Assembly: GCA_024235615.1 (NCBI GenBank)
Contig: JACKMB010000010.1
Span: forward strand, 1 to 64,000
DNA from: Thauera sp.
GTDB taxonomy: Bacteria; Pseudomonadota; Gammaproteobacteria; Burkholderiales; Rhodocyclaceae
DNA: 64,000 bases
Direction: 5' to 3'
The notes below the pieces were generated by a model that was not told where the DNA came from, did not search any database, and saw only the letters and a program-made list of their open reading frames with translations. Shown piece by piece: positions 1 to 64,000 of this stretch. Positions within the stretch are counted from its first letter, which is position 1; every line of letters starts with the position of its first letter. The position numbers and the translations under genes were made by a program.

Positions 1-1
1 A

Positions 2-781
2 TTCGTCGCCTTGGTGGGTTTTCTGGATGACCACGGCCACATCGCGGCGCGCTGGCGCCTGCTGACACATTTCGTCGCGGCCTTCTGGGCGCTTGGCTGG
101 TTGGGCGGCGCGCCTGCCTTGCAGCTTTTCGGGGTGCAGTTCGATCTCGGCTGGCTGGGATTCGCCTTGGCGGCTGTGTATCTGGTTTGGCTGCTCAACC
201 TCTACAACTTCATGGACGGCATCGACGGCATCGCCAGCGTGGAGGCGATCTGTGTGTGCGTGGGCGGGGCACTGCTCTATGTGCTACTGGGCAAGCCGGA
301 TCTGGCCTTGTTGCCGCTGATGCTAGCAGCGGCGGTGGCCGGGTTTCTGTACTGGAACTTCCCGCCCGCACGGATTTTCATGGGCGACGCGGGAAGCGGT
401 TTTCTGGGCATCGTTCTGGGCATCATGTCGATCCAGGCGGGCTGGGTGGATCCGGCCTTGTTCTGGAGTTGGGTGATCTTGCTCGGGGTGTTCGTGGTGG
501 ATGCGACCTTCACCCTCGTGCGCCGCCTGTTGCGTGGCGACAAGGTGTATGAAGCGCACCGTAGTCATGCCTATCAATACGCGTCGCGCCGGTTTGGGCG
601 CCATCTGCCGGTGACGCTGGCTGTCGGCGTGATCAATCTGGCATGGCTGCTGCCGATTGCGCTGTTCGTCGGCACGGGCAAGGTCGGCGGGGTGATTGGG
701 GTCGTGCTGGCCTATGCACCGCTCGTGCTCCTGGCGATCAAGTTCCATGCGGGTGAACTGGAGGTGAGGCAGGCGGCATGA
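2..781 (+). CDS. Glycosyltransferase family 4 protein (WecA/WbpL-like lipid-carrier sugar-phosphate transferase), 5' partial
   Basis: Polytopic membrane enzyme of the MraY/WecA superfamily, which moves a sugar-1-phosphate from a UDP-sugar to undecaprenyl phosphate to start a surface polysaccharide unit at the inner membrane. The reading frame is open from base 2, so the N-terminus lies outside the window; about 259 residues are visible. Family motifs seen: NLYNFMDGIDGIAS, the FMGDAGSGFLG loop and the His-containing EAHRSHAYQ loop near the C-terminus, among several hydrophobic segments. Its stop overlaps the start of the acetyltransferase (ATGA), indicating co-translation. WbpL/WecA-type function is supported by the adjacent WbpM-like dehydratase; the sugar substrate cannot be assigned. 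Confidence 0.85.
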   Translation, partial: FVALVGFLDDHGHIAARWRLLTHFVAAFWALGWLGGAPALQLFGVQFDLGWLGFALAAVYLVWLLNLYNFMDGIDGIASVEAICVCVGGALLYVLLGKPDLALLPLMLAAAVAGFLYWNFPPARIFMGDAGSGFLGIVLGIMSIQAGWVDPALFWSWVILLGVFVVDATFTLVRRLLRGDKVYEAHRSHAYQYASRRFGRHLPVTLAVGVINLAWLLPIALFVGTGKVGGVIGVVLAYAPLVLLAIKFHAGELEVRQAA

Positions 782-1353
782 GCAAGCGCGTCATCGTGAT
801 TGGGGCAGGTGGCCATGGGCGGTCCGTAGCCGAGGCGATTCTGCTGCTCGGGCGGGATGAACTCGTCGGCTTTGTCGATGACGGCGCCGATGCGAACGCG
901 AGGGTGTGGGGCTATCCGATCCTCGGCAGGACGGACTCGCTTCACTCCTTGTGCGAGTATGCCGATGCAGTTGTAGTCGCGATCGGCAACAATGCCGTCC
1001 GCGAAAAGCTGCATGCGCGGGTGCGCGAAGCTGGCTTCGAGCTGCTGAGCGTGATCCATCCCACTACCTTCGTCTCGCCGACCGCCGCATTGGGCCCTGG
1101 ATGCGCGGTGATGGCGGGCGCGGTGGTGGGAACGGAAGCCCAGCTTGGCGAGGGCGTGATCGTCAATTGCGGCGCCACCGTCGACCACCATTGCAGGGTC
1201 GATGCCTTCGGGCACCTCGGCGTCAATGCCTGTATGGCAGGTGGATCGGTGTTGGGGCAGCGTGCCTGGATGCAGGCCGGAAGCGCGCTCGGCTATGGCG
1301 TGCAGGTGAAAGACGACGCAGTGCTTGCACCCGGCGAGGCGCGCTCGAGCTGA
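778..1353 (+). CDS. NeuD/PglD-family sugar O/N-acyltransferase (left-handed beta helix)
   Basis: 191-residue acyltransferase. The N-terminus has a Rossmann-like nucleotide-sugar binding motif (IVIGAGGHGRSVAEAI), followed from about residue 95 by hexapeptide repeats (PTAALGPGCAVMAGAVVG, VNCGATVDHHC) that build the left-handed beta helix. Family members acetylate amino sugars during O-antigen, sialic acid or bacillosamine synthesis. It starts by a 4-base overlap with the upstream transferase and lies before a 4,6-dehydratase, which fits modification of a 4-amino-6-deoxy sugar (inference). The C-terminus stops at VLAPGEARSS, without the usual final VVGxPA-type coil, so it may be slightly truncated. 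Confidence 0.8.
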   Translation: MSKRVIVIGAGGHGRSVAEAILLLGRDELVGFVDDGADANARVWGYPILGRTDSLHSLCEYADAVVVAIGNNAVREKLHARVREAGFELLSVIHPTTFVSPTAALGPGCAVMAGAVVGTEAQLGEGVIVNCGATVDHHCRVDAFGHLGVNACMAGGSVLGQRAWMQAGSALGYGVQVKDDAVLAPGEARSS

Positions 1354-1408
1354 GCCCAAACTCTTTCTTAGGTCGCCCATCGGGGCGGCGCTGGATGCAT
1401 GGCTGGTT

Positions 1409-3244
1409 ATGAATAATTCAATCCGTTCCGTTCTTGTCTTCCTGTTCGACCTGCTTGCGGTAGTAATCGCCTGGGTCGGGGGGATGTGGATTCGCTTCAA
1501 CTTCGAGTGGTCCAGCACCTATTCTCAAAAGCTGTTGCTTGGCCTTGCCGTGCTGCTCGTGGTCCACGCGCTCGCCTGCCGCTGGGCCGGCCTGTACCGG
1601 GGGATGTGGATCTTCGCGAGCCTTCCGGATCTGAAGCGCGTTCTGCGCGCGGTGGGCGTCTCGGCCCTGGCGCTGGTCGCGCTGCTGGCGGTCGATCGCA
1701 CACCCGGCCCCGAAATCCCCCGCTCCATGCTCGTCCTCTACCCCCTGCTGCTACTCATCGTCATGGGCGGCGGCCGCGCCGCTTGGCGCATGTGGCGCGA
1801 GCATCGTCTCTTCGGCGATCTGGTCGCCGCCGGCAAACCGGTGGTGATTGTCGGCGCGGGCAGTGGTGGAGCAATGTTGGTGCGCGAGCTCGAGCGCAGC
1901 CCGGACTGGCGGGTGGTCGCCCTGGTCGATGACAACCCGACGAAGTGGGGCCTGGAACTCTACGGCCACCCGGTCGTCGGCAAGATCGAACTGCTGCCGC
2001 AGGTGCTCGCGGACTACAAGGCGAATCATGTGATCCTGGCCATGCCCTCGGCAGCTGGCGACACGCTCAAGCATGCGGCGGACACCGCGGTACGAGCCGG
2101 CGCCCACGTCTTCACCGTGCCCGGCATCGAGGACCTGATGAGCGGCAAGGTGGCGATCAACGCAATGCGCCCGGTGGACATCGAGGACCTGCTCGGCCGC
2201 GAGCCGGTGAAGATCGATTCGGCGCATGTGCAGGCCATGATCACCGGCAAGACTGTGCTGATCACCGGTGCGGGCGGTTCGATCGGCAGCGAGCTTTGTC
2301 GCCAGCTCGCGCGCTTCGCGCCGGCCCGGCTGGTGCTGTTCGAGGCCAGCGAGTTCGCGCTGTACAACATCGAGCAGTGGTTTCGCGTGCACAAGCCCGA
2401 GACGCAGATCGTACCGCTGGCCGGCGACGTGAAGGATGCGCCGCGCCTGGAGGAAGTGTTTGCCGAGTGGAAGCCGCAGCTCGTCTTCCACGCCGCCGCC
2501 TACAAGCACGTGCCGCTGATGGAGGTGGGCAACGCCTGGCAGGCGGTGCGCAACAACGTGCTCGGCACGCTGATGGTGGCCGCGCATGCGCAGCGCGTGG
2601 GCGCCGAGCGTTTCGTGCTGATTTCCACGGACAAGGCGGTGAATCCCACCAACGTGATGGGCGCCACCAAGCGGCTGGCCGAAATGGCCTGCGAGGGTCT
2701 TGGGCAGCTCCGCGGCAAGGGCACGCAGCTCGAGATGGTGCGCTTTGGCAACGTGCTGGGCAGCACCGGCAGCGTGATCCCCAAGTTCGCCGAGCAGATC
2801 GCGCGCGGCGGGCCGGTGACGGTGACGCACCCCGAGATCAACCGCTACTTCATGTCCATCCCCGAGGCGGCGCAGTTGGTGCTTCAGGCTGCAGCGATGG
2901 GCAACGGCGGCGAGGTCTTCGTGCTCGACATGGGCGAGCCGGTGAAGATCGTGGATCTGGCACGGAACATGATCCGGCTGTCGGGCTATACGGAAGAAGA
3001 GATCCGTATCGAGTTTTCCGGGCTGCGACCGGGCGAGAAGCTCTACGAGGAGCTGCTTGCGGATGCCGAGGAGACGCGCGAGACGCCGCATCCCAAGCTG
3101 CGCATCGCACGTTCACGGCCGGTGCCGGAGACCTTCCTCGACGAGCTGACGCAGTGGCTGTCGCAGCCTGGGCCGGTGAGCGACGACGAGGTGCGAGCGG
3201 GACTGAAGCGCTGGGTGCCGGAGTATGAGCCGGCGCGGCATTGA
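1409..3244 (+). CDS. Membrane-bound nucleoside-diphosphate-sugar 4,6-dehydratase (WbpM/CapD/PglF type)
   Basis: Dehydratase converting a UDP-N-acetylhexosamine to the 4-keto-6-deoxy intermediate. 611 residues from the ATG at 1409, where MNNSIRSVLVFLFDLL begins the first transmembrane segment; an upstream in-frame ATG at 1325 overlaps the previous gene and adds unrelated residues. Four hydrophobic N-terminal segments are followed by a first nucleotide-binding domain (VVIVGAGSGGAMLVREL). The catalytic SDR domain starts with T286-GAGGSIG. The active site has STDK (406-409) and Met417-x3-Lys421 in place of Tyr-x3-Lys, the WbpM-type substitution. Length is normal for the family. It probably acts with the flanking transferase and acyltransferase in one surface polysaccharide. 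Confidence 0.92.
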   Translation: MNNSIRSVLVFLFDLLAVVIAWVGGMWIRFNFEWSSTYSQKLLLGLAVLLVVHALACRWAGLYRGMWIFASLPDLKRVLRAVGVSALALVALLAVDRTPGPEIPRSMLVLYPLLLLIVMGGGRAAWRMWREHRLFGDLVAAGKPVVIVGAGSGGAMLVRELERSPDWRVVALVDDNPTKWGLELYGHPVVGKIELLPQVLADYKANHVILAMPSAAGDTLKHAADTAVRAGAHVFTVPGIEDLMSGKVAINAMRPVDIEDLLGREPVKIDSAHVQAMITGKTVLITGAGGSIGSELCRQLARFAPARLVLFEASEFALYNIEQWFRVHKPETQIVPLAGDVKDAPRLEEVFAEWKPQLVFHAAAYKHVPLMEVGNAWQAVRNNVLGTLMVAAHAQRVGAERFVLISTDKAVNPTNVMGATKRLAEMACEGLGQLRGKGTQLEMVRFGNVLGSTGSVIPKFAEQIARGGPVTVTHPEINRYFMSIPEAAQLVLQAAAMGNGGEVFVLDMGEPVKIVDLARNMIRLSGYTEEEIRIEFSGLRPGEKLYEELLADAEETRETPHPKLRIARSRPVPETFLDELTQWLSQPGPVSDDEVRAGLKRWVPEYEPARH

Positions 3245-3322
3245 TTCGAATAGCGTGCAGCAGCCGGGATACACTTCGTGCTCGCAGCAATAGCAGCGAA
3301 CAATGCTGATTGAGGAGACAGG

Positions 3323-3559
3323 GTGCCGACGATCTTGAGGGTTGAGGGCTATCGACTGTACTTCTACAGCCACGAACCCGGAGAGCCTCCTCATGTCCAT
3401 ATCGACAAAGGGTCTGCGACGGCGAAGGTCTGGCTGCACGATGCGTCGGTTGCGAGAAGCTCAGGTTTCACGGCCCAGGAGTTGGGCAAACTGCAACGCC
3501 TTGTGCGCAGTGAACAAGTCGTGTTGAAAGGAGCATGGGATGCATTCTTTGGCTCATGA
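3323..3559 (+). CDS. DUF4160 family protein
   Basis: 78-residue protein starting at GTG with an AGGAG Shine-Dalgarno sequence six bases upstream. It has the DUF4160 pattern: an initial PTILRVEGYRLYFYSHEPGEP followed by PPHVHIDKG, with conserved His residues, then a helix rich in Glu, Leu and Lys. The family has no proven biochemical activity that I can cite. It overlaps the following DUF2442 gene by 20 bases; these two families are often adjacent and are suspected to form a small two-protein module, possibly toxin-antitoxin-like (inference from the family pairing). Confidence 0.8.
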   Translation: MPTILRVEGYRLYFYSHEPGEPPHVHIDKGSATAKVWLHDASVARSSGFTAQELGKLQRLVRSEQVVLKGAWDAFFGS

Positions 3560-3794
3560 CACCGACGTTCGGGTGATGAACGTGAGGGTGGATGAAACTC
3601 GGCTAGAGGTCGACCTCATGGACGGTCGCACGATTGCGGTACCGCTGGCGTGGTACCCACGGCTTGCTAACGCAACGGCCGACCAGCGCAGCCACTGGGA
3701 ATTGGCCGGAGGCGGGTACGGCATCCACTGGCCGATGATCGATGAGGATTTGAGCACGGAAGGCTTGCTGCGCGGCGCACGGGCGCCGCAATAG
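3540..3794 (+). CDS. DUF2442 family protein
   Basis: 84-residue protein with the DUF2442 pattern: VRVDETRLEVDLMDGRTIAVPLAWYPRL in the N-terminal half (shown in parts: DLMDGRTIAVPL, WYPRL) and GGYGIHWPMIDEDLS in the C-terminal half. The start at 3540 lies within the end of the DUF4160 gene in another frame, so the pair is probably translationally coupled. Function is unknown; the partner suggests a shared small module. Confidence 0.8.
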   Translation: MHSLAHDTDVRVMNVRVDETRLEVDLMDGRTIAVPLAWYPRLANATADQRSHWELAGGGYGIHWPMIDEDLSTEGLLRGARAPQ

Positions 3795-3822
3795 TTGTGG
3801 CGATCTCTACCGGGCCAGAAGA

Positions 3823-3875
3823 AATCGGGGTCTGACCACTATTTCCCGCTCTGACCTCGATTTCTCCGCCACATC
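3823..3875. repeat. GGGGTC-type palindromic repeat, left of ccdAB
   Basis: Contains GAAATCGGGGTCTGACC followed by an inverted, degenerate copy ending in GACCTCGATTTC. A related sequence lies at 4477-4506 on the other side of ccdAB, and partial relatives occur at 5214-5240 and inside polA. No transposase is in the window. Confidence 0.6.
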
Positions 3876-3932
3876 TCGTAGACTCGCGATCTTGCGGTAT
3901 ATTGGTGCGGTATTTCGAGTAGGAGCCTAGCC

Positions 3933-4187
3933 ATGGTATCTGCCATCAAACGCAAGACGTCCCTGACGCTGGACGCCGAGGTGCTTGACTCCGCCAAGGC
4001 ACTGGAGATTAACGTATCGGCCGTGGCCGAAGCGGCGCTCAAGAGGGCGGTGGCCGAAGCCCGTCGCAAGCAGTGGCTGACTGAAAATGCAGACAACTTT
4101 GCTGCACAAGCTGCGTGGCACGAGCGCAATGGGCACCCGCTGGCCGACATCATGAGTGCTCCAGGGGCCGCTTCGTGGAACACCTGA
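3933..4187 (+). CDS. ccdA: Type II antitoxin, CcdA family
   Basis: 84-residue antitoxin. The N-terminus (KRKTSLTLDAEVLDSAKALEINVSA) has the ribbon-helix-helix pattern used for DNA binding and autoregulation, and the C-terminus (NADNFAAQAAWHERNGHPLAD) has the CcdA tail that wraps and neutralises CcdB. An AGGAG sequence precedes the ATG by about ten bases. It overlaps the ccdB start by 13 bases, the typical antitoxin-first coupled arrangement. The tail residues W-HERNGHPLAD match family expectation, so the antitoxin looks intact. Confidence 0.9.
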   Translation: MVSAIKRKTSLTLDAEVLDSAKALEINVSAVAEAALKRAVAEARRKQWLTENADNFAAQAAWHERNGHPLADIMSAPGAASWNT

Positions 4188-4465
4188 ACCGCTACAGCGT
4201 GGCGGAATACAAGGGCGTGGCGATGGTTGTGGTCGAAAGCGACCTTTTGCCGCCCGACCCTGCGGTGGTTGTGATTCCGTTGCTGCCCGACTATCCCGCC
4301 GTCAAGGGCTTGAACCCCGAAATTCTTTATGACGGCAAGCGGTTGATTCTTGCCACCCGACTCATCGCGGCGGTGCGACGAGCCAATGTGCGTTGCGTCG
4401 GGAGCGTGGCCGATCAGGGTGACAGCATCAATCGAGCGGTCGATATTCTGATGTCTGGTGTTTAG
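4175..4465 (+). CDS. ccdB: Type II toxin, CcdB family (DNA gyrase poison)
   Basis: 96-residue toxin from the GTG at 4175 (reads M/VEHLNRYSVAEYKG), which overlaps the end of ccdA; the longer frame from 4115 only adds residues antisense to family logic. CcdB hallmarks: NRYSV near the start, VVVESDLLPPDPAVVVIPLL in the middle, and the hydrophobic C-terminus NRAVDILMSGV ending in a Gly-Val pair (classical CcdB ends WGI). CcdB traps DNA gyrase on DNA. Length is close to the classic 101 residues. The pair is flanked by related short repeats. Confidence 0.88.
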   Translation: MEHLNRYSVAEYKGVAMVVVESDLLPPDPAVVVIPLLPDYPAVKGLNPEILYDGKRLILATRLIAAVRRANVRCVGSVADQGDSINRAVDILMSGV

Positions 4466-4476
4466 TGGCGGATGCG

Positions 4477-4506
4477 CACGAAATCGGGGTATGACCCCGA
4501 TTTCCC
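4477..4506. repeat. GGGGTC-type palindromic repeat, right of ccdAB
   Basis: Near-perfect palindrome: GAAATCGGGG, a short centre, then CCCCGATTTC. Same core as the repeat at 3823-3875, so the ccdAB pair is bracketed by related sequences. Confidence 0.65.
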
Positions 4507-4561
4507 CTTAGACGTAAGCGTGCCGGTTCGTCCTACCTTGGACGGAGGCGCGCCGGTTCAT

Positions 4562-4584
4562 GTAGGAGCGCCGGCAGGCGCGAA
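4562..4584 (+). repeat. REP-like element, class B
   Basis: Single class B element (core GCGCCGGCAGGCGC preceded by GTAGGA) between ccdB and the 3' end of the Uma2 gene on the other strand. Confidence 0.8.
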
Positions 4585-4590
4585 CGCCGC

Positions 4591-5160
4591 TCAGAGCTCG
4601 ACGTCCTCGTACAGTCCATCCAGCGCCAGCGCCGCCCCGACGCTCTCCAGCCTCACCACGTCCCCCTCCCCCGCCGGATGCAGCACCCACAGCCCTTCGC
4701 TGTTCTTGCGGAAAAGGTCCGCGTGCTTGCGGTCCTGCTCGATCAGCAGGTATTCCTGCAGCGTGTCGATCTGCTGGTAGTGCTCGAACTTGCGGCCGCG
4801 GTCGAAGGCGGCGGTGGAGTCGGAGAGGACCTCGATGATCAGCGCCGGGTGCTGCTTGGCCAGGCTGGCCTCGGGCTGGCGGTCGCGCGGGTCGCAGGTG
4901 ACGAAGACATCGGGGTAGAAGACGGCGTCGGCGCGGTCGACGCGCAGCTTCATGCCGGAGAGGAAGGCGCGGCAGGGCTTGCCGGAGAGTGCGACCTTCA
5001 GGCTCGTCGCGGTGTTGAGCAGGATCGTGTAATGCGCATCCGTGCCGCCGGACATGGCGAAGACCTCGCCGCCGAGGTACTCGTGACGTTCGGGCTGATC
5101 CTCTTCCCACGCCATGTAGGCGTCGACGTCGAATTCGGATTTGAGCTTGGGCAGGGCCAT
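4591..5160 (-). CDS. Uma2 family PD-(D/E)xK endonuclease-like protein
   Basis: 189 residues from the ATG at 5160, preceded by GGAG at good spacing; an extension to 5232 is only the read-through of a repeat. Uma2 pattern: AYMAWEEDQPERHEYLGGEVFAM at the N-terminus (seen in two parts), VFYPDVFVTCD carrying the PD motif, and ALIIEVLSDSTAAFDRGRKF giving the E-x(n)-K part, then EYLLIEQDRKHADLF. The fold is that of restriction endonucleases, but the biological role of Uma2 proteins is not established. It is divergent from a second Uma2 gene at 5330 and clearly paralogous to it. Confidence 0.85.
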   Translation of the reverse strand: MALPKLKSEFDVDAYMAWEEDQPERHEYLGGEVFAMSGGTDAHYTILLNTATSLKVALSGKPCRAFLSGMKLRVDRADAVFYPDVFVTCDPRDRQPEASLAKQHPALIIEVLSDSTAAFDRGRKFEHYQQIDTLQEYLLIEQDRKHADLFRKNSEGLWVLHPAGEGDVVRLESVGAALALDGLYEDVEL

Positions 5161-5213
5161 AGTCGGAACTCCTTCGTTTGGTCGAGCATAGCGGGTCGAT
5201 TTGGGAAAGAAAA

Positions 5214-5240
5214 CCGGGGTCAGGTCTTTCATTTGCTCAC
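5214..5240. repeat. Repeat shared with the polA linker
   Basis: Contains GGGGTCAGGTCTTTCATTTG. The same stretch of about 26 bases recurs in the same orientation at about 13620-13646 inside polA. In both places the minus strand would encode MKDLTP. Confidence 0.75.
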
Positions 5241-5329
5241 GGCCGCGCCGCGGCCCGCGGCGCCCATCGAGCAGCCCGCCCTCACCCTGCTAGACTTCAG
5301 CCATCTCACGGATCGGGAGCTCGCCCATC

Positions 5330-5893
5330 ATGGCCTTGCCTCAACCCGCCGCGCGCTTCGAACGCGCGGATTTCTTCGCCTGGGAGGCCGAACAGCCCAT
5401 GAAGCACGACTACGTCGCCGGCGAGGTGTTCGCCCAGGCCGGGGCACGGCAGGATCATGTGGTCGTGGCACTCAACATCGCCACCTCGCTGCGCCAGAAG
5501 CTGCGCGGCACGCCCTGCCGGGCCTACATCTCCGACATGCAGCTCGAGGTGATGCAGGCCGATGCGGTGTTCTACCCCGACGTGATGGTGAGCTGCCACC
5601 CGGAAGACCTCGCCGCCGAGCGCGTGCTGCATCATCCGCGCGTGATCATCGAGGTGTTGAGCGACAGCACCGCCGCCTACGACCGCGGTGCCAAGTTCGC
5701 CGCGGTTCGCATGCTCGACAGCCTGCAGGAATACGCCCTGGTCGATCCCGAGCGACGCAGCGTCGAGATCTTCCGCCGCCTGCCCTCCAACGACTGGCTG
5801 CTCGCCACCGGCGACAGCGCGCGCGGCCTGGTGCTGGCGGCGCTGGAGCTGGAGATCGGGCTGGACGAGGTGTTCGAGGACGTCGGCGCCTGA
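5330..5893 (+). CDS. Uma2 family PD-(D/E)xK endonuclease-like protein
   Basis: 187 residues, starting at ATG 5330. Same family as the divergent neighbour: FFAWEAEQPMKHDYVAGEVF, VFYPDVMVSCHPED (PD motif), RVIIEVLSDSTAAYDRGAKF (E and K of the nuclease core) and EYALVDPERRSVEIFRR. The C-terminal IGLDEVFEDVGA matches the YEDV-type end of its neighbour. Catalytic residues appear intact. Such proteins are often present in many copies in these genomes; function is unproven. The gene is followed by a cluster of REP-like repeats. Confidence 0.85.
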   Translation: MALPQPAARFERADFFAWEAEQPMKHDYVAGEVFAQAGARQDHVVVALNIATSLRQKLRGTPCRAYISDMQLEVMQADAVFYPDVMVSCHPEDLAAERVLHHPRVIIEVLSDSTAAYDRGAKFAAVRMLDSLQEYALVDPERRSVEIFRRLPSNDWLLATGDSARGLVLAALELEIGLDEVFEDVGA

Positions 5894-5915
5894 CACGTAA
5901 CGGGTGCGCTTCCGT

Positions 5916-6236
5916 TCCGTGTGGGAGTGGCGGAAGGCGGGAAGGCTGTGGTTGCGTTGATGCGGTTATTCGGAGGCTGCATTCGCGCCTGCCCGCGCTC
6001 CTGCAGGGGCAACGGGTCCGCGGCGGCTTGTGTAGGAGCGCCGGCAGGCGCGAATGCAGCCGTCGGATCGTGCCAATGCGCCGAATGCTGCGCCGCCGTG
6101 TTCGCGCCTGCCGGCGCTCCTACATGAGACGGTGCGCTTTCGTTTTGCGCTGGAGCGGCAGAAGGCGGGAAGGCTGCGGTTGCGTTGGGCGGCGCGGTTA
6201 TTCGGAGGCTGCGTTCGCGCCTGCCGGCGCTCCTAC
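5916..6236. repeat. Cluster of REP-like elements before the phosphohexomutase
   Basis: Fills most of the 412-base gap between genes. Class B inverted copies lie at about 5981-6004 (degenerate), 6101-6123 and 6214-6236, and a direct class B copy at 6031-6053. A degenerate A-like copy (GGGAGTGGCGGAAGGCGGGAA) begins about 5922 and recurs about 6150. No protein-coding signal is seen here; the open frame running through it into the mutase gene is repeat sequence. Confidence 0.75.
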
Positions 6237-6305
6237 AAAAAAACCTCGCGGGCCCGGGGCGGCGGGCGCGAGATTCATTCTTTTAGCTCTTTTTTCCCAC
6301 TCCCT

Positions 6306-7726
<1,421 letters not shown>

Positions 7727-7730
<4 letters not shown>

Positions 7731-7999
7731 GAGCGCCGGCAGGCGCGAACGGCGGCGGAGCAGGTGGCACGCGCATCGATTGCAAGGGTGCAGCGGTTCG
7801 CGGCTGCCGCCGCTCCTACATAAACCGCAAGCGCACCCGTCGCCGTGCCCTATAGGAGCGCCGGCAGGCGCGAACGGCGGCGGTGCGGGTGGCACGCGCA
7901 TCGATTGCCAGGAGGCGGCGGTTCGCGGCTGCCGCCGCTCCTACATAAACCGCAAGCGCACCCGTCGCCGTGCCCTGTAGGAGCGCCGGCAGGCGCGAA
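7727..7999. repeat. Tandem REP-like repeat, 125-bp unit, about 2.2 copies
   Basis: Direct class B elements start at 7727, 7852 and 7977, exactly 125 bases apart, and inverted class A elements lie at 7797-7819 and 7922-7944. Each unit is therefore B(+) then A(-), a BIME-like pair, joined by a conserved spacer. The remaining gap to 8156 shows no gene. Confidence 0.9.
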
Positions 8000-8156
8000 A
8001 GCGGCCTCGAACTCCGGCACGCGGCTCGATGCCGGCAAGCCTGATCGCGCCAGCCGCAGCTTGGCGTAAGCTATCGCGACTCCGCGCGCCGCAGGCGACA
8101 AGCTTTCCGCCTCCTCGGCCAACCGACTCCTTCCCTTGCTCACGGACTTTCGCACC

Positions 8157-9035
8157 ATGAAAGGCATCATCCTCGCCGGCGGCTCCGGCACCCGGCTGCA
8201 TCCGATCACGCGCGGCGTCTCCAAGCAGCTGCTGCCGATCTACGACAAGCCGATGATCTACTACCCGCTGTCGGTGCTCATGCTCGCCGGCATCCGCGAG
8301 ATCCTGGTCATCTCGACCCCGGACGACCTACCCAACTTCCGCAAGCTGCTGGGCGACGGGTCGGACTTCGGCATCGCGCTGAGCTACGCCGAGCAGCCCT
8401 CGCCGGATGGTCTCGCGCAAGCCTTCCTGATCGGCGAGGAGTTCATCGGCGACGACAGCGTGTGCCTGATCCTGGGCGACAACATCTTCTACGGCTACGG
8501 CTTCAGTGCCATGCTGCGCGAGGCGGCGGGCCGCGCGTGCGGGGCGACCATCTTCGGCTACCACGTCTCCGACCCCGAGCGCTTCGGCGTGGTGGAGTTC
8601 GACGCCAGCGGCAAGGCGGTCTCGATCGAGGAGAAGCCCAAGGTGCCCAAGTCCAACTACGCCGTCACCGGGCTGTACTTCTACGACAACTCGGTAGTCG
8701 AGATCGCCCGGCAGGTGAAGCCCTCGGCGCGCGGCGAGCTCGAGATCACCGACGTCAACAACGCCTACCTCCAGCGCGGCGACCTTCACGTGAGCCTGCT
8801 CGGGCGCGGCTTCGCCTGGCTGGACACCGGCACGCACGACTCGCTGATGGAGGCGAGCCACTTCGTGCAGACCATCGAGGCCCGCCAGGGCCTGAAGGTG
8901 GCCTGCCTGGAAGAGATCGCCTACCACCAGGGCTGGCTGTCGGCCGCGCAACTGGCGCGCCAAGCCGAGGCGCTGAGCAAGACCGGCTACGGCCAGTACC
9001 TCCAGCGCCTGCTGCGCCAGGAGGTGGTCCGGTGA
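8157..9035 (+). CDS. rfbA: Glucose-1-phosphate thymidylyltransferase
   Basis: 292-residue RmlA, first step of dTDP-L-rhamnose synthesis: dTTP plus glucose-1-phosphate gives dTDP-glucose and pyrophosphate. The start is the ATG at 8157 ([18 protein letters not shown]); the frame upstream is short and lacks family similarity. Signature GGSGTRLHP with [17 protein letters not shown], metal and substrate motifs [10 protein letters not shown] and [16 protein letters not shown], and C-terminal [14 protein letters not shown] are all typical. It overlaps rfbC by four bases. rfbB and rfbD are not in this window. Confidence 0.95.
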
Positions 9036-9568
9036 ACGTCGTCGAGACCGCGCTGCCCGGCGTGCTGATCATCGAGCCGAAGGCCTTCGGCGACCACCGC
9101 GGCTTCTTCCTCGAGACCTTCCAGGTCGAGCGCTACCGCGACGCGGGCATCACCCTGCCCTTCGTGCAGGACAACCACTCGCGCTCGCAGCGCGGCGTGC
9201 TGCGCGGGCTGCATTTCCAGAAGACACGCCCGCAGGGCAAGCTGGTGAGCGTGAGCCGCGGGGCGGTGTATGACGTGGCGGTGGACATCGACCCGGCGTC
9301 GGCCACGTACGGCCAGTTCGTCGGGGTGGAGCTCAACGACGACAACCACCGCCAGCTGTGGATCCCGCCCGGCTACGCGCACGGGTTCTGCGTGCTGAGC
9401 GAGGTGGCGGACTTCCAGTACAAGTGCACCGATTTCTACTTTCCGGCGGACGAGGGCGGCCTGCTCTGGAACGATCCGGACGTGGGGATCCCGTGGCCGA
9501 TCACCGAGCCGCAGCTGTCGGCAAAGGACGCCAACAACCCCCGCCTGCGCGACCTGAAACCCATGTAG
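9032..9568 (+). CDS. rfbC: dTDP-4-dehydrorhamnose 3,5-epimerase
   Basis: 178-residue RmlC, which epimerises dTDP-4-keto-6-deoxyglucose at C3 and C5. GTG start in GTGA overlap with the rfbA stop, so the two are coupled. Motifs: [28 protein letters not shown] with the catalytic His, [11 protein letters not shown] and [15 protein letters not shown] of the cupin fold, and [20 protein letters not shown]. Full length for the family. It is followed by REP-like repeats seven bases after the stop. Confidence 0.95.
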
Positions 9569-9574
9569 CCCCCT

Positions 9575-9910
9575 GTAGGAGCGGCGGCAGCCGCGAACAG
9601 TGCCGTTCAGACACGTACCACGCGCCTTCCGGCGCTCCTACAGCAACCACCGCGCTTCCGGAAGCCATGTGGAGCCCCACCAGCCGCGAACTTTTTCAAT
9701 GGCCGACTTCGCGCCTGCCGGCGCTCCTACAGGGGCGCGGAGACGGGCGAGCGCGCGGTGCATGTAGGAGCGGCGGCAGCCGCGAAGGCGCGCGCGGCGG
9801 GTGACGGGTCGCGGGGGATCGATGCGGCATTCGCGCCTGCCGGCGCTCCTACAGGGGCGCGGAGACGGGCTGGTGGCACGGCACCCTGTAGGAGCGGCGG
9901 CAGCCGCGAA
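9575..9910. repeat. REP-like array between rfbC and msbA
   Basis: Class A direct elements at 9575-9597, 9764-9786 and 9888-9910; class B inverted elements at 9708-9730 and 9830-9852, with a degenerate one at about 9621-9641. The A copies at 9764 and 9888 are 124 bases apart. The array fills the 349-base gap between the convergent ends of rfbC and msbA, where it could act in transcription termination or mRNA protection. No gene is seen. Confidence 0.9.
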
Positions 9911-9917
9911 CGAGGGC

Positions 9918-11768
9918 TCACGGAGCGTCCGGCTCGATCCCCATCGCCTGCAGGCGCGCGTAGGTGCCGCCGCGGGCGACGAGATCGGCGTGCGTGCCGC
10001 GCTCGACGATGCGGCCGGCCTCCATCACCAGGATCTGGTCGGCCTTCTCGATCGTCGACAGCCGGTGCGCGATCACGATCGTCGTGCGGCCTTCCATCAG
10101 GCGCTCGATCGCTGCCTGGATGAGCCGCTCCGACTCGGTGTCGAGCGCAGAGGTGGCCTCGTCCAGGATCAGGATGGGCGCGTTCTTCAGCAGCGCGCGC
10201 GCGATCGCCAGGCGCTGGCGCTGGCCGCCGGAGAGCAGCACGCCGTTCTCGCCGATCTCGGTGTCGAAGCCCTGCGGCAGGCGGTCGATGAACTCGCGCG
10301 CGTTGGCGGCCTCGGCGGCGGCAACGACCTGCTCGCGGCTGGCGCCGGCGAGCTCGCCGTAGGCGATGTTCTCCGCGACCGTGCCGTTGAAGAGCGTGAC
10401 CTGCTGGGTGACGAGCGCGATGTGGTGGCGCAGGTTGGCGAGCGTGTAGTCCTCCACCGCCACGCCATCGACCAGTAGCCGGCCTTCGTCGTGCTGGTAG
10501 AAGCGCGGGATGAGATTGGCGAGGGTGGACTTGCCGCTGCCCGACTTGCCCACCAGCGCGATCATCTGGCCGGGCTCGGCCTGGAAATCGATGCCGTGCA
10601 GCGCGCGGCCCTCCGCGCCGGGATAGCCAAAGCCCAGGCCCCGGGCCTCGACACGACCGGCGATGCGTGCGCGCTCGACGGTGCCGCCGTCGGGCTCGGG
10701 CGCCTCGTCGAGCTGCTCGAAGATGCTGTCGGCCGCGGCCACGCCGCGCTGGATGCGCGCGCTCACGCCCCCCAGCAGCTGGATCGCGCGCGGCAGCAGG
10801 CCGGCGGCGGTGATGTAGGCGACCACGTCGCCGGCCGAGGCGTCGCCGCGCACCTTCAGCACCGTGAACAAGAGCAGGCCCATCGACGAATACACGATCA
10901 GGTGCATCAGCGCCGAGAAGGTCTCCTGCGTGCGCACCATCTTGAGCTGGCGCTTGGTGTTGTGGGTGCTGGCCTTGACGAAGCGCGCACGCTCGTAGTC
11001 CTCGCCCCCAAAACTGCGCACCACGCGGTAGCCCTGGATGGTCTCGGAGGCGACGTGGGTGACCTCGCCCATCGAGGTCTGGATATTCTTCGACAGGCGG
11101 CGGAACTTGCGGCTGGCATTCGACACCAGCCAGGCGATCGCCGGCAGCACGACGAGCAGGGTCAGGGTCAGGCGCCAGTTCATCCACAGCAGGTAGCTCA
11201 GCAGCGCGATGACGGTGAGGCCCTCGCGGAACAGGATCTTGACCGCGTCGGTGGCCGCGTCGGTCACCATCGACACGTTGTAGGTGAGCTTTGAGACGAG
11301 GTGGCCGGAGTTGTTGGCGTCGTAGAAGCGGTTGGGCAGCACCAGGAAGCTGCCGAAGAGCTGGGTGCGCAGGTCGTGGATGAGGCCGAGCGAGACGCGC
11401 GAGATGCCGTAGTTGCCGAGGAAGGTGCCGAGGCCTTCGACCAGCGCGATCACGACGATCATGGCCGGGATCGCGAAGATGAGGTCGAGCGCGTCCAGCC
11501 AGGGCAGGCCGGTGGCGATCGGCGCGTCGGGCGCGGCCAGGCCGTCGATGAAGTACTTGAGCACGCTCGCCAGGCCTGCCTTGCAGGCGCCGGCGATGGC
11601 GAAGCCGAGGATGCTGAGGGCGAAGTAGCCGAGGAAGGGCCGGGTGTAGCCGAGCAGGCGGAGGTAGACCTTCATGCTGCTGGCGGCGGGTTTCTCCGCT
11701 GCGGGCGCTGCGGCCCCGGCGCCGGGGGCCGGGGCGGCGGACGAGCCGGGGTTCGGTGCGGAGCTCAT
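9918..11768 (-). CDS. msbA: Lipid A/phospholipid flippase, ABC transporter with fused TM and ATPase domains
   Basis: 616 residues from the ATG at 11768; a GTG five codons further out (11783) is an alternative start. MsbA flips lipid A-core across the inner membrane. An Ala/Pro-rich tail of about 30 residues precedes six transmembrane helices (roughly 40-325). The C-terminal ATPase has Walker A GKSGSGKST, Q-loop VTQQVTLFNG, signature LSGGQRQRLAIARAL, Walker B ILILDEATSALD and the H-loop IAHRLST. Full length for a half-transporter working as a homodimer. It lies downstream of polA on the same strand, 52 bases away. Lipid A export is the most likely role given overall similarity; other lipid substrates cannot be excluded. 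Confidence 0.88.
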   Translation of the reverse strand: MSSAPNPGSSAAPAPGAGAAAPAAEKPAASSMKVYLRLLGYTRPFLGYFALSILGFAIAGACKAGLASVLKYFIDGLAAPDAPIATGLPWLDALDLIFAIPAMIVVIALVEGLGTFLGNYGISRVSLGLIHDLRTQLFGSFLVLPNRFYDANNSGHLVSKLTYNVSMVTDAATDAVKILFREGLTVIALLSYLLWMNWRLTLTLLVVLPAIAWLVSNASRKFRRLSKNIQTSMGEVTHVASETIQGYRVVRSFGGEDYERARFVKASTHNTKRQLKMVRTQETFSALMHLIVYSSMGLLLFTVLKVRGDASAGDVVAYITAAGLLPRAIQLLGGVSARIQRGVAAADSIFEQLDEAPEPDGGTVERARIAGRVEARGLGFGYPGAEGRALHGIDFQAEPGQMIALVGKSGSGKSTLANLIPRFYQHDEGRLLVDGVAVEDYTLANLRHHIALVTQQVTLFNGTVAENIAYGELAGASREQVVAAAEAANAREFIDRLPQGFDTEIGENGVLLSGGQRQRLAIARALLKNAPILILDEATSALDTESERLIQAAIERLMEGRTTIVIAHRLSTIEKADQILVMEAGRIVERGTHADLVARGGTYARLQAMGIEPDAP

Positions 11769-11820
11769 CGCGCGCAATGACACGGGGCGGCTGCAGAGAG
11801 GAGACGGCGCGCCACGGCCA

Positions 11821-14661
11821 TCAGTGCGCCTCGTCCCAGTTGTCGCCCGCGCCGACCTCCACCAGCAGCGGCACCTTCAGCTCGGCGACACCGCCCATCC
11901 GCTTGGGCAACTCGTTGCGGATGGTGTCGAGCTCGGCCTTGGGCACTTCCAGCACCAGCTCGTCGTGGACCTGCAGCACCAGCTTCGACTTCAGGCCCGA
12001 CGAGGCCAGCCAGGCGTCGGTCGCGATCATCGCGCGCTTGATGAGGTCCGCCGCCGTGCCCTGCATCGGCGCGTTGATCGCCGCACGCTCGGCACCGGCG
12101 CGACGGCCGGCCTGGCTGGCGCGGATGTCGGGCAGGTAGAGGCGGCGGCCGAACACGGTCTCCACAAAGCCCTTGTCGCGCGCCTCGGCGCGGGTGCGGT
12201 CCATGTACTCGGCGACGCCGGGATAGCGCGCGAAGTAGCGGTCGATCCAGCTCTGCGCAGCGGCGCGCTCGATGCCGAGGTTCTTGGCCAGGCCGTGCGC
12301 GCTCATGCCGTAGATGAGGCCGAAGTTGATCACCTTGGCGTAGCGGCGCTGCTCGCTGCTGACCTCGGCCGGCGCCACGCCGAAGACCTCGCCGGCGGTG
12401 GCGCGGTGCACGTCCTCGCCGTTCGCGAAGGCTTCGAGCAGGCGGGCGTCGTCCGACAGGTGGGCCATGATGCGCAGCTCGATCTGCGAGTAGTCGGCCG
12501 AGACGATGAGGTGCTCGCGCGGCGCGATGAAGGCGGCGCGGATGCGGCGGCCCTCCGGCGTGCGGATCGGGATGTTCTGCAGGTTGGGCTCGGAGCTCGA
12601 CAGCCGGCCGGTGACCGCGGTGGCCTGCGAGAAGCTGGTGTGCACGCGGCCGGTCCTGGGGTCGACCATGCGCGGCAGCTTGTCGGCGTAGGTGCTCTTC
12701 AACTTGGACAGGCTGCGGTGCTCGAGCAGCAGCTTGGGCAGCGGGTAGTCCTCGGCGAGCTTCTCCAGCACCTCCTCGTCGGTGGAGGGCTGGCCGGTGG
12801 CGGTCTTCTTGACCACCGGCAGGCCGAGCTTGCCGAACAGGATCTCGCCGAGCTGCTTGGGCGAGCCGAGGTTGAAGGGCTGGCCGGCGAGCGTGTGGGC
12901 CTCGCCTTCGAGCGCGTGCAGGCGGCGGCCGAGCTCCTCGGAGTGCTGGCTGAGCAGGAAGGGGTCGATCAGCACCCCGGTGCGCTCCATGCGCTGCAGC
13001 ACGCCGAGTACCGGCATCTCGAGCTCGCGATAGAGCGTGTCGAGCTGCGGCAGGGCCTGGAGCTGCGGGTAGAGCTGGCGGTGCAGGCGCAGGGTGACGT
13101 CGGCGTCCTCGGCGGCGTATTCGGTGGCGCGCGCCACGTCCACCTCGTCGAAGCCGATCTGCTTGGCGCCCTTGCCGCAGACATCCGTATAGGGGATCGT
13201 CGCGAGGCCCAGGTGGCGCTTGGCGAGCGAATCCATGTCGTGCGACTTGTCGCTCTCGAGCACATAGGATTCGAGCAGGGTGTCGTGCTCGATGCCGCCG
13301 AGCCGGATGCCGTGGTTGGCGAGCACGTGGGCGTCGTACTTGAGGTTCTGCCCGAGCTTGGCGTGCTGGTCGGACTCCAGCCAGGGGCGCAGCTTCTCCA
13401 GCACCTCGTCGAGCGGCAGTTGCACCGGCGCATCGGCCGCGCGGTGCGCCAGCGGCAGGTAGGCCGCCTCGCCCGGCTCGACCGCGAACGACATCCCCAC
13501 CAGCTTCGCCGCCATCGGGTCGAGGCTGGTGGTCTCGGTGTCGAAGGCGGTGAGCGCGGCGGCGGAGATCTTCGCCAGCCAGACGTCGAAGGTGGGCCAG
13601 TCGAGGATGGGGAGATAGTCCGGGGTCAGGTCTTTCATTTGCTCATCCGCGGTCACCGCGGACGCTCCCCCTGGTCCGGAGGCCCCGGAAATCGGGCTCT
13701 GTCCCCTAATTCCTTCCCATGTAGGAGCGTCGGAAGCCGCGAACGCGCTAGCATCCCGTGTTGCCCCGAACCGGCGCGAATCCGTGGCCGCCTTCGAGGC
13801 CGCCACGCTTTCCGCCCCGCCATCCAGATCCTTCAGCCACGACTTGAACTCGAAGCGCTCGTAGAGCGCGCGCAGCGCCGCCTTGTCGTCCTCGCGCGCG
13901 GGCAGCTCGTCGAGACCCACCGGGAGCTCGACGTCGGTCGCCACCGTCACCAGCCTCTTGCCGAGCGGCAGGAAGTCCAGGTGCCGACGCAGGTTCTCGC
14001 CGACCTTGCCGCCCACCTTGTCGGCGTTGGCGACCAGGTTGTCGAGGGTGCCGTACTCGGTAAGCCACTTCACCGCGGTCTTGGGGCCGCACTTCTCCAC
14101 GCCCGGCACGTTGTCCACCGTGTCGCCGACCAGCGCGAGGTAGTCGACGATGCGCTCCGGCGGCACGCCGAACTTGGCCTCCACGCCGGCCTCGTCCAGC
14201 ACCTCCTCGCTCATGGTGTTCACCCAGCGCACCCCGGGGCGCACGAGCTGGGTGAGGTCCTTGTCGCCGGTCGAGATCACCACCTCCCAGCCACGCTCGA
14301 GCGCCTGGCGGGTGAGCGTGCCAATGACGTCGTCGGCCTCCACGCCCTCCACCGACAGCAGCGGCCAGCCTTCCGCCTGCACCGCCTCGTGCAGCGGCGC
14401 GATCTGCGCGCGCAGGTCGTCGGGCATCGGCGGGCGGTGCGACTTGTATTCGGGATACCAGTCGTCGCGGAAGGTCTTGCCCTTGGCGTCGAAGACGCAG
14501 GCGCGAAATTCTGCCTTGTAGTCGCTTTCCAGCCGCCTTAGCATCGACAGCACCCCCCGGATCGCCCCCGTCGGCTCGCCTTGCGAATTGCGCAGGTCGG
14601 GCAGGGCGTGGAAGGCGCGGTAGAGATAGCTGGAGCCGTCGACGAGCAGCAGGGTGGGCAT
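11821..14661 (-). CDS. polA: DNA polymerase I
   Basis: 946-residue repair and Okazaki-processing polymerase. The 5' nuclease domain (about 1-290) starts LLVDGSSYLYRAFHAL. The proofreading domain has D374-T-E376 (FDTETTSLDP), NLKYDAHVLANHG and YAAEDADVTLRLH, so its metal ligands are kept. The polymerase domain has motif A VSADYSQIELRIMAHLSDD, motif B RRYAKVINFGLIYGMS and motif C with H899-D-E. Oddity: the linker between the nuclease domains (about residues 300-350) contains in-frame repeat DNA, with a REP-like element at 13721-13743 and the MKDLTP-encoding repeat at about 13620-13646. The start codon is only 23 bases from that of the divergent LOG-family gene. Confidence 0.95.
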   Translation of the reverse strand: MPTLLLVDGSSYLYRAFHALPDLRNSQGEPTGAIRGVLSMLRRLESDYKAEFRACVFDAKGKTFRDDWYPEYKSHRPPMPDDLRAQIAPLHEAVQAEGWPLLSVEGVEADDVIGTLTRQALERGWEVVISTGDKDLTQLVRPGVRWVNTMSEEVLDEAGVEAKFGVPPERIVDYLALVGDTVDNVPGVEKCGPKTAVKWLTEYGTLDNLVANADKVGGKVGENLRRHLDFLPLGKRLVTVATDVELPVGLDELPAREDDKAALRALYERFEFKSWLKDLDGGAESVAASKAATDSRRFGATRDASAFAASDAPTWEGIRGQSPISGASGPGGASAVTADEQMKDLTPDYLPILDWPTFDVWLAKISAAALTAFDTETTSLDPMAAKLVGMSFAVEPGEAAYLPLAHRAADAPVQLPLDEVLEKLRPWLESDQHAKLGQNLKYDAHVLANHGIRLGGIEHDTLLESYVLESDKSHDMDSLAKRHLGLATIPYTDVCGKGAKQIGFDEVDVARATEYAAEDADVTLRLHRQLYPQLQALPQLDTLYRELEMPVLGVLQRMERTGVLIDPFLLSQHSEELGRRLHALEGEAHTLAGQPFNLGSPKQLGEILFGKLGLPVVKKTATGQPSTDEEVLEKLAEDYPLPKLLLEHRSLSKLKSTYADKLPRMVDPRTGRVHTSFSQATAVTGRLSSSEPNLQNIPIRTPEGRRIRAAFIAPREHLIVSADYSQIELRIMAHLSDDARLLEAFANGEDVHRATAGEVFGVAPAEVSSEQRRYAKVINFGLIYGMSAHGLAKNLGIERAAAQSWIDRYFARYPGVAEYMDRTRAEARDKGFVETVFGRRLYLPDIRASQAGRRAGAERAAINAPMQGTAADLIKRAMIATDAWLASSGLKSKLVLQVHDELVLEVPKAELDTIRNELPKRMGGVAELKVPLLVEVGAGDNWDEAH
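13618..13743. repeat. Repeat DNA inserted in frame in the polA linker
   Basis: Three parts: about 26 bases identical to the repeat at 5214-5240; a sequence GAAATCGGGCTCTGTCCCC like the GGGGTC-type repeats around ccdAB; and a REP-like element at 13721-13743 with core GCGTCGGAAGCCGC, close to class A. Translated on the minus strand this gives about residues 307-348 of PolA, a low-complexity linker. Confidence 0.8.
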
Positions 14662-14684
14662 TCCGAATCCTAGAGAACAACAAC

Positions 14685-15410
14685 ATGACCGCGAAAGACA
14701 AACTCCCCCGCAGCGTGCCCGACAGCACCGCGCCGCGCTACAACGCGCGCGAATCCTGGCGGATCTTCGGGATTATGGCAGAGTTCGTGGAGGCGACCGA
14801 ACGCCTGGCCGCGATCCGCCCCGCGGTCTCGATCTTCGGCAGCGCACGTACGCCGCCCGACCACATGTACTACATGCTCACCGAAAGGATTGCCCGACTG
14901 CTGTCGGATTCGGGCTTCGCGGTGATCTCGGGCGGCGGCCCGGGCATCATGGAGGCGGCCAACAAGGGCGCCTTCTTCGGCAAGAGCCCCTCGGTCGGGC
15001 TCAACATCCAGCTGCCGCTGGAGCAGGCCGCCAATCCCTACCAGGACATCTCGCAGACCTTCCAGCACTTCTTCGCGCGCAAGTTCATGTTCGTGAAGTT
15101 CGCCACCGCCTACGTGGTGATGCCGGGGGGCTTCGGCACGCTCGACGAGCTGCTCGAGGCGATGACGCTGGTGCAGACCAAGAAGAGCCGCAAGATCCCG
15201 ATCATCCTGGTGCATCGTCCATTCTGGCAGGGGCTGCTCGACTGGCTGCGCGACCGCCTGGTGGCCGAAGGCATGATCAACCCGGAAGACCTCGACCTGA
15301 TCCAGGTGATCGACGAGCCCGAGGAGGTGGTCGATGCGATCTTCAAGCACTATGAGCGGCGTGGCTTCCAGCCTCTGCCGGCGGAACGGGAGATGATGCT
15401 GAACCTGTGA
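14685..15410 (+). CDS. TIGR00730/LOG family Rossmann-fold protein
   Basis: 241-residue member of the LOG family (nucleoside 5'-monophosphate phosphoribohydrolases in characterised members). The signature PGGFGTLDE is present in VVMPGGFGTLDELLEAMTLVQ, and the nucleotide-binding ISGGGPGIMEAANKGAFF precedes it. An N-terminal extension with ESWRIFGIMAEFVEATERLA, seen in the longer proteobacterial members, supports the start at 14685. The bacterial physiological substrate is uncertain. The gene is divergent from polA with 23 bases between start codons, so its promoter must lie inside the polA coding end or be shared. Confidence 0.85.
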   Translation: MTAKDKLPRSVPDSTAPRYNARESWRIFGIMAEFVEATERLAAIRPAVSIFGSARTPPDHMYYMLTERIARLLSDSGFAVISGGGPGIMEAANKGAFFGKSPSVGLNIQLPLEQAANPYQDISQTFQHFFARKFMFVKFATAYVVMPGGFGTLDELLEAMTLVQTKKSRKIPIILVHRPFWQGLLDWLRDRLVAEGMINPEDLDLIQVIDEPEEVVDAIFKHYERRGFQPLPAEREMMLNL

Positions 15411-15464
15411 ATGCAGCCCCCCGCGCATTACCGGCTAGAATTGCAGCATCTTCCGGAGAACATC

Positions 15465-15785
15465 ATGCGTCGCACCCTGATCGCCCTGTTGCTGGCTGCT
15501 GCCGTGCCGGCCTTCGCCCAGCAGCCCGCGAACCTCGAACCGATCCCCGAGCCGCCGCCGATGCCCGCCGAGGGCGCGGCCGACGAGCCCGAGGTCACCA
15601 TCGTCAAGCGCGGCGAGGACACGGTCACCGAGTACCGCATGCGCGGCAAGCTCTACATGGTCAAGGTCACGCCGCCGCACGGCGTTCCCTACTACCTGAT
15701 CGACAAGGAAGGCAACGGCCAGATGGTGCGCCACGACGGCACGCCCGACCTCGCCGTGCCGATGTGGGTGATCAAGTCCTGGTGA
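15465..15785 (+). CDS. DUF2782 family exported protein
   Basis: 106 residues from the ATG at 15465, with GGAG nine bases upstream. The N-terminus MRRTLIALLLAAAVPAFAQQ is a signal peptide with an AFA-Q cleavage site. The mature part is Pro-rich (EPIPEPPPMP) and then has EVTIVKRGEDTVTEYRMRGK and PPHGVPYYLIDKEGNG, the DUF2782 pattern of betaproteobacteria. Function unknown; predicted periplasmic. Its stop overlaps the start of the glycosylase gene by four bases. Confidence 0.85.
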   Translation: MRRTLIALLLAAAVPAFAQQPANLEPIPEPPPMPAEGAADEPEVTIVKRGEDTVTEYRMRGKLYMVKVTPPHGVPYYLIDKEGNGQMVRHDGTPDLAVPMWVIKSW

Positions 15786-16348
15786 GCACGACCGCCGCAC
15801 CGCTGGTGCGCAGCTTTGCCCCGCAGTTCCGCGCCGACGCGCGCGTGCTGGTGCTCGGCAGCATGCCGGGCACGGCCTCGCTCGCCGCCGCGCAGTATTA
15901 CGCGCACCCGCGCAACGCCTTCTGGCCGATCATGGGCGCGCTCTTCGGCGCCGGGCCGGAGCTCCCCTACGCACAGCGCCTCGAGCGCCTCGCGTCCGCC
16001 GGCATCGCGCTGTGGGACGTCATCGGCCGCTGCGAGCGCGCCGGCAGCCTGGACAGCGCGATCGCGCCCGCGAGCATCGAGGCCAACGACTTCGCCGGCC
16101 TCTTCGCCGCCTGCCCCGGCATCGACCACGTCTTCTTCAACGGCACCGCCGCCGAGACCGCCTTCCGCCGCCACGTACGCGGCCGCATCGCGCTGCCGCC
16201 GCTGCAGTTCGCCCGCCTGCCCTCGACCAGCCCGGCGCACGCCGCACGCGGGCTCGGGGCCAAGCTCGCCGCCTGGCAGGCGGTGAAGGCGGCCGCGCAG
16301 CGCGCCGCCGCGGCGCGCATCGACACCCCGGCCGCCCAGGCCGCCTGA
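15782..16348 (+). CDS. DNA-deoxyinosine glycosylase (UDG superfamily, HDG/family 6 type)
   Basis: 188-residue base-excision-repair glycosylase, from the GTG at 15782 that overlaps the upstream stop. Motif VLVLGSMPGTASLAAAQYYA with HPRNAFWPIMGALFG is typical of hypoxanthine-DNA glycosylases of the uracil-DNA-glycosylase superfamily; LWDVIGRCERAGSLDSAI and VFFNGTAAETAF follow, and LPSTSPAHA is the C-terminal loop. It removes hypoxanthine or uracil from DNA according to work on family members. The C-terminus is Ala-rich. Confidence 0.85.
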   Translation: MSTTAAPLVRSFAPQFRADARVLVLGSMPGTASLAAAQYYAHPRNAFWPIMGALFGAGPELPYAQRLERLASAGIALWDVIGRCERAGSLDSAIAPASIEANDFAGLFAACPGIDHVFFNGTAAETAFRRHVRGRIALPPLQFARLPSTSPAHAARGLGAKLAAWQAVKAAAQRAAAARIDTPAAQAA

Positions 16349-16379
16349 ACCCAACCCGACCGCCTCACCCGGAGTCCGC

Positions 16380-17336
16380 ATGTCCGTCTTCACCCCCGTT
16401 CCCGAATCCGTGCTCGCCGACTGGCTCAAGGACTATGCCATCGGCCGCCTGGTGGAACTCAAGGGCATCTCGGCCGGCGTCCAGAACAGCAACTTCTTCG
16501 TCACCACCACGCTCGGGCGCTACGTGCTCACGCTCTTCGAAGGCATCCCGCGCGCCGAGCTGCCCTATTACCTGCACCTGATGGCCCACCTCGCGCGCCA
16601 TGGCCTGCCGGTGCCGGGTCCGATCGCCAACCGCCATAACGAATACCTCGGCACCCTGCAGGAGCGCCCCGCCGCGCTGGTGGTGCGGCTGTCGGGCGGC
16701 TCCGAGATGGCCCCCGGCCTGCCGCACTGCGAGAAGGTCGGCGCCATGCTCGCCGGCCTGCACCTGGCCGGCCAGTCCTACGGCCGCCGCCAGGAGAACC
16801 CGCGCGGCGCCGCCTGGCGCGCCGCCACCGCGCAGGTGGTGCGCCCCTTCCTGCCCGCCGACGAGCAGGCCCTGCTCGACGCCGAGCTCGCCTTCCAGGC
16901 CACCATCGACGTCGCTGCCCTGCCCGCCGGCGCGATCCACGCCGACCTCTTCCGCGACAACGTGCTGTGGGACACCGACGCCGGTGGCGATGTGCGCATC
17001 GGCGGCGTCATCGACTTCTACTTCGCCGGCTACGATGCGCTGCTCTTCGACGTCGCGGTCACCGTGAACGACTGGTGCTCCACGCCCGACGGCGGCCTCG
17101 ACGGCGCACGCGCGGCGGCCCTGCTCGACGCCTACCACGCCGAGCGCCCCTTCACCGATGCCGAGCGCGCAGCCTGGCCAGCCATGCTGCGCGCCGCCGC
17201 GCTGCGCTTCTGGATGTCGCGCGCAGCCGACTTCCACCTGCCGCGCACAGGCGAGATGGTGCTGGTCAAGGACCCGAACGAGTACCGCGACATCCTGCGC
17301 CTGCGCATCGCCACGGTGCCGCCCCTGCCGCGCTGA
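16380..17336 (+). CDS. thrB: Homoserine kinase, type II (APH-like fold)
   Basis: 318-residue kinase phosphorylating L-homoserine in threonine synthesis. It belongs to the aminoglycoside-phosphotransferase-like ThrB of proteobacteria, not the GHMP type. Seen: ELKGISAGVQNSNFFVTT in the nucleotide loop region, LPAGAIHADLFRDNVLWD with catalytic Asp and Asn, and GGVIDFYFAGYDALLFDVAV with the metal-binding Asp. Full length. The ATG follows a CCCGGAGTCCGC leader with a GGAG ribosome-binding site. The next gene begins 35 bases downstream. Confidence 0.93.
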   Translation: MSVFTPVPESVLADWLKDYAIGRLVELKGISAGVQNSNFFVTTTLGRYVLTLFEGIPRAELPYYLHLMAHLARHGLPVPGPIANRHNEYLGTLQERPAALVVRLSGGSEMAPGLPHCEKVGAMLAGLHLAGQSYGRRQENPRGAAWRAATAQVVRPFLPADEQALLDAELAFQATIDVAALPAGAIHADLFRDNVLWDTDAGGDVRIGGVIDFYFAGYDALLFDVAVTVNDWCSTPDGGLDGARAAALLDAYHAERPFTDAERAAWPAMLRAAALRFWMSRAADFHLPRTGEMVLVKDPNEYRDILRLRIATVPPLPR

Positions 17337-17370
17337 CGCCGCCCCGCGCGCCCTGTCCGGACCGACGCCG

Positions 17371-18327
17371 ATGAACGCCACCCTGCCCCCACCCCGCCGC
17401 CCGCATCCGCCGCCGCCCGCCCCGGGCGACGTGGTGCCCGGCCACGCCCTCGACTGGCTCGCCGCGGGCTGGCGCATCTTCATGCGGGCGCCGCTGGTGT
17501 GGGCGCTGCAGGCGCTGATCTTCTTCGTGATCCTCGCCGCGCTCGGCATGGTGCCCTTCCTCGGCTGGGCGGCCGCACCGGTGACCCTGCCGGTGCTGGT
17601 CGCCGGCATGCTCTCCGGCGCGCGTGCGCTCGATCGCGGCGAGCCCCTCCACGTCGGCCAGCTCTTCGACGGCCTGCGCCAGCATGCCGGCAACCTGCTG
17701 CTGGTCGGCCTCTTCCACCTCCTCGGCCTGCTGCTCGCTGCGCTGGCCGCGGCGGCGATCGGCGGCAGCGCGATCCTCACCGGCGCAGCCGCGGGCGCGC
17801 TCGGCGCGATCGCCGGAGCAGGCGTCGCCGCCGGCGGCATGATGCTCGGCGTGGTGGTGTTCACCGTGCTGTGGGCCCTGCTCATGATGGCGCTGTGGTT
17901 CGCCCCGGCGCTGGTGATGCTGCACGAGGTCGCGCCGCTGGACGCGATGCGGCTGTCCGCGCGCGCCTGCTTCCACAACCTGCTCGCCTTCGTGGTGCTC
18001 GCCGCGCTGCTCTATGTGCTGGTGTGGGTGGCGATGATCCCGGCCGGGCTGGGCATGCTGGTGCTGGTGCCGGTAATCGCCGGCGCGCTCTACGCGGCGT
18101 GGAAGGAGACCTTCTCGCCGCTGCTTCCCGCCCCCGCGGCCGCCCCCGACCACACGCCGGATGAAGCCTCCGCGCAGGAGGCGACGAGCGACACCACCCC
18201 GGCCAGCCCCGCACTGCTCCCGCCGCCGAGCGACAACGCGACGGACGACGTCGGCACCAACACCGCGCCACCCGCTCCCGAGCCTGGTCCCTCGCCCGGT
18301 CCTGCGGACGAGCCGCCCAAACCCTGA
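17371..18327 (+). CDS. BPSS1780-like multi-pass membrane protein
   Basis: 318 residues from ATG 17371. A Pro-rich cytoplasmic start (LPPPRRPHPPPPAPGD) is followed by HALDWLAAGWRIFMRAPLVW, the typical opening of this family, and about five hydrophobic segments up to residue 245. The C-terminal 70 residues are Pro/Ala/Asp/Thr-rich and probably disordered. Function unknown. The following gene encodes a shorter member of the same type (WLREGLQLWRRNPALL), so this is a tandem paralog pair. Confidence 0.75.
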   Translation: MNATLPPPRRPHPPPPAPGDVVPGHALDWLAAGWRIFMRAPLVWALQALIFFVILAALGMVPFLGWAAAPVTLPVLVAGMLSGARALDRGEPLHVGQLFDGLRQHAGNLLLVGLFHLLGLLLAALAAAAIGGSAILTGAAAGALGAIAGAGVAAGGMMLGVVVFTVLWALLMMALWFAPALVMLHEVAPLDAMRLSARACFHNLLAFVVLAALLYVLVWVAMIPAGLGMLVLVPVIAGALYAAWKETFSPLLPAPAAAPDHTPDEASAQEATSDTTPASPALLPPPSDNATDDVGTNTAPPAPEPGPSPGPADEPPKP

Positions 18328-18340
18328 CCCCTGGAAACCA

Positions 18341-19144
18341 ATGCAAGCACGACAACTCCCCATGCCGCGCGGCTGGGCCTGGCTGCGCGAAGGCCTGCAG
18401 CTGTGGCGGCGCAACCCCGCGCTGCTCACCTTCGCAACCTTCGGCTACCTGCTCTCGATCATCGTCATCAGCCTGGTGCCGCTGCTCGGCCAGCTCGTCG
18501 CCTCGCTGCTGATGCCGGCGCTCTCGGTCGGCGTGCTCAACGCCTGCCGCGCCATCGACGGCGGGCGCAAGACCGGTCCCGACGTGCTCTTCTCCGGCTT
18601 CAAGTCCAACCTGCAGGGCCTCGTGGTGGTCGGCGGCCTCTACCTCGCGGCCACCCTGGTGGTGCTGATGCTGGTGATGCTGGTCGACGACGGCAGCCTG
18701 GCCGCGGTGATGCGCGGCGAGGACATGGACACGCAGGCCGCGGCCGACTCCTCGCTCGGCTTCACCCTGGCGGTCGGCCTCGCGCTGAGCACCCCGGTGA
18801 TGATGGCCTACTGGTTCGCGCCCGCGCTCGCGGGCTGGTGGAAGCTGCCCGCGCCCAAGGCGATGTTCTTCAGCTTCTACGCCTGCCTGCGCAACTGGCG
18901 GCCCTTCGTCGCCTACGCGCTCGGGCTGGCGATCTTCGCCGGCCTGCTGCCCGGCCTGGTGGTCGCGGTGCTCGGCCTGCTCTCGCCCACACTCGGCAGC
19001 CTGGCCGCGCTGCCGGTGCCGCTGATCGTGCTGCCGATCGTGTTCGCGAGCTTCTACACCGCCACCCGCGACGTCTTCGGCCTGCCCGAGAACAACCCGG
19101 CGCGAGATCCGGTCGCCCTCGACGACGCGCGCGATGGCGACTGA
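18341..19144 (+). CDS. BPSS1780-like multi-pass membrane protein (second copy)
   Basis: 267 residues, starting ATG 18341. The opening PRGWAWLREGLQLWRRNPALLTF parallels the previous protein, followed by about six hydrophobic segments and GGRKTGPDVLFSGFKSNLQGL, a loop typical of the family. It lacks the Pro-rich tail. It overlaps the start of nadD by 11 bases, placing both membrane proteins in one transcript with the nadD-rsfS-rlmH group. Function unknown. Confidence 0.75.
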   Translation: MQARQLPMPRGWAWLREGLQLWRRNPALLTFATFGYLLSIIVISLVPLLGQLVASLLMPALSVGVLNACRAIDGGRKTGPDVLFSGFKSNLQGLVVVGGLYLAATLVVLMLVMLVDDGSLAAVMRGEDMDTQAAADSSLGFTLAVGLALSTPVMMAYWFAPALAGWWKLPAPKAMFFSFYACLRNWRPFVAYALGLAIFAGLLPGLVVAVLGLLSPTLGSLAALPVPLIVLPIVFASFYTATRDVFGLPENNPARDPVALDDARDGD

Positions 19145-19844
19145 GTTCGTGCCCGCGCCGGCCGGGCTTGCCTGGGCGCCTGCAGCCGAAGCGCCGGTCG
19201 GCGTGCTCGGCGGCACCTTCGACCCCATCCACACCGGCCACCTGCGCCTCGCCGAGGAGGCGCGCGAGGCGCTCGGCCTTGGCAGCGTGCGCCTCATCCC
19301 CGCCGGCCAGCCGCCGCACCGCGGCGAACCCGGCAGCACGGCCGAGGACCGCCTCGCCATGGCGCGGCTCGCCGCCGCCGGCAACCCGGGCTTCAGCGTG
19401 GACGACGGCGAGGTGCGCGCCCGGCAGAAGAGCTACACCGTGCTCACCCTCGAGCGCCTGCGCGCCGAGCTCGGCCCGCAGCGGTCGCTGGTGCTGATCC
19501 TCGGCGCCGACGCCTTCGCCGGCCTGCCGACCTGGCACCGCTGGACCGACCTGTTCGCGCTCGCCCACATCGCGGTCGCCAACCGCCCCGGCTACGCGCC
19601 CCACGGCCGGCGCTGGCCCGCCACCCTGTCGCCCGAGCTCGACGCCGCCTGTGCCGGCCGCCACACCGCCGACCCCGCGGATCTGCGCCATGCGCCCGCC
19701 GGCCGCGTCGTCCCCTTCGACATGACGCCACTGGCGATCTCGGCCTCGCTGATCCGCGATCTCGTGCGCAACGGCCACAGCGCCCGTTATTTGCTGCCCG
19801 AATCGGTTCTCGACTATATTGCCGCGCACCATCTCTACCGCTGA
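19134..19844 (+). CDS. nadD: Nicotinate-nucleotide adenylyltransferase
   Basis: 236-residue NadD, which adenylates nicotinate mononucleotide to deamido-NAD. Core motif GVLGGTFDPIHTGHLRLAEEA holds the (T/H)xGH nucleotidyltransferase signature; VLILGADAFAGLPTWHRW and the C-terminal LAISASLIRDLVRNG (ISxTxIR-like) are also present. About 20 extra N-terminal residues precede the core. It is followed by rsfS, the usual partner in bacteria. Confidence 0.93.
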   Translation: MATEFVPAPAGLAWAPAAEAPVGVLGGTFDPIHTGHLRLAEEAREALGLGSVRLIPAGQPPHRGEPGSTAEDRLAMARLAAAGNPGFSVDDGEVRARQKSYTVLTLERLRAELGPQRSLVLILGADAFAGLPTWHRWTDLFALAHIAVANRPGYAPHGRRWPATLSPELDAACAGRHTADPADLRHAPAGRVVPFDMTPLAISASLIRDLVRNGHSARYLLPESVLDYIAAHHLYR

Positions 19845-19875
19845 GCGCCTCGCGCCAGCCCCTCACAGGACCCGA

Positions 19876-20223
19876 ATGGACACCCCCACCCTCGAAAAGA
19901 TCGTTGTCGCCGCGCTCGAAGACATCAAGGCACGCGACATCGAAGTCATCGACACCTCGAAGCACACCCCGCTCTTCGACCGCATCGTCGTCGCCAGCGC
20001 CGAGTCCGGCCGCCAGACCCGCGCGCTCGCGCAGAACGTGCATGACAAGGTCAAGGAGGCCGGCGGCGAGATCATCGGCACCGAAGGCCAGGAGACCGGC
20101 GAGTGGGTGCTGGTCGACCTCGGCAACATCGTCGTGCACGTGATGCAGCCCGCGGTGCGCGCGCACTACAAGCTCGAGGAGCTCTGGAACACCCCGCCGT
20201 CCAGCCGGCGCAACGCCGCCTGA
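19876..20223 (+). CDS. rsfS: Ribosome silencing factor RsfS
   Basis: 115 residues from ATG 19876, after CAGGACCC. RsfS binds ribosomal protein uL14 and blocks joining of the subunits under nutrient limitation. Pattern seen: [57 protein letters not shown] and HYKLEELW. Order nadD-rsfS-rlmH is the conserved bacterial arrangement. Confidence 0.95.
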
Positions 20224-20320
20224 CGGGCAGCCGCCCTCGCGAGCGGCCGCCGGCGCATTGCGCGGGCGACGCTCGCACGTTGCGACGCATGCTCGCCCGC
20301 GAGCGCTTGCAGCCTCCACC

Positions 20321-20791
20321 ATGAAACTTCTCATCATCGCCGTCGGCCACCGCATGCCCGCCTGGGTGCAGGCCGGCTTCGACGAGTTCGCGCGCCGCAT
20401 GCCGCGCGAGCTGACGCTGCAGCTCGTCGAGGTCAAGGCCGAGCCGCGCAGCGGCGGCAAGACGGTCGAGGCGATGATGGCCGCCGAGGCCGCACGCATC
20501 GAGGCGGCCCTGCCGCCACGCTGCCGGCGCGTGATCCTCGACGAGCGCGGCGCCGACCTCACCACCATGGCGCTCGCGCGCAGGCTGGAGTCCTGGCAGG
20601 GCGAGGGCGACGACGTCGCGCTGATCGTCGGCGGCCCCGACGGCCTCGCGCCCGCGTTCAAGGCCAGCGCCCACGAGGCCGTCCGCCTCTCCAGCCTCAC
20701 CCTCCCCCACGCCCTGGTGCGCCCGCTGCTGGCCGAGGCACTGTACCGCGCGTGGACGGTGCTCAAGAACCACCCCTACCACCGCGAGTAG
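20321..20791 (+). CDS. rlmH: 23S rRNA (pseudouridine1915-N3)-methyltransferase
   Basis: 156-residue SPOUT methyltransferase that methylates pseudouridine 1915 of 23S rRNA. Start at ATG 20321 ([15 protein letters not shown]). SAM-binding trefoil motifs [13 protein letters not shown] and [23 protein letters not shown] are intact, and the C-terminus NHPYHRE is the invariant family ending. Confidence 0.95.
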
Positions 20792-20928
20792 CGCAAGCGG
20801 TGCGGGCTCCGGGTGGCTGTGCGATCGCCCCGGGTCGGCGGGTGGCCGGCGGTGAAACCCGTTAGAATCGCGCCACCCGAGCCCGACCGGCGCCGACCGG
20901 CGCTGCGGATCCCGCGGAAAGCCATGCC

Positions 20929-21549
20929 ATGACCCTCACGCCGCGCATCTACCTCGCCTCCAAGAGCCCCCGCCGCCGCGACCTGCTGCGCCAGATCGGC
21001 GTCAATTTCGACGTGCTGACCTTCCGCGCCGGTGAACGCGGCGAGGACGCCGACGTCGACGAGACCCCGCTGCCCGGCGAGGCGGTCGAGCGCTACGTCG
21101 AACGCCTCGCCCTCGCCAAGGCCCAGGCTGGCATGCGGCGGGTGCTGTGGCGCAAGCTGCTGCCGCACCCGGTGCTGGCGGCCGACACCACGCTCGAGGT
21201 GGACGGCGAGATCGTCGGCAAGCCGCACGACGCCGCCGAGGCCCATGCCATCCTCGAGCGCCTCTCCGGCCGCCGCCACCGCGTGCTGACCGCGGTCGCG
21301 ATGAGCGACGGCGAGCGCACGCGCAGCCGGCTGTCGGTCAGCGAGGTCGCCTTCCGCTCGCTCGGCGAGCACGACATCCGCCGCTACATCGCCACCGGAG
21401 AGCCCTTCGACAAGGCCGGCGCCTACGGCATCCAGGGCCACGCCGCGATCTTCATCGAGGAGATCCGCGGCAGCTACTCGGGGATCATGGGCCTGCCGCT
21501 GTTCGAGACCGCCGCCCTGCTCGAGATCTTCGGCCACCCCGTCCTGTGA
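20929..21549 (+). CDS. Maf family nucleotide pyrophosphatase
   Basis: 206-residue Maf protein, which hydrolyses non-canonical or canonical nucleoside triphosphates to monophosphates. LASKSPRRRDLLRQIGV is the Maf opening, and LAADTTLEVDGEIVGKP and GAYGIQGHAAIFIEEIRGSY (in part) carry the catalytic Asp and substrate-binding residues. It lies 13 bases upstream of rng; maf-rng adjacency is common in proteobacteria. The 137-base gap before it shows no clear gene. Confidence 0.92.
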   Translation: MTLTPRIYLASKSPRRRDLLRQIGVNFDVLTFRAGERGEDADVDETPLPGEAVERYVERLALAKAQAGMRRVLWRKLLPHPVLAADTTLEVDGEIVGKPHDAAEAHAILERLSGRRHRVLTAVAMSDGERTRSRLSVSEVAFRSLGEHDIRRYIATGEPFDKAGAYGIQGHAAIFIEEIRGSYSGIMGLPLFETAALLEIFGHPVL

Positions 21550-21562
21550 GCGCACCCCGTCC

Positions 21563-23017
21563 ATGAGCATCGAATTCCTCATCAACTTCACCCCGCAGGA
21601 GACCCGCGTCGCGGTCGTCGAACAGGGCGTGGTGCAGGAGCTGCACGTCGAGCGCACCGCCAGCCGCGGCATCGTCGGCAACCTCTACCTCGGCAAGGTC
21701 GTGCGCGTGCTGCCCGGCATGCAGTCGGCCTTCATCGACATCGGCCTCGAGCGCACCGCCTTCCTGCACGTGGCCGACATCTGGAGCGACCGCCAGAACG
21801 GCGAGAGTGCGCGCCCGATCGAGAAGATCCTCACCGAGGGCCAGAGCCTGATGGTGCAGGTGCTCAAGGACCCGATCGGCACCAAGGGCGCGCGCCTGTC
21901 CACCCAGGTCAGCCTCGCCGGCCGCCTGCTCGTCTACCTACCGCAGGAAAAGCACATCGGCATCTCCCAGCGCATCGAGGACGAGGCCGGGCGCGAAGCC
22001 CTGCGCAGCCGCCTGGTGGCGCTGGTGCCCGAGGACGAGCCGGGCGGCTTCATCGTACGCACCATGGCCGAATCCGCCACCGATGCCGAGCTCGCCGCCG
22101 ACATCGCCTACCTGCGCAAGCTGTGGCGCGAGATCTCCGGGTCGACGGTCGGCCTCTTTCCGCCGAAGCTGCTGCACGAGGACCTCGGCCTGGGCCAGCG
22201 CACCCTGCGCGACCTCGTCACCGACGAGACCTCACGCATCCGCGTCGACTCGCGGGAGAACTTCCAGAAGCTCTCCGCCTTCGCCGCCGAATACACGCCG
22301 CAGGTGCTGCCGCTGCTCGAGCACTACAGCGGCGAGCGCCCGCTCTTCGAGCTCTACAGCGTCGAGGAGGAGATCCAGAAGGCGCTCGCCCGCCGGGTGG
22401 ATCTCAAGTCCGGCGGCTACCTGATCATCGACCAGACCGAGGCGATGACCACGGTCGACGTCAACACCGGCGGCTTCGTCGGCGCGCGCAACTTCGACGA
22501 CACCATCTTCAAGACCAACCTCGAGGCCAGCCAGGCGATCGCCCGCCAACTGCGCCTGCGCAACCTCGGCGGCATCATCATCATCGACTTCATCGACATG
22601 GAGAACGTCGAGCATCGCGAGATGGTGCTGGAGGAGTTCCGCAAGGCGCTGTCGCGCGACCACACCAAGATGAGCATCAACGGCTTCACTGCGCTGGGCC
22701 TGGTGGAGATGACGAGAAAGCGCACCCGCGAGTCGCTCGCCCACCTGCTGTGCGAGCCCTGCCCCACCTGCAGCGGCCGCGGCGAGGTGAAGACCGCGCG
22801 CACGGTGTGCTACGAGATCCTGCGCGAGCTGCTGCGCGAGGCGCGCCAGTTCAACGCGAAGGAGTTCCGCGTGCTCGCCGCGCCCAACGTCATCGACCTC
22901 TTCCTCGACGAGGAGAGCCAGTCGCTGGCGATGCTGTCGGACTTCATCGGCAAGAAGGTCTCGCTGCACGCCGAGGGCAGCTACACCCAGGAGCAGTACG
23001 ACATCGTGCTGCTGTAG
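21563..23017 (+). CDS. rng: Ribonuclease G
   Basis: 484-residue endoribonuclease that matures the 5' end of 16S rRNA and cleaves mRNA. N-terminal S1 domain (IVGNLYLGKVVRVLPGMQSAF) and the RNase E/G catalytic core with MTTVDVNTGGFVGARNF and IIIIDFIDME, containing the metal-binding Asp residues. The CEPCPTCSGRG zinc-link follows, which joins protomers in this family. There is no long RNase E-type C-terminal scaffold, so RNase G is the right call. Confidence 0.95.
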   Translation: MSIEFLINFTPQETRVAVVEQGVVQELHVERTASRGIVGNLYLGKVVRVLPGMQSAFIDIGLERTAFLHVADIWSDRQNGESARPIEKILTEGQSLMVQVLKDPIGTKGARLSTQVSLAGRLLVYLPQEKHIGISQRIEDEAGREALRSRLVALVPEDEPGGFIVRTMAESATDAELAADIAYLRKLWREISGSTVGLFPPKLLHEDLGLGQRTLRDLVTDETSRIRVDSRENFQKLSAFAAEYTPQVLPLLEHYSGERPLFELYSVEEEIQKALARRVDLKSGGYLIIDQTEAMTTVDVNTGGFVGARNFDDTIFKTNLEASQAIARQLRLRNLGGIIIIDFIDMENVEHREMVLEEFRKALSRDHTKMSINGFTALGLVEMTRKRTRESLAHLLCEPCPTCSGRGEVKTARTVCYEILRELLREARQFNAKEFRVLAAPNVIDLFLDEESQSLAMLSDFIGKKVSLHAEGSYTQEQYDIVLL

Positions 23018-23163
23018 GCGCGGCGGGGCGCCCGCGCGCAGCGCCCGTCGGGCCGGCGTCGCGCGCCGCTGCGCGATCCGCCGGGCGCGCTGGTCGACAC
23101 CAGGACTGTCGCCGTATCATTTGCCGTCGATCTGCCGCCCCACCTGCCGCAACGGAGGCCCTC

Positions 23164-23727
23164 ATGAGCAACGCCATGGCACGTCCCGCCCCGATCCGCG
23201 TCGAGGACTACCTCGAAGGCGAGACCCTGACCGACATCAAGCATGAATACCTCGACGGCGAGGTGGTGGCGATGGGCGGCGCCAGCGCGAGGCATGGCCT
23301 CGTCGCGGGTGCCTTTTACGGCGCACTCCTCCCGCACGCTCGCCGCAAGGGCTGCCAGCTCTTCATCGCCGACATGAAGGTCCGGGTCGAGCACACCGGC
23401 CAGACCTATTTCTATTACCCCGACCTGATGCTGGCCTGCGCGCCCGACGACCGCGAGACCTATTACCGCCGCAGCCCCTGCCTGCTGGTGGAGGTACTGT
23501 CGCCGAGCACCGAGCGCATCGACCGCCGCGAGAAGCTCTTCGCCTACCAGGCCATCCCCTCGCTGCGTGAATACCTGCTCGTCGACCCGGACAAGCGCTC
23601 CGTGGAGATCTACCGCTTCGGCGACCCGGTGCGCTACGAGACCTGCACCGAGGGCGCCTTCCGGCTCGACTGCCTGGATGTGGAGATCACGCTGGACGAG
23701 GTGTACGCCGACGCCGAGGCGCCCTGA
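23164..23727 (+). CDS. Uma2 family PD-(D/E)xK endonuclease-like protein
   Basis: 187 residues, ATG 23164 after GGAGG. It has DYLEGETLTDIKHEYLDGEV, YYPDLMLACAPDDRETYY with the PD motif, and PCLLVEVLSPSTERIDRREKLFAY with the Glu and Lys of the nuclease core. It is a more distant relative of the two Uma2 proteins at 4591 and 5330 (CAPDDRETYYRRSP differs from CHPEDLAAE). Function unproven. Confidence 0.85.
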   Translation: MSNAMARPAPIRVEDYLEGETLTDIKHEYLDGEVVAMGGASARHGLVAGAFYGALLPHARRKGCQLFIADMKVRVEHTGQTYFYYPDLMLACAPDDRETYYRRSPCLLVEVLSPSTERIDRREKLFAYQAIPSLREYLLVDPDKRSVEIYRFGDPVRYETCTEGAFRLDCLDVEITLDEVYADAEAP

Positions 23728-23793
23728 AACGCGCCTGCCCGGCACCGCCCCGCGCCCCACGGCCGCCCTGGGCCGAGAACCCGCAGGCCCGGC

Positions 23794-24507
23794 TCACACC
23801 CCCAGGTAGCGCCCCCACAGCTCGCGTCGCGCGTCCAGCTCGGCCGAGCTGCCCTGCCAGGCGATGCGGCCGCGCTCGAGGATGAGGTTGTGGTCGGCCA
23901 GCGGCAGCAGCTTGTCGACGTATTTGTCCACCACCAGCGTGGTCTGCCCCTGCGCCTTGAGCAGCGCGAGGCAGCGCCAGATCTCCTCGCGGATCACCGG
24001 GGCGAGGCCCTCGGTGGCCTCGTCGAGGATCAGCAGGCGCGGGTTGGTCGACAGCGCGCGCGCGATCGCCAGCATCTGCTGCTCGCCGCCGGAGAGCTGG
24101 TTGCCGAGGTGGCCGGCGCGCTCGGCCAGGCGCGGGAAGAGCGCGTAGAGCCGCGCCGGCGTCCATGGCTCGGCGACGCCGTTGCGGCACGCGGCGAAGG
24201 CGACCAGGTGTTCGTGCACCGTGAGGTTGGGGAAGCACTGTCGTCCCTCGGGCACGATGGCCACGCCGAGGCGGGCGATGGCGTCGGCGCGCTCGGCGTG
24301 GATCGGGCGGCCGTCGAAGACGATCTCGCCGCGCTGCGGGCGCAGGCCGCCGACGATGCTGCGGATCGTGGTGCTCTTGCCCATGCCGTTGCGCCCGAGC
24401 AGCGCGACGACCTCGCCGGCGCGGATGTCGAAGTCGAGTCCGAACAGCACCCGGCTGGCGCCATAACCGGCCTCGAGGCCCCGGCAGCACAGCAGCGGCG
24501 CGTTCAT
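23794..24507 (-). CDS. livF: Branched-chain amino acid-type ABC transporter ATP-binding protein (LivF)
   Basis: 237-residue ATPase. Walker A GRNGMGKST, Q-loop IVPEGRQCFPNLTVHEHL (LivF-type), signature LSGGEQQMLAIARALSTNP, Walker B LLILDEATEGLAP. LivF pairs with LivG to energise uptake through LivHM. The ATG at 24507 overlaps the livG stop (ATGA). One of five adjacent genes on the minus strand. Substrate not determinable; relatives carry branched-chain amino acids, amides or aromatic acids. Confidence 0.9.
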   Translation of the reverse strand: MNAPLLCCRGLEAGYGASRVLFGLDFDIRAGEVVALLGRNGMGKSTTIRSIVGGLRPQRGEIVFDGRPIHAERADAIARLGVAIVPEGRQCFPNLTVHEHLVAFAACRNGVAEPWTPARLYALFPRLAERAGHLGNQLSGGEQQMLAIARALSTNPRLLILDEATEGLAPVIREEIWRCLALLKAQGQTTLVVDKYVDKLLPLADHNLILERGRIAWQGSSAELDARRELWGRYLGV

Positions 24508-25253
24508 GTCGCCACCTCGGTACCCAGATACACCGCCTGCACCTCGGCGTGCCCCTTGACGTGGGCGGCGTCGCCCGAGGTCAGCACCTTGCCGTACACC
24601 AGCACCGAGATGCGGTCGGCGAGCTGGAAGACGGCATCCATGTCGTGCTCGATGAGCAGGATCGCGGTCTCGCTGCGCAGGCTGCGGATCAGGTCCACCA
24701 TCTGCTGCGAATCCTCCGGCCCCATGCCGGCCATGGGCTCGTCGAGCAGCAGCAGCTTGGGCCGTGCGGCGAGCGCGAGCGCGAGGTCGAGCCGCTTCTG
24801 CAGGCCGTGGGGCAGCGTGCCGGCGTTGCGCTCGAGCACCTCGGCCAGGCCCGCGCGCTGCGCCAGCGCCTCGGCGCGTTCCTGCAAGGCATGCTCGGCG
24901 TCGCGGCGCGACAGGCAGCGGAAACTCGACCCGGCCTGCGCCTGCACCGCGAGCAGCAGGTTGTCGCGCACGCTGTCGTTGCGGAACACGCTGGTGATCT
25001 GGAAGCAGCGCGCCAGGCCGGCGCGGGTGCGCGCGTGCGGCGCCAGCGCGGTCAGGTCGACGCCGTCGAGGACGATGCGCCCGGCGTCCGCCGGCAGCAG
25101 GCCGGAGATCAGGTTGACCAGAGTGGACTTGCCGGCGCCGTTCGGGCCGATCAGCGCATGGATCTCGCCCGCCTCGACGGCGAGGTCTACGTGATCGGTG
25201 GCGAGCAGGCCGCCGAAGCGCTTGACCAGGCCCTCGGCCCTGAACAGGCTCAT
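24504..25253 (-). CDS. livG: Branched-chain amino acid-type ABC transporter ATP-binding protein (LivG)
   Basis: 249 residues from ATG 25253, overlapping the end of livM by four bases. Walker A GPNGAGKSTLVNLISG, LivG-type CFQITSVFRNDSVRDNLLL, signature region GTLPHGLQKRLDLALALAARP and Walker B LLLLDEPMAGMGPED. The usual LSGG is LPHG here, a variation of the signature. C-terminal end VQAVYLGTE matches LivG. Confidence 0.9.
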   Translation of the reverse strand: MSLFRAEGLVKRFGGLLATDHVDLAVEAGEIHALIGPNGAGKSTLVNLISGLLPADAGRIVLDGVDLTALAPHARTRAGLARCFQITSVFRNDSVRDNLLLAVQAQAGSSFRCLSRRDAEHALQERAEALAQRAGLAEVLERNAGTLPHGLQKRLDLALALAARPKLLLLDEPMAGMGPEDSQQMVDLIRSLRSETAILLIEHDMDAVFQLADRISVLVYGKVLTSGDAAHVKGHAEVQAVYLGTEVAT

Positions 25254-26281
25254 CGCACACTCTCCCGGCCGCCGCGGCGCTCGAGCAGCGCCGCCACGCC
25301 CTGCGGCGCGTGGAACACCACCAGCAGCAGGAGCAGCCCGAGCGGCCAGTGCCAGTAGTCGGTGTACAGCTTGAGCGCCTCCTCCAGCGTCAGCCACAGC
25401 GCCACGCCCAGCGGTGCGCCCCAGCGCCGGCCGGCGCCGCCGAGCATCACCATCACCAGCAGCAGCGCCGACTGCGTCCAGTGCATGATCGACGGGCTGA
25501 CGAAGGCGTTGTGGCTGGCGAGCAGGCCACCGGCCAGCCCCGCGACCGCGCCGGCGGCGACGAAGCCGGCGAGCTTGAGGCCATACACCGGGTAGCCGAG
25601 CGCCACCATGCGCGTCTCGTTGTCACGGATGCCGCGCAGCGCGTGGCCGTAGCGCGAGTGCGCGACGCGGCTGAAAAGCGCGAACACCGCCGCGGCGATC
25701 GCCAGCACCACCCAGTAGAAGACCTGCGCATGCGCGCCATCCAGCCAGGCGCCCAATTCCAGCGGCGTGTAGAGGCCGTAGCCGTCGTCGCCACCATATG
25801 TGCGCAGCGACACCGCCAGGTAGTACAGCATCTGCGCGAAGGCGAGCGTGATCATGATGAAGTACACCCCGCGCGTGCGCAGCGACACCGCGCCGATTGC
25901 CGCCGCGGCCAGCCCGGCGACCAGCGCCGCGCTGCCCCAGGCCAGCCAGGCCGACGAAAACCCGGCCTCGACCAGCGCCACCACGGTGTAGGCGCCCACG
26001 CCGATGAAGCCCGCGTGGCCGAGCGCCGCCATGCCGCCGTAGCCGAGGATGAAGTTGAGGCTGGTCGCGGCGATCGCCACGATCAGCACCCGGCGCACGA
26101 AGCCGACGTAATACTCCAGCCCGAGGGCCGGCGCGAGCAGCGGGAAAGCGGCCAGCAGGGCCAGCACCAGCCAGGGCAGGCGGCGCGCGAGGCCGGGAAA
26201 ACGCGCGTGCGTGATCGCCGCCACAGCGCCCGGCGCGGAGGATGGGTTCTGCGGAGTCGACCCCTGCATCACCGCCCTCAC
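25250..26281 (-). CDS. livM: Branched-chain amino acid-type ABC transporter permease (LivM)
   Basis: 343-residue permease from a GTG at 26281 that overlaps the livH stop; an ATG four codons later (26269) is an alternative start. About eight hydrophobic segments and the LivM pattern LNFILGYGGMAALGHAGFIGVGAY (in part), RTRGVYFIMITLAFAQMLYY, RGIRDNETRMVALGY and ALLLVMVMLGGAGRRWG. It forms the channel with LivH. Confidence 0.88.
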   Translation of the reverse strand: MRAVMQGSTPQNPSSAPGAVAAITHARFPGLARRLPWLVLALLAAFPLLAPALGLEYYVGFVRRVLIVAIAATSLNFILGYGGMAALGHAGFIGVGAYTVVALVEAGFSSAWLAWGSAALVAGLAAAAIGAVSLRTRGVYFIMITLAFAQMLYYLAVSLRTYGGDDGYGLYTPLELGAWLDGAHAQVFYWVVLAIAAAVFALFSRVAHSRYGHALRGIRDNETRMVALGYPVYGLKLAGFVAAGAVAGLAGGLLASHNAFVSPSIMHWTQSALLLVMVMLGGAGRRWGAPLGVALWLTLEEALKLYTDYWHWPLGLLLLLVVFHAPQGVAALLERRGGRESVR

Positions 26282-27198
26282 CCGCGCGCGGGGAACAGCC
26301 CCGCGGGTTTCAGCGTCAGCACCGCTGCCATCAGCACGTACATGGCGATGCCGGCCAGGGCCGGGCCGAGATCGGCCGCGACCGAGGGCGGCAGCACCGC
26401 GCGCAGCGCAGGTGGCAGGAAGGCGCGCCCGGCGGTATCGACCATCCCCACCAGCAGCGCGGCCACGAAGGCACCGCGCACCGAGCCGATGCCGCCGATC
26501 ACGATCACCACCAGCGCCGGGATCAGGATCGCCTCGCCCATGCCGATCTGCACCGCGCTGATCGGCGCCATCAGCGCCCCGGCCAGCGCCGCGAGCGCCG
26601 CGCCGAGCGCGAACACGAAGGCGAACACCCCGCCCACGCGCACGCCCATGTGCTCCGCCATCTGCCGGTTCGAGGCGCCGGCGCGCACCAGCATGCCGAC
26701 GCGGGTCTTGTTCACCAGCAGGTAGAGCCCGAGCGCCACCGCCAGCCCGGCACCGATCAGCAGCAGGCGGTAGGACGGATAGGGCAGGCCCTGGAAGAGA
26801 TCGACCGGCCCGGCCAGCGCCGCCGGGGTCGAGGCGAGCAGCGGTGCCACGCCCCAGATCGCCTTCACCGCGTCGTCGGCGATCAGGATGATGCCGAAGG
26901 TGGCGAGCACCTGGACGAGGTGGTCGCGCCGGTACAGCCGGCGGATGACGACGAACTCCACGACCGCCGCGATCGCCACCGTCACCCCCACCGCGACCGC
27001 CACCGCAAGCACGAACGCCCCGCTCGCCTCATGCACGCGCGCGGCGACGTAGGCGCCAGCCATGTAGAGCGAGCCGTGGGCGAGGTTCATGGTGTCCATG
27101 ATGCCGAACACGAGCGTGAGCCCGGCCGCGATCAGGAACAGCATGAGCCCGTAGCCCAGGCCGTTGAGCAGTTGCTCGAAGACGAAGATGGCATCCAT
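26278..27198 (-). CDS. livH: Branched-chain amino acid-type ABC transporter permease (LivH)
   Basis: 306-residue permease starting at ATG 27198. LivH features: LLNGLGYGLMLFLIAAGLTL, FGIMDTMNLAHGSLYMAGAY, ASNRQMAEHMGVRV and LIPALVVIVIGGIGSVRGAF. About eight transmembrane segments. It is separated from the upstream binding-protein gene by a 153-base gap holding a REP-like pair, unlike the tight overlaps in the rest of the operon. Confidence 0.9.
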   Translation of the reverse strand: MDAIFVFEQLLNGLGYGLMLFLIAAGLTLVFGIMDTMNLAHGSLYMAGAYVAARVHEASGAFVLAVAVAVGVTVAIAAVVEFVVIRRLYRRDHLVQVLATFGIILIADDAVKAIWGVAPLLASTPAALAGPVDLFQGLPYPSYRLLLIGAGLAVALGLYLLVNKTRVGMLVRAGASNRQMAEHMGVRVGGVFAFVFALGAALAALAGALMAPISAVQIGMGEAILIPALVVIVIGGIGSVRGAFVAALLVGMVDTAGRAFLPPALRAVLPPSVAADLGPALAGIAMYVLMAAVLTLKPAGLFPARG

Positions 27199-27239
27199 CG
27201 GCTTATCCGGAGTTCAGGTCCGCCGCCGAGCGCCCCCCT

Positions 27240-27331
27240 GCAGGAGCGCCGGCAGGCGCGAAAGCGGCGGTGCCAATCTGCACCCGCGTCGATCGCCCAC
27301 GGAGCGTCTTCACGGCTGCCGCCGCTCCTGC
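27240..27331. repeat. REP-like pair inside the liv operon
   Basis: Class B direct element at 27240-27262 and class A inverted element at 27309-27331, between the binding-protein gene and livH. Such a stem-forming pair could stabilise the upstream message or attenuate the permease genes (inference). Confidence 0.9.
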
Positions 27332-27351
27332 ACGGGGTCGGCCCGGCGTTC

Positions 27352-28518
27352 TCACATCTTGCACGCACCCACGTAAGCGTCCTGGTGCTTCTCCAGCGTC
27401 GTGCCGACCAGCTTGTTGGTGATGCGGCCCTCGGCGTCCTTGCCGACCTCGCGCAGGTAGTAGTTCTGCACCGGGAAGTTGTTGGCACCGTACTGGAACT
27501 CGCCGCGCAGCGACTTGAAGCTCGGGTTCTTCAGCGCCTTCAGCACCGCCTCGCGGTCCTCGATCTTGCCGCCGACGTCGCGCACGGCCGCGTCCATCGC
27601 CATCAGCGTGTCGTAGGCCATCGCTGCATACACCGACGGGTAGCGCCCGGCGTACTTCTGGCGGAAGGCAGCGACGAACTCGGTATTCGCGGGGTTCTGC
27701 AGGTCGTGCGTCCAGTGCGCGGTGTTGAGCACGCCGAGCATCGGCTCGCCCACCGCCTGGATCACGTCCTCGTCGGCCGAGAAGCCGGGGGCGATCAGCG
27801 GGATGTCCTTGAGCCCGCCACCGACGAACTGCTTGACGAAGTTGATCCCCATCGCGCCGGGCAGGAAGAAGAACACCGCGTCCGGCTTGGCGGCGCGGAT
27901 CTGCGCGATCTCGGCGGCGTAGTCGATCTGGCCGAGCTTGGTGTAGATCTCGTCCTTCACGCCGCCCTTGTACAGCCGCTTGAAGCCGTTGAGGTGATCC
28001 TTGCCCGCCGGGTAGTTGGGCGCGATCAGCACGACGTTCCGGTAGCCCTTCTCGTTGGCGACCTTGCCGGCGGCCTCGTCGTAGGTGTCGTTCTGGTACT
28101 GCGCGAAGAAGTACGGGTTGCACTTCTCGCCGGCGTAGGCGCTCGGGCCCGGGTTGGCCGACAGGTAGGGCACCTTGGCGGCGAACAGCGCGGGGCCGAC
28201 GGCGAGCGCGGCGTTGGAGCCGATCGGGCCGGTGAAGAAGTGGATGCCGTCGCGCTGCAGGAAGCGGGCCACGAGCTGATTGGCCTGCTCGGGGTTGCCG
28301 CCAAAGTCGTTGCGGATGAACTCCGCCGGCTGGCCGCCGAGCTTGCCGCCGAGCTTCTCGATCGCCAGCTCGAAGCCGTCGCGCGCCTCGGCGCCGAGCG
28401 CGGAGAACGGCCCGGAGAGGTCGAGCGCGATGCCGACCTTGATGTCGGCGGCGTGGACATTGAGGGCGGCAACGCCGCACAGGGCGAGCGCGACGGACAG
28501 CTTCTTCATCTGCAGCAT
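27352..28518 (-). CDS. ABC transporter periplasmic substrate-binding protein (LivK/Peripla_BP_6 type)
   Basis: 388 residues from ATG 28518 with GGAG upstream. Signal peptide KKLSVALALCGVAALNVHA ahead of ADIKVGIALDLSGPFSALG, the standard opening of the mature domain. Later motifs: FRQKYAGRYPSVYAAMAYDTL and FTGPIGSNAALAVGPALF of the type I periplasmic fold. It delivers substrate to LivHM. Family members bind branched-chain amino acids, amides or aromatic compounds; specificity cannot be read here. First gene of the operon. Confidence 0.9.
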   Translation of the reverse strand: MLQMKKLSVALALCGVAALNVHAADIKVGIALDLSGPFSALGAEARDGFELAIEKLGGKLGGQPAEFIRNDFGGNPEQANQLVARFLQRDGIHFFTGPIGSNAALAVGPALFAAKVPYLSANPGPSAYAGEKCNPYFFAQYQNDTYDEAAGKVANEKGYRNVVLIAPNYPAGKDHLNGFKRLYKGGVKDEIYTKLGQIDYAAEIAQIRAAKPDAVFFFLPGAMGINFVKQFVGGGLKDIPLIAPGFSADEDVIQAVGEPMLGVLNTAHWTHDLQNPANTEFVAAFRQKYAGRYPSVYAAMAYDTLMAMDAAVRDVGGKIEDREAVLKALKNPSFKSLRGEFQYGANNFPVQNYYLREVGKDAEGRITNKLVGTTLEKHQDAYVGACKM

Positions 28519-28717
28519 GGGGGTCTCCTCGATTGGTCTCTTTGCCGCCCGCAGCGCCGGCGCGCGAGCGCCGCGCCGCGCGCGAAGGCCGCCGATTCTA
28601 CCCCAGCCCGGCCGCGACTCGCGCCGCCCGTCGGCGCCGCTGCTGTATGAAACCGCAGGCCGCATGCGTGCGGCCTGATAGACTTGCACATCCGCATTTC
28701 CCACGCATCCCCGCCCC

Positions 28718-29317
28718 ATGATCGGACGCATCACCGGCACCCTGCTGGAAAAGAACCCGCCGCAGATCCTCATCGACGTGCACGGCGTCGGCTACGAGAT
28801 CGACGTGCCGATGAGCACCTTCTACAACCTGCCCGCCACCGGCGGCGCGGTAAGCCTGCACACGCACTTCGTGGTGCGCGAGGACGGCCACTTCCTGTTC
28901 GGCTTCGCCACCGACGAGGAGCGCGCCACCTTCCGCCAGTTGCTCAAGGTGTCGGGCGTGGGCGCGCGCATGGCGCTGGCGGTGCTGTCCGGCCTGTCGG
29001 TCAATGACCTCGCCCAGGCGGTGGCGCTGCAGGAGGCGGGGCGGCTGGTGAAGATCCCCGGCATCGGCAAGAAGACCGCCGAGCGCCTGCTTCTCGAGCT
29101 GCGCGACAAGCTCGGCAAGGCGCTGCCCAGCATGACGGGCGTGCGCCTGGCCGCGGCGCCCGGCGCCGCCCCGGATGCGAAGAGCGACATTCTCAACGCG
29201 CTGCTCGCGCTCGGCTACAACGAGCGCGAGGCGCTCGCGGCGATGAAGGGCCTGGCGGAGGACGTCGGCGTATCGGACGGCATCCGCCAGGCCTTGAAGG
29301 CGCTGTCGAAGGGCTGA
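28718..29317 (+). CDS. ruvA: Holliday junction branch migration complex subunit RuvA
   Basis: 199-residue tetrameric Holliday-junction binding protein. N-terminal OB fold [20 protein letters not shown] and [11 protein letters not shown]; helix-hairpin-helix motifs [15 protein letters not shown] and [21 protein letters not shown]-terminal domain III ([20 protein letters not shown]) that contacts RuvB. It precedes ruvB by 20 bases. The expected partner ruvC is not here but 30 kb away at 58744. Confidence 0.96.
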
Positions 29318-29337
29318 ACGGAGGCTGAGGCGCAGAC

Positions 29338-30393
<1,056 letters not shown>

Positions 30394-30408
30394 GCCACGG
30401 GGCCGGCG

Positions 30409-30759
30409 ATGCGCTCGCTGCAGGTGGTGATGCTGATGCTGTGCGTGCTGGGCGGGCTGTTCCTGCTCGTGCGCGCGCCCGAGTTCTTCCTGCCTGCGCA
30501 GTGGGACCCCTCGATCGGGCGCAGCTTCGATCCGCTCGCCTCGCGCCTGCTCGGCGCCGGGCTGCTGGCGCTCGCCGCGGCCGGCGCGGGCTACATCCAT
30601 GCGATGTATTACACGATGCCGCGCCGGCTGCCCGGCCCGGCGGCGCAACGTCGCCATTTCGCCCTGCTGCTCGCCGCCCTGGTGCTGATCGGCGCGGCGC
30701 TGGCGCGCGCCGAGCCGGGTCCGAATCCGGAGTATCGCCCGCCGCGACACACCCGGTAG
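30409..30759 (+). CDS. Small membrane protein of unknown function
   Basis: 116 residues with three hydrophobic segments (MLMLCVLGGLFLLV, LLGAGLLALAAAGAGYI, FALLLAALVLIGAALA). No family recognised. It follows ruvB by 15 bases and probably shares its transcript. The last codons (PPRHTR and the TAG stop) are identical to the spacer and first bases of the 140-bp repeat unit downstream (compare 31022-31039), so the repeat array begins inside the coding sequence and supplies the stop. Confidence 0.6.
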   Translation: MRSLQVVMLMLCVLGGLFLLVRAPEFFLPAQWDPSIGRSFDPLASRLLGAGLLALAAAGAGYIHAMYYTMPRRLPGPAAQRRHFALLLAALVLIGAALARAEPGPNPEYRPPRHTR

Positions 30760-32150
30760 GAGCGGCGGCAGCCGCGAAGACGGCGGTCCGGCGAGCGCGC
30801 CGCCCATCTCGTGCGCCGTGGATCGCGCCTGCCGGCGCTCCTACATGAACCGCCCTTTCCGCAGCGGCGCCGCGACATCCGCCGCGACACGCCCTGTAGG
30901 AGCGGCGGCGGCCGCGAAGACGGCGGTCCGGCGAGCGCGTCGCCCATCTCGTGCGCCGTGGATCGCGCCTGCCGGCGCTCCTACATGAACCGTCCTTTCC
31001 GCAACGACGCCGCGACATCCGCCGCGACACACCCGGTAGGAGCGGCGGCAGCCGCGAAGACGGCGGTCCGGCGAGCGCGTCGCCCATCTCGTGCGCCGTG
31101 GATCGCGCCTGCCGGCGCTCCTACATGAACCGTCCTTTCCGCAGCGACGCCGCGACATCCGCCGCGACACGCCTTGTAGGAGCGGCGGCAGCCGCGAAGA
31201 CGGCGGTCCGGCGAGCGCGTCGCCCATCTCGTGCGCCGTGGATCGCGCCTGCCGGCGCTCCTACATGAACCAAGCTTTCCGCAGCGACGCCGCGACATCC
31301 GCCGCGACACGCCCTGTAGGAGCGGCGGCAGCCGCGAAGACGGCGGTCCGGCGAGCGCGTCGCCCATCTCGTGCGCCGTGGATCGCGCCTGCCGGCGCTC
31401 CTACATGAACCGCCCTTTCCGCAGCGGCGCCGCGACATCCGCCGCGACACGTCTTGTAGGAGCGGCGGCAGCCGCGAAGACGGCGGTCCGGCGAGCGCGT
31501 CGCCCATCTCGTGCGCCGTGGATCGCGCCTGCCCGCGCTCCTACATGAACCAAGCTTTCCGAAGCGACGCCGCGACATCCGCCGCGACACGCCCTGCAGG
31601 AGCGGCGGCAGCCGCGAAGACGGCGGTCCGGCGAGCGCGTCGCCCATCTCGTGCACCGCGGTTCGCGCCTGCCGGCGCTCCTACATGAACCGCCCTTTCC
31701 GCAGCGACGCCGCGACAAGCCCTGTAGGAGCGGCGGCAGCCGCGAAGACGGCGGTCCGGCAAGCGCGTCGCCCATTCCGTGCGCCGCGGTTCGCGCCGGC
31801 CGGCGCTCCTACATGAACCGCCCTTTCCGCAGCGACGCCGCGACATCCGCCGCGACACGCCCTGTAGGAGCGGCGGCAGCCGCGAAGACGGCGGTCCGGC
31901 GAGCGCGTCGCCCATCTCGTGCGCCGTGGATCGCGCCTGCCGGCGCTCCTACATGAACCGTCCTTTCCGCAGCGACGCCGCGACATCCGCCGCGACACGC
32001 CTTGTAGGAGCGGCGGCAGCCGCGAAGACGGCGGTCCGGCAAGCGCGTCGCCCATCTCGTGCCGTGGATCGCGCCTGCCGGCGCTCCTACATGAACCGTC
32101 CTTTCCGCAGCGACGCCGCAACACGACCTGTAGGGGCGTCGCCGCGCTCA
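30741..32150. repeat. Tandem array of a 140-bp BIME-like unit, ten copies
   Basis: Class A elements in direct orientation begin at 30756, 30896, 31036, 31176, 31316, 31456, 31596, 31724, 31864 and 32004; a truncated remnant is at 32130. Spacing is exactly 140 except one of 128 bases, where 12 bases of the spacer are missing. In every unit an inverted class B element follows about 70 bases later, ending in CTCCTAC, then a spacer beginning ATGAACC. Copies differ by scattered single bases. All frames are open through much of the array, but a 140-base period is not a multiple of three, so a protein is unlikely. Confidence 0.95.
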
Positions 32151-32696
32151 GGCGGGCTTTTCTTCGAGCAGGGTGCGGACGTGGTCGGCGGTCTCGAGGA
32201 GCTCGCCGAGCGCACGCGAGCTGAGCATGGAGCCGAACTGCTCCAGCGCCGACTCGGTGATGAAAAGATGGCCGTTTTCCTCGCGGCAGATCCAACCGAG
32301 CTCGATCAGACGTCCGATCTTGCGCCGCACCGTCTCGCGCGGCAGGCCGGTGGCCGCGGCGATGGAGTAGGCGTTGCAGGGCTTGAGGCCGCAATCCGCC
32401 GGGCGACTGTCGCGCGGCACCGACGGTGTCGCGGTGATCGGGCGGGTGCTTTCGCGCCGCGCCACGCCGTTCTGCAAGGCGCCGATGTTGTGCAGCGCGA
32501 TCTCGCCGAGCAGGATGGGGAGCAGGATGTCGCGGTCGAAGTCCTCGAACCAGCGTCGCAGGCTGCGGATCTCGTGGCGCGCGAGCACCAGTGCGACCGC
32601 CTTGATCGTGCGGCGTGCCGAAACCGCTTCCTTGTGGTGGCTGGAATGCGTAAGGGATGCCGCATTCGGGTGTTCCGGGTGCGCTGTTGGGCTCAT
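32148..32696 (-). CDS. Predicted winged-helix DNA-binding protein, family not recognised
   Basis: 182 residues. The C-terminal half reads as a helix-turn-helix with wing: SIAAATGLPRETVRRKIGRL followed by IELGWICREENGHLFIT, as in MarR- or GntR-like regulators. The N-terminal half (RRWFEDFDRDILLPILLGEI) is helical and may bind a partner. The stop abuts the end of the repeat array. No Shine-Dalgarno sequence is obvious at the ATG. The AT-rich 140 bases upstream (32697-32837) are likely its promoter region. Function unknown. Confidence 0.6.
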   Translation of the reverse strand: MSPTAHPEHPNAASLTHSSHHKEAVSARRTIKAVALVLARHEIRSLRRWFEDFDRDILLPILLGEIALHNIGALQNGVARRESTRPITATPSVPRDSRPADCGLKPCNAYSIAAATGLPRETVRRKIGRLIELGWICREENGHLFITESALEQFGSMLSSRALGELLETADHVRTLLEEKPA

Positions 32697-32837
32697 TGGG
32701 CTTGAATGGCGCGCTCCACTCTTTTATCGATTCCGGGAGTTCGCGGCTTTTTTTAGAAAATTATTAAATTAACAGACGCCATGAGCATAGCCCAAGCCAA
32801 ATTCGGGTCGTGCTCGCCGCGGTGGCGAGTACGCGCG

Positions 32838-33752
32838 TCACTTGCGCGCGCGCGGATGAGCCGCGTCGTACACGGCAGCCAGGTGCTGGAAGTCGAGGTG
32901 GGTGTAGATCTGCGTGCTGCGGATGCTGGCGTGGCCGAGCAGTTCCTGCACGGCGCGGAGATCTCCGCTCGATTGCAGCAGATGGCTGGCGAAACTGTGC
33001 CGGAGCATGTGCGGATGCACATGCACGCCGAGGCCGAGCGCCTGCGCGCGCGTGCTCAGCCGGCTGGCGATGCCACGGGTGCTGAGTCGGTGGCCGTCGC
33101 GGGTCACGAACAGCGCATTCTCGCCCGCCGCGGCGAGGCTGGCGCGCAGCTGCAGCCAATGGCGCAAGGCGTCGACCGCCTTGCTGCCCACCGGTACGGT
33201 GCGCTGGCGCTGGCGTTTGCCGGTGACGGTGACGAGCCCCTCGGCGAGGTCGAGCCCGGCATCGACGTCGATTCCGGCGAGTTCCGCAACCCGAAGTCCT
33301 GACGAATAAAAAAGCTCGAACATCGCAATATCACGAATTTCGAGCAGATTTTGCGGTTCCGGATCGAGCAGCGCGTTGGCCTGCTCGGGCGAGAGCACGC
33401 GCGGCAGCGTGGAAGGCGACTTCGGCGGGCGGATGCCGAGCGCCGGATTGGCACGCACGCCATCCTCGCGCACGAGCCAGCGGTAGAAGCCCCGCCACGC
33501 CGACAGATGGCGTGCGATCGAGCGCCCCTGCTGGCCCTCGCCGTGCAGGCGGGCGACGAAGCGGCGGATGTCCGCGGGCTGGAGACTCTCCGGCGGACGC
33601 TCCTCGGCGAGGCGCAGCAAGGCCTGCAGCCCGGCACGGTACGCGGTCAGGGTCAGCGGCGAGACGCGGCGCTGGGTCGCGAGCCAGTCCAGCCAGGCCT
33701 GCATGCGCTCGGGCAGCGCGGCTGGCGCTTCCGCAGACCGGCGCGAGCCCAT
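32838..33752 (-). CDS. xerC: Tyrosine recombinase XerC
   Basis: 304-residue recombinase that resolves chromosome dimers at dif with XerD. Start at ATG 33752; the frame further upstream runs into the DUF484 gene. N-terminal SAM-like domain (LDWLATQRRVSPLTLTAYRA), catalytic domain with Arg in SSGLRVAELAGIDV, HPHMLRHSFASHLLQ, LLGHASIRSTQIYTH with the nucleophile Tyr. Order DUF484-xerC with dapF nearby is the conserved proteobacterial arrangement, which supports XerC rather than a mobile integrase. Confidence 0.95.
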   Translation of the reverse strand: MGSRRSAEAPAALPERMQAWLDWLATQRRVSPLTLTAYRAGLQALLRLAEERPPESLQPADIRRFVARLHGEGQQGRSIARHLSAWRGFYRWLVREDGVRANPALGIRPPKSPSTLPRVLSPEQANALLDPEPQNLLEIRDIAMFELFYSSGLRVAELAGIDVDAGLDLAEGLVTVTGKRQRQRTVPVGSKAVDALRHWLQLRASLAAAGENALFVTRDGHRLSTRGIASRLSTRAQALGLGVHVHPHMLRHSFASHLLQSSGDLRAVQELLGHASIRSTQIYTHLDFQHLAAVYDAAHPRARK

Positions 33753-33756
33753 CGAT

Positions 33757-34413
33757 TCAGCCCGCGCGTGCCGCCAGCGCCGCGGCGGCGAGGTCGGCGA
33801 TGCGGCCGAGGTAGAGCGTTCCCATGCCGGCGTAGAAGCGCTCGGCCTCGGCGCTGCCGAGCGCGAGTAGCCCGATGCAGTCGCCGCCGACACGCAGCGG
33901 CATCAGCGCGAGCGAACGGATGTGCGGCGCGGCCTCGCCGAACCAGCTCGTCATCTCGATGCTCTCGGGCGCCCCGCACCAGGGGTGGCGCAGGTTCTCG
34001 ACCTGGCGACGCGCCGCCTCGCCGACGCCGAAGGCCTCGGAGTGCACCACCCCGCCCGCGGCCTCGCCCCACAACTTGAGGCTGACGTACGGGACGGCGA
34101 AGTCGTCGCGCAGGCTGTCGACCAGGCCCTGGCGCACCACGGCGGCCGAGCCCGCCTGCAACAGCACGACCGACAGGCGGTGCACCTTGGTGCTGATGTC
34201 GTCGTTCTCCTCGCCGAAGCGGATCAGCTCGGCGAGCTTGAGCTCGAGCGCGCGAATCTTGTCGCGCAGCGCATGCAGCTGGCGCTCGGCGAGCGAGATC
34301 GCCTGGCCGCCATGCTGCGGGTGCGGCACGGTGAGCTCGCTGAAGAGCTCATGATGCTGGTTGAGGAAATCGGGGTGTTCGCGCAGGTAGCGCGCGACGT
34401 CTTCGGCGTTCAT
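33757..34413 (-). CDS. DUF484 family protein
   Basis: 218 residues from ATG 34413 with GGAGAAG upstream. Opening DVARYLREHPDFLNQHHELF and LTVPHPQHGGQAISLAERQ are the DUF484 signature, followed by a coiled coil and a GAF-like region (LALMPLRVGGDCIGLLALGS). Function unknown; it lies four bases from xerC, as in many proteobacteria. Confidence 0.9.
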   Translation of the reverse strand: MNAEDVARYLREHPDFLNQHHELFSELTVPHPQHGGQAISLAERQLHALRDKIRALELKLAELIRFGEENDDISTKVHRLSVVLLQAGSAAVVRQGLVDSLRDDFAVPYVSLKLWGEAAGGVVHSEAFGVGEAARRQVENLRHPWCGAPESIEMTSWFGEAAPHIRSLALMPLRVGGDCIGLLALGSAEAERFYAGMGTLYLGRIADLAAAALAARAG

Positions 34414-34549
34414 CGATGCTTCTCCAGACGGGGCGCCGAGCGCCCCGCGTCGATCGTTCGTGGATGGCCGCCGCATCCGGCGGTCGGCCGCAAGCGGGCC
34501 AGCACGATGCCGCACAGGCGCATCGCGTCCGGCCCGGCGAGATCCGGGC

Positions 34550-35383
34550 TCAGGCGAGCTCCATCTCGCCCTCGAAAACCGTCACCGCCGGCCCGGTCAT
34601 GCGCACCGGCGTGCCCGGGCCGTCCCAGGCGATCTCCAGTTCGCCGCCGCGGGTGTGCACCCGCACCGGCGTCTCCAGCAGGCCGCGCAGGATCCCCGCG
34701 ACCACCGCCGCGCAGGCGCCGGTGCCGCAGGCCAGGGTCTCGCCAGCGCCGCGCTCGAACACGCGCAGGCGCACCTCGTGCGCATCGACCACCTGCAGGA
34801 AGCCGGCATTGACCCGCGCCGGGAAGCGCGCATGGCGCTCGATCGCCGCGCCCTGGTCGCGGACCGGCGCGGCATCGACGTCGGCCACGACCTGCACCGC
34901 GTGCGGGTTGCCCATCGACACCACGGTGATCGCCACCGTGTCGGGACCCACCTGCAGCGGCTGCACCACCGCATCCGAGTCGGACACGAAGGGCACCTTC
35001 GCCGGCGCCAGTTCCGGCACGCCCATGTCCACCGTGACCAGCCCGTCCGCGCGCAGCCGCGGCGCGATGATCCCGGAGCGCGTCTCGACGCGGATCTCGG
35101 CCTTGTCGGTGAGCCCCCTGTCATGCACGAAGCGCACGAAGCAGCGCGCGCCGTTGCCGCACTGCTCGACCTCGCCGCCATCGGCGTTGAAAATGCGGTA
35201 GCGGAAATCGACGTCCGCGCCGCCGGCCGGCTCGACTACCAGCAACTGGTCGCAGCCGACACCGAAGTGGCGGTCGGCGATCGCCTTGACGCGCGCCGGC
35301 GTCAGGTCGACCGGCGCACGCGTGGCGTCGATGACGACGAAGTCGTTGCCCAGGCCGTGCATCTTGGTGAAGCGCAGTTTCAT
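34550..35383 (-). CDS. dapF: Diaminopimelate epimerase
   Basis: 277-residue epimerase interconverting LL- and meso-diaminopimelate for lysine and peptidoglycan. Start [19 protein letters not shown] at 35383. The catalytic cysteine pair is present in EQCGNGARC and [11 protein letters not shown]. Complete. It lies 17 bases downstream of an acyltransferase gene and 136 bases before the DUF484 gene. Confidence 0.96.
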
Positions 35384-35400
35384 CTTGCTGTTCCAGTGTT

Positions 35401-36273
35401 TCAGTAGATCCGCGGCTCGCCCTCGGGGCGGGTCTTGAAGCGGCGGTGCACCCAGTAGTACTGCTCGGGCATGGTGCGGATCACGCCCTCCAGCCAGGCG
35501 TTCATGCGCAGGGTGTCGGCCTCGACGTCGTCCGAGGGGTAATCCGCCCAGGGCGCGCCGAGCTCCAGCACATAGCCGCCGCCTCCGGGCAGCATGCGCA
35601 CCACGCAGGGCACGACCGCCGCGTTGGCCAGCCGCGCCAGCCGCGGCAGGCCGGTGATGGTGGCCGCCGGCACGCCGAAGAAGGGCACGAAGATCGACTC
35701 CTTGCGGCCATAGTCGAGATCGGGCAGGTAGTAGAAGGGGCGGCCGGACTTCATCGCCTTGACGGTGGCGCGCACGCCGTCGTGGCGCGACAGCAGCAGC
35801 TGGTCGTTGAAGCGGCTGCGGCCGTGGTGCAGCCAGTGGTCGAAGACCTTGTCCTTCTGCGGCGAATACACGCTGACGAAGTCGCCCTCGAGCGTGAGCC
35901 GGGTGCCGGCCATGTCGAGGCCGAGGAAGTGCGGCGCCAGCAGCAGCACCGGGCGGCCCTCGGCGCGCAGGCGCTGCAGGTGCTCCAGTCCGTCGATGCG
36001 CACGGTGGCGCGCAGGCGCTCGGGGCCGGCCCACCACGCCAGGCCGCGCTCGAGCATGCTGCGTCCGATGAGTGCGAAGTTGCGCCGCGCCAACGCACGC
36101 CGTTCAGCCTCGGACAGCTCGGGAAAGCACAGCCGCAGGTTGGTCAGCGCGATCTTGCGGCGCGGCAGCACCACCCAGTACAGCAGCCAGCCGAAGCCGC
36201 TGCCGACGCGCGCGAGCGCGCCCAGCGGCAGCCAGTGCAGCAGCCAGATCAGACCGACGACGAGGCGGCTCAT
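35401..36273 (-). CDS. Late acyltransferase of lipid A synthesis (LpxL/HtrB family)
   Basis: 290-residue acyltransferase with an N-terminal membrane anchor ([18 protein letters not shown]). The HX4D motif is in [16 protein letters not shown], and [20 protein letters not shown] and [16 protein letters not shown] are typical. Adds a secondary acyl chain to lipid A on the cytoplasmic face. ATG overlaps the stop of the upstream paralog. Confidence 0.9.
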
Positions 36274-37202
36274 GGCGCGCGCTCCGCGTCCGTCCCGGCG
36301 CTCCGGTCTGGCGATGGGCCCGTCGTCGCGGCGTCGGCTGCAGCGGCTGGCGTCTCGTCCTCGCGCTCGCGCCGCGGCCCCTTGTAGCGGTTGTAGCCCC
36401 ACAGGTACTGCTGCGGGCACTGCAGGATCATGCGTTCGACCTCGCGGTTGATGATCGCCACGTCGGTGTCGAGGTCGCCGCTGAGCGGTTCGGTGGGGGC
36501 CTGCAGGCGGAACACGTAGCCCTCGCCGCGCGGCAGGCGCTCGGCCCAGGTGTAGATCACGCGCACGCCCTTCACCGCCGCCAGGCGCGCGGCCAGCGTC
36601 ATGGTCCACGCCGGCTTGCCGAAGAAGCTCGACCACACGCCCTCGCCCGCGCCCGGCACCTGGTCGGGCAGCATGCCCACCGCCTCGTGGCTGCGCAGGG
36701 TCTTGACCAGCTTGCGCACGCCGGACAGGTCGGCCGGCGCGGTGCGCATCTGCCCGCGCGCGCGGCCGGCCTCCATCAGCGGCTGCAGCACCTCCTTGCG
36801 CGGCGGGCGATAGAGCACGGTGATCGGAATCTTCGCCGCGATGCACTGCGCGGTGATCTCGAAGCAGCCCAGATGCGGGGTGATGAAGAGGATGCCCGCG
36901 CCCTCGGCGCGCGCCGCCTCGACCAGTTCCCAGCCCTCGGTGCGCACCGCGCTCGCCACCACCTCGGCCGCCGGCCGCCCCCAGATGAAGGGCAGCTCGA
37001 GCGCCTGGCGGCCGGCCTCGACGACGGCCGCGCGCAGCACCGCCTCGTCCTCGCGACCGAGCGCGTTGAAGAGGTTCTCGCGCAGGCGGCGGGCATAGGA
37101 CGGCGAACTCTTGTAGGTCAGCCAGCCCGCCCAGCCACCGAGGCGGTGCAGCCAGGAAAGGGGCAGGCGGGAGAGGAGGCGAAATGCGCGTTGCGACAGC
37201 AC
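36270..37202 (-). CDS. Late acyltransferase, LpxL/LpxM-like paralog
   Basis: 310 residues from a GTG at 37202. The active-site motif is HX4E (FITPHLGCFEIT), the rarer Glu variant of HX4D. Later motifs: GMLPDQVPGAGEGVWSSFFG and QCPQQYLWGYNRYKGPRR. The C-terminal 40 residues are Ala/Asp-rich and probably disordered. It precedes and overlaps the second acyltransferase, so two secondary acylations of lipid A are likely performed by this pair. Confidence 0.88.
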   Translation of the reverse strand: MLSQRAFRLLSRLPLSWLHRLGGWAGWLTYKSSPSYARRLRENLFNALGREDEAVLRAAVVEAGRQALELPFIWGRPAAEVVASAVRTEGWELVEAARAEGAGILFITPHLGCFEITAQCIAAKIPITVLYRPPRKEVLQPLMEAGRARGQMRTAPADLSGVRKLVKTLRSHEAVGMLPDQVPGAGEGVWSSFFGKPAWTMTLAARLAAVKGVRVIYTWAERLPRGEGYVFRLQAPTEPLSGDLDTDVAIINREVERMILQCPQQYLWGYNRYKGPRREREDETPAAAADAATTGPSPDRSAGTDAERAP

Positions 37203-37250
37203 CAGGGGGAGATCCGATATGGATGCCGGAACCGGCTTCAGTCCCGAATG

Positions 37251-37280
37251 CTTACACAGCCGCGCGTCCCGGTCTATAAT
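37251..37280 (+). promoter_or_regulatory. Predicted sigma-70 promoter of metK
   Basis: A perfect TATAAT at 37275-37280 with CTTACA at 37251-37256, 18 bases apart. Transcription would start near 37287, giving a leader of about 160 bases before metK. Confidence 0.65.
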
Positions 37281-37284
37281 CGCG

Positions 37285-37449
37285 GCTCCACCGCCGAGTT
37301 AACTCGACAACTTGCAGGGCGGTGGGACGGCCGCGGCGCCGTCCGAACCAAGTACTGCTAAAGCGTCGGCTGCTCGACGAAATCCCCGGAGCTGGCCGCA
37401 GACGCAAGGCCATCGCAACGGGGATTTTTGTTTTTCAGGGAGCAGTACC
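37285..37449 (+). ncRNA. Structured leader of metK with terminator-like hairpin (candidate riboswitch or attenuator)
   Basis: Helices visible: CCACCGCC with GGGCGGTGG, enclosing the perfect palindrome CGAGTTAACTCG; GGACGGC with GCCGTCC; CGTCG with CGACG. Then AAATCCCCG (37380-37388) pairs with CGGGGATTT (37419-37427), with an inner TGGCC/GGCCA helix, followed by TTTTTGTTTTT, 14 bases before the metK ATG. This is the layout of a transcription attenuator. It does not match the SAM-I, SAM-II or SAH patterns I know. Ligand unknown. Confidence 0.6.
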
Positions 37450-38613
37450 ATGGCTGAATTTCTCTTCACCTCCGAATCGGTCTCCGAAGGCCATCCCGAC
37501 AAGGTCGCGGACCAGGTCTCCGACGGCGTGCTCGATGCCATCCTGGCCGAAGACCCCAAGGCGCGCGTCGCCTGCGAGACCCTGGTCTCGACCGGCCTCG
37601 TGGTGATCTCGGGCGAGATCACCACCACCGCCCACCCCAACTACCGCGAGATCGCGCAGGACGTCATCCGCCGCATCGGCTACGACAACTCCGACATCGG
37701 CTTCGACTACAAGAGCTGCGCCGTGCTGGCGGCGATCAACCGCCAGTCGCCCGACATCGCCCAGGGCGTGGATAACGCCAACGACGACCCGCTCGACCAG
37801 GGCGCCGGCGACCAGGGCCTGATGTTCGGCTACGCCACCAACGAGACCGCCAGCCTGATGCCGCTGCCGATCCACTACGCCCACCGCGTCATGCAGCGCC
37901 AGGCCGAAGTGCGCAAGGACGGCCGCCTGCCGTGGCTGCGCCCGGACGCCAAGAGCCAGCTCACGGTCAGGTACGTCGACGGCAAGCCGGTGGCGATCGA
38001 CACCGTGGTGGTGTCCACCCAGCACGACCCCGACGTGACCCAGGAGCAGATCCGCGAGGCGGTGATCGAGCTGATCATCAAGCCGGTGCTGCCGCCCGAG
38101 CTGATGAAGGGCGACGTTCGCTACCTGGTCAACCCCACCGGCCGCTTCGTGGTCGGCGGCCCGCACGGCGACTGCGGCCTCACCGGGCGCAAGATCATCG
38201 TCGACACCTACGGCGGCGCAGCCCACCACGGCGGCGGCGCGTTCTCGGGCAAGGACCCGTCCAAGGTCGACCGCTCGGCTGCCTACGCTGGCCGCTACGT
38301 GGCCAAGAACGTGGTCGCCGCAGGCCTCGCCGACCGGTGCGAGGTCCAGGTGGCCTACGCGATCGGCGTGGCGCGCCCGGTGTCGCTGATGGTCAACACC
38401 TTCGGCACCGGCCGCATCGCCGACGACAAGATCGTCGAGCTCATCGGCCGCCACTTCGACCTGCGCCCAAAGGCGATCATCCAGACGCTCGACCTGCTGC
38501 GCCCGGTCTACTCCCGCACCGCGGCCTACGGCCACTTCGGCCGCGACGAGCCGGGCTTCACCTGGGAGCAGACCGACAAGGCCGCCGCGCTGCGCGCCGA
38601 CGCCGGGCTGTAA
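37450..38613 (+). CDS. metK: S-adenosylmethionine synthetase
   Basis: 387-residue enzyme making SAM from methionine and ATP. Start ATG 37450 ([18 protein letters not shown]) after CAGGGAGCAGT. Signature loops [14 protein letters not shown] and [19 protein letters not shown] are intact, with the N-terminal GHPDK phosphate-binding motif. Expression is probably controlled by the structured leader directly upstream. First of the methyl-cycle genes in this window (metK, ahcY, metF). Confidence 0.97.
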
Positions 38614-38625
38614 GCGGGGAATTCG

Positions 38626-39705
38626 ATGCTCCAGCAAGTCCTGATGTTCGCCGCCGGCCTGGCGGTGCTGGTCGTCGGCGCCGACGTGCTGGTGCGCGGC
38701 GCCTCGCGGCTGGCCGTCTCCTTCGGCGTGTCGCCGCTGGTGGTGGGCCTTACCGTGGTCGCCTTCGGCACCAGCGCGCCCGAGATGGCGGTGTCGGTGG
38801 GCTCGGCGCTCGCCGGCAGCCCCGACCTGGCGATCGGCAACGTGGTCGGCAGCAACATCGCCAACGTGCTGCTGATCCTCGGCATCTCGGCGCTGATCAC
38901 GCCGCTGCTGGTGGACGAGCAGATCATCCGCCAGGAGATCCCGATCATGATCGGCGCCTCGGCGCTCCTGGTGGTGATGGCGCTCGACGGCAACATCGGC
39001 CTGCTGGAGTCGATCGCACTGTTCGGCCTGGTGATCGCGTACACGGTCTTCCTGGTCGTGCAGTCCCGCCGTGCCTCGAAAGCGGTGCAGGACGAGTTCG
39101 AGACCGAGATCCCCACCTCCACGTGGGACCGCCACTGGGCGGTGCAGGTCGGCCTGATCGTGGGCGGCCTGGTGATGCTGGTGGTCGGCGCCGACTGGCT
39201 GGTGGACTCGGCGGTCGCGTTCGCGCGCGCCTTCGGCGTCAGCGACCTGGTGATCGGCCTCACGGTGGTCGCGGTCGGCACCTCGATGCCCGAGATCGCC
39301 ACCTCGATCGTCGCCGCCATCCGCGGCCAGCGCGACATCGCGGTGGGCAACGTCGTCGGCAGCAACGTGTTCAACCTCCTCGCCGTGCTCGGCGCCGCCG
39401 GCATCGCCTCGGGCGCGGGGCTGCCGGTGTCGGAGGCGGCGCGCAACTTCGACCTGTGGGTGATGCTGGCGGTGGCCTTCGCCTGCCTGCCGATCATGAT
39501 CACCGGGCGCGAGATCGCGCGCTGGGAGGGCGGGGTCTTCCTCGCCTACTACGCCGCCTACACCGCCTGGCTGGTGCTGCAGGCGCAGCAGCACGCCAGC
39601 CTGCCGGCGTTCTCGGGGATCATGCTCGGCTACGTGCTGCCGCTGACGGTGATCACGCTGGTGGTGAGCCTGGTCCGCCAGCAAGGCAAGAAGCGCGCCG
39701 GCTGA
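38626..39705 (+). CDS. Calcium/sodium antiporter, CaCA superfamily (YrbG-like)
   Basis: 359-residue antiporter with about ten transmembrane segments in two inverted halves. Each half carries the alpha repeat: GTSAPEMAVSVGSALAG with IGNVVGSNIANVLLILG, and GTSMPEIATSIVAAIRG with VGNVVGSNVFNLLAVLG. The conserved acidic residues in GTSxPE are present. It follows metK by 12 bases and may be co-transcribed, though no functional link to SAM is evident. Confidence 0.9.
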   Translation: MLQQVLMFAAGLAVLVVGADVLVRGASRLAVSFGVSPLVVGLTVVAFGTSAPEMAVSVGSALAGSPDLAIGNVVGSNIANVLLILGISALITPLLVDEQIIRQEIPIMIGASALLVVMALDGNIGLLESIALFGLVIAYTVFLVVQSRRASKAVQDEFETEIPTSTWDRHWAVQVGLIVGGLVMLVVGADWLVDSAVAFARAFGVSDLVIGLTVVAVGTSMPEIATSIVAAIRGQRDIAVGNVVGSNVFNLLAVLGAAGIASGAGLPVSEAARNFDLWVMLAVAFACLPIMITGREIARWEGGVFLAYYAAYTAWLVLQAQQHASLPAFSGIMLGYVLPLTVITLVVSLVRQQGKKRAG

Positions 39706-39732
39706 GCACCGCCGCAGGCGCGGCGGACACGC

Positions 39733-41367
39733 TCAGCCGGCGACGCGGAAGCGTCCGACCGCGCGCGCAAGGCCATCGGCGAGTCCGTCGAGCGCCTGCG
39801 CGCGCTGCAGCGAATCGCGCGTGGCGGCGTGGCTCCGCTCGCTCATGCGGGCGATCCGTTCCACGCTCTGTGCGATGCTGGTGCTGGTCTCACGCTGCTC
39901 ACGCAGCGCGAGGCTGATCTCGCCCACCACCTGGCGCACGCGTACCGTGCCCTCCTCGAGCGCGCCCACCGCCTCGTGCGCACGCGCCGCGCACGCCGCG
40001 CCGCGGCCAGCGAGTTCGCGGCCGTCCTCCATGGTGTCGACCGCCTGGCGGGCGCTGTCCTGCACGCGCTCGATCATGGTGTTGATCTCCTGCGTCGACT
40101 GCGCGGTGCGCTCGGCGAGCTTGCGCACCTCGTCGGCCACCACGGCGAAGCCGCGCCCCTGCTCGCCCGCACGCGCCGCTTCGATCGCGGCATTGAGGGC
40201 GAGCAGGTTGGTCTGCTCGGCGATGCCCTGGATGACCTTGGCGATGTCCGAGATGCTCTCGGCACGCGCGCCCAGATCACCGACCACCGCCGCCGAGGCC
40301 GACATGCGTTCGGAGACGCGGCCGATCATGTCCACCGCCTCGTTGATCACCGCCCCGCCGTCGCGCACGCGCTGCTCGGCTTCGCCGCTGAAGCGGTCGG
40401 CATCGTCGGCGAGCTCCGCGACCACCGCGATGCTGGCGCTCATCTCCTCGACCGCCGCTGCGATCGATTGCGCACCGTCGCTCTGGGCCAGTGCGGCGCT
40501 CGCCACTTCCTCCTCGTTGTGGCGCAAGCCGGCGGCGGCCTCGACCACCCGCACGGCATCGCCGCGGATCTCGCGCACGATCCCGCCCAGCCCGGACTGC
40601 ATCGCCTGCATCGCCACCATCAGACTATCGGGACGCGCCGCGGCGGCGGTGATGTTCTGCTGCAGATCGCCCTCGGTCATGCGTCGTGCAACGGCAGCCA
40701 CCACCGCGGGCTCGCCGCCGAGCTGGCCGAGCACCCCGCGCACCACCAGCACCGAGGCGACCAGGCAGGCGAGCAGGGCTGCGCCACCGAGGGCGCTCAC
40801 GGTCAGCCGGCCGCGCTCGATCGCCGCCGCCGAGCTCGCGCGCGTCGCCCCAGCCAGCTTCTCCAGGTGCGCCACCTGCTTCATCAGCTCGGCGCGCACC
40901 TCTCGCCAGGCCGGCGTCTCCGACGCCACCAGGGTGCGCTGCGCCGCCACGTTGTCACCCGCGCGCACGCGCTCGATCACCTGCGCCTGCAGCGGCGCCC
41001 AGCGCTCGGCGAGCTCGCGCAGACGCGCGGCGGTCGCCACGCCGCCATCGAGTACGGCTGGCGCGGCAAGCAGGCGGGCGAGCGTGTCGTCGAAGCCGGT
41101 CTTCGCCGCCTGGAAGTTTTCGTAGGCCTTGGGGTTGGCGGGATCGAGCAGGATGTTGCGCAGGGCCTGGCCCATCTGCAGGCCGTGTGCGTAGGCGCGG
41201 GTGGCCTCGCGCTCGGCGGCGAGTTCGGTATCGATGAAGGCCGACAGGCGAGCGCCGCCGGCCTGGAGCTGCCACACCGCCACCGCGAGCGCAATCGCGA
41301 ACAAGGTGCAGCTGACGGCAGCGAGCAGGATCAACTGCGCGCGTACGGTAAGGGTTCTGGAGCTCAT
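39733..41367 (-). CDS. Methyl-accepting chemotaxis protein
   Basis: 544 residues from ATG 41367. First transmembrane segment [20 protein letters not shown], a periplasmic four-helix-bundle-like domain (about 35-190), a second segment [20 protein letters not shown], a HAMP-like region, then the signalling domain with the highly conserved hairpin [20 protein letters not shown] and [19 protein letters not shown]. No C-terminal receptor-modification pentapeptide is seen. Ligand unknown. It is divergent from ahcY. Confidence 0.93.
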
Positions 41368-41553
41368 GTCCGGACTGCCTCGGAAGATGATCGGATCGCA
41401 ACGGCCCGCCCTCAGGGGCGAGCCGATCTCGATCGGGTCTACGGCAGCCCGGGTCAAAACTGAACCCCGCGGGACCCCGGGGAGTCTCAAGAGCGATCGT
41501 CATGTCCCGCGGTGCAATGCAGCGCATACATGTCTCGGCGCGTACGGCTGGGC

Positions 41554-41559
41554 TATACT
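41554..41559 (+). promoter_or_regulatory. Predicted -10 element of ahcY
   Basis: TATACT seven to ten bases before the 5' end of the SAH riboswitch, so transcription would begin almost exactly at the first riboswitch helix. The -35 region (TGTCTC, 17 bases away) is weak. Confidence 0.5.
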
Positions 41560-41566
41560 CACGACT

Positions 41567-41670
41567 TTCCGAGGAGCGCTGCGAGGCGCCCGCCGGCTCT
41601 GCCGGCCGCGGCCCCCAGGCTCGGACCCCGCCATCCGGCGGGTTGCAGTACAACGGCGCTCACCTGCTAA
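41567..41670 (+). ncRNA. S-adenosylhomocysteine (SAH) riboswitch
   Basis: All conserved blocks are visible: CCGAGGAGCGCTGCGA at 41569, CCCAGGCTCGG ending 41624, and AACGGCGCTCACC at 41652. CCGAG pairs with CTCGG (helix P1), a GC-rich hairpin lies between, and GAGCGC (41574-41579) pairs with GCGCTC (41656-41661) as the pseudoknot. SAH riboswitches turn on ahcY when SAH accumulates. The aptamer ends about 110 bases before the ahcY start. Confidence 0.9.
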
Positions 41671-41782
41671 TCGTCTTCAACCCTGCCGGGTTCGGGATGT
41701 CGGGTGAGCCGCCTGCAGCCATCGCACAAGCCTGCGTGCTGCCCTCCCCCACCTCTCGCCCGGCCATAGCATGGAGCTTCCC

Positions 41783-43198
<1,416 letters not shown>

Positions 43199-43216
43199 TC
43201 CCGGAAGCGGCACAAC

Positions 43217-43250
43217 CCCGTCAGGAGCGCCTCCCGGCGCCCCTGACGGG
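43217..43250 (+). terminator. Hairpin downstream of ahcY
   Basis: CCCCGTCAGGAGCGC pairs with GCGCCCCTGACGGGG across a six-base loop. No T run follows, so it may be a stabiliser rather than a strong intrinsic terminator. Confidence 0.5.
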
Positions 43251-43284
43251 GGCTCCTCACGCCTGACGCCTCGCCCCTCACACC

Positions 43285-44142
43285 ATGAGCATGAACTCCT
43301 TCCACGCCCGCCAGGGCAAGCCGCGGCCGGCGGCGCAGGGCAAGGGCCCTGCGGACCGGCACGGCCTGCTGCGCGTGGACCAGCTGCTGGTGGCGCAGGG
43401 GCTGGCGGCCTCGCGCACCGCGGCGCGGGCGCTGATCGAGGCCGGGCGGGTGAGCCACGAAGGCCAGCCGGTGGCCAAGCCGGCGCTCGAATTGCCGCCC
43501 GACGCGCGGCTCTCCGTCAGCCCCGCCGACAGCGACCGCTTCGTCTCGCGCGGCGCGCTCAAGCTCGAAGGCGCGCTCGCGCGCAGCGGGCTGGACGTGC
43601 GCGGCGCAATCTGCCTCGACATCGGCCAGTCCACCGGCGGCTTCACCGACTGCCTGCTGCAGGCCGGCGCGGCGAAGGTGGTCGGGGTGGAGGTCGGCCA
43701 CGACCAGCTCCATCCGCGCCTGCGCGCCGACGGCCGCTGCGTCACCTTCGAAGGCCTCAACGCCCGCCAGCTCGGCGCCGCCGACCTCGGCGAGCACTAC
43801 CCGCCGCAGGGCTTCGACCTGCTGGTGTGCGACGCCAGCTTCATCTCGCTCGCCCTGCTGCTGCCGCAGTGGGCCGCGCTGCTCGCGCCCGCCGGCCACG
43901 TGCTGGCCCTGGTCAAGCCGCAGTTCGAGGTCGGCCCGCAAGGCCTGGGCAAGGGCGGCATCGTGCGTGACCCGGCGCGCTACGCCGAAGTCGAGGCCCG
44001 CCTGCGCATCGCCGCGGACGCCGCCGGGCTGCTCATCCTCGACTGGTTCGACTCGCCGATCACCGGCGGCGACGGCAACCGCGAATTCTTCTTCCACGCC
44101 ATCCGCAGGCCGGGCGGCGACACCCACCGAAGCAAACCATGA
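43285..44142 (+). CDS. TlyA family rRNA (cytidine-2'-O)-methyltransferase
   Basis: 285 residues. N-terminal S4 RNA-binding domain (LLRVDQLLVAQGLAASRTAA, LIEAGRVSHEGQPV) and an FtsJ-like methyltransferase domain with LDIGQSTGGFTDCLLQAGA for SAM binding, VCDASFISLALLLPQW, and LVKPQFEVG. TlyA homologs methylate ribose in 16S/23S rRNA in characterised species, or act as haemolysin-like proteins by older naming. Overlaps metF by four bases. Confidence 0.9.
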   Translation: MSMNSFHARQGKPRPAAQGKGPADRHGLLRVDQLLVAQGLAASRTAARALIEAGRVSHEGQPVAKPALELPPDARLSVSPADSDRFVSRGALKLEGALARSGLDVRGAICLDIGQSTGGFTDCLLQAGAAKVVGVEVGHDQLHPRLRADGRCVTFEGLNARQLGAADLGEHYPPQGFDLLVCDASFISLALLLPQWAALLAPAGHVLALVKPQFEVGPQGLGKGGIVRDPARYAEVEARLRIAADAAGLLILDWFDSPITGGDGNREFFFHAIRRPGGDTHRSKP

Positions 44143-44972
44143 AACCCGAAATCTCCATCGAGTTCTTCCCGCCCACCACCGCCGAGGGCGCCGACAAGCT
44201 GCGCGCCACCCGGGAGAAGCTCGCCGCGCTGAAGCCGGCCTTCTTCTCGGTGACCTATGGCGCCGGCGGCTCCACCCGCGAGCGCACCTTCAGCACCGTC
44301 AAGGAGATCGCCGCCGCCGGCCACGAGGCCGCGCCGCACCTGTCCTGCGTGGGCTCGTCGCGCGACAGCATCCGCGAGATCCTGCAGGAATACGCCGACG
44401 CCGGCATCCGCCGCATCGTCGCCCTGCGCGGCGACCTGCCCTCGGGCGCAGGCGCGGCGGGCGAATTCCGCTACGCCAACGAGCTCGTCGAGTTCATCCG
44501 CGCAGAGACCGGCGACCGCTTCCACATCGAGGTCGCCGCCTACCCCGAATGGCACCCGCAGGCGAAAAGCCCGAAGGACGACCTCGACGCCTTCAAGCGC
44601 AAGGTCGACGCCGGCGCCAACTCGGCAATCACCCAGTACTTCTACAACCTCGACGCCTACCTCCACTTCGTCGACGCGGTGCGCAAGATGGGCGTCGACG
44701 TGCCGATCGTGCCCGGCATCATGCCGATCGGCAGCTTCAGCAAGCTGGCGCGCTTCTCGGATGCCTGCGGCGCCGAGATCCCGCGCTGGATGCGCAAGAC
44801 CTTCGAGAGCTACGGCGACGACAGCGACGCCATCCGCGCCTTCGGCCTCGACGTGGTCACCGACCTGTGCGAGAAGCTGCTCGCCGCGGGCGCGCCCGGC
44901 CTGCATTTCTACAGCATGAACATGGCCGGCCCGACGACCGAGATCTGCCGGCGGCTGGGGCTGACGGCCTGA
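44139..44972 (+). CDS. metF: 5,10-methylenetetrahydrofolate reductase
   Basis: 277-residue FAD enzyme producing 5-methyl-THF for methionine synthesis. SIEFFPPTTAEGADKL with the catalytic Glu, FSVTYGAGGSTRERTF, RRIVALRGDLPSG and ITQYFYNLDAYLHF are the family motifs. The ATG overlaps the tlyA stop. No riboswitch is seen directly before it. Completes the SAM cycle set of this region. Confidence 0.95.
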   Translation: MKPEISIEFFPPTTAEGADKLRATREKLAALKPAFFSVTYGAGGSTRERTFSTVKEIAAAGHEAAPHLSCVGSSRDSIREILQEYADAGIRRIVALRGDLPSGAGAAGEFRYANELVEFIRAETGDRFHIEVAAYPEWHPQAKSPKDDLDAFKRKVDAGANSAITQYFYNLDAYLHFVDAVRKMGVDVPIVPGIMPIGSFSKLARFSDACGAEIPRWMRKTFESYGDDSDAIRAFGLDVVTDLCEKLLAAGAPGLHFYSMNMAGPTTEICRRLGLTA

Positions 44973-45185
44973 TTCGGGCAATCCTCTCGCGCAAGTGCTC
45001 GCGGAATGTGACATTTGCGCCTCAAGGGCGGGGGCTGCCGGACGTAAAGTGTGCAAAGCAGCAAAAAATCCGATTGCTCCGCCTCCCCAACCCGCCCTGA
45101 TCATGATCCGCCTCCAGAGCGGCCCCTCGGCAGCCAGTCCGGGGGGCGCTCCGGCAGCCGTCGCATACCGCTGCCCAGGCTTCCG

Positions 45186-47957
45186 ATGATGTCCGTCCAA
45201 TCCCCGAACGACACCTATATCAGCCTCGGCGAGAAGCTGCGCCGGGTCAACCTGCAGGCCCTCGGCCTCGCCGTGGGCCTGCTCGCGTTGGTGATCACCC
45301 TCGCCAGCCTGGTGATCAGCGCGCTCGCGCTCGAGAGCAACACCCGCGTGATGACGCGGGTGCTCGCCGACAACGCCGCCGCGAGCCTGATGTTCCTCGA
45401 CAAGGAGGCGGCCGCGCGCGTCCTCGCGACCCTCGAACACCTGCCCGACGTGCGCGGCGCTGCGATCTTCGATACCCAGCTCGCCGAGTTCGTGCGCTAC
45501 GGCCGCTTCCTCGCCGAAGGCGAAGGCCGACAGAAGCCGAGCCTGTCCTCCGAGCATGCTCAGTTCCGCCTCGACACGCTGCACATGACCCAGCCGATCG
45601 TCGAGAACGGCAACGTGATCGGCGTGCTCGACCTCGATCTCGACCTCCAGCCGCTCTATACCCAGGTCTTCGCCCACACCTCGATCGTCGCCGCCGCTGC
45701 GCTGCTCGCGCTCTGGCTCGCCACCGGGATGCTGCGGCGGCTCAACGGCGTGGTGCTGCGCCCGCTGACCACCCTGTCGGCGCTGATGGAGCGCGTCGCC
45801 CACACCGAGGACTACGGCGCGCGCGCCGAGCCGAGCCGCATCATCGAGCTCGACTCGCTGGCGATCGGCTTCAACCGCATGCTCGGCCAGATCGCCGAGC
45901 GCGACGCACGCCTGGCCGCCCACCGCGACCACCTCGAGGACGAGGTCGCGACGCGCACCGAGGAGCTGCTGCGCGCCAAGGAGGCCGCCGAGGCGGCCAG
46001 CCAGGCCAAGAGCGACTTCCTCGCCACCATGAGCCACGAGATCCGCACGCCGATGAACGGGGTGCTCGGCATGACCGAGCTGCTGCTCGACAGCGACCTC
46101 AACCACGAGCAGCGTCATTTCGCCGAGGCAGTGGAGAACTCCGGCCGCCACCTGCTCGGCATCATCAACGACATCCTCGACTTCTCGAAGATCGAGTCCG
46201 GTCAACTCGAACTCGAGTCCGTGGAGTTCGAGCTCGGCGAGTTGCTCGAAGGCACGCTGGCGATGTTCGCCCAGCCGGCCGAGAAGAAAGGCCTGGAGCT
46301 GGTCGCCGACCTGCCCCCCGAAGCGCGACGCTGCGTGCTCGGCGACCCCTTCCGTCTGCGCCAGATCGTCGGCAACCTGATCAACAACGCGGTCAAGTTC
46401 ACCGAGCGTGGCGAGATCGTGGTACGCGCCCGCCTGCTCGGAGAGGGCGCCGAGGACTGCCGCTTGCGCATCAGCGTCGAAGACACCGGCATCGGCATCC
46501 CACCCCATGCGCAACAGAAGATCTTCGACCAGTTCTCCCAGCTCGACGGCTCCACCACCCGCCAGTTCGGCGGCACCGGCCTCGGCCTGGCGATCTGCCG
46601 CCGCCTGGTGGGTCTGATGGGCGGTGAGATCGGCGTGGACAGCCAGCCCGGGAAAGGCGCGCGTTTCCATTTCGACCTGCGCCTGCCCTCCGGCCACAGC
46701 ACACCGGAGGCCTTGCGCTGCGACGTGGCGCTCGACCACGTACGCACCCTCGTGGTGGACGACAACGCCACCAATCGCGAGATCCTGCTGCGCCAGCTGC
46801 AGGGCTGGGGCATGCACGTGGAGTGCGCCGCCGACGGCGCGGGCGCGCTCGGGCTGCTCGCGCACACGACCGCGGCGGGCGAGGGGTTCGACCTCGCCGT
46901 GCTCGACATGCATATGCCGCACATGGACGGCCTGCAGCTGGCCAGCTCGATCCGCGCCAACCCCGCGCTCGCTGGCGTACGCCTGGTGGTATTGACCTCG
47001 AGCTACTCCAGCGCCAGCGTCCGCGAGCGCGAACGCGCCGGCATCCTGCGCTGTGTGCACAAGCCCATCCGCCAGGCCGAGCTGCACGAGGTGATCTGCA
47101 GCGCGCTGCGCGGCCCGCGCGACACCGGCGGCGACGCCCGCACGCCGACGGCCGCCCCGATCGCGCTCGCCGGGCGCGTGTTGCTGGCCGAGGACAACCC
47201 GGTCAACCAGCAGGTCGGCGAGGCCATGCTCGCCAAGCTCGGCCTCGCGGTGCAGTTCGCCGCCAACGGCGAGGAGGCGGTGCGCCTGGCGCAGGCCGAG
47301 GCCTTCGACCTCATCCTGATGGACTGCCACATGCCGGTGATGGACGGCTACGAGGCCAGCGCAGCGATCCGCGCGGGTGTGCGGGCGCACCGCGTCCCCA
47401 TCATCGCCCTCACCGCCAACGTGATGGAGGGCAACCGCGAACGCTGCCTCGCCGCCGGCATGGACGACTTCCTCGGCAAGCCCTACTCGCTCGGACAGCT
47501 GCATGCAGTGCTGCGGCGTTGGATGGGCGCCGTGGCCGACACCGCACCTGCGGACGACAAGCCGCCCGCCGCCGCGGCCGCGCAGGCCGCGGATGAGGAA
47601 GCCGCCATCGATCGCGGCTTCCTCGAGCAGTTCCGCGAGCTCGACCCCGCGGGCGGGCTCGCGCTCGCCGAGCGCATCGTCGGCGTCTATCTGGACAGCT
47701 GCGGCAAGACCTTCGCCCAGATCGAAGAGGCTGCGGCCGCCGGCGACGGCGAGGGCCTGCGCCGCGCCGCGCACAGCCTCAAGTCGAGCTCGGGCAACGT
47801 CGGCGCGAAGCCGCTCTACGCCCTGCTGCGCGAGCTCGAGGGTCTCGGCCGCGACGGCGACATCGAAGCCGCACGCGCCCGCCTCGACGATCTGCGCCGG
47901 GCCTTCGCGCGCGCCTGCGCGGAGCTCCGCGCACTGCGCGCGGAGATCGGGCCATGA
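45186..47957 (+). CDS. Hybrid sensor histidine kinase with CHASE8-like sensor, two receiver domains and HPt
   Basis: 923 residues from ATG 45186 (or the next codon, also ATG). TM1 about 24-46; periplasmic region about 47-155 with [21 protein letters not shown] and VRGAAIFD, the pattern of the CHASE8 domain of YfiN-type proteins; TM2 about 158-180; HAMP. HisKA has His284 in [12 protein letters not shown], then the ATPase domain with [11 protein letters not shown]1 (Asp574, [11 protein letters not shown]), REC2 (Asp713, [11 protein letters not shown]), HPt with His863 in [13 protein letters not shown]. All phosphorelay residues are present. It overlaps the next gene by ATGA, so that REC-GGDEF-EAL protein is its likely target. 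Confidence 0.92.
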
Positions 47958-50050
47958 GCGGACTCCGCATCCTGGTCGCCGACGACGACCTGACCACCGC
48001 CCTGCTCATGCAGGCCGCGCTCGTGCGCGCGGGCTTCGCGGTCACGCTGGCCGCTGACGGCGAGGAGGCCGTGCAGGCCTTCGCGCAGGCGCCCTTCGAC
48101 ATGGTCCTGCTCGACGTGGACATGCCGCGCCTGGACGGCTTCGCGGTGTGCCGCGAGCTGCGCCGACGGGGCGGCGAGGAGCTGCCGATCCTGATGGTGA
48201 CGGGCATGGACGACACCGCCTCGATCGAGGCCGCCTTCGAGGCCGGCGCCACCGACTTCATCAACAAGCCCATCACCTGGGCGCTGCTCGGCCACCGCGT
48301 GCGCTACGTGCTGCGCGCGACCCGCGCCGCTGCCGCCCTGCGGAGCGCCAACGCGCGCAACGCGGCGATGCTCGACGCCCTGCCGGACACCCTGGTGCGC
48401 ATCGACGGTCGCAACCAGATCGTCGAGGTGCGCACCGACCCGGGCATGGAATGCTGCTGCGCGCCAAGTGCGGGGCAGGCGCTGGCCGCGGCCTACCCTC
48501 CTGAAGTGATCGCCATCCTGGAACGCGCGCTCGACGACACGCGGCGCAGCGGCAAGCCGCGCACGGTGGAATTCCAGCTCGGCGGCGCGGAAGACCGCCC
48601 CAGCCACCACGAGGCACGGCTGAGCTCGATCGACGGCAGCGAGGCGCTGTGCCTGCTGCGCGACATCACCGAGCGCAAGGAATACGAGCATCGCATCCAC
48701 CGCCTCGCCTACTACGACAGCCTCACCGGGCTGGCCAACCGCCGTGGCTTCATCGAGCGCCTCGAGCGCGAGATCGCACGCGCGCGCCAGACTGGCCAGT
48801 GCCTGGCCATCCTCTTCCTCGACCTCGATCGCTTCAAGAGCGTCAACGACACCCTCGGCCACGCCGCCGGCGATGCCCTGCTGCAGGAGGCAGCCGGGCG
48901 CCTGCGCCACGTCACGCGGCCGGGCGACTTCGTATCCCACGGCGCCGAGTCCCTCGAGAGCGCCGAATTCGCCCGCCTAGGCGGCGACGAGTTCACCGTG
49001 CTGCTGCCGCACATCGACAAGGCCGAGGATGCGCTGCCGATCGCCGAGCGCATCCGCAGCGCGATGAGCGCACCCTATGTATTGGCGGGCCAGAGCCTGG
49101 CGATCACCACCAGCATCGGCATCGCGCTCTACCCCGAGGACGGCGACGACGCCGCCACGCTGATCAAGCACGCCGACACCGCGATGTACGACGCCAAGGT
49201 GCACGGGCGCAACGGCTGCCGCTTCTACAACCCCGGGCTCACCGCCGAGGCGGTGCACCGCGTCGAGCTCGAGGCCGGCCTGCGTCGTGCGCTCGCGCTC
49301 GACGAGTTCGTCGTGATGTACCAGCCCCAGGTGGACGCGCACAGCGGACGCATCGACGCAGTCGAGGCGCTGGTGCGCTGGCGGCGCGCGGACGGCAGCC
49401 TGGTGCCGCCGCTCGACTTCATCCCCTTCGCCGAGGAGTGCGGGCTGATCTCCGCGATCGGGGCGCGCGTGCTGCTGCGCGCCTGCCACGACGCCGCGGC
49501 CTGGATGCGGCGCGGCCTTCGGCTGCGGGTGGCGGTGAACCTGTCGCCGATGCAGTTCCGCGCCCCCGACCTGCTCGAGCGCGTGTGCGAGGCGCTCGAT
49601 CGCAGCGGCCTGCCGCCCGGCCTGCTGGAGCTCGAGATCACCGAGGGCGCGCTGATGGAGGACGACGCGCGCACCCGCGCCACGCTGGCCGCGCTGCGCG
49701 GGCTCGGCATCGGCATCGCGCTCGACGACTTCGGCACCGGTTATTCGTCGCTGAGCTACCTCAAGCGCCTGCCGCTGGGCCGGCTCAAGGTCGACCGCAG
49801 CTTCGTCGCCGGCCTCCCCGACGACGCCGACAACCTCGCCATCGTGCGCGCCATCCTCGCCCTCGCCCGCCATCTCGGCTTCCGCATCACCGCCGAGGGC
49901 GTGGAGACCGCGGCGCAGGCGGCCCTGCTCGCCGGCCTGGAGGCCGACAGCCTGCAGGGCTATCTGTTCAGCCGCCCGGTCGCGGCGGCGCAGATCGAGG
50001 CGCTCGCGGCGCGCAGCTGGACCATCGGCGCACGCGATCGCGCCGATTGA
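47954..50050 (+). CDS. Response regulator with PAS, GGDEF and EAL domains
   Basis: 698 residues. REC domain with phosphoacceptor Asp54 ([12 protein letters not shown]) and switch Lys in FINKPI; a PAS-like region about 130-255; GGDEF domain with an intact GGDEF at 343-347; EAL domain with E471-A-L (VEALVRW), [28 protein letters not shown] and [10 protein letters not shown]. Both c-di-GMP synthesis and hydrolysis motifs are kept. An insertion of about 15 residues ([11 protein letters not shown]) precedes the GGDEF loop. Translationally coupled to the hybrid kinase. Confidence 0.93.
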
Positions 50051-50105
50051 AGCGCGGCCGGGGATCGCTCAAGGCAGCCCACCGCGGGGAGCGGTCTGCC
50101 GATAC

Positions 50106-50621
50106 TCAGCTGGCCGGCCGACGCAGATTGCGCGCCAGCCCGAGCAGCGACGCGCCCGGCTTGAGGCCCGCGCGATGACAACGCTCCACATCGATCTCGA
50201 AGGCCAGGCGCTTGCCCTCGGCGACGATCACCACCGCAGCCTGTTGGGGCGGCGGCGCGTCGGTCACGGTCAGTACCGGGGCGTCGCCGAGCAGCGCGGA
50301 GATCTGCGGCAGGCTGGAAGCCTCGTTCGCGCCGACGTAGAGCAGATCGCAGTCGCGGATCGCCGACAGCGACCGCAGGCGCGCCACCGTCACGCTGCGC
50401 CCGTGCAGGGTCTTGCCCTCCAGCCGGCGCATCGCCTCGGCCACGCCCTCGTCCCCGTAGGCGCAGAAGTTGAAGGTCGTGCGCGCCGCCGCCGGCCACA
50501 GGGTGAGCGCGGCGAAGTTGTACGCGTAGGTGGCCTTGAGCTCGAGCTCGGGCAGCGCCTGCGCGAGCACGCCCGGCGAAGACCACAGCGCGAGCAGGAA
50601 GAGGAGGACTCTCGGCTTCAA
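50106..50621 (-). CDS. YfiR family periplasmic protein (DUF4154)
   Basis: 171 residues from a TTG start at 50621 that overlaps the stop of the receptor gene; no ATG or GTG precedes the signal peptide (VLLFLLALWSSPGVLAQ). Mature part has ELELKATYAYNFAALTLWP, FNFCAYGDEGVAEAMRRLEG, LRSLSAIRDCDLLYVGANE and a C-terminal FEIDVERCHRAGLKPGASLL, the YfiR pattern. YfiR in Pseudomonas represses the CHASE8 diguanylate cyclase YfiN from the periplasm. No YfiN is adjacent here; the nearest CHASE8-like protein is the hybrid kinase. It is convergent with the REC-GGDEF-EAL gene. Confidence 0.82.
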   Translation of the reverse strand: MKPRVLLFLLALWSSPGVLAQALPELELKATYAYNFAALTLWPAAARTTFNFCAYGDEGVAEAMRRLEGKTLHGRSVTVARLRSLSAIRDCDLLYVGANEASSLPQISALLGDAPVLTVTDAPPPQQAAVVIVAEGKRLAFEIDVERCHRAGLKPGASLLGLARNLRRPAS

Positions 50622-52612
50622 AGCGCGTACCCGATCTGCAGCCAGACGCTGCGCCCGTCCATGCGCAGGCCGTCCTGCGCCACGTCCCCGGGCCGCCAGT
50701 CGAAGCCCGACACCGTCTCGTAGTCGCGGTCGAACAGGTTGCGCACGCTCAGCGAGGCCGACAGGCCGTGCCAGTCGCGTTCGGTGGTCAGCGTGAGGTG
50801 GGCGAGCGCGTGCCCGCCGAGCATGCGGCGCTCGCGGGTCAGGCGCGGCCCGAGGTACTGCGCCTCGACGCCGGCGCGCAGCGCCTCGCCCGGCAGCAGG
50901 AAGGTGTAGGCGAGCTTGCCGAGCAGGTCGGGCGAATTGACCGCGTCGCGCCCCTGGACGTCGCGCGAGCGCTGCCAGGCCACGCTGGCGCGCAGGCGCG
51001 CACCGCGCTCCCACAGGTGCTCGATCTCGGCCTCGACGCCGTGCGCGCGGCTGCTGCCGGCGGGCACGTAGTCCTCCAGTGCGTCGTCGTAGACGAGCAG
51101 GTCGCTGCGCCGGTAGCGGTAGAGCGCGCCGGTGAAGCGCGTGTGCGCCGCGAGCTGGCGCTGCAGCACGAGCTCGGTGGCGGCGACGTACTCGGGCACC
51201 GCGGTGTCGTCGGACGTCCAGCGGTCGTTGGCGTTGGGCATCTTGAAGGCCTCGCTGTACGAAGCCTTCCAGGTGGTTGCCGGGTCGGGTTGCCAGATCA
51301 GCGCCACGCGCGGGCTGAGGTTGCCGTCGAGGTCGTCGGCGTCGTCGTGGCGCGCGCCGAGGTTGAGCGTCCATCGGTCGCTCAGGCGGTAGTCGTCAGC
51401 GATGTAGAGGCTGACGGTGCGGCGGGAGCGCTCGCCGTCGTCGCGGTAGGTGACCTCACCGTCCGGCGCGAGAAAGCGACGCCGGAACGACTGGCGGTGG
51501 TCGTCGCGCAATTCGGCCCCGAACACCAGCGTGTGGTCGGTGAACCAGCGCCCGACGAATTTCTGGTCGAAGCGCCACCACGCTCCGGTGAAGTCCCGCA
51601 CGCCGTACTTCTCGCCGTCGTCGTACTCGCCGTCCTCGTTCAGGGCGTATTCGCGCTGGTTCCAGTAGCCATAGCGTCCGAGCATCAGGCTGCTCGACGA
51701 GGACAGCTGGAGGCCGAGGTCGGTCTCGTGGCGCACGCCGAGGAAGGCGCTCTCGTCGCGCGTCGGGAACGGCGTGTTGAAGGCGGTGTATGCGGACGGG
51801 TTCGTGGGCACGTTCTTCTCGCGCTCCACCCACGCCGCCTGCACCGTCCACCCGCCCCACGCCAACTTGCCGAACACGCGCTGGCTGCGCTCGCCGTCGA
51901 GTCCCTCGGCCACGCCATGGTTGGTCGCGGGCGTGTCGTAGGCGGGGAAGTACAGGTTGCGCCCGTCGACGTCGAGCGTGGAGGCCGAGAGCAGCACCTC
52001 GGCGCCATTGTCGAGGCGCTTGCCCCAGGTGGCGCGCTGGCGGCTGCCGCCACGGCTGGAGATCTCGGCGGAAACGCGCGCGCCGTCGAAGTCGCGCCCG
52101 CGCCGCGTGACGACGTTGAGGATGCCGAGCAGCGCGTTGTTGCCGTAGGTGACCGAGCCGGTGCCGGGCACGTACTCGACGCGCTCGACCAGCTCCAGGT
52201 CGATCAGGCCGGACTCGTCGATGTAGGCCTGGTCGAAGAGGTTGTCCTGCACCGCGTAGCCGTCGATCAGCAACATGACCCGGCCGGCGTAGTCCTCGAC
52301 GTCGCCGAAGCCGCGCCCGCCCATGTAGTGATAGGTACGCTCGTCGGTGGTGTACAGGCCGCGCATGCTGTTGATGACTTCGGCAAGCGTGCGGTAGCCA
52401 TAGGCGCGGATGTCGTCGGCGGTGACGATGGCCACCGCGGCGGGCGAGTCGCTCACCTGGCGCGCCAGCCGCGAGGCGGAGACGAAGTCGCGCCGCAGCA
52501 GCTCCTCGAAGGGCAGCGCGGTGAGGTCGTCCTGCGCGATGCCCTCCCCGGGCTGGAACGCGAGCAGCACGCCCAGGCCGAGCACGACGCCCCTGAAACG
52601 ACGACAACTCAC
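50618..52612 (-). CDS. TonB-dependent outer membrane receptor
   Basis: 664 residues from a GTG at 52612 with GGGAGCGG upstream. Signal peptide FRGVVLGLGVLLAFQPGEGIA followed directly by the plug domain (SDSPAAVAIVTADDIRAYGY, YVPGTGSVTYGNNALLGIL). The barrel ends with VRNLFDRDYETVSGF and a short C-terminus WLQIGYAL. The TonB box is not obvious. Plug start with ARQVSDSPAAV resembles colicin I/vitamin-type receptors linked to signalling genes; substrate unknown. It is co-transcribed with the YfiR gene by stop-start overlap. Confidence 0.88.
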   Translation of the reverse strand: MSCRRFRGVVLGLGVLLAFQPGEGIAQDDLTALPFEELLRRDFVSASRLARQVSDSPAAVAIVTADDIRAYGYRTLAEVINSMRGLYTTDERTYHYMGGRGFGDVEDYAGRVMLLIDGYAVQDNLFDQAYIDESGLIDLELVERVEYVPGTGSVTYGNNALLGILNVVTRRGRDFDGARVSAEISSRGGSRQRATWGKRLDNGAEVLLSASTLDVDGRNLYFPAYDTPATNHGVAEGLDGERSQRVFGKLAWGGWTVQAAWVEREKNVPTNPSAYTAFNTPFPTRDESAFLGVRHETDLGLQLSSSSSLMLGRYGYWNQREYALNEDGEYDDGEKYGVRDFTGAWWRFDQKFVGRWFTDHTLVFGAELRDDHRQSFRRRFLAPDGEVTYRDDGERSRRTVSLYIADDYRLSDRWTLNLGARHDDADDLDGNLSPRVALIWQPDPATTWKASYSEAFKMPNANDRWTSDDTAVPEYVAATELVLQRQLAAHTRFTGALYRYRRSDLLVYDDALEDYVPAGSSRAHGVEAEIEHLWERGARLRASVAWQRSRDVQGRDAVNSPDLLGKLAYTFLLPGEALRAGVEAQYLGPRLTRERRMLGGHALAHLTLTTERDWHGLSASLSVRNLFDRDYETVSGFDWRPGDVAQDGLRMDGRSVWLQIGYAL

Positions 52613-52705
52613 GACCTTTTCCGCTCCCTGCTCCGTTCGTGCATATTGGCCTACGCCCAAATCGGGTATCGTATCAGGCTGGTCCTGCGCCCGACCTTTC
52701 CCCCG

Positions 52706-54610
52706 ATGAAAACCCTCGAACACATCCCGCTGAACGGTGAACTGCCCAGCCCGAAAGGTGTCGCGCTGGCCATCCTCGAACTGTGCCGCAAGGACGACGC
52801 GACCATCGCCGAGGTGGCGCGCATCGCACAGACCGACCCGGCGCTGGCCAGCCGTCTGATCCGCCAGGCCAACTCCGCGGCGCACGGTGCGGGCCGCCCG
52901 GTGGCCTCGGTCACCGAGGCGATCATGCGCCTGGGCATGGGCACGGTGCGCAACCTCGCGCTCGGCTTCTCGCTGGTGGACCAGTACCAGAACGGCCCCT
53001 GCGGGCAGTTCGACTACCAAGGCTTCTGGTCGCATTCGCTGCTGATGGGGCTGGCGATGCAGCGCTTCAGCAACATGACCGGCGCCGGCTCGAGCGAGGA
53101 GCTGTTCGCCTGCGGCCTGCTCGCCCAGGTGGGCCGGCTCTCCCTCGCCACCGTCTATCCGATGGAATACAGCCGCCTGCTCGACGGCCAGGGCGCCGCC
53201 GCGCCCAATCTGGTCGCCCTCGAGCAGGAGCACCTGCAGACCGATCACAACGAGCTCACCGCCGCCCTGCTCGGCGAGTGGGGCATCCCCGGCGCACTGA
53301 TCGAGCCGATCTACCACCACGAGGAGCCCGAGCGCTCCGGCTTCTCGCCCGGCTCACGCCCCTTCCAGCTGGTGCATCTGTTCTACCTCGCCCGCCGCGT
53401 CGCCGACCTCGGGCTCGCCGGCGAGAGCGAGCGCAACGCCTGCACCGCCGAGTTGCTGCTGCTCGGCGGCAAGATCGGACTGGACGCCGAGCAGCTCGGC
53501 GCCACCGTGGACGACCTGGTGCTGCAGTGGCGCGAGTGGGGCGAGCTGCTGCGCGTGCCGGCCTCGGCGCTGCCCTCGTTCGCGCACATGTCGGCGGCGC
53601 ATGCGATGCGCGACGAGGGCGCCGGCGGAGCGGCTGCACTGCGCGTACTGCTCGTCGATGACGACCCCACCACGCGCTGCATGATGGAGGGCGTGCTCGC
53701 GGGCGCGCTCGGCCACTCGGTGGTGTGCGCCAACAACGGCCGCGAGGCGCTCGCGCTGGCGGTCGAGACCCAGCCGCAGATCGTCATCACCGACTGGATG
53801 ATGCCGGGCATGGACGGGCTCGACCTCGCGCGCGCGCTGCGCGCGACCGAGTGGGGGCAGACGATGTACCTGATCATGCTCACCGGCCTGGAGACCGAGG
53901 ACGAGGTGAGCGCGGCCTTCGAGGCCGGGGTGGACGACTTCCTGGTGAAGCCGGTCAACGTGCGCACCCTGCGCGCGCGCCTGCGCGCAGCCTGGCACTA
54001 CGTGCAGCTGCTCGACGCCTGGGAGCGCGACCGCGCCCAGCTCAAGCAGTTCGCCGCCGAGCTGGCGATCAGCAACCGCCGCCTCGCCCACGCGGCGATG
54101 ACCGACCTGCTCACCAACCTGCCCAACCGGCGCTCGGGCATGAACGCGCTCGCCAAGGCCTGGGCCGCCGCCAGCCGCTTCGAGCAGCCGCTGTCGGTGA
54201 TGATGCTCGACATCGACCACTTCAAGCGCATCAACGACGGCCACGGCCACGCGGCGGGCGACACCGTGCTGCGCGACGTCGCCCAGGCCATCCAGCAGTC
54301 GGCGCGCAAGGACGACAGCGTGTGCCGCATGGGCGGCGAGGAATTCCTCGTGATCTGCCCGAACACCGACCTCAAGGCGGCGATCCAGGCCGCCGAGCGC
54401 CTGCGCCGCATGGTCGAGCGCCTGTGCATCCGGGCTGGCGACACCGAGATCCGGACCTCGGTGAGCATCGGCGTAGCCACCCGCGAGGTCGGCATGACCG
54501 AGACCGACGCGCTCGTAAATGCCGCCGACCGCGCGCTCTACCGCGCCAAGCAGGCCGGCCGCAACCGCAGCTGCGTGGTCGTGCAGGGGCAGATGCGGTG
54601 TTTTCCGTGA
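52706..54610 (+). CDS. HDOD domain protein with receiver and GGDEF domains
   Basis: 634 residues. HDOD domain about 10-205 (PSPKGVALAILELCRKDDAT, IRQANSAAHGAGRPVASV), receiver domain with Asp363 (VITDWMMPGMDG) and switch Lys in FLVKPVN, coiled link, GGDEF domain with an active-type GGEEF (543-547, MGGEEFLVICP) and a preceding DIDHFKRINDGHGH. Predicted active diguanylate cyclase under phosphorylation control. Divergent from the receptor gene with 93 bases between starts, so they may share a regulated promoter region. Confidence 0.92.
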   Translation: MKTLEHIPLNGELPSPKGVALAILELCRKDDATIAEVARIAQTDPALASRLIRQANSAAHGAGRPVASVTEAIMRLGMGTVRNLALGFSLVDQYQNGPCGQFDYQGFWSHSLLMGLAMQRFSNMTGAGSSEELFACGLLAQVGRLSLATVYPMEYSRLLDGQGAAAPNLVALEQEHLQTDHNELTAALLGEWGIPGALIEPIYHHEEPERSGFSPGSRPFQLVHLFYLARRVADLGLAGESERNACTAELLLLGGKIGLDAEQLGATVDDLVLQWREWGELLRVPASALPSFAHMSAAHAMRDEGAGGAAALRVLLVDDDPTTRCMMEGVLAGALGHSVVCANNGREALALAVETQPQIVITDWMMPGMDGLDLARALRATEWGQTMYLIMLTGLETEDEVSAAFEAGVDDFLVKPVNVRTLRARLRAAWHYVQLLDAWERDRAQLKQFAAELAISNRRLAHAAMTDLLTNLPNRRSGMNALAKAWAAASRFEQPLSVMMLDIDHFKRINDGHGHAAGDTVLRDVAQAIQQSARKDDSVCRMGGEEFLVICPNTDLKAAIQAAERLRRMVERLCIRAGDTEIRTSVSIGVATREVGMTETDALVNAADRALYRAKQAGRNRSCVVVQGQMRCFP

Positions 54611-54640
54611 GGCGTGAGGCTTGAGGCGTGAGGCGTAAGG
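54607..54640. repeat. Short GTGAGGCG-type tandem repeat
   Basis: Four imperfect copies of TGAGGCG in a row after the cyclase gene. A reverse-oriented stretch of the same type lies at 43253-43283 before tlyA. Confidence 0.6.
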
Positions 54641-54672
54641 GGCTGGGCTGCGGGGAGCCGCTGAACCGCCGA

Positions 54673-54695
54673 TTCGCGCCTTGCGGCGCTCGTAC
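54673..54695 (-). repeat. Degenerate class B REP-like element
   Basis: TTCGCGCCTTGCGGCGCTCG matches the inverted class B element with a few changes, one of them (GTAC end) breaking the usual CCTAC. Confidence 0.6.
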
Positions 54696-54745
54696 ATGAA
54701 CCATCGATGCTGCGGAGCCCCGGGTGCGCGGCTGCCCTCGCGTCC

Positions 54746-56263
54746 TCAGCGCCGCCCGCCGAGCAGCGAGCCCAATATCCCGCGCACGATCTGCCGCCCG
54801 AGGCTGCTGCCGATGGTGCGCGTGACCGTCTTGGCGGCGATGTGCACCAGGCCGTCGCGCTTGCCGCCGCGCGGACCGGTGGAGCCGAAGAGGATGTCGC
54901 TGACCATGCTGCCGGTGTCCTCGCCGCCGACCTCCTTCGCCGCCTCGCGCCCGGCCTCGACGGCGGCCTTGGTGGCGGCGCTGGCCTTGAGCAGTTCGTA
55001 GGCCGACTCGCGATCGACCGCCTTCTCGTAGTGCCCGTAGACCACCGAGCCGGTGATCGCCGCCTGGCGCTCGGCGGGCTGCAGCGGGCCGAGGCGGGAA
55101 TCGGGCGCGATGACGTTGCAGCGCTCGGTGACCTGGGGCCGGCCCTTCTCGTCGAGGAAGGAGATCAGCGCCTCGCCCACGCCCAGCTCGGTGATCGCGG
55201 CGGCCGCGTCGAAGGCGGGGTTGGGCCGCATGGTGTCGGCGGCGGTCTTCACCGCCTTCTGGTCGCGCGGCGTGAAGGCGCGCAGCGCGTGCTGGACACG
55301 GTTGCCGAGCTGGCCCAGCACCTCGTCCGGCACGTCGAGCGGGTTCTGGGTGACGAAGTACACGCCCACGCCCTTGGAGCGGATCAGGCGCACCACCTGC
55401 TCGATCTTCTCCACCAGCGCCTCGGGGGCATCGTCGAACAGCAGATGTGCCTCGTCGAAGAAGAACACCATCTTCGGCTTGTCCGGGTCGCCCACCTCGG
55501 GCAACTGCTCGAAGAGCTCGGACAGCATCCACAGCAGGAAGGTGGAGTAGAGCTTGGGCGAGTGGTAGAGCTTGTCGGCGGCCAGCACGTTGATCACGCC
55601 GCGGCCGTCGGCGTCGGTCTGCATCAGGTCGGCGATGTCGAGCATCGGCTCGCCGAAGAAGACGTCGCCGCCCTGCTCCTCGAGCGTCAGCAGGTTGCGC
55701 TGGATGGCGCCGATCGAGGCGGTGGAGATGTTGCCGTACTCGGTGGTGAAGCTCTTCGCGTTCTCGCCCACGTACTGGACCATCGCGCGCAGGTCCTTGA
55801 GGTCGAGCAGCAGCATGCCGTTGTCGTCGGCGACCTTGAACACCAGCGTCAGCACGCCGGTCTGGGTGTCGTTGAGGTTGAGCAGGCGCGCGATCAGCAG
55901 CGGCCCCATGTCCGAGATGGTGGCGCGAACCGGGTGGCCCTGCTCGCCGAACACGTCCCAGAACACGACGGTGTTGGCGCGCGGGGTGTAATCGGTGATG
56001 CCGATGGCGCCCAGGCGCTCCATGAGCTTGTCGGACTGGTTGCCAGCGGCGCCGATGCCGGAGAGGTCGCCCTTGATGTCGGCGACAAAGACCGGCACGC
56101 CGATGCGGGCGAAGGACTCGGCGAGCTTCTGCAGGGTCACCGTCTTGCCGGTGCCGGTGGCGCCGGTGATCAGGCCGTGGCGGTTGGCCAGGCGCGGCAG
56201 CAGGCAGATATCCTTGAACTGGTCCTTGTCGTGCGCACGCGCGATCAGCATCGGGTCGGCCAT
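54746..56263 (-). CDS. HerA-like ATPase, YjgR/DUF853 family
   Basis: 505 residues. Walker [20 protein letters not shown] near the N-terminus, Walker [17 protein letters not shown] in the middle, [18 protein letters not shown] and [20 protein letters not shown] as family motifs. The C-terminus is Gly/Arg-rich ([14 protein letters not shown]). Related to HerA/FtsK-type ATPases; cellular role not established. Full length for the family. It stands alone between two REP-containing gaps. Confidence 0.9.
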
Positions 56264-56377
56264 TTCATGCTCCTCGGGAATCGGTTCGGAATGCCCCGAG
56301 TTTAGCAGCCCGGCAGGCAGGCTCGTGCGGCGCCTCCGCGCACGACAAGGCCCGTCGCCACCGCACCGCCGTCTTCG

Positions 56378-56642
56378 CGGCTGCCGCCGCTCCTACATCG
56401 GGCCTGCGGAGCCGCGCTGTTCCTGTAGGAGCGCCGGCAGGCGCGAACGCAGCGCCTCCGCGCACGACAACGCCCGTCGCCACCGCACCGCCGTCTTCGC
56501 GGCTGCCGCCGCTCCTACATCGGGCCTGCGGAGCCGCGCTGTTCCTGTAGGAGCGCCGGCAGGCGCGAACGCAGCGCCTCCGCGCACGACAACGCCCATC
56601 GCCACCGCACCGCCGTCTTCACGGCTGCCGCCGCTCCTACAG
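56378..56642. repeat. REP-like tandem array, 122-bp unit, about 2.2 copies
   Basis: Class A inverted elements end with CTCCTAC at about 56396, 56518 and 56640, spaced 122 bases. Class B direct elements lie between them at about 56427-56449 and 56549-56571. The array fills most of the 458-base gap between the divergent YjgR and yebC genes, ending some 80 bases before yebC, so it lies in a promoter region. No gene is seen. Confidence 0.9.
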
Positions 56643-56675
56643 GAACCGGGCGGCGCGGCGCACGCGGCGGGCGCT

Positions 56676-56681
56676 ATAATG
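56676..56681 (+). promoter_or_regulatory. Predicted -10 element of yebC
   Basis: TATAAT in GGGCGCTATAATGCGCG, about 40 bases before the yebC ATG and 35 bases after the REP array. Confidence 0.6.
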
Positions 56682-56721
56682 CGCGCCTCTTCAATCGCTC
56701 GGGCAGCACAGAGGTTCCAAT

Positions 56722-57447
56722 ATGGCGGGTCACTCGAAATGGGCCAACATCCAGCACCGCAAGGGTCGTCAGGACGAAAAGCGCGGTGCTGCATTCTCCA
56801 AGCTGGCGAAGGAGATCACCGTCGCCGCCAAGATGGGCGGGGGTGACCCGGGCTTCAACCCGCGCCTGCGCCTGGCGGTGGACAAGGCCAAGGGCGTCAA
56901 CATGCCCAAGGACAAGATCGACAACGCGATCAAGAAGGGCACCGGCGAGCTCGAGGGCGTGAGCTACGAAGAGATCCGCTACGAAGGCTACGGCATCGGC
57001 GGCTCGGCCGTCATGGTCGACTGCCTCACCGACAACAAGACCCGCACCGTGGCCGACGTGCGCCACGCCTTCTCCAAGTACGGCGGCAACATGGGCACCG
57101 ACGGCTGCGTGTCCTTCCAGTTCAAGCACTGCGGCCAGCTGCTGTTCGCCCCCGGCACCAGCGAGGACGCGCTGATGGAGGCCGCGCTCGAGGCCGGCGC
57201 CGAAGACGTGCTCACCAACGACGACGGCTCGATCGAGGTGATCACCGGCCCGTGGGAGTTCACCACCATCAAGGAAGCGCTGGAGAAGGCCGGCTTCACC
57301 GCCGAGTTCGGCGAGGTCACGATGAAGCCCGAGAACGTCATCGAGCTCGCCGGCGACGAGGCCGTGCGCATGCAGAAGCTGCTCGACGCACTCGAAGGCC
57401 TGGACGACGTTCAGGAGGTGTACACCTCCGCCGAGATCGACGAGTAA
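56722..57447 (+). CDS. YebC/PmpR family protein (TACO1 family)
   Basis: 241 residues starting [18 protein letters not shown], the invariant family opening. Also [39 protein letters not shown] and [14 protein letters not shown]. The family was described as transcriptional regulators, and more recently members have been implicated in translation of difficult peptide stretches. A probable promoter TATAAT lies at 56676-56681, upstream of the ATG by about 40 bases. It is followed by a strong terminator. Confidence 0.95.
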
Positions 57448-57467
57448 GTTCCCCGATCTGCCCCAGG

Positions 57468-57495
57468 AAAGCGGCGCCCGGCGCCGCTTTTTTGT
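57468..57495 (+). terminator. Intrinsic terminator after yebC
   Basis: AAAGCGGCGCC and GGCGCCGCTTT form a near-perfect inverted repeat followed by TTTTTTGTTT. Confidence 0.85.
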
Positions 57496-57512
57496 TTGAT
57501 GGACCCGACGCG

Positions 57513-58394
57513 ATGCCCACCCCGCCCCTGCTCACCCGCCTGACGCCGCTGCTGTTCGTGCTGCTGTGGAGCACAGGCTTCATCGGCGCCAAGTACGGCC
57601 TGCCCTACGCCGAGCCGCTCACCTTCCTGAGCAGCCGCTACGTGCTGGTGATCGGCCTGATGAGCCTGCTCGCACTGGCGATGCGCGCGCCCTGGCCGGA
57701 CAGCCCGCGCGAGGCGCTTCACATCGGCGTCACCGGCCTGCTCGTGCAGGCGCTGTACCTGGGCGGCGTGTTCATGTCGATCCACCGTGGCCTGCCGGCG
57801 GGCATCTCGGCGCTGGTGGTGGGCATGCAGCCGCTGCTCACCGCCGCGCTCGCCGGCGCGCTGCTCGGCGAGCGGGTCTCGGTGCGGCAGTGGGCCGGGC
57901 TCGCGCTCGGCTTCGGCGGCGTGGCGCTGGTGGTCGGCAGCAAGGCGAACGTGGATGGAGTCGATGGCGGCGCGCTGATGCACATGCTCGTGCCGGCGCT
58001 GGCGGCGCTGCTCGGCATCACCGCCGGCACCCTGTACCAGAAGCGCTTCTGCCCGCGCTTCGACCTGCGCACCGGCTCGGTGATGCAGTTCCTGCCCAGC
58101 CTGGTCATCACGCTGCTCGTCGCCAGCCAGACCGAGACCCTGCGCATCGAGTGGACCGGCGACTTCGTGTTCGCGCTCGGCTGGCTGGTGCTGGTGCTGT
58201 CGATCGGCGCGATCAGCCTGCTCAACCTGCTGATCCGCAGCGGCAGCGCGGTCAATGTGGCGAGCCTCTTCTACCTGACCCCGCCGACGACCGCGCTGAT
58301 CGCCTGGGCGATGTTCGACGAGACCCTTTCCGCGCTCGCCATCGTCGGCATGACGATCGCCGTCGCCGGTGTGTGGCTGGCGCGCAAGGGCTAG
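57513..58394 (+). CDS. DMT superfamily transporter, EamA domains
   Basis: 293 residues with ten predicted transmembrane segments and two EamA repeats; opening [20 protein letters not shown] is characteristic. [20 protein letters not shown] and [17 protein letters not shown] are the ends of each repeat. Exports metabolites or amino acids in characterised relatives; substrate unknown. Starts 18 bases after the yebC terminator T-run. Confidence 0.88.
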
Positions 58395-58429
58395 AATCGG
58401 AGCTCTTCCCCACCCCGAAGGAGAATGCC

Positions 58430-58747
58430 ATGTTGATGACCACCACCTCGAATCTCGACGGCCAGCCGATCCGCCAGTACCTCGGCGTGGTCAATGGCGA
58501 GGCCATCATCGGCGCCAACCTGTTCAAGGACATGTTCGCCTCGATCCGCAACGTGGTCGGCGGCCGCGCGGGCAGCTACGAGCGTACCCTCGCCGACGCC
58601 CGTCGCATCGCCATGGAAGAGATGGAAGAGGCCGCGCAGAAGCTCGGCGCCAACGCGGTGATCGGCATCGACGTCGACTACGAGGTCCTCGGCGCCGACA
58701 ACGGCATGCTGATGGTGTGCGTCAGCGGCACCGCGGTGAAGATTTGA
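58430..58747 (+). CDS. YbjQ/UPF0145 family protein
   Basis: 105 residues with AAGGAG before the ATG. Pattern: [58 protein letters not shown] and [13 protein letters not shown]. Forms a pentameric or similar small-fold oligomer in solved relatives; function unknown. Its stop overlaps the ruvC start. Confidence 0.92.
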
Positions 58748-59295
58748 GCGCTGCCGCGAGCGCGCACGTCGTCACCCGCATCCTCGGCCTCGACCCCGGG
58801 CTGCGCATCACCGGCTTCGGCCTGGTGGACCAGCTCGGCACCCAGCTACGCTATGTCGCCAGCGGCTGCATCAGGACGCAGGACGGCGAGCTCCCCGGCC
58901 GCCTCAAGACCCTGCTCGACGGCGTGCGCGAGATCGTCGATACCTACCGCCCCGACGTGGTCGCGGTCGAGAAGGTCTTCGTCAACGTCAACCCGCAGTC
59001 CACCCTGCTGCTCGGCCAGGCGCGCGGCGCGGTGATCTGCGGCGCGGTGTCCTGCGACCTGCCGGTGGCCGAATACACCGCGCTGCAGGTCAAGCAGTCG
59101 GTGGTCGGCTACGGCAAGGCGCACAAGGAGCAGGTCCAGCACATGGTGCAGCGCCTCCTCGCCCTCGACGCCAGCCCCGGCCCCGACGCCGCCGACGCCC
59201 TCGCCTGCGCGATCTGCCACGCCCACGGCTCGCGCGGCCTCGGCGCCGTCCCGGGCATCGGCACCCGCCGCCGCGCGGGCCGCATCCTGGGCTGA
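58744..59295 (+). CDS. ruvC: Holliday junction resolvase RuvC
   Basis: 183 residues from a TTG at 58744 that overlaps the YbjQ stop; no ATG or GTG lies between it and the catalytic core. [17 protein letters not shown] contains the first catalytic Asp, [20 protein letters not shown] the Glu, and [15 protein letters not shown] the final Asp pair. Cleaves Holliday junctions made by RuvAB. In many betaproteobacteria it is beside ruvA; here it is 30 kb away from ruvAB. Confidence 0.95.
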
Positions 59296-59425
59296 ACAGC
59301 GCCGCTCCTCCCCGAACCCCGCTGCAGCGCCCTGTAGGGCGAGAAATCTGTTGCGCTGCGCAAAACTCGCGCGTATGATGCGCGCTCTTCGATCGGGCAC
59401 CAATCCGATCCGCCGCAAGGCAATG

Positions 59426-59501
<76 letters not shown>

Positions 59502-59518
59502 AAGAATTCAAGCACTTA

Positions 59519-59545
59519 GGCCAGTTCTCGCGAACTGGCCTTTTT
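59519..59545 (+). terminator. Intrinsic terminator after tRNA-Lys
   Basis: GGCCAGTTC, loop TCGC, GAACTGGCC, then TTTTT. Confidence 0.9.
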
Positions 59546-59555
59546 GCTTTTGGGC

Positions 59556-59577
59556 GTTTGGTTGCCGTTTGGTTGCC
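59556..59577 (+). repeat. Two direct repeats GTTTGGTTGCC
   Basis: Perfect 11-base tandem duplication shortly after the tRNA terminator. Position near a tRNA 3' end suggests recombinase arm-type sites (inference). Confidence 0.55.
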
Positions 59578-59612
59578 GTTCGTCTGGCCCTAGGAACTGG
59601 GCTAACTCCGAC

Positions 59613-59912
59613 TCAACGCTGCTCCGCCAAGGGAAGCTTGGCATCGGGCACTAAACTCACCACGAACGAACTCACGCCCTCTTTCAACAGAAACGACGCA
59701 GCAGCATCGAGCGTCTTGAAGCTGCGCGGCTCATTCCTTTTCTTCCAGACGCGAAACCATACGCTTTGGCGCCCGGGCAACCTGAAGAGAACCTCCCACC
59801 CACCATCAGCGGGAACCATACGCGCCAACACGGATATAGCATCTTCCAGGTCCGAAATTGTGAGCAGGCGCGTTGCCCGAGCGGTTGAGTCAGCAATCTT
59901 GTAGAAGACCAT
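59613..59912 (-). CDS. Hypothetical protein, 99 residues
   Basis: ATG at 59912, divergent from alpA. Sequence IADSTARATRLLTISDLEDA and GWEVLFRLPGRQSVWFRVWK with a C-terminal LDAAASFLLKEGVSSFVVSL; balanced globular composition, no membrane segment, no recognised family. Codon usage is less GC-biased than in the core genes, consistent with acquired DNA. Weak ribosome-binding site. Likely real, function unknown. Confidence 0.55.
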   Translation of the reverse strand: MVFYKIADSTARATRLLTISDLEDAISVLARMVPADGGWEVLFRLPGRQSVWFRVWKKRNEPRSFKTLDAAASFLLKEGVSSFVVSLVPDAKLPLAEQR

Positions 59913-59934
59913 ATTGTAAGAAATGTGTAACAGC

Positions 59935-59956
59935 TCCCAAAAATGTATTTTTGGGA
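59935..59956. promoter_or_regulatory. Perfect palindrome between divergent genes
   Basis: TCCCAAAAAT, GT, ATTTTTGGGA: two 10-base arms around a two-base centre. It could be a repressor operator for either divergent gene, or a bidirectional terminator-like hairpin. Confidence 0.6.
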
Positions 59957-59961
59957 AGTGC

Positions 59962-60023
59962 GATCTCCTAACTAGTCAGGGCACGTATGAATCCGCATGC
60001 GTCCCGTTACTAACTAGGAGATC
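59962..60023 (+). promoter_or_regulatory. Long hairpin covering the alpA ribosome-binding site
   Basis: GATCTCCTAACTAGT (59962-59976) pairs, with two mismatches, with ACTAACTAGGAGATC (60009-60023), which contains the GGAG of alpA. The inner part (GGGCACGTATG with CATGCGTCCC) pairs further. Folded mRNA would hide the Shine-Dalgarno sequence. Confidence 0.6.
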
Positions 60024-60027
60024 GAGC

Positions 60028-60219
60028 ATGGAAAAAATTCTAAGAATCAAGGACGTTATCGAGACAACAGGCCTCTCGCGCAGCAGCATCTACGAACTGC
60101 AAAGCAAGGAGCAATTCCCTCGATCGGTCAAGCTGTGCCGCGGGGCAGTCGGCTGGCTGGCAAGCGAGATCCAAGGGTGGATCGCCGAGCGTGCCGAAAC
60201 CAGCAGGGGGGCCTGCTGA
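60028..60219 (+). CDS. AlpA family DNA-binding regulator (excisionase-like)
   Basis: 63 residues from ATG 60028 with AGGAG eight bases upstream. MerR/Xis-type winged helix: ILRIKDVIETTGLSRSSIYE, FPRSVKLC, VGWLASEIQGWIAER, the AlpA pattern. AlpA proteins regulate integrase or excision genes of P4-like and CP4-57-like elements. No integrase is present within the visible part. Stop overlaps the next start by one base (TGATG). Confidence 0.9.
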   Translation: MEKILRIKDVIETTGLSRSSIYELQSKEQFPRSVKLCRGAVGWLASEIQGWIAERAETSRGAC

Positions 60220-60719
60220 TGACCTCCGTCACCATTCAAGAACGCGAGCAGAAAAGCCTCCATGCTGAGCTGAAAGGGTACAAGCACGGCTTCCTCGTAA
60301 CGATCCACTCAACCAGTTCGGACAACGCGGACTCTTTCCCGCTGAACTTCCACACCCTTGATCGCTTCAAGAATCATCTGGATGACATCCGGCGAGCGCT
60401 TGGGATCTTCTGCTATGGGCGAACGTTTCGGCGGAAGAATGCCGAGATCCGCATCGTTGGCGCGCTTGAGATCGGAGAATGCGGCCGTCTGCATGCGCAC
60501 CTGGCTGTACTGAGTGATCACGAGTGCGAGAAATCAGTCGATGAAGTCAAGCAGCGCCTCAAAGAAGTGATATGCCCCCACTTCAGCAGCGTTGCATCGG
60601 GAGAAAATGCTTTCGATGTCAGGGCTTATGACCGACCCAAGCTTCAAAAGCTTGTCGCCTACTTGTTTAAGCAGCGGGTGAGAGTAAGAAACAGATTTGG
60701 TATCGATGGTTTGATTTGA
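60219..60719 (+). CDS. Putative HUH-motif replication or mobilisation protein
   Basis: 166 residues, coupled to alpA. The stretch GRLHAHLAVLSD contains H92-A-H94 followed by LAV, matching the HUHUUU metal-binding motif of rolling-circle replication initiators and relaxases; Y148-L-F-K151 (AYLFKQ) could be the YxxK-type motif with the nucleophile. An upstream region (FPLNFHTLDRFKNHLDDIRRALGIF) resembles the start of small replication proteins beside alpA genes (YagK/YfjJ or inovirus Gp2-like). Shorter than most such proteins, perhaps reduced. Assignment rests on motifs only. Confidence 0.45.
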   Translation: MTSVTIQEREQKSLHAELKGYKHGFLVTIHSTSSDNADSFPLNFHTLDRFKNHLDDIRRALGIFCYGRTFRRKNAEIRIVGALEIGECGRLHAHLAVLSDHECEKSVDEVKQRLKEVICPHFSSVASGENAFDVRAYDRPKLQKLVAYLFKQRVRVRNRFGIDGLI

Positions 60720-61169
60720 TAAATAGACTGTAAATATATTATTGATGATTCTCCGGACTGGAAGAGTTCGGAGCGTGAAACTCTCTCTAGGGGTCTTTGT
60801 TATGAGTGGTATTAGGTCAAAAACCTGCTTGTCAAAAGCGGCAGGCGTGAATGCGGGTTCAAGCCCGCGGCCCCTAGTGGCGTACTCTCTAGCGAGTACA
60901 TTTTTGATGCGCTTTCGACTGCGTAGAGCTTCGCTTTTTCTAAATGACATGTAAAGCAAAAAAAACTCAGCGGAACTTTGGTGTCGATAAATTAGGATCA
61001 GCTCTGTTCGCTACTAAGCAAGAACCTGATTACAAAACGCCCTGTAAGAATAGCAGCAATAAAAATTATCAAACAATCAAGCCCTTGATTAGATTAAAAC
61101 AACCTGAGCAAATAAGGCGCAATGTTCTTGGTTGCTTAAGTCTTCAAGGGATTTAATGTCGATATGGTT
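60720..61169. other. AT-rich gap with several inverted repeats, no clear gene
   Basis: Base composition drops sharply compared with the rest of the window. Hairpins: CTCCGGAC/GTTCGGAG at about 60751-60773; CTAGGGGTC (60787-60795) with GGCCCCTAG (60869-60877); GCGGG/CCCGC directly inside the latter; GTACTC/GAGTAC at about 60882-60899. ORFs here (for example 60944-61156) have no recognisable features. Likely horizontally acquired or degraded DNA. Confidence 0.6.
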
Positions 61170-62114
61170 TTATAGGCTTGAAACGTACTGGAGAGATGCG
61201 TTCGATAGCGTGGATTCGCCGCTCCAGCGATAAGCGACCAGCTTTCCTTGCTTGGCTACGCTGAAATCCAGACAAGCTGTCTTGGAAGACTGCACTGTAG
61301 GATCACCGTTCATCCAGTAGTGACCAAAGAAAACTGGAACATCCTCCGGGTAGCGATAGCGCGCAGAATGCGGAATCTCTAGCACTGGAAGGCGGTTCCG
61401 AATCTCTTCTTCAATCAGTGCTGCATCGGAATACAGAACAGCATTGTGGTCCCACCAGCGAACACGAACTTCACGCCGCAAGGCGTTGTATTTGTCTAGA
61501 AATTGGTGGTCATTCGGCAGAGTGGTTTCGAGCCCCTTCAGCCATACCTCAATTGCGTGAAATAGTGTCTCGTCGTCGCCTTCCGCTGGCTTTGTGGCGG
61601 CCTCTGGCATCAAGTCGCGATCCAAGCGGTTACCTTCGCGCAACTTCGACGAGAAACGATCCATGTAGCCCTTGTGCCAGCATGCATGGATCACATTGAA
61701 GCCATCGAAGGACTGCCACAGCGGAAGCGTCAGGAACCAGTCGATGATCTCCTTGTGAAGCCCTGGCTTGCCTTCCAACTCGGCAAGAAAAACCCGGTGT
61801 TGCTTCAGGTTCTTCTCTGTGTGGGCGCGGAGCGGTTGGCCGTTCTCGTCGCGCAGGTACCAAGCAATCGCATTGAACTCGTGATTGCCCATGATCGCGT
61901 GGGCGTGCCCTTCATCCACCATCCGACGCACAATTTCGACGGCATCCAGTTGTCTCGGACCGCTATCGATTAGATCGCCAAGGAAGACCACCTTCCGCTC
62001 AGGGTGGCGCCATGCTCCGGCTTTCCTTTCATAGCCAAGGTGCGCCAGGAGTGCTTCGAGTTCATCGGCGTGACCATGAATGTCGCCGATCACATCGTAT
62101 CCAGTGTCTGTCAT
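61170..62114 (-). CDS. Metallophosphoesterase, PPP-like (PA3087 type)
   Basis: 314 residues from ATG 62114; an ATG ten codons further out is possible but overlaps the previous stop. Catalytic motifs: GDIHGHADELEALLAHLG, VFLGDLIDSGP, IMGNHEFNAI, VIHACWHKG and FFGHYWMNG, the full set of metal ligands (GDxHG, GDxxDxGP, GNHE, H, GH). Similar to stand-alone phosphatases resembling the phosphatase part of polynucleotide kinase-phosphatases; substrate unknown (protein, nucleotide or RNA ends). It is the last gene of a three-gene minus-strand run divergent from a WYL regulator. Confidence 0.85.
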   Translation of the reverse strand: MTDTGYDVIGDIHGHADELEALLAHLGYERKAGAWRHPERKVVFLGDLIDSGPRQLDAVEIVRRMVDEGHAHAIMGNHEFNAIAWYLRDENGQPLRAHTEKNLKQHRVFLAELEGKPGLHKEIIDWFLTLPLWQSFDGFNVIHACWHKGYMDRFSSKLREGNRLDRDLMPEAATKPAEGDDETLFHAIEVWLKGLETTLPNDHQFLDKYNALRREVRVRWWDHNAVLYSDAALIEEEIRNRLPVLEIPHSARYRYPEDVPVFFGHYWMNGDPTVQSSKTACLDFSVAKQGKLVAYRWSGESTLSNASLQYVSSL

Positions 62115-62121
62115 GCGTTTC

Positions 62122-62358
62122 TCACAGTTCGAGGATTTCTGCATAGCTCTTGGTTACAGCGCCATCATCGAGCAGATCCTCACCGAATGAGTCGGCAAGG
62201 ATGGAGCGAAACGTCTCCGGTGTGAGATCGGGCACAGGAACGGACGCAATGGCTGCAGCCAGACCGTCGTACTCGTCTTCCATGTCCTCATTCACATTGC
62301 AGCAGGTGTTGCCCGGATCGTGCCGGTACAGAATTTCACTGATGTTCTGGGCTCTCAT
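62122..62358 (-). CDS. Small acidic hypothetical protein
   Basis: 78 residues from ATG 62358. Acidic (NVNEDMEDEYDGL, DSFGEDLLDDGAV) with a C-C pair (GNTCCNV). No family recognised. Seven bases before the phosphoesterase start, so in one transcript; small size suggests a regulatory or accessory subunit. Confidence 0.6.
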   Translation of the reverse strand: MRAQNISEILYRHDPGNTCCNVNEDMEDEYDGLAAAIASVPVPDLTPETFRSILADSFGEDLLDDGAVTKSYAEILEL

Positions 62359-62380
62359 GACTGTTCCTCGCGTTGCGCGA

Positions 62381-62824
62381 TCAGGACGCGCTTTCAGTGT
62401 GTGTAGCCTTGATTCGTGGCGAGACGAAGCCGTCTTCCCACAACAAAACGATGCTCCCCGTACCGCCCTTGTTCGTGGTGCTGAATGACCACTGCCCCAG
62501 CGCTGCGGATGCCAGGTGAACCTCGAGGGCGATGTAGAAATCGGAGTCGAGCACCATGTCGTACTCGTCCAGTAGCACCGCCTCACGGGGGCGAACATCG
62601 GGATAGTGATAGCGTCCGCCATCCGCGAAGGTCACGTCGCCGTCTCCTGTCGCAAGCGCGCCTGACGCCTCGCTGCTGACGTAGTCGAGCACGTGGTCCG
62701 AGTGATTCACGAAAAAGAGGAGATCACCGCGCCTTGCCAGGCTGAAAACCGGGGCGATCGACTGGTCTGTTCGAGAGTGTGGGAACAGCAGCAGGCTGTC
62801 ATCGAAGGAGCGCAGCGGCGTCAT
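62381..62824 (-). CDS. Hypothetical protein, 147 residues
   Basis: Start at ATG 62824 (MTPLRSFDDSLLLFPHSRTD). Soluble, beta-rich-looking: RRGDLLFFVNHSDHVLDYVS, DGDVTFADGGRYHYPDVRP, AVLLDEYDMVLDSDFYIALE, GSIVLLWEDGFVSP. No recognised family or catalytic motif. First gene of the run with the acidic protein and the phosphoesterase, 22 bases before the former. Confidence 0.65.
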   Translation of the reverse strand: MTPLRSFDDSLLLFPHSRTDQSIAPVFSLARRGDLLFFVNHSDHVLDYVSSEASGALATGDGDVTFADGGRYHYPDVRPREAVLLDEYDMVLDSDFYIALEVHLASAALGQWSFSTTNKGGTGSIVLLWEDGFVSPRIKATHTESAS

Positions 62825-62980
62825 CAGTTTGATCCGGTGTTTGGAATGCTGCGAGGGTACGTGAGGGCTGCGACGCTTGATGTCGCAACATTCGGAAGCT
62901 TGTGGGGCATAATGCCATTGGTTTCTTTCGAGCATGACAACCCCGCATCACCTCGACCGTGATGCATTGCACAGACCCCC

Positions 62981-63988
62981 ATGACGATTGCCGACACGAT
63001 CAGCCGCCAGTGGCACATGCTCCGGATGATCCCAAGAGCGCCCCGTAAAGCCACCGTACAGGCGTTGAGACACCAGCTTAAGGGGGAAGGCTTCGACACG
63101 ACCGATCGGACGATACAGCGCGATCTGGTAGCGCTCTCGGCCCGTTTCCCGCTGATCAACGATGAAGATCACAAGCCGTTCGGCTGGAGCTGGGCGCCGG
63201 ATGCCCGAGCGTTCGACCTTCCTGGGTTGTCTGTGTCCGAGGCAATGACGTGGACGCTTGCCGAGCAATACGTGAGCAATCTCCTGCCTGCCAGTGTGGT
63301 CGGTGCGCTCAAGCCGCAGTTCCGGGCCGCCCACCACCGTCTGGATGTCGAGCCGCATCCGCGGCGCGGCGGTTCGTGGTTGAACAAGGTTCGATCGGTT
63401 CCGCCGACTCAGCCGCTTCTACCGCCAAAGATCCTGGACGAGGTGCAGGCCGTCGTTTCAGAGGCGCTCTTTCTGGAGCGGCAGGTCGAAATCGACTATC
63501 GGCGGCGCGGCAGCGCATCGGTCGAAACCTGGCGGGTTCATCCGCTGGCGCTCGTGCAGCGGGGTGCCGTGCTCTACCTGCACTGCCGGATTGGCGACTA
63601 CCTGGATGCGCGAAATCTTCCCTTGCACCGCATCCAGCGTGCAGTGATGCTGGCCGGCGTTGCCGAGCCACCGCCGGGTCATGACATGGATGCAAAGGCG
63701 GCTCACGGCATCTGGCACTTCGGTGGCGGCAGCGCCTTGCAGGTGACATTGCGGTTTGCGCGTGAGGCGGGCGAACACCTGTTTGAGACGCCGCTCGCCG
63801 CCGACCAGCAGATCGATGAAGAAGGTGATTCCCTCATCGTGCGCGCGGTAGTTGCCGATACGCCTCAGCTTCGTTGGTGGTTGCGTGGGTTTGGTGACGG
63901 CGTCGAAGTGCTGGAACCGATCGAGCTGCGACGCGAAATGTCGGAAGTCGCGGCTAGAGTTGTGGCACGGTATGGCGACGCCGCTTGA
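62981..63988 (+). CDS. WYL domain transcriptional regulator
   Basis: 335 residues. N-terminal winged helix (RQWHMLRMIPRAPRKATVQA, FDTTDRTIQRDLVALSARFP) and central WYL domain (QVEIDYRRRGSASVETWRVH, LALVQRGAVLYLHCRI, RNLPLHRIQRAVML), then a WCX-type C-terminal region (LRWWLRGFGDGVEVLEPIEL). WYL proteins sense nucleic acids or nucleotides and often repress anti-phage or DNA-damage genes in characterised systems. Divergent from the hypothetical protein/phosphoesterase run, with 156 bases between starts, so it is the likely regulator of that run. The 12 bases after the stop end the window. Confidence 0.9.
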   Translation: MTIADTISRQWHMLRMIPRAPRKATVQALRHQLKGEGFDTTDRTIQRDLVALSARFPLINDEDHKPFGWSWAPDARAFDLPGLSVSEAMTWTLAEQYVSNLLPASVVGALKPQFRAAHHRLDVEPHPRRGGSWLNKVRSVPPTQPLLPPKILDEVQAVVSEALFLERQVEIDYRRRGSASVETWRVHPLALVQRGAVLYLHCRIGDYLDARNLPLHRIQRAVMLAGVAEPPPGHDMDAKAAHGIWHFGGGSALQVTLRFAREAGEHLFETPLAADQQIDEEGDSLIVRAVVADTPQLRWWLRGFGDGVEVLEPIELRREMSEVAARVVARYGDAA

Positions 63989-64000
63989 CCCATTCGTTCG

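Follow-up and report, generated by a model that had tools for sequence, protein, structure and literature searches.

Several families of REP-like repeats recur in frame at the DNA polymerase I linker over a family of genera that includes Thauera

In a stretch of 64,000 nucleotides from a Thauera sp. contig (JACKMB010000010.1, assembly GCA_024235615.1; hereafter the window), we found that part of the linker of DNA polymerase I is encoded by short repeats inserted in frame, and that several REP-like families recur at this PolA linker over a family of genera. A curiosity of repeats in repair genes is thereby turned into a countable, testable pattern, with one linker, several families, one phase, and other linkers as controls.

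The polA frame (open reading frame 14661 to 11821, minus strand) has zero inner stops and runs continuously across the repeats, as an earlier note on this DNA had held in stating that no frameshift occurs; the extent given there for the repeat DNA, about residues 300 to 350 (13618-13760), lies close to what we find (Table 1). Pfam identifies both parts of the 5' nuclease, the 3'-5' exonuclease domain, and the polymerase domain, and the NCBIfam match to DNA polymerase I covers nearly the full length of the protein, so that domain matches flank the repeat stretch on both sides. EADDV and GDKDL, which we take to be nuclease catalytic motifs, and DTET, DYSQIELR, KVINFGLIYG, and QVHDE, presumably the other catalytic motifs, are all found, in agreement with the earlier claim that the catalytic residues on either side are intact. 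An AlphaFold2 model, built on an alignment of 29 PolA proteins, has a mean pLDDT of 80.9 and values below 50 at residues 283-345, and the ten-residue blocks beside this part reach 83 (271-280) and 97 (351-360); the inserts are thus predicted to sit in a disordered stretch with well-folded neighbors on either side. A hairpin spanning the whole linker was considered and set aside, since its fold is no better than that of shuffles (z -0.04), and no structured element is claimed. Searches of the linker DNA against a phage collection and of positions 11500-15000 against Rfam gave zero matches.

Table 1. Coordinates of polA, its repeat-derived linker, and the repeats described in the text
Feature	Position	Strand	Basis or remark
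polA, DNA polymerase I	11821..14661	-	946 aa, frame open throughout; Pfam and NCBIfam matches
Repeat-derived part of PolA linker, about residues 299-348	13618..13767	-	Comparison with L024/L025; AlphaFold pLDDT
GTAG REP, antisense to polA, read as FAASDAPT	13718..13748	+	One stem mismatch
Repeat B1 (GGAATTAGGGGACAGAGCCCGATTTCC), read as GIRGQSPIS	13687..13713	-	GGGGACAGACCCC-type repeat
Tentative degenerate sense-strand REP, read as GGASAVTAD	13645..13671	-	GGGGGAGCG then 7-bp hairpin TCCGCGG-TGA-CCGCGGA
Repeat A (TGAGCAAATGAAAGACCTGACCCCGG), read as EQMKDLTP	13620..13645	-	26-nt identity
Repeat A, second window copy	5214..5239	+	Between Uma2 gene and ORF without Pfam match

The REP-like element that the earlier note saw in the linker is a GTAG REP, matching TGTAGGAGCGNCGGNNGNCGCGAA exactly at 13720-13743, with the GTAG tag adjoining the stem (TGTAGGAGCG at 13720). 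Its stem, GCGTC/GCCGC, carries one mismatch where that of Thauera phenylacetica is intact (GCGGC/GCCGC), and on its own the polA copy does not outdo shuffled sequence in folding (z 0.43). The same element, at up to 2 mismatches, occupies 45 places in the window (shuffle mean 0.00), and at up to 1 mismatch 977 places (489 + 488) in the source genome (G000; 4.01 Mb, 14 contigs), where the reversed pattern gives 0. The polA copy is intragenic, as are certain known exceptions to the extragenic location expected of the GTAG REP superfamily. Judged by eye, 4 of the 45 window copies lie wholly inside stop-to-stop frames that pass a codon score, namely the polA copy and those at 6101, 6214, and 54673, the latter three no more than 202 nt into their frames and possibly ahead of the true start; four more overlap a frame edge. 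Of 30 further copies, the first in the list for contig C1, the codon score places 0 within coding sequence; as a test for gene interiors this score gives false negatives, as it missed repeat A within polA. Elsewhere in the window, at 30599-32146, a 140-nt unit that carries a GTAG REP pair is repeated in tandem about ten times. Within the linker, 13645-13671 is tentatively a degenerate sense REP; its hairpin is weak (z -1.3), and in two other linkers (L011 and L013) B1 is likewise followed by a clear sense REP.

Repeat A accounts for two items that had been listed separately: the GGGGTC-type repeat and the sequence shared with the neighborhood of a Uma2 gene are both present, yet they are one 26-nt element (CCGGGGTCAGGTCTTTCATTTGCTCA), identical in its two window copies, the second of which lies beside the Uma2 gene (PF05685, 5330-5890). 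Of the three elements counted earlier, two are therefore one, and a further element, repeat B1, had not been separated. Repeat A recurs on contigs C5, C12, and C2 of the source genome; it is a few-copy repeat without an evident hairpin and stays unpaired in the DNA fold of the polA linker. The polA stretch with B1 is 86% like C4:138346-138380, inside uvrA, the only other B1 place found in this genome, though degenerate copies could be missed. B1 copies stand in opposite orientation, 30-33 nt apart, in several Thauera genomes, and a literature search, with most subscription journals outside its reach, found no occurrence of the GGGGACAGACCCC string. In two further genomes, B1 repeats lie in frame within a histidine phosphatase gene (L125, G009:C9; L126, G012:C36), in L125 at about residues 213-228 of a 286-codon frame and within the PF00300 match; thus, B1 is not taken by linkers alone.

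Close relatives indicate that the repeats in this linker are a gain, since the linkers of repeat-free Thauera are shorter. In one of these (L024), the linker reads ...ATDSRRF-AAEPAEVADDPPGESGAHRGG-YVTILDW and measures 46 aa from W to Y, and in another (L025) it measures 49 aa; here, ...ATDSRRF is followed by 49 repeat-rich residues, D, and YLPILDW, for a total of 75 aa. About 50 residues stand in place of about 21, and the GAHR motif, common in relatives, is gone. The comparison with relatives upholds the insertion proposed from the sequence, and no repeat-free relative with the same linker sequence and length was found: the ten repeat-free Thauera all differ and are shorter. T. phenylacetica (L010/L039), a separate assembly, has nearly the same composite linker, of 78 aa, and in T. 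aminoaromatica (L012/L040) B1 and repeat A are present but the REP is absent. The source linker and that of T. phenylacetica differ by 2 synonymous and 2 non-synonymous codons in 72, too few for a judgment on selection. In four other Thauera assemblies (G007, G018, G021, and G028), a contig ends in or near the polA linker, as expected if the linker holds repeats.

Extending the comparison, we took 236 PolA loci (some genomes twice), which gave 229 linkers (7 loci lacked an anchor), 204 of them distinct. These 204 linkers have a median length of 39 aa and a maximum of 116, with zero stops and zero frame breaks. Strong inverted repeats (arm score of at least 14) are present in 17 of the 204, compared with 0 of 403 control segments of the same length from the same genes (Fisher 5.6e-9) and 0 of 204 shuffles. 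Sorted by eye, the 17 comprise GTAG pairs (L018, L060, L155, L178, and L204), GGGGACAG pairs (L019, L052, L059, L159, and L164), GGGGTCAG pairs (L014, L023, L181, and L187), CT-rich repeats (L096 and L170), and L034, which is unclassed, has no class motif, and may be a GC-rich chance case. At least one class motif occurs in 33 of the 204 linkers (25.6 kb), in 10 of them by the loose class C alone; the flanking 114 kb of those genes have motifs in 4 sequences, all of them the GTAG 8-mer. On a tree of 189 tips (15 of the 204 were left out for short flanks), 31 carry a motif, and parsimony counts 8 changes for GTAG, 8 for B1, 4 for B2, 1 for A, 8 for C, and 18 for any motif, on the understanding that the tree is rough (563 columns) and that changes may be losses.

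Other linkers served as controls. In 81 genomes of the family that have both genes, polA and mutL, 9 PolA linkers and 1 MutL linker have inverted repeats at an arm score of at least 14 (p 0.018), 8 and 1 at a score of at least 16 (p 0.034), and 9 and 2 at a score of at least 12, which falls just short of separation (p 0.057); the MutL stretches in this comparison total 26.7 kb against 10.2 kb for PolA. Class motifs do not separate the two (PolA 15, MutL 9; p 0.27 with no length correction). Within Thauera, motifs other than class C are found in 12 of 22 PolA linkers, 2 of 26 MutL linkers (5 of 26 if loose class C is counted), 0 of 28 FtsZ linkers, and 0 of 21 DnaA linkers, and inverted repeats scoring at least 14 in 5/22, 1/26, 0/28, and 0/21, respectively; these counts leave out 2 of 28 MutL loci with short upstream sequence, one weak second FtsZ match, and 4 of 25 DnaA loci without an anchor, 2 of which are too short. 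Pooling the three controls (12/22 versus 2/75) gives p 6.6e-8, a value that overstates independence, since the 12 Thauera PolA cases fall into two clades (4 and 8 species). Counted by linker and not by independent event, PolA is enriched in repeats. The mutL of the source genome (G000:C2:546380-546805 plus upstream, L334) shows a frame change in the linker, with an open frame of only 259 codons around MutL_C; this may reflect either an assembly error or a genuine frameshift, in the latter case perhaps with a mutator as the result. The frames of the MutL set were judged by a three-frame check, and in another genome (G134) it shows no open frame in the 330 nt ahead of MutL_C.

Repeats also occur at the junction of the tandem UvrA protein, which in the source genome has an open frame of 2103. 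Its junction (L128, G000:C4 near 138355) combines, in frame, B1 with two paired GTAG REPs; the T. aminoaromatica junction (L122/L399) likewise contains B1 plus a GTAG pair, and two other genomes (G020 and G026) have a B1 palindrome. Among the best 30 matches to the source uvrA, 6 junctions reach an arm score of at least 14, with an inverted-repeat loop limit of 90 nt as against 60 nt for PolA, and the frame is kept in 32 of 32 junctions examined, a set to which L130 and L133 were added because of their B1. Strong palindromes without class motifs lie in frame in the tandem UvrA junctions of L402 (G146) and L404 (G041).

The GTAG repeats in PolA keep to one reading phase. The 204 linkers contain 21 GTAG half-units (10 sense and 11 antisense), and 21 of 21 are in one phase, read as GTA GGA GC or GCT CCT AC (20 of 20 without L266, likely a chance 8-mer). 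The REP has two open phases in sense and three in antisense. If the eight parsimony changes were eight arrivals with two phases open to each, the chance of a single phase would be 0.004; fewer arrivals would make the constant phase less striking. The phases used read VGA... and FAA...APT and are rich in small residues, and RGCRRSY is one of the open phases unused in PolA, a pattern that suggests selection at the protein level as the cause of the constant phase. In the UvrA junction of the source genome, the sense REP is in the CRSGGSRE phase, not seen in polA; hence, the PolA phase rule is not general.

Two RAYT-type genes are present in the source genome. The product of C5:210 (L121:30-593) matches NF047646 (REP_Tyr_transpos) at 144.2 bits, with a cut-off of 80, and GTAG REPs surround it, one overlapping the predicted 5' end and another six on the downstream side (L121 33-56 and 660-1004); judging from this neighborhood, C5:210 may act on the polA REP. 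C5:72668 encodes a RAYT-like product of 295 aa that scores 78.9 bits against NF047646, just below the cut-off of 80, and passes Y1_Tnp (41.7 versus 23). It lies between two inverted copies of repeat A, at 961-982 (-) and 1958-1979 (+) of L120, around an ORF at 973-1860.

The best explanation, and probably the correct one, is that selfish RAYT-type repeats are kept where the flexible PolA linker tolerates them. The linker would act as an insertion site for short palindromes of the RAYT/REP type, which may enter polA as single elements or as inverted pairs. Insertions that break the frame or a domain would be lost by selection, and survivors would be those in the disordered linker whose length is divisible by three and which, in the case of the GTAG REP, also take the phase that encodes small residues. 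Each survivor may lengthen a dispensable stretch and so offer a larger target for the next insertion, and this target growth could produce composite linkers such as REP + B1 + repeat A. Under this scheme, RAYTs like those encoded in the genome may have moved the polA copies, surviving insertions would pave the way for more, and the net effect of the repeats on Pol I would be near neutral. Two observations weigh on this explanation: that REPs elsewhere lie mostly outside genes (the 0 of 30 sampled copies given above) counts against it, and the linkers of FtsZ (0/28) and DnaA (0/21), also long, have none of the motifs, so that tolerance alone may not explain PolA and UvrA.

The Thauera counts for the PolA, MutL, FtsZ, and DnaA linkers, together with the repeats of the tandem-UvrA junctions, speak for the alternative that the insertions are selected and tune repair, either because Pol I binds the REP in its own gene or because linker length alters the coordination of nuclease and polymerase. 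Both B1 copies found in the source genome lie in polA and uvrA, three papers (PMC1525189, PMC2817692, and PMC6006769) cite work in which E. coli DNA polymerase I binds REPs, and a further paper argues that repair genes are struck too often for chance (PMC3733652). We nevertheless consider selection for repair unlikely, as 10 of 22 Thauera PolA linkers do without any motif, the type, number, and orientation of the elements vary, and MutL, also a repair gene, has fewer inverted repeats (1/81 versus 9/81). A broader version, in which mobile palindromes settle preferentially in the PolA and tandem UvrA linkers owing to biased insertion or to selection on repair, is doubtful; if it were true, selfish DNA would repeatedly reshape a hinge in enzymes of nucleotide-excision repair, and the REP DNA inside polA may be acted on by Pol I itself. 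Alternatively, a few ancient insertions could have been followed by overwriting of the linker through gene conversion with genomic repeats, instead of many fresh insertions. The grouping of the repeat-bearing Thauera linkers into two clades, the shared phase of all GTAG units, and the finding that in 8 of 8 members of the second clade RRF is followed, directly or behind an antisense REP, by a repeat of the GGGGACAG or GGGGTCAG type, intact or decayed, all point this way. However, L019, L181, L187, and L204 hold near-perfect palindromes of about 54-62 nt that belong to different families and genomes and look recent and separate, which makes overwriting rather improbable. Chance resemblance or misassembly, to which the contig ends at the linker in four other Thauera assemblies might lend color because repeats cause such breaks, is hardly credible given the nearly identical linker in the separate T. 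phenylacetica assembly and the zero REP matches expected by shuffling. Retention of selfish repeats in a tolerant linker is thus our preferred reading, and the linkers form a natural series in which one can ask if palindromes home in on repair genes, are selected there, or survive in flexible hinges, a question that the 2013 REP paper (PMC3733652), as far as its accessible text goes, left open.

The earlier note compared these repeats with the palindromic elements known within Rickettsia proteins. The likeness stands for behavior, since here too palindromic DNA lies in frame in unrelated genes and different families share one site, and does not extend to membership; the comparison covered behavior and unit length. 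In the accessible text of the sources, RPEs measure about 100-150 nt (PMC3767692 and PMC10969869), compared with units of about 24-35 nt in another host here, and orthologous Rickettsia sites carry different RPE families by species, as in DNA polymerase III alpha with RPE-4 or RPE-6 (PMC3767692). Our system resembles RAYT-REP systems in that the genome has two RAYT-type genes, amid GTAG REPs or between inverted repeat A copies, and differs in that the copies of interest are in a housekeeping gene and that repeat A is a few-copy repeat without an evident hairpin. A Thauera RAYT with Pseudomonas-like REPs (PMC2817692) and in-frame REPs inside RAYT (tnpAREP) genes (PMC6006769) have been described.

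A closer known kind than the Rickettsia elements is the intragenic GTAG REP (PMC3733652), the one report of REPs in polA/uvrA noted among the matches listed by our literature search, which had most subscription journals outside its reach. That 2013 paper, in its accessible portion, places GTAG-tagged REPs inside replication and repair genes and names DNA polymerase I and uvrA, the Pol I case being from a host that may or may not be Thauera; it assigns the GTAG-1 family to Thauera sp. MZ1T, gives REP-encoded stretches of 43-82 aa in Thauera and R. conorii, describes two Xanthomonas recB genes with REPs at nearly one and the same site, and speculates on mutators while naming tolerant linkers as well. 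Intragenic REPs in Pol I and UvrA, and different Rickettsia families at one orthologous site, are therefore already known, whereas several families recurring at the PolA linker, their fixed phase, the linker controls, and the RAYT links, including repeat A around a RAYT gene, are new. The accessible text of the 2013 paper treats the GTAG and CGTC families; in the PolA linkers compared here, B1/B2, repeat A, and CT-rich repeats share the site, and recurrence over a family of genera and the constant phase come from this work.
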